Assembly (NCBI GenBank): GCA_021801345.1
Contig: JAJYYA010000046.1
Location: forward strand, 1-34,155
Length of the DNA: 34,155 bases
Reading direction: 5' to 3'
Origin: Nitrospirota bacterium
GTDB lineage: Bacteria > Nitrospirota > Leptospirillia > Leptospirillales > Leptospirillaceae
In this document: positions 1 to 34,155 of the stretch, in pieces
How positions within the stretch are numbered: the stretch's first letter is position 1
Layout: each line of letters begins with the position of its first letter
Notes under the pieces: generated by a model
The model's input: the letters and a program-made list of their open reading frames with translations, nothing else
Databases searched by the model: none
What the model was told of the DNA's origin: nothing
Program-made: the position numbers and the translations under genes

Positions 1-244
1 TCACATCGCGACAGCTCGCGGTGTCGGTCGTTCTGAGGTCGAGCAGCTCTCGGATCTCCCCCAGGGTGAACCCGCATTCCTTGGCGTGCCGGATGAATCG
101 GAGGCGGCGAACCGCCTCCGGGCTGTAGAGGCGATAGCCGCTCTCAGTTGTGGTTTCCGGAGAAATCAGCCCTTCCCTCTCGTAATATCGCAACGCTTCC
201 GTGGTGATACAGCCTTCCCGGGCAAGCTTTCCAATGGTGATCAC
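1..244 (-). CDS. MerR-family metal-responsive transcriptional regulator (3' end beyond window)
   Basis: The minus strand reads from a GTG at 244 into an N-terminal MerR winged-helix domain beginning VITIGKLAREGCITTEALRY, followed by YEREGLISP, SGYRLY and the RLRFIRHAKECGFTLGEIREL segment typical of the family. The frame stays open to the window edge, so only about 81 residues are seen and the effector-binding C-terminus is missing. A cysteine (ASCRDV) falls near where ZntR/CadR/PbrR-type regulators place a metal ligand, so a heavy-metal sensor is likely; the metal cannot be told. The start lies 4 nt after the stop of the thioredoxin-like gene, with a GGGAG sequence ahead of it, so the two are co-transcribed. 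The MerR-type promoter at 592-623 upstream of the pair is the expected target, which makes the operon self-regulated (inference). Confidence 0.88.
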   Translation of the reverse strand, partial: MITIGKLAREGCITTEALRYYEREGLISPETTTESGYRLYSPEAVRRLRFIRHAKECGFTLGEIRELLDLRTTDTASCRDV

Positions 245-248
245 TCCA

Positions 249-521
249 TCACTCCCTGCCCAATCCTGCGGCGCGAAGATCCGACTCAATCACCCCTCCT
301 CCGGCACAACAGGAGACAATCTTTCCGTCGATCGCCACTGCGGGGACCCTCGTCACCCCGAGGACTCGGGCACGCTCCACCACCCCGGCATCGTTCATGT
401 TCAAAACGTCGATATGGCATGACGGGCATCCCAGTCTTTCCACCAGGGAGACCGTTTCCGCGCAGAGGACACACCCCGCGCTGAAGACTTCGACTTTTCG
501 TTTGGTTGTCTTAGCGATCAT
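249..521 (-). CDS. Small thioredoxin-fold protein with two CxxC motifs
   Basis: This 90-residue cytoplasmic protein begins at ATG 521, with an AAGGAA ribosome site about 9 nt upstream. It has a thioredoxin/glutaredoxin-like layout: beta strand VEVFSAG, a redox CVLC (C17, C20), a second CPSC (C32, C35), and the cis-proline turn VTRVPAVAIDG (P60), then a CC pair at 71-72. There is no signal peptide. Small thioredoxin-like proteins of this kind often sit beside MerR regulators in metal-resistance loci, and the cysteine-rich sequence suits metal or disulfide handling, but the substrate is not determinable. It is the first gene after the MerR-type promoter and is followed 4 nt later by the regulator gene. 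Confidence 0.85.
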   Translation of the reverse strand: MIAKTTKRKVEVFSAGCVLCAETVSLVERLGCPSCHIDVLNMNDAGVVERARVLGVTRVPAVAIDGKIVSCCAGGGVIESDLRAAGLGRE

Positions 522-591
522 TTTCGTGTTCCTTTCTTTGAATGATCAGGTGTTTCGGGCATTTTCAAGGGTGGTCTCCCTTGTTGGAATA

Positions 592-623
592 AGCCTAAAC
601 CCTAAAGTATACTTTAGAGTCAA
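592..623 (-). promoter_or_regulatory. MerR-type promoter/operator with 20-bp spacer
   Basis: On the minus strand, TTGACT (623-618) and TAGGCT (597-592) are separated by 20 bp. The spacer contains the perfect 16-bp palindrome CTAAAGTATACTTTAG (602-617). An over-long 19-20 bp spacer with a central dyad is the hallmark of promoters activated by MerR-family proteins through DNA untwisting. It points at the thioredoxin-merR pair, about 70 nt upstream of the first start codon. Confidence 0.8.
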
Positions 624-861
624 GAGAATTTTTCATTATCCTGATTGGCCACAAGAGAGACGGTCCTTTTAAAAAATCCGGAACGGAAGACTTTAGAAAT
701 CTGGAGAAGAATTTACGGATTGGGAAAAAATAAGTGAATTGGTATGCTGGGAGGGTTTTGAATTCAATCAATAAAAATTAACCAGTGAGATTCATCAAGG
801 AAATGAACTAATCAACACTCTTGAATCGGATGAAATAAATAACACATTATTTAAAATTCAA

Positions 862-1023
862 TCACAAAGCGTGGATACCCAAAATATCTATCGATTTTTT
901 CGCATTTTCTATCATTTTTTGAATCAGAATGGCTGCATGTTCCGTAGAGCTATTGTCGATAAATTCTTGACTATTTTCTTTTGCAAGTTTATCAACCATA
1001 GCTTCATAACCATCAATGCTCAT
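862..1023 (-). CDS. Small hypothetical protein, possibly the truncated N-terminus of a larger protein
   Basis: A 53-residue reading frame starts at ATG 1023 with a strong ribosome site (TGGAGG, 6 nt upstream). It begins MSIDGYEAMVDKLAKENSQE, passes through TEHAAILIQKMIENAKKSID and ends ILGIHAL. It is acidic to neutral and probably helical, with no signal peptide or membrane segment. The HAA-LI-KMIENAKKSI pattern recalls the start of longer accessory proteins of roughly 150 residues, so it may be a truncated gene. That is recollection rather than a match I could test. AT-rich codon use differs from the flanking genes and supports horizontal origin. Function unknown. Confidence 0.55.
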   Translation of the reverse strand: MSIDGYEAMVDKLAKENSQEFIDNSSTEHAAILIQKMIENAKKSIDILGIHAL

Positions 1024-1440
1024 TTTTCCTCCAGGATTTATGAGCCTTAATTTTTAAATTAGTATTAATTATTGCCAAAAAAATTAGTACAATACTAAAA
1101 AATAAAACGAAAAATATTATTTCATGATAGCTTAGCTATATATTAAATAAAAATAGCACAAATAATTTATTTTGTCAATTGAGGGTTTTGTAAATTTGCA
1201 AAACTCCAAAAATAGTTTTTGCGAGCCCTGTCGAAAACTCGTTGTTCGATCACATTGTGATGTTGGATCGCATTTCAGCCCTACAGGAGGATCTTTTGGA
1301 TCCGAAAACGACCAAAATTTCTAAAATCCAACCGGTGTTCGGGCGCATCTTCCCCGATCTCTTCGTTTCGTTTTGAACGTGAACTTTCTTTACATTTTGG
1401 TACAACAATTTCGAATTAACTGGATTTAGCGCAAGATTAT

Positions 1441-1573
1441 GGCACACGCAATTCATATATGGGAAGTGAAAGAAGAATTTATTTTGGTGGAAATAGAGGA
1501 AGAAAACAATTAGTAAATTGGGAAGTATAATGTGGCACTCGCAATTGGGAAGCATATCCTGGCACTAGTGCCA
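1441..1573. repeat. Tandem 27-bp repeats resembling IS21-type terminal repeats, plus a 14-bp palindrome
   Basis: Two adjacent 27-bp units (1516-1542 and 1543-1569) share AATTGGGAAG, ATA and TGGCACT. A related copy, GGCACACGCAATT, lies at 1441-1453. The block ends with the perfect palindrome TGGCACTAGTGCCA (1560-1573). Multiple closely spaced copies of a (T)GGCAATT-like unit are typical of IS21-family ends, so this may be an insertion-sequence end without its transposase. No transposase gene is visible nearby. Confidence 0.4.
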
Positions 1574-1619
1574 CTTTATGGTCCCAATCACAGAAGGATG
1601 GGATTGTCTGAGAGGGAGA

Positions 1620-1696
<77 letters not shown>

Positions 1697-1702
1697 AAAG
1701 TA

Positions 1703-1731
1703 ATCTTAAGGGAAGTGGGGAGTATTGTCAA
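1703..1731 (-). promoter_or_regulatory. Sigma70-type promoter of tRNA-fMet
   Basis: On the minus strand TTGACA (1731-1726) and TAAGAT (1708-1703) are separated by exactly 17 bp. The -10 ends 6 nt before the mature tRNA 5' end at 1696, so transcription should start at or next to the tRNA itself. Confidence 0.8.
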
Positions 1732-1888
1732 CCGGAGCCTTCCGAGCATCCGTTGTACCCGCTGAAAGCGTGATCCCGGTTGCCGGTACGAGAGCATGCT
1801 TGAGAGTTGTGATTTCTGAGGGCTTTCGGAGCTTCTGGCGATCTGATATCATTATCATGGAATTATCGGGGGACGCGGCATCTCTTGT

Positions 1889-3343
1889 GTGTGGAGTGAT
1901 AGGGCATTGCTTATTGATTCTTCTGAGGAGTGGGATCTTGTCGTGATCGGCGCCGGATCGGCCGGTTACGTAGGAGCGGTCAGGGCGGCAGAGCTCGGGA
2001 TGAGGGTTCTTGTCCTTGACCCTGGGGATCTTGGGGGAACCTGTCTCCATCACGGGTGCATTCCGACAAAGGCTCTCCTGGAAATCGCCGGACGCCTTCG
2101 GCTGGGGATGGAGTCCGATCCGTCGGGGGTGACCTTCTCCCGTCCCGAGATCGATCCAGACCGCATGAGAGCTTTTCGGACATCGACCGTCGACCGGCTG
2201 GCGCGGGGGATCTCCTCTCTCTTTAAGACGCATGGCGTCACCTACAGGAAGGCACGGGGACGGCTCGACGGACCCGGACGGGTCCTGCAGGAGGGAGCGG
2301 TTCCTCTTTCCCTGAAGGCCAAAAATATCCTCCTGGCGACCGGATCCCGTCCGAAAGAGCTTCCGGGCCTTCCCTTCGGCGAACACACGGTTCTTTCGAG
2401 CAGCGGTCTTCTTCGCCAGGACTCCTACTCCGGGCGCTTTGCGATTATCGGGGGCGGAGCGATCGGGTGCGAGTTTGCCGAGATTCTCTCCGCCTTCGGG
2501 TGCGAGACCTTTCTTTTTGAGAGGGAGTCCCGTCTTCTCCCCACCGAGGACCAGGACCTTGGCCCGGCACTTGAAAGAGAACTCGTCTTCCATGGCGTCT
2601 CGGTTCGCACCGGGGTCAGCAGGATCGGGCTGTCTCTGGAAGAGGAGACGGGAAGGTCCGGATGTCTCATCGAAGGGCACAGTGCTGCCGGAGAGTTTTC
2701 CGTGACTGTCGACAAGGTTTTGGTCGCGATCGGGAGAGTCCCTGTAACCGATGGATTGGGTCTCGACTCTGTCGGGCTTTCGCCGGGAGCGGGGGGATCT
2801 CTTCCCGTTGGAGCCCGGGGGGAGACCGGGATTTCGGGTCTCTATGCCGCCGGAGATCTGGCCGGGGGGCTCCTCCTTGCCCACAAGGCCAGCCGGCAGG
2901 CGGTGGTTGCGGTGGAAACAATGGCGGGACTCTCTCCGGCCCCTTGCGATCCCCTCAGGGTTCCTCGCGTGGTGTACACCCATCCCGAAGTGGTGTCGAT
3001 CGGACTCTCGCGGGAAGAGGCCGAAAAAAGTGGGCGGTCCTGTCGGGAAGGCCGGTTCCCGCTCTTGGCCAACGGCCGTTCGTTGACAATGGGCCAGCGC
3101 CGGGGCTTCGTAAAGGTTCTCTCCGACCCCGGGACCGGGGCGATTCTCGGGATGCACGGGATCGGTCCCCACCTATCCGAGATGATGGGAGGGATCGCGC
3201 TCGCCATGGGAGTGCCAGAAGGTCTTTTCAGGCTGGCCGAGACCGTCTTTCCCCATCCGACGGTCAGCGAAGCCATTCACGAGGCGGTCCTTGCCGGAGG
3301 CGGGACGCTCCACCGAACACCCATCTCTGACGGAAAAGGCTGA
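1889..3343 (+). CDS. lpd: Dihydrolipoamide dehydrogenase (E3)
   Basis: This FAD- and NAD-dependent enzyme reoxidises dihydrolipoyl groups of 2-oxoacid dehydrogenase or glycine-cleavage complexes in the cytoplasm. From the GTG at 1889 the protein has 484 residues, about the family length. Visible motifs are the FAD-binding VVIGAGSAG (19-26), the redox disulfide GGTCLHHGCIPTK (C52, C57), the NAD-binding GGGAIGCEFAE, the second FAD contact AAGDL, and the C-terminal HPTVSE (H456, E461) acid-base dyad characteristic of lipoamide dehydrogenases rather than mercuric reductases. The start is uncertain: TTG at 1907 has a better-placed GGAG. No E1/E2 genes lie alongside. The next gene starts 2 nt after its stop, so transcription continues into it. 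Confidence 0.92.
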   Translation: MWSDRALLIDSSEEWDLVVIGAGSAGYVGAVRAAELGMRVLVLDPGDLGGTCLHHGCIPTKALLEIAGRLRLGMESDPSGVTFSRPEIDPDRMRAFRTSTVDRLARGISSLFKTHGVTYRKARGRLDGPGRVLQEGAVPLSLKAKNILLATGSRPKELPGLPFGEHTVLSSSGLLRQDSYSGRFAIIGGGAIGCEFAEILSAFGCETFLFERESRLLPTEDQDLGPALERELVFHGVSVRTGVSRIGLSLEEETGRSGCLIEGHSAAGEFSVTVDKVLVAIGRVPVTDGLGLDSVGLSPGAGGSLPVGARGETGISGLYAAGDLAGGLLLAHKASRQAVVAVETMAGLSPAPCDPLRVPRVVYTHPEVVSIGLSREEAEKSGRSCREGRFPLLANGRSLTMGQRRGFVKVLSDPGTGAILGMHGIGPHLSEMMGGIALAMGVPEGLFRLAETVFPHPTVSEAIHEAVLAGGGTLHRTPISDGKG

Positions 3344-3345
3344 AC

Positions 3346-4731
3346 GTGGGCTTTGTCTCGCTTGTCTCCCCCATCCGGGATCTCTCTCCCTGGAAAAAGA
3401 TCCTCGACTTCGGGGTCAACTCCAATGTCGTGACAAGTTTTGCCTGCGATGCCCTGGGAAAGATCGTGCTCTTCGACGACGGTCTCATCCATCTGACCAA
3501 ACTTCCGGCCCGGTCGCTCTCCCGGATGCCTGTGCGCTCTCTCCGGGAGCATCTTGCCGCTCGGGGAGGGCCCAAGGGGGCTCCGGAACCGGAGGGGGAG
3601 GATCTTTACCGCCGGAAGGACTACAGGGGGACAAACGAACAGGGGACTCTTGTCTGGTGGGGGTTCCCCATCGGTACTCTTCCTCAGCCCGCCGGTCTTT
3701 ACTTCCTCAGCTTCTACGACCGGATGCCGACGGAAAAGCAGATCGAATCCGCCGAATATCCCGAGATCGTCAAAACCCGGGACAAGATTATGGGAGCCGT
3801 CGCCCGCCACCTCTTGGACGAGGTCGACCAGAACGTCCTGATGGCTGAGATCCCCCGCCTGATGGAGTGGGAGGATCTTGCCTTCAAGCACCATCGGGTT
3901 TTTCTTGTCGACGGCGTGACGCTCGATGACGGTCCCCGGCCAATCTATCTCCAGTACGACGGTCCCGAGGAGAAGCTCCGGATGTTTCAGGAGAACGTCT
4001 CCATGGGCGACATCCAGTTCTTCAAGAAGATTTCGGAGGCCGGTCCCCGCCCCGCCCTGATCGAACACACAGAGAAACGCTATCGCTACGAGATCATGCT
4101 CCCTCTCACCTGGTACATCCATGTTCTGGGGTGGATCGGGATTCCTCTCCCCTCTCTCGATACCTGGATGAAGCCCGTTCGCCTGAACTTCGAGGAGATC
4201 GTCCGGAATTTGGGAGACTCATTGGGGGAAGAAAGGATGGCTCTGGGACTGCTTCCGCACTATGATGTCCATCGTGGGCTCTTCGAGGAGGAGAGCTTCA
4301 TGACGCTGATGGGAGAGATGATCTCACGCCATCCTCCCCGACCCTTTGTTCTGGTCGAAGTTCGGATGGCCCCCGCTCACCGGGACCTTCTTCAGGGCGT
4401 TCTCGACCGGGCCAAACGGCCCTCCGATATCCTGGCGCAAGTGGGGGAGAACCTGGTGATCCTCTTCCCGGACCAGGACGTGGGACGGGCAAAGGCGGTT
4501 GAAAACCGTTACCGGGAGGTTCTGGGAAAGTTCGTCGCCAGCCGTCCGGAGGTCGCCCTGACAATCAGCGTCTACTGGTTCCCCTCCCTGGCCTGGTCGG
4601 GACGGGAGCTCATGGCCGCCCTGGACGAGCGGCCGAAGATCGAGATCGTTCCCGGAGCGGGCGAGCCGGCGGCAAAACAGGAATTTGACGACTGGTTCAA
4701 GAGATTCATGATCCTTAAGGACTGGGAGTAG
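3346..4731 (+). CDS. Hypothetical protein with a C-terminal degenerate GGDEF domain
   Basis: This 461-residue protein starts at GTG 3346, two nucleotides after the lpd stop, so it is probably translationally linked. Residues 1-290 match no family I know; there is no signal peptide and at most a weak hydrophobic stretch near 252-270. Residues about 303-428 follow the GGDEF plan: HYDVHRGLFEEESF matches the YDxLTGLxNRRxF opening, PFVLVEVR the LLLLDID strand, and RPSDILAQVGENLVILFPD the R-SD-LARxGGDEFxxLLP core. The signature is replaced by QVGENL (365-370) and the metal-binding aspartate is lost. It should therefore not make c-di-GMP and could act as a GTP or c-di-GMP sensor, or structurally. 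The domain call is mine from pattern alone. Confidence 0.6.
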   Translation: MGFVSLVSPIRDLSPWKKILDFGVNSNVVTSFACDALGKIVLFDDGLIHLTKLPARSLSRMPVRSLREHLAARGGPKGAPEPEGEDLYRRKDYRGTNEQGTLVWWGFPIGTLPQPAGLYFLSFYDRMPTEKQIESAEYPEIVKTRDKIMGAVARHLLDEVDQNVLMAEIPRLMEWEDLAFKHHRVFLVDGVTLDDGPRPIYLQYDGPEEKLRMFQENVSMGDIQFFKKISEAGPRPALIEHTEKRYRYEIMLPLTWYIHVLGWIGIPLPSLDTWMKPVRLNFEEIVRNLGDSLGEERMALGLLPHYDVHRGLFEEESFMTLMGEMISRHPPRPFVLVEVRMAPAHRDLLQGVLDRAKRPSDILAQVGENLVILFPDQDVGRAKAVENRYREVLGKFVASRPEVALTISVYWFPSLAWSGRELMAALDERPKIEIVPGAGEPAAKQEFDDWFKRFMILKDWE

Positions 4732-4739
4732 TTTTGAGA

Positions 4740-5744
4740 ATGAGACGACCGGGAGGGACAGCCCCGACTGTGCAATCGGTTTTCCTTTTTCTTTTTGCTC
4801 TTTTTTTCCTTGGGCTTTCCCCGGGAGGAGTGGCGCGGGTTCTGGCCAACCCTCTTTCCCCCGCAGACCATGCGATCGTGATCGTCATGGAGAACAAAAG
4901 CTACAGGGAGATCGCCGGAAACCCCGACCTTCCGTCGTTCAACGGGTTTTCTGGGGAGCGCTTCACGAACTACTGGAGCGTGGCCCATCCGAGCCTTCCG
5001 AACTATATCGCCCTTTTGGGGGCCCATCCCCCCCTTCCCGGTTCCGACGACCCCCGGGTGCGGGTCCCGGGGGACAGTCTTCCCCAGGAGATGGAGCGCC
5101 ATGGACTTTCTGTCGCGGCCTATATGCAGGGCCTCCCCGGAGACGGCTACGGAGGGCCAAGTTTTCCGAGGGTCTTTGGCCGGTATGTCGAAAAACATGA
5201 TCCCTTTCTCCTCTTCTCGAATCTTCGCAAGGGGCCGGTGCGCGGGAGCGTCCATCCCCTCTCCCGGCTGGCCGACGATCTTTCCTTTGACCGCCTTCCG
5301 GCCTTTTCTTTCATCGCCCCCGACCTCTGCCACGACATGCACGGGGCGTTTGCCTGCCACATGAGCCGGAAGAATCTCATCAAGAAGGGCGACCGATTCC
5401 TTTCCGAATGGATTCCCCGGATAGAGAGATCCCGCGCATTTCGGAAGAGCCGTCTCTGGATCTTCGTCGTCTGGGACGAGTCCGGCCATCGTGCGTCCTG
5501 GGGAGGTCCTCCTCTGAGCCTTCCCGACCCTGTGCCCTCCCGCATGCATGCCGGCGGTCGGGTAGCTCTTTTGTGGATCGACTCAAGGCGCCCGGGGGGG
5601 CTCGTCTCCCCCTGCTTTGCCAACCACTACTCCCTCCTCGAAACCCTGACCGAGAACTTTCGCCTGCCCTCCCTGACCCCGCCGGGGGAAGCTGTTCCCC
5701 TGAGGGACGGAGAAGACGGCTGTCCAGAAAAGAAGAATCAATAG
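4740..5744 (+). CDS. Secreted phosphoesterase / acid phosphatase family protein
   Basis: A 334-residue protein of the alkaline-phosphatase-like phosphoesterase superfamily (AcpA / phosphatidylinositol-phosphatase type). A signal peptide (QSVFLFLFALFFLGLS, then a small-residue region ending VLAN) indicates export. Recognisable motifs are IVIVMENKSYREI near the start of the mature protein, NYWSVAHPSLPNYIALL (the nucleophile-region NY...HPSLPNY), DLCHDMHG and VVWDESG, which supply metal ligands in the family. The start at ATG 4740 has GGGAG about 10 nt upstream; a TTG at 4734 is the alternative. It follows the degenerate GGDEF gene by 8 nt and is probably the last gene of the lpd transcript. Substrate unknown. 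Confidence 0.82.
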   Translation: MRRPGGTAPTVQSVFLFLFALFFLGLSPGGVARVLANPLSPADHAIVIVMENKSYREIAGNPDLPSFNGFSGERFTNYWSVAHPSLPNYIALLGAHPPLPGSDDPRVRVPGDSLPQEMERHGLSVAAYMQGLPGDGYGGPSFPRVFGRYVEKHDPFLLFSNLRKGPVRGSVHPLSRLADDLSFDRLPAFSFIAPDLCHDMHGAFACHMSRKNLIKKGDRFLSEWIPRIERSRAFRKSRLWIFVVWDESGHRASWGGPPLSLPDPVPSRMHAGGRVALLWIDSRRPGGLVSPCFANHYSLLETLTENFRLPSLTPPGEAVPLRDGEDGCPEKKNQ

Positions 5745-5870
5745 TTTTTTGGAAATTGTCTGTCTTCTGGATCATGCGATCTCTCTGAAAGTCAGGGGTG
5801 AAAATTTATTTTTATCTGTGTTAGGATTGTTTAATATGTGGTAACCGTTAAATATTTGAGGGGATCTCGG

Positions 5871-8800
5871 GTGACCCAAAAGTCTGATAATGCCTCGCCT
5901 GAACTCTCGGGAGAGGGGAAGAGGAAAAAAGCCGCCCCCCGTTCCCGGCCAATGAAAAACGGGCAGGCAGAGATCTCCCCCCCTGCGGTCCCTCCCCGTT
6001 ATATCGTGGGGATCGGGGCCTCAGCCGGCGGTCTCGAGGCGGTCACGCTCCTTCTGAGCCACCTCGATATGTCCGCTCCTTGTGCCTATGTTCTTCTTCA
6101 GCACCTCTCCCCCACCTACCGGAGCATGATGGTTGAAATCCTCGCCCGCGAGACGACTCTCAGGGTCAAGGAGGCGGAAAGCGGAGAGGTTCCCGAGCGG
6201 GGAGTTGTGATCGTCGTTCCGGCCAATCACAACGCGATCCTCAAGGAGGGGCGCCTTGTTCTTGTTCCGGCGGGCCCGGAGGTCGTTCCGAAGCCCTCCG
6301 TCAACCAGTTTTTGATCTCCCTGGCCTCCGAGGAGGGGGAGAGTTCCGTTGGGGTAGTTCTTTCGGGGACCGGCTCCGACGGCACGGCAGGGCTTCGCGC
6401 GATCCAGTCGGCCGGGGGGTTCACCTTCGTCCAGAAGCCGGAGACCGCCAAATATGACGGAATGCCCCGGGCGGCGATCGATGCCGGGGTTGCCGACCGG
6501 ATTCTTCCTCCCGATGAGATTGCCGCTGAACTGGGACGTCTGGGGGATCTTCGAAACGCGCCGCTGGGGGGAAACGCCCGAAGTACCGACTGTATCTCGG
6601 AGATTCTTGGACGTCTCAAGGACCATACACACATCGACTTCTCGGGATACAAGACCGGGTCGATCCTCCGCCGGCTCGAACGTCGGCTTGTGGCGACCGG
6701 TACCGGGAGTCCCGAGAGCTATTTGGCCTATCTTGAGGGCGCCCCCGAGGAGCTCGATCGCCTCTCCCGCGATATTCTGATCTCCGTTACGGCATTTTTT
6801 CGGGACAAACCCTCCTTCGCGCTTCTTTCCCGAATCGTAAGGGAGATTGCCAACCGGAAAACTCCGGGCTCCGAGATCCGGGTCTGGGTGGCGGGATGTG
6901 CGACCGGAGAGGAGGCCTACTCCATCGCCATGCTCTTTGCCGATGTGCTCGACGGGCGTATCTCCCAGTTCAAAATCCAGATCTTTGCCACAGATATCGA
7001 CGATAATGCTCTCTCCATCGCAAGAAGGGGAATCTACTCGGCGGCGGCCATGAGCGAGGTCAGCTCCGACCAGATCCGGAAGTACTTCCGCCCATTCGGC
7101 CAGAACTACGAGGTGAGCAAGCTTCTCCGGGACATGATCGTCTTCGCGCGGCACAATCTCGTGGGGGATCCTCCCTTCATGCGGCTCGACCTGGTCTCCT
7201 GCCGCAATGTCCTCATCTACTTTGACGCGCCGCTGCAGACCCGTGTTCTGACTTCCTTCCACTTCGGTCTGAGCCCCGACTCCTTTCTCTTTCTCGGGCA
7301 CTCCGAAAGCATTGCCCATGGGGATCAACTCTTCATCCCCGTCGACAAGAAGAATCGGATTTTCAAACGCCTGAACAGTGGAGAGGACCATACCCTCGTT
7401 CAGACCTCTGAGCCCTTGGGGGCGCGCGCGATCGGCACGGCATCCCGGCGGGAAAAACGACTTCTCGAGGAGATGCTCGAGGCCCTGGCCAGACACCTCG
7501 ACGCGCTGGTGGTGATGGTCGACGCCAATCAGGAGATCATTCTCTCCGTCGGGGACTCCTCGCCCTACCTGAGCTTCCCTCAGGGACGGCCCCGGCTGAA
7601 GATCGGCGAGGTGGTGGTGGAGTCCCTGCGGGGAGAGCTTCTGGCCGTTCTGCATCGCTCCCTGCGTCGACGGGAGGAGGTCTCCGGCCGGGTCAGAAGA
7701 ATTGCCAAAAAACGGATCCGCCTGCATGTCCGCCCCCTCGACGGGAAGGTCGAGGAAGGATTTCTGGTCCTGTTTGTCCCCGAGCCGGAACACTCCCTGG
7801 CGCTCGAATCGCCTGAGAAGGATCCGGCGCTGGAGGTCGAAGGCGATGTTCTCGAAGACGAGCTCCTGGCGACCCGGGAGCACCTTCAGACTCTGATCGA
7901 GGAGATGTCGACCGCCAACGAAGAGATGCAGGCCTTAAACGAGGAGTCCCAGGCCTCAAACGAGGAGCTCCAGGCGACCAACGAGGAGCTCGAGGCGGCC
8001 AACGAGGAGCTTCAGGCTTCAAACGAAGAGCTGGTCAGCCTCAACGAGGAGCTCTCGGTCAAGACAAGCGAGCTTGCCAAGCTAAACTCCGAGTTCGAGC
8101 ATCTCTTCAATGCGCTGGAATTTCCCCTGATGCTCTTCGATCCCCAGTTTGTCCTTCGCCGATTCAACTCTTCTTCCACGCGGGAGTTCGGGCTCAAGCC
8201 AAACGCGATGGGACAGCCTCTGCAGAGGCTTCGTTTCCCCGCATGGCTTGGCTCCCTCGAGGGTCTCATGGGAGCGGCCCTGGCCCATTCCGAGCGTGAG
8301 ACCCTTCGCGTCAGGGCCGGGGAGCGGGACTGTCAGATAATCATTACTCCTGGCCTCGACTCAGGAGGACAGACGATCAGCCTCCTCGTCAGCGTGGTCG
8401 ATCTGACCGACGTTCTCCGGGCGCAGCGGGAGCTCGATCAGGCAAAAAGCTTTGTGAATGCCCTGATGGAGCGGACGACGGTCATGTATACCATCAAGGA
8501 TATTCGGGGGGAATACATTTACGCCAACAATCGTTTTTGCGAGTTCTTCGATCTCGACCCCCAAAGCGTCAAGGGCAAAAATGACTTTTCCCTGTTGCCC
8601 AAGTCCTTTGCCGCCGAGCTCTGGGCGAGCGATCTCGAGGCGCTCCGCGAGAGCCAGCCCGTGGTTCGGGAGCATTCTGTGGTTCTCGGGAGCAAGACGC
8701 ACTTCTTCGAGGCCGTCCATCTTCCCCTCTATGACGGGGAGGGCAACCTGACCTCGCTCAGCACGGAGATGCTCGACGTGACCTTCCGGCGCCATGCGGA

Positions 8801-10466
8801 GGAGCAGCTCCGCCTTGCCGCAAAGGTCTTCGACCGGGCCGGGGAGGGGATCATTGTCACCGACAGCGAGGGACGGATCTCGACCGTTAACCCGGTCTTT
8901 ACAAGCATCACCGGTTTCACCATCGAAGAGTCGATCGGAAAGACCCCGGGCCAGCTTCTGGGCTCAGGACGCCAATCCGAAAACTTCTACCGGGAAATGT
9001 GGCGCCAGCTTGGAGAGACAGGAAGCTGGCGGGGGGAAATCTGGAACAAGCGGAAGACGGGGGAGATCTACCCGGAGTGGCTCACGATCAACCGCGTCGA
9101 TGGCGAGGATGGCAAGCCCACGCACTATATCGGGATCTTCAGCGACATCACCGACATCAAGAACGCCCAGGTCAGGGCCGACTTTCTTTCGACCCACGAC
9201 TCCCTGACCGGCCTTGCCAACCGGGCGCTCCTCCTGGACAGGCTCCGTCTTGCGATCGCCTCGGCCCGTCGGGAAAAGGTATCGGTCGCCCTGGCCTTTA
9301 TCGATCTCGACAACTTCAAGGTCGTCAATGACAGCCGGGGACACGAGGTGGGCGATGCCCTTCTCCGCTCCGTCTCCGAACGACTCTCCTCCGTCGTCAG
9401 GGAATCGGACACGCTGGCCCGGCTTGGCGGAGACGAGTTCGTCGTCGTCATGGAGTCCTCCGACCCCGCCGAGGTCGAAAAGGTCGGTGCCCGGATACTT
9501 GATGAAATTGGACGGTCCTTCGAGATCGGGGGGCAGAAAATTTTTGTGACGGGAAGCATCGGGGTGGCATTCTATCCCCAGGATGCGGAAGACAGCGCCT
9601 CCCTTCTGCAATCGGCCGATACCGCCATGTATCGGGCGAAGGAGGGCGGAAGGAACCGGCTGGAGTTCTTCCGGTCCGAGATGCGCGTCAAGATTATGGA
9701 GAGGGCCACGATTGAAACCGCCCTCAGAGGAGCCATCGCCGATAGAGCGCTCTATCTTGTCTACCAGCCGCGTGTGGACTCGACGACGGGCCGCATCGTC
9801 GGGGCCGAATCCCTTGCCCGGTGGATTGATCCGAGTCTGGGAGAGGTCTCCCCCGCGCGCTTTATCCCTGTGGCCGAACAGAGCGGCCTTATCGTGGACC
9901 TGACGCGCCTTCTTCTGCGAAAGCTTTTCGATGATATCGGACAGTGGGTCAAGAAGGGATACTCCGTTCCTCCCGTCAGCTTCAATCTCTCCTCCCGGGA
10001 CTTCCACGTAGGGGATACCGCCCCCTTCATCCTCGAAGAGATGAAGGCGCGTGGCCTTGCGCCCTCCTGTCTGGAAATCGAGGTGACGGAGCGGACGATG
10101 ATGGAGGATATCGGGGTGACGCACCGGAACTTGAGAGCGTTCCACGAGGCCGGGATCAAGGTCGTCATAGACGACTTTGGAACGGGCTATTCCTCCCTGT
10201 CCTATCTGAAGCTTCTTCCGGTCAGCACCATCAAGATCGACCGGAGCTTCGTCGACGGCCTTCCCGACGACGAAGGCGATGCCGGGATCTCAAGCGCCAT
10301 CATCGGAATGGCGAAGGCTTTGGGAATAAGGCTGGTGGCGGAAGGAGTCGAAAAGCCGGAGCAGGCCCGGTGGCTCCTCGATCACGGGTGTCACAGCCTT
10401 CAGGGATACCTGTATTTCCGGCCCCTCTCCTTCGAGGACTTCAGGGCAATTCTCGCAAAGGGATAG
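5871..10466 (+). CDS. CheB-CheR-PAS-GGDEF-EAL multidomain signalling protein
   Basis: From GTG 5871, behind an ideal GAGGGG seven nt upstream, the product has 1531 residues; an earlier GTG at 5838 has no ribosome site. Domains in order: CheB methylesterase (about 43-225; S51 in GASAGG, H78 in LQHLSP, D170 in GTGSDGTAG); CheR methyltransferase (about 240-500; VWVAGCATGEEAYS, FATDIDDNAL, LVSCRNVLIYF); a linker; a long NEEL-repeat coiled coil (about 670-745); three PAS-like domains (about 745-1100); GGDEF (signature 1186-1190, I-site RESD 1177-1180); and EAL with ESL at 1313-1315, DDFGTGYSS and the later K, D, E and QGYL residues. Both c-di-GMP domains look catalytically intact. There is no receiver, kinase or membrane segment and no chemoreceptor gene nearby, so it likely links methylation-type or PAS sensing to c-di-GMP. 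Confidence 0.93.
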   Translation: MTQKSDNASPELSGEGKRKKAAPRSRPMKNGQAEISPPAVPPRYIVGIGASAGGLEAVTLLLSHLDMSAPCAYVLLQHLSPTYRSMMVEILARETTLRVKEAESGEVPERGVVIVVPANHNAILKEGRLVLVPAGPEVVPKPSVNQFLISLASEEGESSVGVVLSGTGSDGTAGLRAIQSAGGFTFVQKPETAKYDGMPRAAIDAGVADRILPPDEIAAELGRLGDLRNAPLGGNARSTDCISEILGRLKDHTHIDFSGYKTGSILRRLERRLVATGTGSPESYLAYLEGAPEELDRLSRDILISVTAFFRDKPSFALLSRIVREIANRKTPGSEIRVWVAGCATGEEAYSIAMLFADVLDGRISQFKIQIFATDIDDNALSIARRGIYSAAAMSEVSSDQIRKYFRPFGQNYEVSKLLRDMIVFARHNLVGDPPFMRLDLVSCRNVLIYFDAPLQTRVLTSFHFGLSPDSFLFLGHSESIAHGDQLFIPVDKKNRIFKRLNSGEDHTLVQTSEPLGARAIGTASRREKRLLEEMLEALARHLDALVVMVDANQEIILSVGDSSPYLSFPQGRPRLKIGEVVVESLRGELLAVLHRSLRRREEVSGRVRRIAKKRIRLHVRPLDGKVEEGFLVLFVPEPEHSLALESPEKDPALEVEGDVLEDELLATREHLQTLIEEMSTANEEMQALNEESQASNEELQATNEELEAANEELQASNEELVSLNEELSVKTSELAKLNSEFEHLFNALEFPLMLFDPQFVLRRFNSSSTREFGLKPNAMGQPLQRLRFPAWLGSLEGLMGAALAHSERETLRVRAGERDCQIIITPGLDSGGQTISLLVSVVDLTDVLRAQRELDQAKSFVNALMERTTVMYTIKDIRGEYIYANNRFCEFFDLDPQSVKGKNDFSLLPKSFAAELWASDLEALRESQPVVREHSVVLGSKTHFFEAVHLPLYDGEGNLTSLSTEMLDVTFRRHAEEQLRLAAKVFDRAGEGIIVTDSEGRISTVNPVFTSITGFTIEESIGKTPGQLLGSGRQSENFYREMWRQLGETGSWRGEIWNKRKTGEIYPEWLTINRVDGEDGKPTHYIGIFSDITDIKNAQVRADFLSTHDSLTGLANRALLLDRLRLAIASARREKVSVALAFIDLDNFKVVNDSRGHEVGDALLRSVSERLSSVVRESDTLARLGGDEFVVVMESSDPAEVEKVGARILDEIGRSFEIGGQKIFVTGSIGVAFYPQDAEDSASLLQSADTAMYRAKEGGRNRLEFFRSEMRVKIMERATIETALRGAIADRALYLVYQPRVDSTTGRIVGAESLARWIDPSLGEVSPARFIPVAEQSGLIVDLTRLLLRKLFDDIGQWVKKGYSVPPVSFNLSSRDFHVGDTAPFILEEMKARGLAPSCLEIEVTERTMMEDIGVTHRNLRAFHEAGIKVVIDDFGTGYSSLSYLKLLPVSTIKIDRSFVDGLPDDEGDAGISSAIIGMAKALGIRLVAEGVEKPEQARWLLDHGCHSLQGYLYFRPLSFEDFRAILAKG

Positions 10467-10588
10467 TCAGAAGATCACTCACCGAAGCCCGTCTTGTCGA
10501 GCTCCGGGGGATGGACTACGATTAAGGGAGTGTAGGCAAGGGAGAACGGGGCGGGCAAGGGCCCATTTTGAGAGGGAAAGGAGTTCCG

Positions 10589-10981
10589 ATGGAAAAGATT
10601 TCTTTTGTGCTGGCCTCGGACGCGCTCGAGAAGCTGCATGCGGTGGGGCTCATGGCCTCGGTTGCGGCCATGAGCCAGATGGATGTCAAGGTCTTTGTGA
10701 CGATGAACGCCGTGACAGCCTTTCGGAAGGAGACGATCGAGAAGAAGTCGTTTAAGGTCGAGGGAGAGATCGGTCGCCGGCTGCTTTCGAAAAAGGCGCC
10801 GATGTTCTACGATCTCCTGTCTCAGGGAAAGATGATGGGATCGCTCAAAGTCTATGCCTGCGGAATGGCTCTCGACCTTTTGGAAGAAGGTCTCGACAGC
10901 TTCCATCCGGTCTTCGACGAGATTCTGGGCGTTGCCGGCTTCCTTCAGCATGCCGAAGGGGGACAGGTTCTGTTCGTATAG
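10589..10981 (+). CDS. DsrE/DsrF-like small protein
   Basis: A 130-residue protein starting at ATG 10589 with AAAGGAG five nt upstream. The fold pattern MEKISFVLASDALEKLHAVG..., hydrophobic strand VKVFVTM, then SLKVYACGMALDLL places a single conserved cysteine (C91) where DsrE-family sulfur carriers hold persulfide. The family takes part in cytoplasmic sulfur relay and often pairs with TusA. Here a TusA-like gene follows 40 nt later and the pair ends at a terminator, so a two-gene sulfur-transfer unit is likely. No rhodanese or heterodisulfide-reductase genes are in view. Confidence 0.8.
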   Translation: MEKISFVLASDALEKLHAVGLMASVAAMSQMDVKVFVTMNAVTAFRKETIEKKSFKVEGEIGRRLLSKKAPMFYDLLSQGKMMGSLKVYACGMALDLLEEGLDSFHPVFDEILGVAGFLQHAEGGQVLFV

Positions 10982-11021
10982 TTTTGTGGGGTATGGATTC
11001 CTAAAAGGGAGAGAAGAAACG

Positions 11022-11270
11022 ATGGCTGACGATCAAAGCGTAAAAATTGACGAGGTTGTGGATGGTCGGGGACTCTTCTGTCCGGGACCGCTGATGGAGC
11101 TGATCAAGACCATCCAGCTCAAACCCGTCGGAACGGTGATGGCGGTCCTGTCGACCGATGAGGGCTCGGCCAAGGACATCCCCGCCTGGATCCAGAAGGT
11201 GGGGCAGGAGTATGTGAAGACCGAGAAAAAGGAGGGCTACTGGGAGGTGATCGTCAAGAAGATCAAGTAG
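11022..11270 (+). CDS. TusA-family sulfur carrier protein
   Basis: An 82-residue protein from ATG 11022, preceded by GGGAGAG. The hallmark CPGP motif (C20 to P23, in GRGLFCPGPLMEL) and the following helix KTIQLKPVGTVMAVLSTDEGSAKDIPAWIQK fit TusA/SirA-like proteins, which carry sulfur as a cysteine persulfide for tRNA thiolation, molybdopterin or sulfur oxidation. The upstream DsrE-like gene is the probable partner. A strong terminator follows 28 nt after the stop. Confidence 0.9.
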   Translation: MADDQSVKIDEVVDGRGLFCPGPLMELIKTIQLKPVGTVMAVLSTDEGSAKDIPAWIQKVGQEYVKTEKKEGYWEVIVKKIK

Positions 11271-11298
11271 GATCGCTCCGGAAGACGCCTTTTGTTGC

Positions 11299-11333
11299 GG
11301 GAGAGTCCAGTTTTGGGCTCTCCCCTTTTTTTT
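11299..11333 (+). terminator. Rho-independent terminator after the DsrE-TusA pair
   Basis: GGGAGAGTCC (11299-11308) pairs with GGGCTCTCCC (11315-11324) around an AGTTTT loop, followed by eight T residues. It closes the plus-strand transcript before the convergent HD-GYP gene. Confidence 0.88.
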
Positions 11334-11343
11334 GCTAAGAGGG

Positions 11344-12582
11344 TCAGTGACGGTGTCCTTCGGAGGACTCCTCGAGGTGGCGCGCGACGTCGGAAGGGGA
11401 GAGTCCGAGCTCCCGGGGATGGAAGGTCTGTCTGACGCGTGTTCTGTCGATGGCGGGCAGGGTGAGTTTGGCCGGTTCAGGCAGGGGCTTTCCGGGGGAG
11501 GAGTAGAGGACGAGCAGCCGGACCTCTCCGGAGTTCGTGTCGGCGTTCTCGTAGGCGGAAACCATCGCGACGCGGCCGTCTGCGAGCTCGACGAAGGAGC
11601 CGACGGGATAGATCCCCACCATCTGGACGAGGTTTGCGATGGCGCGGGGGTCGAGTCGGTGCAGCTCCTTTTCCAGAAGATAGGCAAGCGTCTTGGCCGG
11701 AGAGAGGGGGGAGCGATAGATGCGCCCCGCGGTCAGGGCTTCGTAGATGTCGAGAACCATGAGGGAACGGGTGACGGGATCGAGGTCGGGAAGATCGAGT
11801 CCGTAGGGATATCCTCCCCCGCCCTTGCGTTCATGGTGCTCCATGGCAACCGTCGTGCAGATGCCCCGGACGATATCGTCCTTCGACTTCGAAAGGATCG
11901 AATGGCCGAACTTGGGATGGCGTTTCATGGTGTCCCACTCGTGAGGGGCGAGCTTTCCCGGTTTTTTCAAAATCTCGAGCGGGATCAGGGCCTTGCCGAT
12001 GTCATGAAGAAGCGCCGCCAGTCCCCATTTGGGAAGATCCTCCTTGGCAACGCCGCTTTGGGCGGCCAGACCCATGGAGAGAATCATCGTATTGGTGGAG
12101 TGGACGTAGGATTCGTCGTCGATCTCGGAAAGAGTCACGAGGAAGGAGTTCTTTCGGGGATCCTTGACCAGCATCTCGAGAGTTTCGATGACCTGGCTCC
12201 GAAGCGGGGTAACGTCGAGAGCGCTTCCCATGCGAATGTCTTCGAAGCTCTTCGAAAGGACGGCAATCGTCTTGTCGTGGAGGGCATTCCATTCCCGAAG
12301 GGTGGGAAGGGGAAGAACCTCCATCTCCCGAATCTCCGGAATGTCCCTGTCGTCATCGACAGGCAGAGTGTCCGAGTTTGCGGGGTGGGGAGAAGTGGCC
12401 GTCGCCGGTCCGGGAAGTGTGATGGTGACATTTTTGATCCCGTTGTCGCGGAGCTTCTGGATGTCGTCTTTGGTCTGGATCCGGAACCGGTGGAAGAGGA
12501 TGTTCGTCTCAAGCCAGCTCTTGTCGACGGCGACGACCTCCATGCCGATCTCGAGCTTGTCGACGGGTAGGATCTTGTTCAT
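11344..12582 (-). CDS. HD-GYP domain c-di-GMP phosphodiesterase with N-terminal DUF3391
   Basis: From ATG 12582 the protein has 412 residues. The N-terminus (MNKILPVDKLEIGMEVVAVD, SWLETNILFHRF, IQKLRDNGI) matches DUF3391, which commonly precedes HD-GYP. The catalytic domain shows LLHDIGK (H193, D194), RHPKFGHSIL, and HHERKGGGGYPYGL (HH 249-250, GYP 257-259), so hydrolysis of c-di-GMP is expected. There is no membrane segment. The start codon overlaps the stop of the upstream TrpD2-like gene as ATGA, with GGGAG just upstream, so translation is coupled. The N-terminal DUF3391 could be a regulatory or partner-binding part. Confidence 0.9.
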   Translation of the reverse strand: MNKILPVDKLEIGMEVVAVDKSWLETNILFHRFRIQTKDDIQKLRDNGIKNVTITLPGPATATSPHPANSDTLPVDDDRDIPEIREMEVLPLPTLREWNALHDKTIAVLSKSFEDIRMGSALDVTPLRSQVIETLEMLVKDPRKNSFLVTLSEIDDESYVHSTNTMILSMGLAAQSGVAKEDLPKWGLAALLHDIGKALIPLEILKKPGKLAPHEWDTMKRHPKFGHSILSKSKDDIVRGICTTVAMEHHERKGGGGYPYGLDLPDLDPVTRSLMVLDIYEALTAGRIYRSPLSPAKTLAYLLEKELHRLDPRAIANLVQMVGIYPVGSFVELADGRVAMVSAYENADTNSGEVRLLVLYSSPGKPLPEPAKLTLPAIDRTRVRQTFHPRELGLSPSDVARHLEESSEGHRH

Positions 12583-13589
12583 GAGAGTCTCCCGGGGGAT
12601 GGGTGTGAGCATACGCTTTCGATCAGGGCCAATGCCCTGTCGAAGGAGATCTGCTGTCCTGCGGCAAAAAGAAAGAGAGCAGCCTGTCTAAGAGCATGAA
12701 TATGCGTGCCAATGTCGAGATTCGAGCCGAGGGAGGGATCCGGATGGGAGAGACCGTTCCCCTCCGTCGGGGCTGCCGGTATGGTGAGCCGCCTAAGCTC
12801 CGGGGAGAGCGCCATGTCAAAAAGGTGACAGACCGTCTCCCGGTGTGGATGGAGGTCTGTCGACCCTTCGACCCCCTGGGTGATCAGGAGGCGGCGGGGA
12901 GGAGATTCCTGGGCCATGAGGGCCGTGAAAATTTTTTCGACCACGGGTTCGTGGAAGACGCCGATAATCTGGGCGGGAGCCGAAAGCGGATTGGCGGCCT
13001 TTTCCACGGTGTTCCAGATCGTCCTGAGGCCGAGCTCCCGGCGGAGCGGAAGGAGGCGGGAGAGCTCGGGGAGAAAGTCTTCCTGGGAGAGGCAGGCGAC
13101 ATTGCCCGAAATGGCTGGAGCGCCGTCGGGAAGGCCCAGGGATTTCCAGGCCTCGAGGACTCCCGGCCCCATCTTGACCGGAACGCCCGAGAGCCCGTGC
13201 AATCCGATGCGAAGGCCTGTTCGGGAGGCCAGGAGGGCGGAGGCAACGATGTGGGAGGTCGAGCGGCTCCGTCCGTCGTAGGGATCGCCGATATCGAGAT
13301 CGACTTCGGGGAGAGCGTCCGGCAAGACGGGGGGGCGGGTGGCAAGAATCCCCCGAATCGCCGAGAGAAATCCTCCGATCTCCGCCGCGGTTTCTCCCTT
13401 GAGGCGAAGGCCCAGAAGAAGGGCGCCGGTCTGGGCGGGAGAGGCTTCTCCCCGAAGGATTAGCTCCGCCGCACTGCGCGCCTCCTCCTGCGAAAGGTCC
13501 CGATGGCCGGAGGGACCCGTCCCCACCTTTTTGATGTATGTCTTTATCAACAAAAGTCTCCGATTTCGATCATCTCCGGGGACGCTCAC
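12579..13589 (-). CDS. Anthranilate phosphoribosyltransferase-like protein (TrpD2/YbiB type)
   Basis: A 336-residue protein of the TrpD/nucleoside-phosphorylase fold. The N-terminal helical part (YIKKVGTGPSGHRDLSQEEA, LILRGEASPAQTGALLLGLRLKGET) is clearly family III glycosyltransferase. The phosphate-binding GTGGD loop of true TrpD is missing; instead DLDIGDPYDGRSRS occurs, as in the YbiB/TrpD2 group, some of which bind nucleic acid. NTVEKAANPL matches the TrpD NxxxPL segment. A role in tryptophan synthesis is therefore doubtful. The start is uncertain: GTG 13589 is annotated, but an internal TTG with GGAG upstream would also fit. It overlaps the HD-GYP gene by 4 nt. Confidence 0.78.
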   Translation of the reverse strand: MSVPGDDRNRRLLLIKTYIKKVGTGPSGHRDLSQEEARSAAELILRGEASPAQTGALLLGLRLKGETAAEIGGFLSAIRGILATRPPVLPDALPEVDLDIGDPYDGRSRSTSHIVASALLASRTGLRIGLHGLSGVPVKMGPGVLEAWKSLGLPDGAPAISGNVACLSQEDFLPELSRLLPLRRELGLRTIWNTVEKAANPLSAPAQIIGVFHEPVVEKIFTALMAQESPPRRLLITQGVEGSTDLHPHRETVCHLFDMALSPELRRLTIPAAPTEGNGLSHPDPSLGSNLDIGTHIHALRQAALFLFAAGQQISFDRALALIESVCSHPSPGRLS

Positions 13590-13630
13590 CCCGACCCGAC
13601 CACGCGGTCCGTTGGGAGGCCCTTGTCCGA

Positions 13631-14338
13631 CTACAGTCCGCCCAGACGCTTGAGGACGATATCGCCCGTCACTGCGGAGGGAGAAAGGTCCCTCAGATAG
13701 AAAATGGTTCTGAGAAGGTCCTCAGGCTGGATCATCTCCCCCGGAGGAACCGGAGCTCCCGCCACGAGAGGCGTAGCGACATATCCCGGGCAAAGGGCGA
13801 CCGCCTTCACTCCGTGGGGAGCCCCCTCGGACAACAGGGAGCCGGTCAGGCCCCGAAGGCCAAACTTCGTGATCGAGTAGAGGGAGCTCCCGGCCCACGC
13901 CTCGACGCCCGCCACAGAGGAGATGTTGACGATCAGCCCCTGTCCGCGGCGTTTCATCAGAGGCAGGAGGGCCCGGGAGAGCAGATAGGGGGCCCGGAGG
14001 TTCACCGAAACGATATGGTCGAACTCCTCGGGAGAGCTCTCCTCGATCATCCCGAAGGTCGCAATCCCGGCGTTGTTCACGAGGATGTCGACCCGGCCGT
14101 CGAGTGAGGTGACAGCCGTCGCGATCAATCGCTCCACCTCCTCCTGCCGCGAAAGGTCGCAGGCGAGAGAGAGGGCCTGTCCAGGGCCATTTCTGGCCCG
14201 CTCCTCCTCCCTGGCGAGAGCCTCGGAGTTTCGGCCGGTCATAAAGACGGTATATCCGGAGTCGAGAAGCCCACGGGCAACGGAAAGGCCGATGCCCGAA
14301 GTCGCTCCTGTGACAAGGGCCGTCGGGCGATCCTTCAT
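13631..14338 (-). CDS. Short-chain dehydrogenase/reductase (SDR)
   Basis: From ATG 14338 the protein has 235 residues, a classical SDR length. It shows the NAD(P)-binding TGATSGIG (10-17), NNAG (88-91), the catalytic serine in NISS (140-141) and the YSITK tyrosine-lysine pair (Y154, K158), followed by CPGYVATP. TGRNSE after the second strand suggests NADP preference (inference). The start codon overlaps the mazG stop as ATGA, with AAAGGA about 8 nt upstream, so it is coupled to mazG. The substrate cannot be deduced; the C-terminus resembles 3-oxoacyl-reductase-like and sepiapterin-reductase-like members. Confidence 0.88.
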   Translation of the reverse strand: MKDRPTALVTGATSGIGLSVARGLLDSGYTVFMTGRNSEALAREEERARNGPGQALSLACDLSRQEEVERLIATAVTSLDGRVDILVNNAGIATFGMIEESSPEEFDHIVSVNLRAPYLLSRALLPLMKRRGQGLIVNISSVAGVEAWAGSSLYSITKFGLRGLTGSLLSEGAPHGVKAVALCPGYVATPLVAGAPVPPGEMIQPEDLLRTIFYLRDLSPSAVTGDIVLKRLGGL

Positions 14339-15219
14339 TGGGGGTTCCTTTCGGTGAGGGACTCTTCGTTTTTGGCCGTCTCCCACAGACTCTCCCAGTC
14401 GGCAGGGGAGAGGGAGGCAAGGGGACGGCCCTCCCGGGAGGCGCGCTCCTCCATGAAGGAGAATCGTCTCCTGAACTTTCTGTTGGCAGCGGTCAGCGCC
14501 TCTTCGGGACGGATGCCCGAGCAGCGCGAAAACTGAACGACGGCAAAGAGGAGGTCTCCGATCTCCTCCTTGAGGCGCTCCGGGCCTTCCGAGGAGGCGG
14601 AACGGATCTCGGCGATCTCCTCAGAAATCTTGGAAAGGACGGCCGATGCGTCCGGCCAGTCGAACCCGACCCGTCCGGCCTTCTGTCCAAGCTTCGCAGC
14701 GGTCTGGAGAGACGGCATGGTCCGGGGGATTCCGTCGAGGATCGAGCGGCGGTCTTGGTGCGGGGCCTCCGCGCGCTTCTTCTCCTCCCAGGTCTCCCAG
14801 ATCGCCTCGAGACTTTTTCCCGGCTCGGGGTGCTCGAAGACATGGGGATGGCGGGAGATCATCTTCCGGGAGCTCCCGTCGAGAATCTCCCCGAGGGTGA
14901 CGCCGGTCCGTTCCCAGAGAATTCTCCGGAACATGAAAAGAATGAGGAAGAGGTCTCCCATTTCGCGGGCGACGTTCGGGAGATCCCCCTCATCGAGGGA
15001 CTCTTCGAGTTCGAAGATCTCGTCCTTGAGGTCGGACAGAAGACCCTCGAGAGTCTGCTTTTTGTCGAAGGGGCACCCGTTCTCCCCCCGCAGGTGATCC
15101 ACGATCCGGAGGAGGCTTCGCACACAGACGGGATCGCTCTCACTGACGGTTACGGGAAGGGCGCGGATGTCGGCCTCCCGGGAAAGACGCGCGAGAATGG
15201 TTTCAGGGTCGAAGGCCAT
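14335..15219 (-). CDS. mazG: MazG-family nucleoside triphosphate pyrophosphohydrolase
   Basis: A 294-residue protein from ATG 15219, with GGGGAG five nt upstream. It hydrolyses NTPs to NMP and pyrophosphate, cleaning aberrant nucleotides from the pool. Two MazG repeats are seen: the first with LRGENGCPFDKKQT (GCPWDxxQT signature) and the helix pair DLKDEIFELEESL / EMGDLFLILF; the second with AAKLGQKAGRVGFDW, KISEEIAEI and EEIGDLLFAVVQFSR. The length is slightly above E. coli MazG because of an N-terminal extension of about 25 residues. It heads the gene string mazG-SDR-(trpD2)-HD-GYP on the minus strand. Confidence 0.93.
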   Translation of the reverse strand: MAFDPETILARLSREADIRALPVTVSESDPVCVRSLLRIVDHLRGENGCPFDKKQTLEGLLSDLKDEIFELEESLDEGDLPNVAREMGDLFLILFMFRRILWERTGVTLGEILDGSSRKMISRHPHVFEHPEPGKSLEAIWETWEEKKRAEAPHQDRRSILDGIPRTMPSLQTAAKLGQKAGRVGFDWPDASAVLSKISEEIAEIRSASSEGPERLKEEIGDLLFAVVQFSRCSGIRPEEALTAANRKFRRRFSFMEERASREGRPLASLSPADWESLWETAKNEESLTERNPQ

Positions 15220-15381
15220 AAAAACTCCCCGGAGCGCAATTGACAGACCCGACGATCGCCGCATGGAGTCGGAAAAATGATTAACGGCGTCTCATGATTT
15301 TTTTGGGAATGATTCTTTTTCTTTACATAGAATTATACGGAGAAAATCTCCTGCGGGAAACCCCCTTCCCTCAAGGGAACT

Positions 15382-15407
15382 CCCCAACCGAAAGAAGGAG
15401 GTTGGGG
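15382..15407. repeat. GC-rich hairpin in the mazG-tolC intergenic region
   Basis: CCCCAACC (15382-15389) and GGTTGGGG (15400-15407) form a perfect 8-bp stem with a 10-nt loop; a G-rich run follows. The 640-nt gap between the divergent mazG and efflux genes holds no credible gene, only this hairpin and the promoter/operator candidate at 15607-15663. It is not followed by a T-run, so it is not a standard terminator. Confidence 0.45.
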
Positions 15408-15606
15408 GTTGGGGGGGGCAAGGCAGATTTCCTCCATAATAGTTCAGGGGGCGAAGAAAACCAGGCTTCCGGGAAGCCCGTCTTGAGCGCTCTTCATCGA
15501 CTCCCCCTTTCGGGATGCGGCCCCCTGACGGGCGACTCTTACGGGTCCTGCCTCTTTGTCTCTTCTGGAGGAGACCTTCCGGGCCCCGTTTCTTTCGTTC
15601 CTTTAA

Positions 15607-15663
15607 TTGACAGTCGGAGGAGGGGGTGTTACTGTCTTCTCTCTGGATTTTAACAATTGTTAA
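15607..15663 (+). promoter_or_regulatory. Candidate promoter and palindromic operator of the efflux operon
   Basis: A perfect TTGACA (15607-15612) is followed 17 bp later by a weak -10, TACTGT (15630-15635). Just downstream of the expected start lies the perfect 14-bp palindrome TTAACAATTGTTAA (15650-15663), a position where a repressor would block transcription. The operon start codon lies 200 nt further, so there is a long leader. The repressor gene is not in the window. Confidence 0.45.
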
Positions 15664-15863
15664 TTGTGGGGAGGCCCCTTCCCCTGAGGCCCCCTTCGCC
15701 TTATGAGATCGCGTCTCCGGGATCTCTCCGGTCCCCCCGGAGCTGACTCCTTGACCCGAGCCCTAGGCAAAGTGGAGGCCGGCTGTTAGAATGGTCGATA
15801 TGAGACTATGTCTCTTTGTTGGGAGAGGTGGGTCGTGAGATCGCGAAATCGTGGGGTGAGCCA

Positions 15864-17303
15864 GTGAAAAAAGTATGGGCGGGGGCAGGGATTTTTCATG
15901 GCGTCAGACTTGGGGCGGTCCTCGTTGTCGGCGCCCTCATGTTGACACTTCCGGGGGTCTCTCATGCGGATGGGCCGGGAATGAAGGATCCCGGCACTTC
16001 AAGCCCCTCCCCGGAGGGATCCCGGGGTCTCTCCGATCCTCCGCTCTCCGTTCGGGAGGCGGTGCGCATCGCCTTGGAAAAAAATCCCAATCTGATCTCC
16101 TTCAAAAAAACCTGGCAGGGCACAAAGGATCTCGAGAAGACGGCTCTGGCTCCCGCCGACCCCCAGCTTCAGTACGAGTACGGAGGCGGCGAGCAGGGAA
16201 ACGGGCAGAATATTCTGACCAATGCCGCCGGAACGCCGACCGGAGTCCAGAGCGTGGGCCTTCCTTATATGACCGGGAGCAACTGGGCGATCGTCCAGTC
16301 CTTCCTCTTTCCGGGAAAGGCCCTCTATGGGTACAAGGTCAACAAGGACAATACGGAGATCGCCTACGACTCCTACCGGGTCCAGCGGGTCCAGCTGCGC
16401 AACCAGACGGAGGCCGCCTGCTACCAGTGGCTACTCTCCCGGGAGACGCTTCGCCTAAACGACGAGCTCCAGACATGGCTCAGGCGCGTTCTGGAGATCA
16501 CCAAGGCCAAGCTCTCGGTGGGGTCGGTCCAGATCCTCGACGTCGTGAATGCCCGGGTGGCGCTTTCCCAGGCTCGTCTCGACCGTCTCACGGCAAGATT
16601 CCAGATGGAGGTGGCAAAGAAGCAGCTCAATACTCTTCTGGGCTTTTCCATGGACCGGGAGACCCGGGTGGCGCCGGTTCCGGACCCCGGTCCTCTGACG
16701 GTGACGATGTCCGAGCTCGAGGCCCGGGCCATCGAGAACCGGCCCGATCTGCTTCTGGCGCGCTCGACTGTCGACTTAAACCGCCACCAGCTCACCCTGG
16801 CCAAGCTCGGATTCCTTCCCGACTACCAGCTGACGGGGTCGGAGGGGGGAGAATCCTGTTACGGATTTTCCGGGGTCAACTGCTGGTATGTGGGCGTTCA
16901 GATCAACGTGCCGATTTTTGCCCCTCTCAAGCAGAACCTCCAGTACGACTCCCAAGCCGAGATGCTGAGAGCTGCGGACTGGCAGTACCGGTGGCAGGCC
17001 GCCCAGGTTCGACTTGCCGTCGACAACCTTTACTCTCAGGTCGTTCTGGCCTATCGACAGTACCGGATGAACGCCGACGAGATTCTTCCCCAGTCGAGGC
17101 TGGCCTTTGAACTGGCTCTCACCGGCTACGAAAACCAGAAGAACGACTTTCTCTATCTGATCAATGCGGTCCAGGCCTATCGGCAGGCCCAATACAACCG
17201 CTACCAGAGTCTGATCGGCTACTACCAGGCCATCTCCAACCTTGAGGCAGCGGTGGGTACGCCTCTGGGGAGGATCGTCTCCACACCCGCGCACGGAGGG
17301 TGA
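15864..17303 (+). CDS. TolC/CusC-family outer membrane efflux protein
   Basis: The outer-membrane channel of a tripartite metal exporter. From GTG 15864 (GGGGTGA upstream; TTG 15816 and other GTGs are alternatives) it has 479 residues. The N-terminus (KKVWAGAGIFHGVRLGAVLV, then LPGVSHADG) is a signal peptide without a lipobox cysteine. The mature part starts with the family opening LSVREAVRIALEKNPNL and contains the repeated coiled-coil segments (ETLRLNDELQTWLRRVLEITKAKLSVGSVQILDV; DLLLARSTVDLNRHQLTLAKLGFLPD). It precedes the adaptor and pump genes in the same direction. A 92-nt gap with a stable hairpin separates it from the adaptor gene. Confidence 0.9.
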   Translation: MKKVWAGAGIFHGVRLGAVLVVGALMLTLPGVSHADGPGMKDPGTSSPSPEGSRGLSDPPLSVREAVRIALEKNPNLISFKKTWQGTKDLEKTALAPADPQLQYEYGGGEQGNGQNILTNAAGTPTGVQSVGLPYMTGSNWAIVQSFLFPGKALYGYKVNKDNTEIAYDSYRVQRVQLRNQTEAACYQWLLSRETLRLNDELQTWLRRVLEITKAKLSVGSVQILDVVNARVALSQARLDRLTARFQMEVAKKQLNTLLGFSMDRETRVAPVPDPGPLTVTMSELEARAIENRPDLLLARSTVDLNRHQLTLAKLGFLPDYQLTGSEGGESCYGFSGVNCWYVGVQINVPIFAPLKQNLQYDSQAEMLRAADWQYRWQAAQVRLAVDNLYSQVVLAYRQYRMNADEILPQSRLAFELALTGYENQKNDFLYLINAVQAYRQAQYNRYQSLIGYYQAISNLEAAVGTPLGRIVSTPAHGG

Positions 17304-17329
17304 AGGCTCCCCTTGTTATCTGATACTGG

Positions 17330-17351
17330 CGGGACAAAGCCGTTTGTCCCG
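17330..17351 (+). other. Intercistronic hairpin between outer-membrane factor and adaptor genes
   Basis: CGGGACAAA (17330-17338) and TTTGTCCCG (17343-17351) form a perfect 9-bp stem with a GCCG tetraloop. There is no T-run directly after it, so it may act in mRNA processing or stability, or as a weak attenuator, rather than as a terminator. Confidence 0.5.
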
Positions 17352-17395
17352 GAACTCTGCCTTTTCAAGATGCGAACTGTAACCGGAGATATCTC

Positions 17396-18535
17396 ATGAG
17401 ATTGTTCATTGTGGGCCTCATCGCGCTCCTCCCGGGACTTTCCTTGTTTCACGCGCCTCTGGTCCGGGCGGCCGATGCTCCCGGCGGGGCGACCCGGACG
17501 CCGGAGAGTCTGTCCGAAGTTCGGATCACTCCCGAGCAGCAGAGGTCGGAATTTGTGACCGTCGCTCCCGTCGAGAAGCGGAGCATGGAGACCGAGCTTC
17601 GCCGGACCGGGACGGTCAACTTCGACGAAGAAAAGGTCTCTGTCGTCTCGGCCCGGGTCGGGGGACGGGAGGTCAAGGTGCTGGCCTTCGAGGGTCAGAA
17701 GGTGAAAAAGGACGATCCTCTGGCCTTGGTCTACAGCCCCGACTACACGACGGCCGAAGTCGAGCTTCTCAACGCCTTCAAGGTCCAGGAGACACTGAAG
17801 GACCGGGTCGAAAGCCAGGCCTATATCAAGGCCGCCGAGAGAAAGCTCAGGCTTCTTGGCGCCTCGGAAGAGGACGTCTCCCGGATATCCTCCTCCCGGA
17901 AGATCGCGAAGTATCTGACGCTCCATGCCCCGCGTTCCGGCGTGATCCTGAACTCGAACCTCCGGGCCGGTCTCTTCATGAACCCCGGGGACCAGCTCAT
18001 GACCGTTGCCGACCTGTCGAGCCTCCTTGTCTACATGGATATCTACGAAGGGGACTTTCCCCTTGTCCGGAGAGGCCAGCGGGTCGCTCTCGAGACGGTG
18101 GCCTATCCGGGCAAGGTCTTTCCCGGAAAGATCATCTATCTCGGCGGGATGGTCGACCCCAACACGCGGACCTTCCATGTCCGGGCGGAGATCCCCAACC
18201 CCGAACGCCTCCTCAAGCCCGGCATGTTCGCCTCCGTCCGGATCCACCTCAACCGGCCCCATCCCGTTCTGGCCGTCCCCGAGAGGGCCCTCCTCCGCGA
18301 CGAACATGGCTATCACGTCTTTGTCGAACGCTCTCCCGGGATCTTCGTCCTTCGTCGGGTCGTCCCCGGCCGAGAGAAGGACGGGTGGATGCGCATCGAG
18401 TCCGGTCTTGTCCCCGGAGACCGGATCGCCGTCCGGGGATCCCTTCTTCTCGAAGGGATCCGGGAGGATAACCTGAGCCGTGGGACGCGGACGGATCCCC
18501 CCTCGCACGGTCGGATCGGAAGGCCAAGTCCATGA
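17396..18535 (+). CDS. Periplasmic adaptor subunit of RND metal efflux (CusB/CzcB-type membrane fusion protein)
   Basis: A 379-residue protein from ATG 17396 with GGAG seven nt upstream. A signal peptide (MRLFIVGLIALLPGLSLFHA, then VRAADA) directs it to the periplasm; there is no lipobox. The HlyD-type plan is visible: beta-barrel strand VAPVEKRSMETELRRTGTVNFDE, lipoyl-like KVLAFEGQKVKKDDPLALVYSPD, a short helical hairpin with ERKLRLLGASEEDV, the second half-lipoyl HAPRSGVILNSNLRAG, and the membrane-proximal VPERALLRDEHGYHVFV. It bridges the outer-membrane factor and the inner-membrane pump. Its stop overlaps the pump start as ATGA, so the two are translationally coupled. No N-terminal Met/His-rich metal-binding stretch is obvious. 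Confidence 0.9.
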   Translation: MRLFIVGLIALLPGLSLFHAPLVRAADAPGGATRTPESLSEVRITPEQQRSEFVTVAPVEKRSMETELRRTGTVNFDEEKVSVVSARVGGREVKVLAFEGQKVKKDDPLALVYSPDYTTAEVELLNAFKVQETLKDRVESQAYIKAAERKLRLLGASEEDVSRISSSRKIAKYLTLHAPRSGVILNSNLRAGLFMNPGDQLMTVADLSSLLVYMDIYEGDFPLVRRGQRVALETVAYPGKVFPGKIIYLGGMVDPNTRTFHVRAEIPNPERLLKPGMFASVRIHLNRPHPVLAVPERALLRDEHGYHVFVERSPGIFVLRRVVPGREKDGWMRIESGLVPGDRIAVRGSLLLEGIREDNLSRGTRTDPPSHGRIGRPSP

Positions 18536-21500
18536 AGCACCTTGTCGCCTTTTCCCTCCGGGAGAGGGTCATCGTCTTTCTCGTGGCGATCAGCCTTTCG
18601 ATCATCGGAGTCTTTTCCTACGAGAACCTCCAGATCGAGCCCTATCCCGACGTTTCCCCCCTCGAGGTTCGGGTTCTGACCCAGTGGGCGGGACGGGGCG
18701 CCCAGGAGGTCGAGCGCCAGATCACCCTTCCGGTGGAGATCGCCATCAATGGCACTCCCGGCATGAAGACCCAGCGGTCCATTTCCATGTACGGCCTCTC
18801 TGTGGTGATCGCCGTTTTCAAGGATGGCGTCAACGACTTCGAGGCCCGTCACCGGATCTACAACCGGATCTCCCAGGCCAACCTTCCGGCCGGCATTGTT
18901 CCGGTTCTCGACATCAACACTCCCGCCACAGGCGAGATCTATCGCTATACGCTCACCGGAGCTCCCCTCGACGCACTCAAGACCCTCGACGACTGGGTTC
19001 TGGAGAGGCGCTTCAAGGAGATCCCGGGGGTCGCCGACGAATCCGGGATGGGCGGATGGATTCGCCAGTACCAGATTCTGGTCGACCTCGCGAAGCTCCG
19101 TGACTTCAATATTCCCCTCGCACAGGTCCTCTCTGCCGTCTCGGCCGCCAACAACAACGTCGGCGCCTACGTCATGAACTTCGGAGAGACGGCGGCAGTG
19201 GTGCGCGGCCTGGGGCTTCTGAAGAATCGGGGAGATATCGAACATATTATGGTGGGGGAGGTAAAGGGAACTCCCGTTCTCCTTCGGGACATCGCCTCCG
19301 TCCGGATCGGTCCCCAGCCTCGACTGGGCCGGGTGGGGCGCAACTACGAAAACGATACGGTCGAAGGGGTCGTGCTCCTTCTCCGCGGCGCAAACACCCG
19401 CCATGTGATGGAGCGCATCCACGAGAAGGTGGCCGAGATTCGGGCGCATGACCTTCCTCCGGGCGTGAAGCTTCTGCCTTTCTACGACCGGACCCAGCTC
19501 ATGCACTGGACCCTTCATACCGTTCTCGAGAACCTCTCTTTGGGGATCGGTCTGGTCCTTCTGACGCTCTATCTTTTTCTGGGAAATCTCCGCTCTGCGG
19601 TCATCGTCGCGGTGACGATCCCTGTCGCCCTGCTGACGGCCTTTTCGATCATGAAGGCCAACGGGGTCTCGGCCAACCTCCTCTCCCTCGGGGCGATCGA
19701 CTTCGGGATTCTGGTCGACGCCTCGGTGATCGTGGTGGAGAATATCTACCGCCACATGACCGGAGGACCGGCGGGAGAGGACCGGCGGTCGACCTTTGTC
19801 GTCATCTACCAGGCGGTGACCGAGGTCCAGTCGGCGACGGTCTTTTCGACCCTGATCGTTTTTTCGGCTTACGTTCCGCTTCTCTTCATGAGCGGAATCG
19901 AAGGAAAGATCTTCTTCCCCATGGCCTATACCATGGGCGGAGGTCTTCTGGCAGCCGTTCTCCTGTCCATGACCCTCTCGCCGGCACTTTCGTCGACCCT
20001 TCTGGCGAATGTCGGAGCTCATCCCGACACCCGCCTCATGCGGGTGATCAAGAGGCTCTACGACAGCCTTCTTCTCTTTGTTCTGGCCCGGCCCCGCCAG
20101 GTACTCGGGGTGGCTCTCCTGTTTCTTGTGGTGACGCTCGGCTTTGCTCTTCCCCGCCTCGGTACGGAATTTCTTCCGAAGCTCGAGGAGAACAATCTGT
20201 ATATTCGGGCAACGTATCCGGCCGCGGTGAGCCTCGATTACGGGGCGCACCTGACCGACGGGATCCGGCGGCTTGTGCTGGAGGTTCCTGAGGTCAAGAC
20301 CGTTGTCTCCGAAGAGGGACGCCCCGACGACGCCTACGATGTGGGAGGGTTCTGGAACGCCGAATTCGCGATCTTTTTCAAGCCCCACAAAGAGTGGCGC
20401 AAGGGGGTGACGAAGGCCGAGATCCAGAAGGAGGTCCTCCAGCGGATCAAGACCTTGCCGGGAGTGACCTACAACGTCTCCCAGTACATCGAAGACAATG
20501 TGGAAGAGGCGGTCTCCGGGGTCAAGGGGCAGAACAGTATCAAGATCTACGGCTCAGATCCGGTCGTCCTCGAGCGGCTCGCACACCAGACGCTCGGGAT
20601 CCTCTCCGGGATCAAGGGGTTCCACGACCTGGGCCTCTTCCGTATCCGCGGGGGACCGGAGCTCGATATCCGGGTCGACGCCCTGGCCTGTGCCCGCTAC
20701 GGGATTCATGTGGCCGACGTGGAGTCGGTCATCCAGGCGGCCGTGGGAGGGGTGGCCGTGACGCAGGTGCTGAAGGACGAAAAGCGCTTCGACGTGACCG
20801 TCCGGCTCTCCCGTCCCTACCGGAAGGATATCGAGGCGATCCGCTCGATCCCCGTCGACAGCCCGGACGGCTCCCATATCCCGCTCTCCCAGCTGGCGAC
20901 AATCGAGCTCAAGATCGGGAACTCCTATATCTTCCGGGAGGCCAATTCGCGGTATATTCCGGTCAAGTTCTCCGTCCGCGGACGGGATATCGGATCCTCC
21001 GTCGATGAGGCCAAGCGTCTCATCGCCACGCGCCTTCCCCTTCCCCCCGGCTACCGGATCCGGTGGTACGGGGAGTACAAGGAGATGAAGGAGGCCCAGC
21101 ATCGTCTGGCCCTCCTCCTCCCCATCGCCTTCGGCATGATTTTTCTGCTTCTTTATTGGGCCTACCGTTCTGTGAAGTATGCGCTTGTGCAGATGCTCTC
21201 CGTTCCGGTTGCCGTCACCGGAGGCGTCTGGGCGCTTCTTCTCACCGGACATCACCTGAGCATTTCGGCCTCGCTCGGCTTTCTCTCCCTTTTCGGGATT
21301 GCCATCCAGGACGGGATGATTCTCATCAACTTCGTGACCAACCTCAGAAGGGAAGGCCTCTCCATGCGCGATGCGCTGATCCAGGGAGGGAATCTGAGGG
21401 TTCGCCCCGTCCTGATGACGGCCCTTCTTGCAGGGCTCGGACTCCTGCCCGCGGCGCTCTCCTCGGGGATCGGAAACCAGGCGCAGAAGCCCCTGGCCAT

Positions 21501-21612
21501 CGTGATCGTCGGTGGGGTTCTCACGACCATTGTCTTCACCCTGCTGGTGCTCCCTGTCGTCTACTCCCTGACGGGGCGCCTTCCCCTTGTCGACGAGGAG
21601 TCGCAAAGCTGA
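18532..21612 (+). CDS. Heavy-metal efflux RND transporter (CzcA/CusA family)
   Basis: A 1026-residue proton-driven inner-membrane pump, full length for the family. The start ATG 18532 overlaps the adaptor stop. It opens with a cytoplasmic tip and TM1 (RERVIVFLVAISLSIIGVFS), then the large periplasmic loop. In TM4 the segment AIDFGILVDASVIVVENIYRH carries D390, D396 and E403. This acidic pattern is that of the divalent-cation (Zn/Co/Ni/Cd) HME groups rather than the AIGAMVDAA form of Cu/Ag pumps, so a divalent substrate is the better guess (inference). The second half repeats the loop and TM7-12, ending LVLPVVYSLTGRLPL. A bidirectional terminator follows 57 nt downstream. Confidence 0.93.
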   Translation: MKHLVAFSLRERVIVFLVAISLSIIGVFSYENLQIEPYPDVSPLEVRVLTQWAGRGAQEVERQITLPVEIAINGTPGMKTQRSISMYGLSVVIAVFKDGVNDFEARHRIYNRISQANLPAGIVPVLDINTPATGEIYRYTLTGAPLDALKTLDDWVLERRFKEIPGVADESGMGGWIRQYQILVDLAKLRDFNIPLAQVLSAVSAANNNVGAYVMNFGETAAVVRGLGLLKNRGDIEHIMVGEVKGTPVLLRDIASVRIGPQPRLGRVGRNYENDTVEGVVLLLRGANTRHVMERIHEKVAEIRAHDLPPGVKLLPFYDRTQLMHWTLHTVLENLSLGIGLVLLTLYLFLGNLRSAVIVAVTIPVALLTAFSIMKANGVSANLLSLGAIDFGILVDASVIVVENIYRHMTGGPAGEDRRSTFVVIYQAVTEVQSATVFSTLIVFSAYVPLLFMSGIEGKIFFPMAYTMGGGLLAAVLLSMTLSPALSSTLLANVGAHPDTRLMRVIKRLYDSLLLFVLARPRQVLGVALLFLVVTLGFALPRLGTEFLPKLEENNLYIRATYPAAVSLDYGAHLTDGIRRLVLEVPEVKTVVSEEGRPDDAYDVGGFWNAEFAIFFKPHKEWRKGVTKAEIQKEVLQRIKTLPGVTYNVSQYIEDNVEEAVSGVKGQNSIKIYGSDPVVLERLAHQTLGILSGIKGFHDLGLFRIRGGPELDIRVDALACARYGIHVADVESVIQAAVGGVAVTQVLKDEKRFDVTVRLSRPYRKDIEAIRSIPVDSPDGSHIPLSQLATIELKIGNSYIFREANSRYIPVKFSVRGRDIGSSVDEAKRLIATRLPLPPGYRIRWYGEYKEMKEAQHRLALLLPIAFGMIFLLLYWAYRSVKYALVQMLSVPVAVTGGVWALLLTGHHLSISASLGFLSLFGIAIQDGMILINFVTNLRREGLSMRDALIQGGNLRVRPVLMTALLAGLGLLPAALSSGIGNQAQKPLAIVIVGGVLTTIVFTLLVLPVVYSLTGRLPLVDEESQS

Positions 21613-21669
21613 GAGGGAGGGGCAGTTTTTAGGGGTTTTCTTGTCAGGAATTGACGGAGAAAAAATGCG

Positions 21670-21705
21670 AAAAAGGCCGGTCAGGAAGATCTGATCGGCC
21701 TTTTT
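21670..21705. terminator. Bidirectional terminator between the efflux operon and prfC
   Basis: AAAAAGGCCGGTCAG (21670-21684) and CTGATCGGCCTTTTT (21691-21705) form a 15-bp stem with one wobble and a GAAGAT loop. The flanking A and T runs let it terminate both the plus-strand RND operon and the minus-strand prfC transcript. Confidence 0.88.
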
Positions 21706-21722
21706 GTTTGACTAGCCTAAGA

Positions 21723-23342
21723 TTAGTTCTTGAATCCTCGAGGGGAGGTTCCATGAAAGGAGACCTCGGGATACTTCTCGACGACATACCGGAGAGCCCA
21801 TTCGTTGCGGAAAAGAGCGACCGGCTCACCCTCCCGGTCGTAGACGCGCAAGGTGTCGAGGGTGCCGGAGAGAGCATCGATCCTGTTTTTGTCGCCGGTC
21901 ATCCAGCGGGCCCTGTCGTATCCGACAGGATCGAGACGGGTCTTGACGTTGTATTCATGTTCGAGGCGAAACTTCAAAACCTCAAGTTGGAGGGCGCCCA
22001 CAGCCCCGACGATCATGTCGCGCTCTCCGTGGGGGTCCTGGGCAAAGACCTGGATCGCCCCCTCCTCGGCAAGCTGGTCGAGCCCTTTTTTGAGGTGCTT
22101 GCGCTTTAAGGGATCCTCGAGAATCAGGCGCGCGAAGAGCTCTGGGGAGAAGGAGGGGATGCCTTCGAAGTGAAACAGCCCTTTTTCGCAGAGGGTGTCG
22201 CCGATCCGGAAGAGGCCGGGGTCATGAAGGCCGATGATGTCGCCGGGCCAGGCTTCCTCGACCCGTTCCCTCTTCTGTCCCAGAAACTGAATCGTCTTGG
22301 AAAGCCGGAGAGGCTTTCCTGTGGTGGCATTCGTCACCGTCATCTCGCGGACGAAGCGCCCGGAACAGACGCGAATGAAGGCGAAGCGGTCCCGGTGCTG
22401 GGGATCCATATTGGCCTGGATCTTGAAAACAAATCCCGAGAAGGAGGGCGTCTCCGGGGGGATGGCCCCTTTGTCGGACTGGTAGGCCCGGGGGGACGGA
22501 GCCAGATCGACAAAGGAGTCGAGGAAGAGCTCGATGCCGAAATTGTTCAGGGCGCTTCCAAAAAAGACAGGGGTGACCCGTCCCTCAAGAAAGCCCTTCC
22601 GGTCGAAGGAGTCTCCTGCGTGGGAGAGCAGGGCGATCTCCTCTTCGAAGGCCTCCCGATCGGGCAAAGATCCAAGGACAGCCGTAAGCTCGGGATCGGA
22701 GGAGGCGCAAATGCGGTCGCTGGCACGCGCTCCGCCGTGGTCGACCGCCTCGTAGAGGTGGGCCGTGTCGCGGGTAAGGTCCCAGACTCCGCGAAAGCCG
22801 GTTCCGGAACCGATCGGCCAGCCGAAGGGAATAGCCCGAATGTCGAGAGTCCGCTCGATCTCGGAGAGGAGGGCGAAGGGGTCGACGCCTTCGCGGTCGA
22901 CCTTGTTGATGAAGGTGACGATGGGGAGCCCTCGCATGCGGGCGACCTCGAAGAGCTTCAAGGTCTGGGGTTCGATGCCCTTCGCGCCGTCGAGGAGCAT
23001 GACCACCGAGTCGACCGCCTCGAGCGTGCGGAAGGTATCCTCGCTGAAGTCCTTGTGGCCGGGGGTGTCGAGGATATTGAGGGTATGGTCATGGTAGTCG
23101 AAGGCGAGAGCGCTCGAGGTGACGCTGATGCCGCGCTGGCGTTCGATCTCCATCCAGTCGCTCGTGGCATAGCGTGCGGCCTTTCGTGCTTTGATGGAGC
23201 CGGCGAGATGAATGGCTCCCCCGTAGAGAAGAAGCTTTTCGGTCAGGGTGGTCTTTCCGGCGTCGGGGTGGCTGATAATGGCGAAGGTCCGGCGGCGCCG
23301 GATCTCTGCGGAAAGATGTGTCTGGGACGTCTGCTCCATCAT
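21723..23342 (-). CDS. prfC: Peptide chain release factor 3
   Basis: RF3 is a translational GTPase that removes RF1/RF2 from the ribosome after peptide release. From ATG 23342 it has 539 residues, close to the usual 525-530. The G motifs are clear: SHPDAGKTTL (P-loop, 24-33), RGISVTSS (switch I), DTPGHKDFSEDT, NKVDRE, and the RF3-typical segments IPFGWPIGSG and RARWMTGD. A second ATG directly follows (23339) and fits the ribosome site GAGAGG slightly better. It lies 39 nt downstream of recR on the same strand and is probably the last gene of that transcript. Confidence 0.95.
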   Translation of the reverse strand: MMEQTSQTHLSAEIRRRRTFAIISHPDAGKTTLTEKLLLYGGAIHLAGSIKARKAARYATSDWMEIERQRGISVTSSALAFDYHDHTLNILDTPGHKDFSEDTFRTLEAVDSVVMLLDGAKGIEPQTLKLFEVARMRGLPIVTFINKVDREGVDPFALLSEIERTLDIRAIPFGWPIGSGTGFRGVWDLTRDTAHLYEAVDHGGARASDRICASSDPELTAVLGSLPDREAFEEEIALLSHAGDSFDRKGFLEGRVTPVFFGSALNNFGIELFLDSFVDLAPSPRAYQSDKGAIPPETPSFSGFVFKIQANMDPQHRDRFAFIRVCSGRFVREMTVTNATTGKPLRLSKTIQFLGQKRERVEEAWPGDIIGLHDPGLFRIGDTLCEKGLFHFEGIPSFSPELFARLILEDPLKRKHLKKGLDQLAEEGAIQVFAQDPHGERDMIVGAVGALQLEVLKFRLEHEYNVKTRLDPVGYDRARWMTGDKNRIDALSGTLDTLRVYDREGEPVALFRNEWALRYVVEKYPEVSFHGTSPRGFKN

Positions 23343-23381
23343 GCCTCTCAATAAGATATGCAAATTGAAAGAAAAGTCCGG

Positions 23382-24029
23382 TTAAAAGGGATGGCGTCCC
23401 TCGACGGCGCGGATCAGAGTGATCTCGTCGACATACTCGATTTCAAGGCCCACGGGAATGCCAAAGGCGATCCGGCTGACCCGAATGCCTAAAGGTTTGA
23501 CCAGTCGGGAGAGATAAAGGGCCGTGGCTTCGCCCTCGGTCGTGGGGGAGGTTGCCAGGACGACCTCCCGGATCTCCGGGTTCTCGAGTCGCGCGAGGAG
23601 CTCCCGGATCTTCAGCTTCTCGGGGTCGATTCCCTCGAGAGGGGAGAGGCGTCCCTCAAGAACGTGGTAGCGTCCGCGAAACTCCCCGCTCTTCTCGATC
23701 GAGTAGAGGGTCTGAATATCTTCGACAACGATCAGGATCGAGGGATCGCGGGCCGGATCGCTGCAAATGGCGCAGAGAGAGGGCATGACGGTCTCGCCTG
23801 AAGGGCGGGAGACGATGTTTCGGCAGTCCGGGCAGGGAAGAAGGCGCTCCTTGAGAGAGGAGACGGAGTCGGCCAATGCCTGGCGCTCCCCATCGGGGGC
23901 CTGAAGAAGATGAAAGGCCAAGCGGGTCGCAGTCTTTGTTCCGATTCCGGGAAGGTGGCGAAAAAGGTCGACAAGATCCTGGAAGGGCTCCGGAAAAAAG
24001 GAGGATCCCGATCGGGGGGGCCTCTCCAT
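23382..24029 (-). CDS. recR: Recombination mediator protein RecR
   Basis: From ATG 24029 the product has 215 residues, a little above the usual 200. It has the helix-hairpin-helix LFRHLPGIGTKTATRLAFHLL, the Cys4 zinc finger (C66, C69, C86, C89), and a Toprim domain (ILIVVEDIQTLYSIEKSG, YHVLEGRLSPLEGI, ATSPTTEGEATALYL), ending with the VPVGLEIEY-like IPVGLEIEYVDEITL. RecR works with RecF/RecO to load RecA on gapped DNA. The start overlaps the ybaB stop by one base (TGATG), indicating coupled translation in the conserved dnaX-ybaB-recR operon. Confidence 0.96.
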   Translation of the reverse strand: MERPPRSGSSFFPEPFQDLVDLFRHLPGIGTKTATRLAFHLLQAPDGERQALADSVSSLKERLLPCPDCRNIVSRPSGETVMPSLCAICSDPARDPSILIVVEDIQTLYSIEKSGEFRGRYHVLEGRLSPLEGIDPEKLKIRELLARLENPEIREVVLATSPTTEGEATALYLSRLVKPLGIRVSRIAFGIPVGLEIEYVDEITLIRAVEGRHPF

Positions 24030-24355
24030 CAGAATCCCGGGAGTCCCATTGCGGAAAGGGGGTTGCCCGGCCCCATTCCGGTGGCGTCTCCCATGATCCG
24101 GGTCGCCTCGGTGCGCACCTTTTGTCCGGCGTCGTTGACGGCCGTCACGACCAGGTCGGAGACTTTTCCCGGATCGCTTGCAAGAAGAGCGGGATCGACC
24201 GAAAGGGACAGAAGTTCGAACCGGCCATTCATCGTCGCACGCACCTGGCCGGCTCCGGATTCGCCTGTCACGGTGAGGAGGGAGATCTCTTCTTTCGCTT
24301 TGGCAAGATTGGCCTGGAGCTCCTGGGCTTTTTTCACGAAGTCGAGTCCGAACAT
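24029..24355 (-). CDS. ybaB: YbaB/EbfC-family nucleoid-associated protein
   Basis: A 108-residue protein from ATG 24355. The N-terminal helix (FGLDFVKKAQELQANLAKAKEEIS) and the following strands (VRATMNGRFELLSLSVD, LVVTAVNDAGQKV) fit the DNA-binding dimer YbaB. The C-terminus is glycine- and methionine-rich (MGDATGMGPGNPLSAMG). It sits between dnaX and recR, the family's standard location, with one-base TGATG overlaps on both sides. Confidence 0.95.
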   Translation of the reverse strand: MFGLDFVKKAQELQANLAKAKEEISLLTVTGESGAGQVRATMNGRFELLSLSVDPALLASDPGKVSDLVVTAVNDAGQKVRTEATRIMGDATGMGPGNPLSAMGLPGF

Positions 24356-26130
24356 CAGTTGCTCGTTTCTCCTTGAGTGTTGTCATGGGAGGCGCGAGGG
24401 GATCTCACCTCGAGCACCTCCGAGTTGAAGACGGCCACGGAATCGGCGACGAGAGGGGGGAGCGGCCGGCCGTCATTTGTGATGGTCTTGGAGGGCGACG
24501 ATCCGGGCGTTTTTCCCGGAGCCGGTCCGGAGGAGTTGCCCGAAGGGGTCTCGATCCGAAGGGGCTCCGTCGATTTTACGGCTTGGGAGAGGGCGCGGGC
24601 AAGGGCCTCCTTGTTGGCCTGGATCCGGTTGTTGAAAAAGGAGTTTCCCGTATCGAGAAAAAGGGTGTCCTTCTCGAACTTGCGGATTCGGGCAGACTCG
24701 AGCAGGGTGGCCGTCTCGTGAGGCAGACGGGCGAGGGCCCGGGGCCAGTCGCCGGGGATCCGAAGGTCGAGAGGGCCAGCCTCTTCGGCGGCATGGGGAG
24801 GGGCTAAGGAGATCTCCGGCAGGGAGGTCGAAGAAGCCTCCTCCTCTGCGGGGGGCAGGGGAAAGACATCGGTCGGGCTGAGGGTCGAAGAGGCTTTCGA
24901 AAGGCCTTGGGTAGGAGGGGAGGGAAGGGGAGGCGTAGCTGTTCGGGGCGGAATGGGGCGGGGTCGGGAGCCGCCCGTCCCGGGGGCCGAAAGCGACCCT
25001 GAAAGGAGAGCCAGGATCTCGGGAAGGGGCATCACCTCTTTGAGGTGGCAAAGCCGTGCCAGGAGAAGTTCGAAGGTGATGGCTGGCTGAGGGGATCTTC
25101 TCAGGTCGTCCTCCCCGCGGACAAGAACGGAAAGAACCTGTTCGAGAAAGAACGTGTTGGGGGGCGGATCGAGAGGGAGGGCTTGAACGCTCTCCCGGAT
25201 CCATCCGTAGCGCGGACCGTCCAGGGGCTCTCCGTCGAGGGCGCTGTGCATGATGTCCCGAAATCGTCTGGCGAGGGCGCGGATCTGGGCTCTGGGGTCG
25301 ACGCCGGCATCGAGCGCCGTGCGGGCGGCCCCCAAGGTGGCCGGAAGATCTCCCGAAAGAATCGCGGCCATCATTTTTTCCTCGAGGGCACTGTCGGTGA
25401 CGCCAAGAATATCGGCCACGTCGGCGGGCGTCAGGGTCTCTCCCCCGGTTCTCAGAAGCTGGTCGAGGAGAGAGAGGGCGTCCCGAAGGCTTCCTTCGGC
25501 CGCACGGGCGACCATTGTGATGACGGCCATGTCGAGCGTGAGAGACTCGGAGCGGCAGACGTGAAGAAGGCGATCCGAGATCTGGGAGACGGAAAGAAGG
25601 CGAAATCTGAAATGCTGACAACGGGAGAGAACGGTGTCCGGGATCTTGTGCGCCTCGGTGGTGGCGAGGATGAAGACGACGTGGGGCGGGGGTTCCTCGA
25701 GGGTTTTGAGAAGGGCGTTGAAGGCGGAGGTCGAGAGCATGTGAACCTCGTCGATAATGACGATCCTCGACTTCCCGGAAAGAGGGGTATAGACAAGGCT
25801 TTCCCGGAGGGTCCTGACGTCGTCGACTCCCGTGTGCGACGCTCCGTCCATCTCGGTCACATCGGGAGATCGTCCCTCTGCGATCTCTGTACAGGAGGAG
25901 CATGTCAGGCAGGGGGTGGCGGTCGGGCCCGAAGAGCAGTTGATCGCCTTGGCCAGAATGCGTGCGACGGTGGTCTTGCCGACGCCGCGTTCCCCGGAGA
26001 ATAAATAGGCCTGCGTCATGGTGCCTGATGTCAGACCCCGCGTTAGCGACCGGACAACGGCCTCCTGGCCGATCAGGTCGGAAAAGGTCTTGGGCCTGTA
26101 AATTCGGGCGAGGGAGGCGAACTGGGCCAT
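24355..26130 (-). CDS. dnaX: DNA polymerase III subunit gamma/tau
   Basis: The clamp-loader ATPase subunit, 591 residues from ATG 26130 with GGAG six nt upstream. Motifs: RPKTFSDLIGQE; Walker A SGERGVGKTT (45-54); the zinc-binding cysteines C65, C74, C77 and C80; Walker B VIIDEVHML; sensor 1 LATTEAHKIP; and the SRC arginine finger (169-171). Residues from about 380 to 460 are proline- and serine-rich, followed by a tau-like C-terminal domain (LDLRIPGDWPRALARLPHET). I saw no obvious A-rich slippery site with a downstream hairpin, so a separate frameshifted gamma form is not supported here. Confidence 0.96.
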   Translation of the reverse strand: MAQFASLARIYRPKTFSDLIGQEAVVRSLTRGLTSGTMTQAYLFSGERGVGKTTVARILAKAINCSSGPTATPCLTCSSCTEIAEGRSPDVTEMDGASHTGVDDVRTLRESLVYTPLSGKSRIVIIDEVHMLSTSAFNALLKTLEEPPPHVVFILATTEAHKIPDTVLSRCQHFRFRLLSVSQISDRLLHVCRSESLTLDMAVITMVARAAEGSLRDALSLLDQLLRTGGETLTPADVADILGVTDSALEEKMMAAILSGDLPATLGAARTALDAGVDPRAQIRALARRFRDIMHSALDGEPLDGPRYGWIRESVQALPLDPPPNTFFLEQVLSVLVRGEDDLRRSPQPAITFELLLARLCHLKEVMPLPEILALLSGSLSAPGTGGSRPRPIPPRTATPPLPSPPTQGLSKASSTLSPTDVFPLPPAEEEASSTSLPEISLAPPHAAEEAGPLDLRIPGDWPRALARLPHETATLLESARIRKFEKDTLFLDTGNSFFNNRIQANKEALARALSQAVKSTEPLRIETPSGNSSGPAPGKTPGSSPSKTITNDGRPLPPLVADSVAVFNSEVLEVRSPRASHDNTQGETSN

Positions 26131-26199
26131 GAATGCTCCGTGTGGACGAGAAATTCGGAAAGTGCGGAGGAGTCGAAAGAGGACCGAAGGGACCCCAGG

Positions 26200-26293
26200 G
26201 GAATCCGGGGCACACGTGATGCACCGCTACCGTTGCTTCCTTCCGGACCTGGCGGGGTTCGCGGGATCTCGTTGCCCGGAGCCTGGAGCCCCA
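26200..26293 (-). ncRNA. ffs: Bacterial signal recognition particle RNA (4.5S, small type)
   Basis: The minus strand holds the invariant SRP core, GAACCCCGCCAGGTCCGGAAG followed at once by GAAGCAACGGTAGCGG. This includes the GGAA tetraloop that receives Ffh. Flanking sequences GGGGCTCCAGGCTCCGGGCA and TGCATCACGTGTGCCCCGG can close the stem. The ends are approximate. Its place between tRNA-Ser and dnaX matches the order in many bacteria. Confidence 0.9.
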
Positions 26294-26343
26294 TCGGACC
26301 GCTCTCGGGCGAACCGCTCCCGAAAACGGGACCTGCGAGTAAA

Positions 26344-26436
26344 TGGCGGAGAGAGGGGGATTTGAACCCCCGAGGCGCTTTTTAGGCACCTACACGATTT
26401 CCAGTCGTGCTCCTTCGGCCGCTCGGACATCTCTCC
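26344..26436 (-). tRNA. tRNA-Ser (GGA)
   Basis: A 93-nt type II tRNA on the minus strand from GGAGAGA (26436-26430) to an encoded GCCA (26347-26344). The anticodon stem-loop CACGACTGGAAATCGTG gives GGA, reading UCC/UCU. The long variable arm (TAGGTGCCTAAAAAGCGCCTC) is typical of serine tRNA. The T-arm is GGGGGTTCAAATCCCCC. Confidence 0.97.
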
Positions 26437-26512
26437 ATCGACAGGCTTGAAAGCGGAACATCGAAAAATCATAGCGGGAATGCGCGCGAAAAACAAGAGG
26501 AGAAAATGGAAG

Positions 26513-26761
26513 TCAGGGCAGAACAAGGATCCGGGGATGGTCGTGGATCAGGTCGAGCAGGCCGTCCTGGGTCAGAGAAAGGATCCCGGCCGGCGGGTGG
26601 GGATCGAGGGAGGCGGTTCTCTCCGGGAGGATCATCGGGGGGATCCCGGGGGAAAGAGCTCCGGAGAGGTAAACAAGAAAAGGAGGAGATTCCGGAGCTT
26701 CCACGGAGGCAATCATCTTCTGGAGGCGTTCGTCTGGGGGGGTGCGCAGAAGAATAAGCAT
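26513..26761 (-). CDS. DsrH/TusB-like protein
   Basis: An 82-residue protein from ATG 26761, AGGA about six nt upstream, starting 8 nt after the stop of the DsrF-like gene. The opening MLILLRTPPDERLQKMIASV, the middle PFLVYLSGAL and the closing ILSLTQDGLLDLIHDHPRIL match the layout of DsrH/TusB, the smallest subunit of the DsrEFH or TusBCD sulfur-relay hexamer. The active-site cysteine of E. coli-type DsrH is absent here; the protein contains no cysteine at all. The assignment leans on position after DsrE- and DsrF-like genes. Confidence 0.55.
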   Translation of the reverse strand: MLILLRTPPDERLQKMIASVEAPESPPFLVYLSGALSPGIPPMILPERTASLDPHPPAGILSLTQDGLLDLIHDHPRILVLP

Positions 26762-26769
26762 GGGGTGTC

Positions 26770-27120
26770 CTAAAAGACGATTGTGTGGTCGAATGTCGGA
26801 AGCAGTCTCCCGAGCTCTTCGAGTGTCAGGGGTTCTCCCGCATGCGGTGAGAAGGCCGCCTCATCGGGTTCGTAGTAGACCTTTCCGGCCATTTGGAGAA
26901 GTGTCGGAAGAAATCTCTTCAAGACTTCGCCGTCAGGGTACTCCTCGAGGTCATCGGCAGTGGCCGAAAGAAGGGTGCGGGCCTCCCGGAACAGATAGAC
27001 CGAAAGAGGGATCTCGCCGGCCACAAGTCCGAGTGCCGATCTGACCGCCTCGGCCGGTCGGGTGTCCCTCTCGGGGTCGGTTTTTATGAGCAGAAGGGTG
27101 CGGTGGGTCTTTTCAGTCAC
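26770..27120 (-). CDS. DsrF/TusC-like protein
   Basis: A 116-residue protein from GTG 27120, AAAGGA six nt upstream. It has the DsrE/F fold pattern: strand RTLLLIKTDPE, helix AEAVRSALGLVAG, strand PLSVYLFREA, then a later strand KVYYEPDEAA and the terminal segment LGRLLPTFDHTIVF. No cysteine is present, as is usual for the structural DsrF/TusC subunit. It lies between the DsrE-like (10-nt gap) and DsrH-like (8-nt gap) genes, which supports a DsrEFH-type trio. Confidence 0.6.
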   Translation of the reverse strand: MTEKTHRTLLLIKTDPERDTRPAEAVRSALGLVAGEIPLSVYLFREARTLLSATADDLEEYPDGEVLKRFLPTLLQMAGKVYYEPDEAAFSPHAGEPLTLEELGRLLPTFDHTIVF

Positions 27121-27130
27121 GAGAGTCCTT

Positions 27131-27433
27131 TCACGCGAAGGCCAGGAAGCGGTCGCACCCTTCGATGACCTGGGTCAGGACGACCAGTCCGCAGAATGTC
27201 GTCTTTCCCGGGTCGGAAAGTCTGCGGTTCTGGGCGGCATAGGCACAGGTGTAAACGGTGACGCCCCGGTCGACCAGGTTGTGGATCCAGTCTTCCTGCA
27301 AAAAACGCGCGCCCTCGTCCAGAAGATAGAGGTAAACCTCATCGGAACGGGACAGGGCCGTTTCCACAAGGGCCTGAACACGGGAGCCGTCGTTCTTGTC
27401 GGGATGGGTCGAAAGAAGGATGCCTATTTTCAT
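27131..27433 (-). CDS. DsrE/TusD-like sulfur relay protein
   Basis: A 100-residue protein from ATG 27433. MKIGILLSTHPDKNDGSRVQ, the strand EVYLYLLDEGARF, and the segment RGVTVYTCAYAAQNRRL carry C63 at the place of the DsrE/TusD persulfide cysteine; LVVLTQVIEGCDRFLAF closes the fold. It starts 7 nt after the mechanosensitive-channel stop and heads the DsrE-F-H-like trio, so all four genes appear co-transcribed. Such trios pass sulfur to TusE/DsrC-type acceptors; no acceptor gene is visible here. Confidence 0.75.
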   Translation of the reverse strand: MKIGILLSTHPDKNDGSRVQALVETALSRSDEVYLYLLDEGARFLQEDWIHNLVDRGVTVYTCAYAAQNRRLSDPGKTTFCGLVVLTQVIEGCDRFLAFA

Positions 27434-27440
27434 AGTCTGA

Positions 27441-28148
27441 TTATCTCCCTGTTCCTTGGCGCGGGGCAAGTGGGGAGATCTCGGCTGCCCCGGAGCCATC
27501 CGGGAGAATCACGACGGTGTGGGGGTAGGGGAGGTCGATGCCCTCTTCGCTGAAGCGTCGGGCAATGGAGAAGTTCAAGTCGGAGAGAACGTTGTGCCGG
27601 CGGGTTCCGTCCTCGATCCAGTAGATCACCTCAAGGTTGAAGGAGGAGGCGCCGAACTCGGAGAACCAGACATCCGGGGCGGGATCGGGGAGAACCTCCG
27701 GATGGGCTCCTGCGATCTCCTTCAAGAGGGCGACCGCGAGGTCGAGTCGGCTGGCATCCATTCCGATGCCGACCTTAAGGTGCATGCGGGTCTTGCGGTC
27801 CCTGTGGCTCCAGTTGACTACCTTGTTTGAAATCAGGTGGGAGTTGGGAATGATGATGGCGATATTGTCCCGGCTCATGACGGTCGTCGAACGGGCCTTG
27901 ATTTCGACGACCGTCCCCAGGATCCCGTCGACTTCGATCAGGTCTCCGACCTGGATGCTCTTCTCGAGGAGAATGACGACAAGCCCGATCATGTTGGAGG
28001 CGAGAGTCTGCAGACCGATCCCGAAGCCGATGCCGAGGACGCCGAGAGCCCCGCCCAGAAAGGAGAGCCGTACCCCCAGATTGTCGAGGGCGATGATGAC
28101 GGCCAGAGCCAGAATGAGGTTCGAGGCCAGAGTCGACAAAAGGCTCAT
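27441..28148 (-). CDS. MscS-family mechanosensitive ion channel, 5' end unclear
   Basis: From the first available ATG (28148) the product has 235 residues and contains only the second membrane helix and the pore helix (FLGGALGVLGIGFGIGLQTLASNM), the beta domain (FEKSI-like LLEKSIQVGDLIEVDGILGTVVEIKARSTTV, IIIPNSHLISNKVVNWS) and the C-terminal domain. Convincing channel sequence continues in frame upstream to an in-frame TGA at 28409-28407 (FIWDVTVFHLGKTPVTLAGL, then VDFTLIILLGLFFRALLHRA), which supplies the missing helix, yet has no ATG, GTG or TTG. Either the gene is 5'-truncated, or a frameshift or rare start (ATT behind GGGAG near 28370) applies. It releases solutes on osmotic downshock if functional. 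The DsrE-like gene follows 7 nt later. Confidence 0.8.
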   Translation of the reverse strand: MSLLSTLASNLILALAVIIALDNLGVRLSFLGGALGVLGIGFGIGLQTLASNMIGLVVILLEKSIQVGDLIEVDGILGTVVEIKARSTTVMSRDNIAIIIPNSHLISNKVVNWSHRDRKTRMHLKVGIGMDASRLDLAVALLKEIAGAHPEVLPDPAPDVWFSEFGASSFNLEVIYWIEDGTRRHNVLSDLNFSIARRFSEEGIDLPYPHTVVILPDGSGAAEISPLAPRQGTGR

Positions 28149-28607
28149 GAGATGTCGGGTCTGGGGCGAGGACTGGTTTTGGACCTTGGAGCGGAGGGCT
28201 CGGTGGAGGAGTGCTCGGAAAAAGAGTCCAAGCAGGATGATGAGGGTGAAGTCGACGAGGCCGGCCAGTGTTACGGGGGTCTTCCCCAGATGGAAGACGG
28301 TGACGTCCCATATAAATCGGCCGGGTTTGTCGGCCCGATGAAGATGATGGATAAGGTTGATTCCGAAAATGGGAAGGTCTCCCTGTGTACAGAGAATGTC
28401 CGCGTATCAAGAACACGGAGCTCATTTTGCGAAATCCGGACAAGGAAGTAAAGTCTCAGTCTCGAAAGCAGGACGGCATGAGAGTGCGTGTTTTATGGGT
28501 TGGCGGAGGGGAGGCGGCTCAAGACAAGAATCCGGGTCGGACGACGAGTCATTCCTTGAGATGAATGAAGAGGAAAAACTTGAGTGCACATGTCGAGTCT
28601 AGTAAGG

Positions 28608-28635
28608 TTATGCCATTAAAGATTCATGGTACAAT
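28608..28635 (+). promoter_or_regulatory. Candidate promoter of the vapBC pair
   Basis: TTATGC (28608-28613) and TACAAT (28630-28635), 16 bp apart, precede the antitoxin start by about 30 nt. A direct repeat TCATGGTA (28624-28631 and 28637-28644) flanks the -10 and could be the autorepression site of the VapB/VapC complex (inference). The 250 nt upstream, back to the channel gene, hold no recognisable gene. Confidence 0.4.
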
Positions 28636-28664
28636 ATCATGGTAAGTCATAGAGGAGGATTCTC

Positions 28665-28874
28665 ATGTCAAAAGCTACCATTACCCTGCCTAGCGAGATT
28701 CTGGACGAATTGAAACGCCTGCTCCATGCAGGGAGCAAGACCGAAGCGGTCATGAGGGCCGTCGAGAGCGAGATTCGCCGAAGGAAAGTGGAAAGGATCT
28801 GTTCAATGGCCGGGTCCATGGAGTTTGTTCGGTCGGCGGACGATCTGCGTCACGGCGACGATCGACTTGGATAA
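28665..28874 (+). CDS. vapB: VapB-type antitoxin
   Basis: A 69-residue protein from ATG 28665 behind the strong ribosome site GAGGAGG. The N-terminus MSKATITLPSEILDELKRLL is a ribbon-helix-helix-like DNA-binding segment, followed by SKTEAVMRAVESEIRRRKVE. The C-terminal tail (SMEFVRSADDLRHGDDRLG) should bind and inhibit the toxin. The toxin reading frame overlaps its last codons. It neutralises VapC and represses the operon. Confidence 0.82.
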   Translation: MSKATITLPSEILDELKRLLHAGSKTEAVMRAVESEIRRRKVERICSMAGSMEFVRSADDLRHGDDRLG

Positions 28875-29256
28875 GGTTCTTGTCGACACCTCCGTATGGA
28901 TCGCATTTTTCCGGAAGTCCGACCCCTCCTACTCCAGTTTGAAGAATCTCCTGGCCGAGGACCGGGTCTGTATTGTCGGGCTCATCTTGGCCGAATTGAT
29001 GCAGGGGGCGAAGTCGCATAAGGAGTTGGATGTTCTGGGGGAATTTGTCCAGGCCTTCGAGTGCCTTCCGGATACGCCAACGTTCTGGAAAGAGGCGGGG
29101 AAGCTCTCTTTTTGCCTCCGGAAGTCTGGACGGACTGTAGGGTTGGCGGATTGCTATCTCGCCATCGTAGCCCGAGAATGCGGGGTGGCGATCTTTAGTC
29201 TTGACAAGCACTTCTCCCTTCTCGAAAAGGAATCCAAGGTAAAGCTTTTCAGGTAG
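28867..29256 (+). CDS. vapC: VapC-type PIN-domain ribonuclease toxin
   Basis: From TTG 28867, inside the last codons of vapB (8-nt overlap), the protein has 129 residues, the normal PIN-toxin length. The acidic active site is complete: D7 in VLVDTSVWI, E43 in LAELMQG, D95 in GLADCYLA and D113 in FSLDKHF. VapC toxins cut tRNA or rRNA when the antitoxin is degraded. An upstream in-frame TTG at 28825 would add a tail not seen in the family. A terminator lies about 120 nt downstream. Confidence 0.88.
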   Translation: MDKVLVDTSVWIAFFRKSDPSYSSLKNLLAEDRVCIVGLILAELMQGAKSHKELDVLGEFVQAFECLPDTPTFWKEAGKLSFCLRKSGRTVGLADCYLAIVARECGVAIFSLDKHFSLLEKESKVKLFR

Positions 29257-29373
29257 AAGATCCCTCTTTTTTTCCTCCACAGCCTTGTTCTGTAGGTCCC
29301 CCTTCCGATTAGTCTCCCGTCGAGGAATCCCCCAAAATCCCATGGGAGGCAGCTCTCCCTGATCTGTATTCTT

Positions 29374-29400
29374 GGGCGAAGTTCCTCTTTCGCCCTTTTT
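29374..29400 (+). terminator. Terminator downstream of vapBC
   Basis: GGGCGAA (29374-29380) and TTCGCCC (29389-29395) form a perfect 7-bp stem with an 8-nt loop, directly followed by five T residues. Confidence 0.75.
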
Positions 29401-29428
29401 GCAAACTATAGGGAGAAACTGATAAGAT
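29399..29428 (+). promoter_or_regulatory. Candidate promoter of the diguanylate cyclase gene
   Basis: TTGCAA (29399-29404) and TAAGAT (29423-29428) are separated by 18 bp. The site begins in the T-run of the preceding terminator and lies about 50 nt upstream of the start codon. Confidence 0.4.
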
Positions 29429-29476
29429 TCGTGGATTCTCATTGTTATGTAAACTGTTTCCCTGGAAGGAATCCGA

Positions 29477-30553
29477 ATGCTCCGATATGTGGAAAGCAAG
29501 CCTGCCAGCGCCGAACTCTTCCGTATGGTGATCCAGAAGATGGCCGAATGGGGATGTGCCTTCACCCCTGTTCACTATACCGTCGTGTACGAGTATGTCG
29601 CGGGGATCAATCCGCCCCTGGTCGAGGCCGTCGATGCCTTTCGGAAAAATGGGAGCGAACTGTCGGGAGACGATCTCGAGAAGATCTTCGTAAAGTACAT
29701 TGTTCCGGACTATGTTCTCCCGCTGAACGACTACCGCGGATCTCTGGCAAGGCAGCTCCAGACGATCCTCCAGAACATCTCCTCCTCGACATCCCAGACG
29801 ACCCAGGAGGCGGAGCGCGTTCATAAGGGGATGGAGTCCTACAGCCATTCCCTTCAAAAGCCCAACCTCGACGAAAGGACCTTTCGGGTTTTGGTCGATG
29901 CGGTTCTCAAGGACACCCTGTCGATCAAGGAGAGCTCCTCCTCGCTCGAGACGGAGCTGGTCAAGAATCAGAAAAAAATCAACCTTCTCCAGGACGAGCT
30001 TCGGATTGCCAAGGCAGAGGCCATGATCGATCCTCTGACGGGAGTTCTTAACCGGAGAGGGTTCTCCGGAAAGATCAACGATCTTTTGCATGGGGAAAAG
30101 GCGGCGGGAAAACCCTGTGCACTCCTCATGCTCGATATCGATCACTTCAAGAAAATCAATGACAGCTATGGCCATATGATCGGAGACAAGGCCATTGTCG
30201 CCGTGGCGAAAATCCTTCGCGCCTCCATCGGAGAAAATGACTTTTCCGGTCGTGTGGGGGGGGAGGAGTTTTCCATCTTTGCTTACGGGGTCTCGTCCGA
30301 AGATGCGGTGGCCTTGGGAGAGAGAATCCGGAAGAATATCGCGAAGGTGGAGATCACAAATCCCGCCACCCGGAACAAGATTGCCGGCATGACGATCTCC
30401 ATCGGGATCGATTCGGCCACCTTCGGACCTGAGTGGGAGTCGATGTTCGAGCGAGCCGACAAGGCTCTCTATGCGTCGAAGTCTGCAGGCCGCAACCGGG
30501 TGACGCTTTGGGAGCCCTCGATGACGGGATTCCACAAGAAATCCCATTCCTGA
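29477..30553 (+). CDS. Diguanylate cyclase (GGEEF)
   Basis: A 358-residue soluble protein from ATG 29477 with GGAAGGA upstream. The N-terminal 130 residues (KMAEWGCAFTPVHYTVVYEYVAGINPPL) resemble a helical sensory module found ahead of some GGDEF domains. A coiled coil (about 155-180) leads to the cyclase: DPLTGVLNRRGF (185-196), LLMLDIDHFKKIND with the metal aspartates, and GGEEF (261-265), all intact. The inhibitory I-site reads GEND instead of RxxD, so product inhibition is probably weak or lost. It should synthesise c-di-GMP from two GTP. It stands alone between the vapBC terminator and the accessory segment. Confidence 0.92.
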   Translation: MLRYVESKPASAELFRMVIQKMAEWGCAFTPVHYTVVYEYVAGINPPLVEAVDAFRKNGSELSGDDLEKIFVKYIVPDYVLPLNDYRGSLARQLQTILQNISSSTSQTTQEAERVHKGMESYSHSLQKPNLDERTFRVLVDAVLKDTLSIKESSSSLETELVKNQKKINLLQDELRIAKAEAMIDPLTGVLNRRGFSGKINDLLHGEKAAGKPCALLMLDIDHFKKINDSYGHMIGDKAIVAVAKILRASIGENDFSGRVGGEEFSIFAYGVSSEDAVALGERIRKNIAKVEITNPATRNKIAGMTISIGIDSATFGPEWESMFERADKALYASKSAGRNRVTLWEPSMTGFHKKSHS

Positions 30554-30907
30554 CCCTATTTCGAGATTTTTTGGCGACATTCCCAAGGCAAACTCTATGC
30601 GTTTCCGGACATTTTGCCCCGCCCGATTTGAGCGGGATGCCGGAGCAGGCCCATTCGACCGGTTTTAGGGGAAGGTTCTTTCTGTAATTTGTGCTCGATC
30701 CTCCGGGCCTTGCGAGACAAGGCTCTCGACTCATGGTCCGCACACGCCCTTCACTTACCCCCCCATCGTCAACGGCTTATTTACAGGCAAAGACGGTCAA
30801 TGACTTTTTTGCCGCACACCGGAGAGCTGGGTCCTGCTTGAACTTCTATGAGGAGACGGGGATTTGTTTGTCGAACGTCCCAGAGAATCCGCCACTCCTC
30901 TGCTTGT
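30554..30907. other. Intergenic stretch without recognised gene
   Basis: I see no supported gene on either strand. Open readings here lack ribosome sites and resemble no known protein. A small CCCG/CGGG hairpin lies near 30628-30644. It forms the left edge of the mosaic accessory segment. Confidence 0.5.
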
Positions 30908-30978
30908 CGCCTTCCGCTCCGGCTCGCCGGACCTTTTGAGGGGGTCCGCTCGCCTGCTCTGGTCCTCCGGACCCGGCG
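30908..30978 (-). repeat. Left copy of an inverted, hairpin-forming element
   Basis: Read on the minus strand, it starts with a 20-bp sequence identical to 33443-33462 on the plus strand and ends with the same GAGCGGAAGGCG. Inside are two hairpins: GGTCC/GGACC around GGA, and CGGACC/GGTCCG (30943-30948 with 30928-30933). The second stem differs in sequence from the right copy but keeps pairing. Nature unknown: a structured RNA or a mobile-element end are both possible. Confidence 0.6.
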
Positions 30979-31035
30979 TCTGCGCTTCGGACAAATCGAG
31001 AGATGTCCGCTCTGTCTATTATCGACCTCGCGGAA

Positions 31036-31115
31036 CGATCCAGGCGCTCCCGATGGCGGCCATCTTGTCCCGGTGAGCCGGTCCCGGAGGATTGGCGGGG
31101 AGGCGGTGGGGAGGG
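31036..31115 (-). pseudogene. Internally deleted fragment of the repeated small-protein gene
   Basis: Positions 31036-31075 match the stretch around 31994-32031 of the copy at 31830-32126 (the IRERLDRAEK region). Positions 31076-31115 then match that copy's upstream end (AGCCGGTCCCGGAGGA, near 32119-32134). The sequence between is deleted. No reading frame remains. Confidence 0.55.
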
Positions 31116-31131
31116 CGTCTGCTCTTCGTCA

Positions 31132-31194
31132 TTACTAGTTACGGGACGCCCGCCCGTCTTGCGAGGAGCATGACCAGGTCCTGGATCTCCTTGT
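31132..31194 (-). pseudogene. 3'-end fragment of the repeated small-protein gene, with its stop-codon palindrome
   Basis: About 60 bp closely match the 3' end of the intact gene at 32989-33348, including TTACTAGTTAC at the stop codon and the CTGGATCTCCTTGT stretch. The match ends abruptly at about 31190. Only the last 16 or so codons survive. Confidence 0.65.
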
Positions 31195-31212
31195 GAAGCC
31201 AAGGCCGGATAA

Positions 31213-31266
31213 TGGAAACGTGACACGTCACGGAATAGAATTGTGTCGTAATCGTGACACGTCACA
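31213..31266 (+). promoter_or_regulatory. Promoter with two CGTGACACGTCACG operators
   Basis: TGGAAA (31213-31218) and TAGAAT (31236-31241) are 17 bp apart. The first operator, CGTGAC-AC-GTCACG (31219-31232), fills the spacer; the second, differing only in its last base (31253-31266), lies just downstream of the -10. It precedes the small gene at 31285 by 18 nt. The layout equals that of the two neighbouring genes of this type. Confidence 0.65.
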
Positions 31267-31284
31267 CACAAGGGGGGGGAGACT

Positions 31285-31374
31285 ATGGCGATGACAGAGA
31301 AGGAACGTCAGAAGAAAAGACGAGAAAGGCTCAGGGGGGAATACGGAAAGAATTTTTCGATAAAGGAATCATGA
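31285..31374 (+). CDS. Very short basic protein, truncated member of the autoregulated small-protein group
   Basis: A 29-residue frame from ATG 31285 with a G-rich ribosome site (GGGGGAG). It begins MAMTEKERQKKRRERLRGEY and ends NFSIKES. The start resembles the N-terminus of the intact protein at 32989-33348 (MATPAERQKAYRERKRAKG), so it is probably the remains of a similar gene cut off after its basic N-terminal arm. Its TGA lies in the palindrome GAATCATGATTC (31366-31377), which also holds the stop of the convergent gene at 31369-31638. This suggests truncation by recombination at that palindrome. Whether it is translated is unknown. Confidence 0.5.
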   Translation: MAMTEKERQKKRRERLRGEYGKNFSIKES

Positions 31375-31377
31375 TTC
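31366..31377. repeat. Palindrome GAATCATGATTC containing two convergent stop codons
   Basis: This perfect 12-bp palindrome has TCATGA at its centre (31369-31374). TGA stops the plus-strand frame from 31285, and its complement stops the minus-strand gene 31369-31638. It matches the two operator boxes upstream of the latter gene. Confidence 0.75.
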
Positions 31378-31638
31378 GATACATTTTCGGCTCTCCTCTT
31401 TCGCCTTCTGGATCTCCTTCGCGTTCCGGCCGGCGGCCTCTTCCAGCAACCGACTCACGACCTCTGACCCAGTGCAGTTCCAGACCCTTTTGAGATCCTG
31501 GACGATGAACTTGTCCTTGAGGGTTAATGAAAACTGCATGAGCTTCAGCGCCTCGGGGATGATTTTGTTCGCCTCCCGTCGCTTCCGAGAGGCCCTGGCT
31601 CGCTCCGAAGCCGATTCATGAATTTTCTCTCTCGCCAT
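31369..31638 (-). CDS. Small ribbon-helix-helix-like DNA-binding protein, probably autoregulatory
   Basis: An 89-residue protein from ATG 31638 behind an excellent ribosome site (AAAGGAGG, 6 nt). The N-terminus is basic (SERARASRKRREANK). Residues about 36-70, FSLTLKDKFIVQDLKRVWNC followed by TGSEVVSRLLEEA, fit strand-helix-turn-helix as in ribbon-helix-helix repressors. The promoter (31661-31708) carries two copies of a GCATCATGATTC-type palindrome, and a third overlaps the stop codon, so the protein itself is the likely binder (inference). Its target beyond its own gene is unknown. It lies in the mosaic segment with related small genes. Confidence 0.7.
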   Translation of the reverse strand: MAREKIHESASERARASRKRREANKIIPEALKLMQFSLTLKDKFIVQDLKRVWNCTGSEVVSRLLEEAAGRNAKEIQKAKEESRKCIES

Positions 31639-31660
31639 TCTCGCCTCCTTTTCCGATTAC

Positions 31661-31708
31661 CGCATCATGATTCCATACAATCATACCGAATCATGATGCG
31701 ATTATCAA
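31661..31708 (-). promoter_or_regulatory. Promoter with paired TCATGA-centred operators
   Basis: On the minus strand TTGATA (31708-31703) and TATGAT (31685-31680) are 17 bp apart. A perfect 13-bp inverted repeat (CGCATCATGATTC 31661-31673, GAATCATGATGCG 31688-31700) places one palindrome in the spacer and one just downstream of the -10. It lies 23 nt upstream of the gene start at 31638. Confidence 0.78.
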
Positions 31709-31829
31709 CCCTTTGGTTGCCGAGCCCCTATTCGTAACTCATTGCACCCCGGCTGGAACGCAGCCGGAAAGAGACAAGCGGAGCAGGACACCCCGTCGCC
31801 TTCTGTCTCACCCCCGTATCAACAACTAG

Positions 31830-32126
31830 TTATAGAATCCCCGCCCGTCGTGACAGGAGAATCGCCAGGGACTGGACCTCTTTGTCGTTTTCCTTCCGAA
31901 CCTTCTGCATTCTCACGTCGAGATTGGACAGGAGAGCCCAGAACCGGAGCGGGTTCCCTTCCTTGTCCCGGAAGCGTTTCTCGGCCCGATCCAGCCGCTC
32001 CCGGATTGCGGCCATCTTGTCGCGGGCCGCCACTGTCTCCGGGGGGATCCCGGTCGGGAGGATTCCCCTCTCCAGGAACTCCCGGATGATCCGGTCCTGG
32101 TCGCTCGTCGCGAAAGTAAGCCGGTC
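31830..32126 (-). pseudogene. 5'-truncated copy of the repeated small-protein gene
   Basis: From RDRLTFATSDQDRIIREFLE to the end SLAILLSRRAGIL this is a close paralogue of the intact gene at 32989-33348. The first 20 or so codons and the promoter are replaced by unrelated sequence with an in-frame TGA inside CGTGACACGTCACG (32154-32167). A shorter frame from GTG 32033 could still be read. The stop codon overlaps ACTAGTTA, as in the intact gene. Confidence 0.7.
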
Positions 32127-32153
32127 CCGGAGGAGGAACGGGGAGGTGTGGGG

Positions 32154-32167
32154 CGTGACGTGTCACG
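32154..32167. repeat. Orphan copy of the CGTGAC-AC-GTCACG palindrome
   Basis: An exact reverse-oriented copy of the operator found upstream of the gene at 31285. It sits next to the truncated end of the paralogue at 31830-32126, with no promoter recognised. Confidence 0.7.
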
Positions 32168-32275
32168 CGGTATCGGTCGTCTGGCGTCGGGCCGTCGCCC
32201 GGGCCGGCTACGAAAAGGAATGCGAGGAGAAAAGTACGAAGCCGGAGCCCGCCTTTCTGGTGGATCTCACCTTGC

Positions 32276-32413
32276 GATCTTCGTCACGAAGCCACGTCAC
32301 GGTTCTTAGAAAAGGGACTGAACCCCATGGAAGTGTCGGCCATCACCGGCCACAAGACGCTTCAGATGCTGAAACGGTATACTCACCTGAAAGCGGAGGA
32401 TTTGTTGAAATAG
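32276..32413 (+). pseudogene. C-terminal remnant of a tyrosine recombinase/integrase
   Basis: Forty-five codons read [20 protein letters not shown], then [20 protein letters not shown] and EDLLK. This is the C-terminal catalytic part of phage-type integrases, with the box II arginine (LRHE), the GHKT histidine and the nucleophile tyrosine (RYTHL). Upstream the frame dissolves into unrelated sequence, so only the 3' end survives. Its last codons (TTG AAA) provide the -35 box of the downstream gene. It shows that an integrated element once lay here. Confidence 0.88.
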
Positions 32414-32433
32414 TGGCGCTAATCCCGTAGAAT
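32405..32433 (+). promoter_or_regulatory. Promoter embedded in the recombinase remnant
   Basis: TTGAAA (32405-32410) and TAGAAT (32428-32433) are separated by 17 bp, each matching consensus at 5 of 6 positions. The start point near 32440 would give a leader of about 12 nt carrying the ribosome site of the gene at 32452. Confidence 0.65.
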
Positions 32434-32451
32434 CGAGTCAAAGGAGTAGCG

Positions 32452-32838
32452 ATGACCTTCGATACGTTGGCCGTGGCCACAGAACTTAAAGACGCAGGGT
32501 TTTCTCCCAATCAGGCTGAAGCCTTGGCCCGTGCCTGGAGCCATGTCGCCTCAGGAGACCTCGCCACCAAGTCCGATCTGATCGGAGTCAAGTCCGAGCT
32601 GGAAAAGCAGATCGCGGGGGTCAAGTCCGATCTGGTCGGGGTGGAAGCCTCCCTGAAACAGGATATCGCTGGCGTCCGGACTGATCTGGAAAAGCAGATC
32701 GCGGGGGTCAAGTCCGATCTGGAAAAGAAAATCGATGCCGTCCATTCCGACAACGTTCTGCTGAAGTGGATGATCGGGTTCACTCTCGGCCTCTCCCTCC
32801 TCATCCTCGGCAAGCTTTTCAATGTCCATCTCCCGTGA
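32452..32838 (+). CDS. DUF1640-like coiled-coil protein with a C-terminal membrane anchor
   Basis: A 128-residue protein from ATG 32452 with AAAGGAG five nt upstream. Residues 1-35 (FDTLAVATELKDAGFSPNQA) and the sequence LATKSDL match the small DUF1640/CCDC90-like family. Residues 40-100 are a coiled coil built of 11-residue units such as GVKSDLEKQIA, also visible as near-identical 33-bp DNA repeats. Residues about 104-123 (LKWMIGFTLGLSLLILGKLF) form one membrane helix. Such proteins are frequent in acidophile and mobile-element genomes and their function is unknown. Confidence 0.82.
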   Translation: MTFDTLAVATELKDAGFSPNQAEALARAWSHVASGDLATKSDLIGVKSELEKQIAGVKSDLVGVEASLKQDIAGVRTDLEKQIAGVKSDLEKKIDAVHSDNVLLKWMIGFTLGLSLLILGKLFNVHLP

Positions 32839-32846
32839 CCCATGAG

Positions 32847-32875
32847 GTATTCCCCTGCATGCAGGGGTGAAGCCG
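32847..32875. repeat. Single 29-bp sequence shaped like a type I-E CRISPR repeat
   Basis: It begins GTATTCCCC, contains the perfect palindrome CCCCTGCATGCAGGGG (32852-32867) and ends GGGGTGAAGCCG. Type I-E repeats are 28-29 bp with the form GTNTTCCCC-stem-GGGGATGAACCG. I found no second copy, spacer array or cas gene in the window, so this is an orphan or a coincidence. Confidence 0.4.
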
Positions 32876-32879
32876 TCAC

Positions 32880-32893
32880 CGTGACACGTCACG
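32880..32893. repeat. Second orphan copy of the CGTGAC-AC-GTCACG palindrome
   Basis: An exact copy of the operator at 31219-31232, located 5 nt after the CRISPR-repeat-like sequence. No promoter or start codon is attached to it. Confidence 0.7.
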
Positions 32894-32983
32894 GACCCCG
32901 TCGCCTCTCCTCCCTCCCCTGTGTGTGTGGATGCTCTTCGTTATCCAGTTACGAAACGGGCTTGGATCGGGCCGAAATGCGTT

Positions 32984-32991
32984 ACTAGTTA
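32984..32991. promoter_or_regulatory. ACTAGT palindrome overlapping a stop codon
   Basis: ACTAGT (32984-32989) overlaps the TAA (32991-32989, minus) of the small gene at 32989-33348. The same core lies twice in that gene's promoter and at the stop codons of its two decayed paralogues (31132-31141 and 31825-31832). Confidence 0.65.
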
Positions 32992-33348
32992 CAGAACTCC
33001 CGCCCGTCTTGCCAGGAGCATGACCAGGTCCTGGATCTCCTTGTCGGTTTCTTTCTGGACCTTCTGCATTCTCACGTCGAGCTCGGACAGGAGAGCCCAG
33101 AACCGGAGCGGGTTCCCTTCCTTGTCCCGGAAGCGTTTCTCGGCCTTATCCAGCCGCTCCCGGATTGCGTCCATCTTGTCGCGGGCCGCCACTGTCTCCG
33201 GGGGGATCCCGGTCGGGAGGATTCCCCTCTCCAGGAACTCCCGGATGATCCGGTCCTGGTCGTTCGTCGCAAAATAGAGCCGGTCCTTTTGTCCCTTCGC
33301 CCTCTTCCTCTCCCGATACGCCTTCTGTCTCTCCGCCGGTGTCGCCAT
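32989..33348 (-). CDS. Small basic, probably autoregulatory DNA-binding protein (intact copy)
   Basis: A 119-residue protein from ATG 33348 with AAAGGAG six nt upstream. It begins with a basic arm (MATPAERQKAYRERKRAKG), continues with KDRLYFATNDQDRIIREFLE, a strand-helix stretch reminiscent of ribbon-helix-helix proteins, and then long charged helices (AIRERLDKAEKRFRDKEG; VRMQKVQKETDKEIQDLVML). I do not recognise a named family. Its promoter (33381-33422) carries two ACTAGT-centred operators and a third overlaps its stop codon, which suggests self-repression. Two decayed paralogues lie at 31132-31194 and 31830-32126 in the same orientation. Confidence 0.72.
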   Translation of the reverse strand: MATPAERQKAYRERKRAKGQKDRLYFATNDQDRIIREFLERGILPTGIPPETVAARDKMDAIRERLDKAEKRFRDKEGNPLRFWALLSELDVRMQKVQKETDKEIQDLVMLLARRAGVL

Positions 33349-33380
33349 GGAGTCTCCTTTGTCCTGTGGGGTTGGACCTG

Positions 33381-33422
33381 ATAACTAGTGACAATAATAG
33401 AACACATTACTAGTTATGTCAA
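33381..33422 (-). promoter_or_regulatory. Consensus promoter with paired ACTAGT operators
   Basis: On the minus strand TTGACA (33422-33417) and TATTAT (33399-33394) are separated by 17 bp. TTACTAGTTAT (33407-33417) sits in the spacer and ATAACTAGTGA (33381-33391) just downstream of the -10, as an inverted pair with centres 25 bp apart. It drives the gene starting at 33348. Confidence 0.85.
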
Positions 33423-33442
33423 GGAGCCTCAACCCGACGAAG

Positions 33443-33511
33443 CGCCGGGTCCGGAGGACCAGCGAAGCGCACAGGGACCCCCAAGAGTCCCGGTGCCGCG
33501 AGCGGAAGGCG
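33443..33511 (+). repeat. Right copy of the inverted, hairpin-forming element
   Basis: It shares its first 20 bp and its final GAGCGGAAGGCG with the left copy at 30908-30978, in opposite orientation. Its second hairpin pairs GCAC-A-GGGAC (69-78 of block 33400) with GTCCC-G-GTGC (33487-33496) around CCCCAAGA. The remaining 54 nt up to the adhesin gene show nothing further. Confidence 0.6.
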
Positions 33512-33565
33512 CAAGGAAGGGAGAGAGGCCGGGGGAGAGAGATCCGGGAAAGACCCCACGGACGC

Positions 33566-34155
33566 TCATTTTTTCAGCTCCTCGACGGAGAGGAGTTTGC
33601 TGCCCGTTGGTTCGTCCTGTTGAATGATCGTCAGGGAGCTCGATCCGGACTCATCTAAAGTCATGGACGAGAACGAACCATTTTCGGAGAGGGTTGAGGA
33701 GTTCCCTGTCACGGACGTTGGTTCCGGAAGAGAGGGAAGTTTTTGGTAGAGGTCGACCGTCTGGACGACGGGGACGATCTGCTTGCCTGTGATCCCTCCC
33801 GCGATCGTGAAGGCCGTCGCATTCCCGAAGGCGTTTATGATCGTGTAGTCCCCCGAGTAGGGGGAGGCAAGGGTCACGTTCCCTGCGATCGCATACTGTC
33901 CGGCATTGCTCGTAGATGTTGCGGAGGTCGACCAGCTCGCCGACCCGCTATCCCCTGACAGGTTCTGCCCGTTCACGAACCCCGTGACCGTTCCCGATAC
34001 GCTCGGGACCGTTCCCCCGTAGGTCATGGAGGCGGCATTGGCCGTCACGGTCAGCGGGGCCGGGGTGATCGTCCCCGTTCCTGAGAGGGTCATGGTCGGG
34101 ACGGTATAGTTCGACCAGGAGAACCCGGTTCCGGAAGTGGTGAAATTGCCTGTTC
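33566..34155 (-). CDS. C-terminal part of a large MBG-repeat adhesin/filamentous haemagglutinin-like protein
   Basis: The frame is open from the right edge of the window to a TGA at 33566, so the start lies outside. The 196 visible residues begin with a Ser/Thr/Gly-rich repeat (TGNFTTSGTGFSWSNYTVPT) and an MBG-type unit (PLTVTANAASMTYGGTVPSV, NLSGDSGSASWSTSATSTSN, AGQYAIAGNVTLASPYSGDY). These repeats form rows of beta domains in cell-surface adhesins. The final 80 residues (ITGKQIVPVVQTVDLYQKLP, then a Ser-rich acidic tail ending LLSVEELKK) contain no LPXTG or autotransporter barrel. That suits a two-partner-secreted haemagglutinin, whose exporter is not in view. Confidence 0.8.
   Translation of the reverse strand, partial: TGNFTTSGTGFSWSNYTVPTMTLSGTGTITPAPLTVTANAASMTYGGTVPSVSGTVTGFVNGQNLSGDSGSASWSTSATSTSNAGQYAIAGNVTLASPYSGDYTIINAFGNATAFTIAGGITGKQIVPVVQTVDLYQKLPSLPEPTSVTGNSSTLSENGSFSSMTLDESGSSSLTIIQQDEPTGSKLLSVEELKK

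Follow-up and report, generated by a model that had tools for sequence, protein, structure and literature searches.

Candidate operators at the promoters and at the stop codons of two small putative autorepressor genes in a Nitrospirota genomic island

Introduction

Two short genes of one genomic island are each accompanied by three copies of a palindrome, and the palindrome differs from gene to gene: it has an ACTAGT core at gene 1 and a ATCATGAT core at gene 2. Two of the copies overlap the promoter; the third lies at the stop codon. What might an operator be doing at the end of the gene whose product would bind it? We have addressed this question in the window (the whole stretch of DNA that was analysed, 34,155 nucleotides; it is C24, one of the 73 contigs of the 2.6-Mb genome G000) and in related genomes. 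The original prediction had placed a palindrome at the stop codon of both intact cassettes and of both decayed copies of gene 1, and every one of its coordinates was right (Table 1). It had also offered three functions for the third copy: looping of the gene, a block to convergent transcription, and a recombination boundary.

Table 1. Positions of genes, promoters, candidate operators and gene fragments in the window
Feature	Position	Strand	Description
Gene 1	32989..33348	-	119 aa ORF; probable autorepressor of ACTAGT sites
Gene 1 tail operator	32982..32991		Candidate site TTACTAGTTA; ACTAGT core at 32984-32989 overlaps the stop (TTA on forward strand, 32989-32991)
Gene 1 inner promoter operator	33384..33389		ACTAGT; just downstream of -10
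Gene 1 outer promoter operator	33409..33414		ACTAGT; inside -35/-10 spacer
Gene 1 promoter	33394..33422	-	TTGACA-17-TATTAT; 11/12 consensus matches
Gene 1 copy, promoterless	31825..32127	-	5'-truncated (aa 21-119); tail ACTAGT 31825-31830
Gene 1 short 3' fragment	31132..31194	-	Tail ACTAGT 31134-31139
Gene 2	31369..31638	-	89 aa; probable autorepressor of ATCATGAT sites
Gene 2 tail operator	31366..31377		GAATCATGATTC; includes the stop (TCA on forward strand = TGA)
Gene 2 inner promoter operator	31662..31673		Form G(A/C)ATCATGAT(T/G)C
Gene 2 outer promoter operator	31688..31699		Form G(A/C)ATCATGAT(T/G)C; in -35/-10 spacer
Gene 2 promoter	31680..31708	-	TTGATA-17-TATGAT; 10/12 consensus matches
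Third small gene, 5' fragment	31285..31374	+	29 aa, MAMTEKERQKKRRERL...; terminates within gene 2 tail palindrome
GTGACACGTCAC pair	31220..31265		Upstream of third small gene
Tyrosine integrase gene, 3' end	32138..32404	+	Repeated across genomes
CCDC90-like coiled-coil protein	32452..32838	+	Convergent neighbour of gene 1; Pfam PF07798, 3.7e-9

Two small genes with operator-bracketed promoters

We compared six promoters: those of gene 1 in the window, G009 and G016, and those of gene 2 in the window and on contigs C1 and C70 of G016. In all six, one palindrome is situated in the spacer and a second just after the -10 element; repeated palindromes that overlap the promoter are what an autorepressor would be expected to have. 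An autorepressed promoter is laid out in this way, and the encoded protein would bind there. Homologues of gene 1 with both promoter operators are found in G009 (87% protein identity) and G016 (57%), the -35 and -10 hexamers being weak in the latter.

Neither protein could be assigned to a family. The gene 1 product has no match in Pfam, PHROG, PADLOC or PDB and belongs to no recognised family; searches for relatives in plasmids, phages and viral contigs found none. Relatives of gene 2 were found in G000 and G016 only, out of 396 genomes of the phylum searched; none turned up in plasmids, and a match in viral contigs (L284) was rejected as false, being peptidase-like. The gene 2 sequence has a strand-helix-helix pattern that resembles ribbon-helix-helix proteins. 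Searches of Pfam and PDB yielded no significant match to that family, or to any other there or in PHROGs and PADLOC, and comparison with CopG by hhalign gave a probability of 1.0%. A low-confidence model of this protein produced weak fold matches to CopG, AtaR and VapB, all with E > 1; indeed, structure models of both proteins are of low confidence, and fold searches with them returned no significant match.

The tail palindrome co-varies with the promoter operators in a gene 2 homologue

With up to one mismatch, AACTAGTTA has 10 strand-matches (at five places) in the window, against 0.69 expected, and none of the shuffles reached 10. Pattern searches of the 2.6-Mb genome found 13 occurrences of TNACTAGTNA: four are the stop-codon sites of gene 1 and its fragments, and the gene 1 promoter operators account for two more. 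For the gene 2 12-mer, GAATCATGATTC, the four occurrences in the window with two mismatches allowed, versus 2.0 expected, are not significant by count; what makes this palindrome significant is where it lies and that it recurs in relatives.

The tail ACTAGT of gene 1 is present in the G009 congener and is retained in four decayed or partial copies: those at 31134 and 31825 in the window, both of which overlap their own TAA exactly as gene 1 does, and 3' fragments on contigs C48 and C50 of the same genome. The short fragment at 31132-31194 is 93.7% identical to 32982-33044. Since the decayed copies are promoterless, the full arrangement of two promoter sites plus one tail site occurs in the window only in the two intact cassettes. 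The gene 2 tail palindrome is likewise retained, in 3' fragments of G016 and G001. In the core, pairwise identity among six gene 1 tails is 1.0, compared with 0.77-0.83 upstream of it and 0.24-0.29 beginning at +7; the corresponding values for gene 2 tails are 0.97, 0.48 and 0.24 (one copy, from L141, entered this comparison in both orientations, and the pattern is unaffected).

Could the tail palindrome be a coincidence or a by-product of coding, in which C-terminal ES-stop codons (GAATCATGA) were spread by recent duplication? Most gene 2 fragments do end in ES-stop, which by itself supplies 9 of the 12 palindrome bases. However, coding does not dictate the gene 1 site, which is better conserved than the coding DNA beside it. 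Furthermore, an intact gene 2 homologue on contig C1 of G016, a member of another genus (51% identity), has an altered operator, CGAARCATGATNCG: its promoter sites read CGAAACATGATACG and CGAAGCATGATGCG, and its tail site, CGAAGCATGATACG, is positioned 16 nt past the stop codon, outside the coding region. Bearing in mind that all three sites have changed together, and that the tail site is here non-coding, the tail is not a coding by-product, an explanation that we consider extremely improbable. This co-variation is the strongest evidence that the tail site is an operator, and the original prediction that the third copy would serve as one is well supported at the level of sequence. The predicted strand residues of the protein also differ in this homologue (MQFSL to VQTSL), a change that may be linked to operator specificity.

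The tail site is not obligatory, as G016 gene 1 and a decayed gene 1 copy in G002 both show: the former retains both promoter operators with the tail site missing, and the latter is also without it. Conservation of the tail palindrome together with the promoter operators holds for G009 and for G016 gene 2 but fails for G016 gene 1, a homologue of just the type that had been named in advance as refuting the idea.

Convergent neighbours and terminators at the tail site

Another key observation concerns what adjoins the tail site. At most of these sites the next gene is convergent: this applies to the main copy, C50, C48, G009, C70 (twice), C56a, G001 and C58. The neighbour of gene 1 is the CCDC90-like gene both in the window (151 bp away) and on C50 (43 bp), and in G009 it is a MobA/VirD2 relaxase at 146 bp. 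At the C70, C56 and G001 sites the convergent neighbours are small or toxin-antitoxin-type genes, and on C58 a convergent 127-aa ORF has its own stop in the same gene 2 palindrome. The tail sites at 31825, C56b and C51 are exceptions, the next gene being co-directional.

Up to 250 bp from the stops of the full-length genes that have tail sites, we found no hairpin of terminator type followed by a T tract, in either direction. G016 gene 1, which is intact and has no tail site, does have such a hairpin: GGGGTATGGACATATGTCCATACC, with an 11-bp stem and a T tract after it on the strand that faces the convergent gene. This single case is suggestive of a terminator standing in for the tail operator. 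The decayed gene 1 of G002 has neither a tail site nor a terminator.

We hypothesize that genes 1 and 2 encode autorepressors and that the tail operator acts as a roadblock at the gene end, a proposal that we rate as about evenly balanced between right and wrong. Each small repressor would bind the two operators that bracket the -10 element of its own strong promoter, and also the tail operator, which coincides with the stop codon or lies shortly beyond it. With protein on it, the tail site would then stop polymerases that come in from convergent genes (relaxase, CCDC90-like and toxin-antitoxin genes), and would do so at loci that have no intrinsic terminator at the gene end; polymerase transcribing the repressor gene itself may also be halted there, close to the stop, as with LacI at O3. 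We infer protein binding, autorepression and roadblocking from DNA features: the roadblock is favoured because tail sites match promoter operators in two unrelated families, because the neighbours are mostly convergent, and because terminators are absent from the intact tail-site loci. It is weakened because no known DNA-binding family is matched by either protein and confidence in the structure models is low, and because three tail sites face co-directional genes, the terminator swap was seen once and the decayed G002 copy has neither tail site nor terminator. Proteins bound to DNA, moreover, are for the most part inefficient as roadblocks (review PMC10310618). Of the three functions originally suggested, a block to convergent transcription fits best, given that the genes on either side of a tail site mostly converge on it and that the one intact homologue lacking such a site has a terminator-like hairpin towards its convergent neighbour, with the three co-directional cases standing against it.

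A related reading places the effect within the gene itself: a tail-bound repressor would stall its own polymerase, generating a non-stop mRNA and thus a tmRNA-tagged, degraded repressor, a feedback of the LacI/O3 type. LacI bound at O3 does cut short the transcript of its own gene; the incomplete protein that results is SsrA-tagged and then degraded (PMC3711431; see also PMC3985003). Sites at the stop (genes 1 and 2), or 16 nt past it (G016 gene 2), would truncate the message at that point, and terminators in the gene's own direction were not found. Yet promoter autorepression would already be limiting transcription, and G016 gene 1 has lost its tail site; we regard this feedback as decidedly unlikely.

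The looping function, in which the repressor would bridge promoter and tail operators into a repression loop, fared worse. Promoter-to-tail spacings of 296-425 bp are within the range of known loops, and that of gene 1 is the same (400/425 bp) in G000 and G009, but this constancy is set simply by gene length. The gene 2 spacings are 296/322, 310/334 and 303/331 bp, equivalent to 28.19/30.67, 29.52/31.81 and 28.86/31.52 turns; looping is less likely because this helical phase is not kept, and we consider it very unlikely.

The tail palindrome as the fixed end of 3' fragments

The remaining suggestion was that the palindrome is a recombination boundary. A mobile or recombining unit would then end invariably at the tail palindrome, so that its copies share one 3' end and are truncated to different extents at the 5' end. 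In all copies, identity drops to random within about 7 nt past the palindrome. Moreover, about 11 independent fragments include the 3' end (gene 1: 31134, 31825, C48 and C50; gene 2: C1, C70, C56, C51, C58, C26 and G001) and none has a 5' end only, a polarity with a probability of about 1 in 1000 under random truncation (two-sided, assuming independence and counting the two C56 copies as one). In the window, the 5' part of the third small gene meets gene 2 exactly at the palindrome, and the cassettes inhabit islands that contain integrase fragments, relaxases and toxin-antitoxin genes.

Against this, the homology between G000 and G009 on the promoter side does not stop at the outer operator but continues into a GC-rich repeat (33482), and the tail site of G016 gene 2 is 16 nt beyond the stop. 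Palindromes bounding the cassette at both ends were not found: the 3' boundary is sharp, and the 5' boundary is beyond the outer operator. Exact excision or insertion of a cassette between palindromes, which the original prediction had proposed as a check, was not seen in related genomes, nor was an empty site, and the relaxase flank of the G009 gene has no counterpart in other genomes. Decay of an island around a conserved operator would give a partly similar picture. Homology ends at the tail palindrome but not at the promoter operators; the idea of a mobile unit we judge unlikely. The 3'-only fragments raise a separate question, namely how such islands break and rejoin.

A broader version of the roadblock hypothesis, which we put forward as speculation with a low chance of being correct, is that in autorepressor cassettes of mobile islands the tail operator replaces a terminator and insulates the gene against transcription from any neighbour it comes to lie beside, the palindrome doubling as the fixed end of 3' fragments. 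If so, small mobile genes would carry a portable insulator, that is, a self-shutting promoter and a tail site, both run by one tiny protein. G016 gene 2, with three changed operators, and G016 gene 1, with a terminator instead of the tail site, offer direct comparisons.

Comparison with known systems

The cassettes as a whole might be viewed as a variation on the theme of an operator at the end of a repressor's own gene, for which the closest precedent is lac O3 and LacI of E. coli. Gene 1 and gene 2, like the repressor gene there, have an operator close to their end. On the other hand, the LacI promoter is not operator-bracketed, and O3 is also part of the lacZYA control region, whereas in the present case the three sites together serve a single small gene, with convergent neighbours beyond the tail; homology was not found. 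The controller (C) protein of Kpn2I is a small mobile-element regulator that is reported to repress the gene encoding it by acting as an elongation roadblock (PMC6237814). It resembles what is proposed here for the two genes; in contrast to it, genes 1 and 2 match no Pfam family. Plasmid autorepressors of the CopG/MobC ribbon-helix-helix type (RA3 MobC, PMC4175270) are also small and reside on mobilisable DNA; gene 2 is distinguished from them by its tail operator, with no significant sequence or fold match.

Integron cassettes share a palindrome 3' of each small gene, toxin-antitoxin cargo and a nearby tyrosine recombinase. They differ in that the sites described here are 8-12 bp, family-specific and also present in promoters, and that the integrase is phage-type. 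Inspection gave no support to an integron attC reading: neither an attC-like structure nor a GTTRRRY/RYYYAAC core was seen around the sites. A full-length relative of the integrase, in L050, matches Phage_integrase.

Other elements of the islands

Copies of the 3' end of the tyrosine integrase gene occur at many places in these genomes, joined to different cargo. Gene 2 3' fragments with the tail palindrome adjoin toxin-antitoxin-type genes (L064, 3235 and 4174; L065, 2770; L066, 2496), and on C56 a HigBA-like pair is located between two 3' copies of gene 2. A third palindrome, GTGACACGTCAC, occurs at two further places in the window (32155-32166 and 32881-32892), in L058 (2584) and in L159 (1975); its settings are a pair before the truncated third gene, a position within the integrase reading frame, and single copies after two tail regions.

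A cluster of TCGTACGA in L049 was considered as an operator set and rejected, because it overlaps and adjoins a coproporphyrinogen-oxidase-like reading frame; seven CGTACG palindromes lie within ~230 bp (3799-4022), inside the end of that frame and immediately about it.

Inverted copies of a GC-rich repeat of ~75 bp, which has no match in Rfam, bound the window island at 30895-30978 (-) and 33443-33523 (+). Copies are also present in L156, L158, L060 and L063: in G015 a similar pair, 8 kb apart, surrounds a TrwC-relaxase/coupling-protein element, in G008 another encloses 12.5 kb of DNA that include a coupling-protein-like gene, and in G009 gene 1 is between direct copies. Finally, tandem arrays of 45-50 bp units, each with a CGCATCATGATTC palindrome, are found in L050 (948-1067) and at the ends of two G000 contigs, C10 (L113) and C67 (L114); those of L050 and C10 have a tyrosine integrase gene, or the 3' end of one, nearby.
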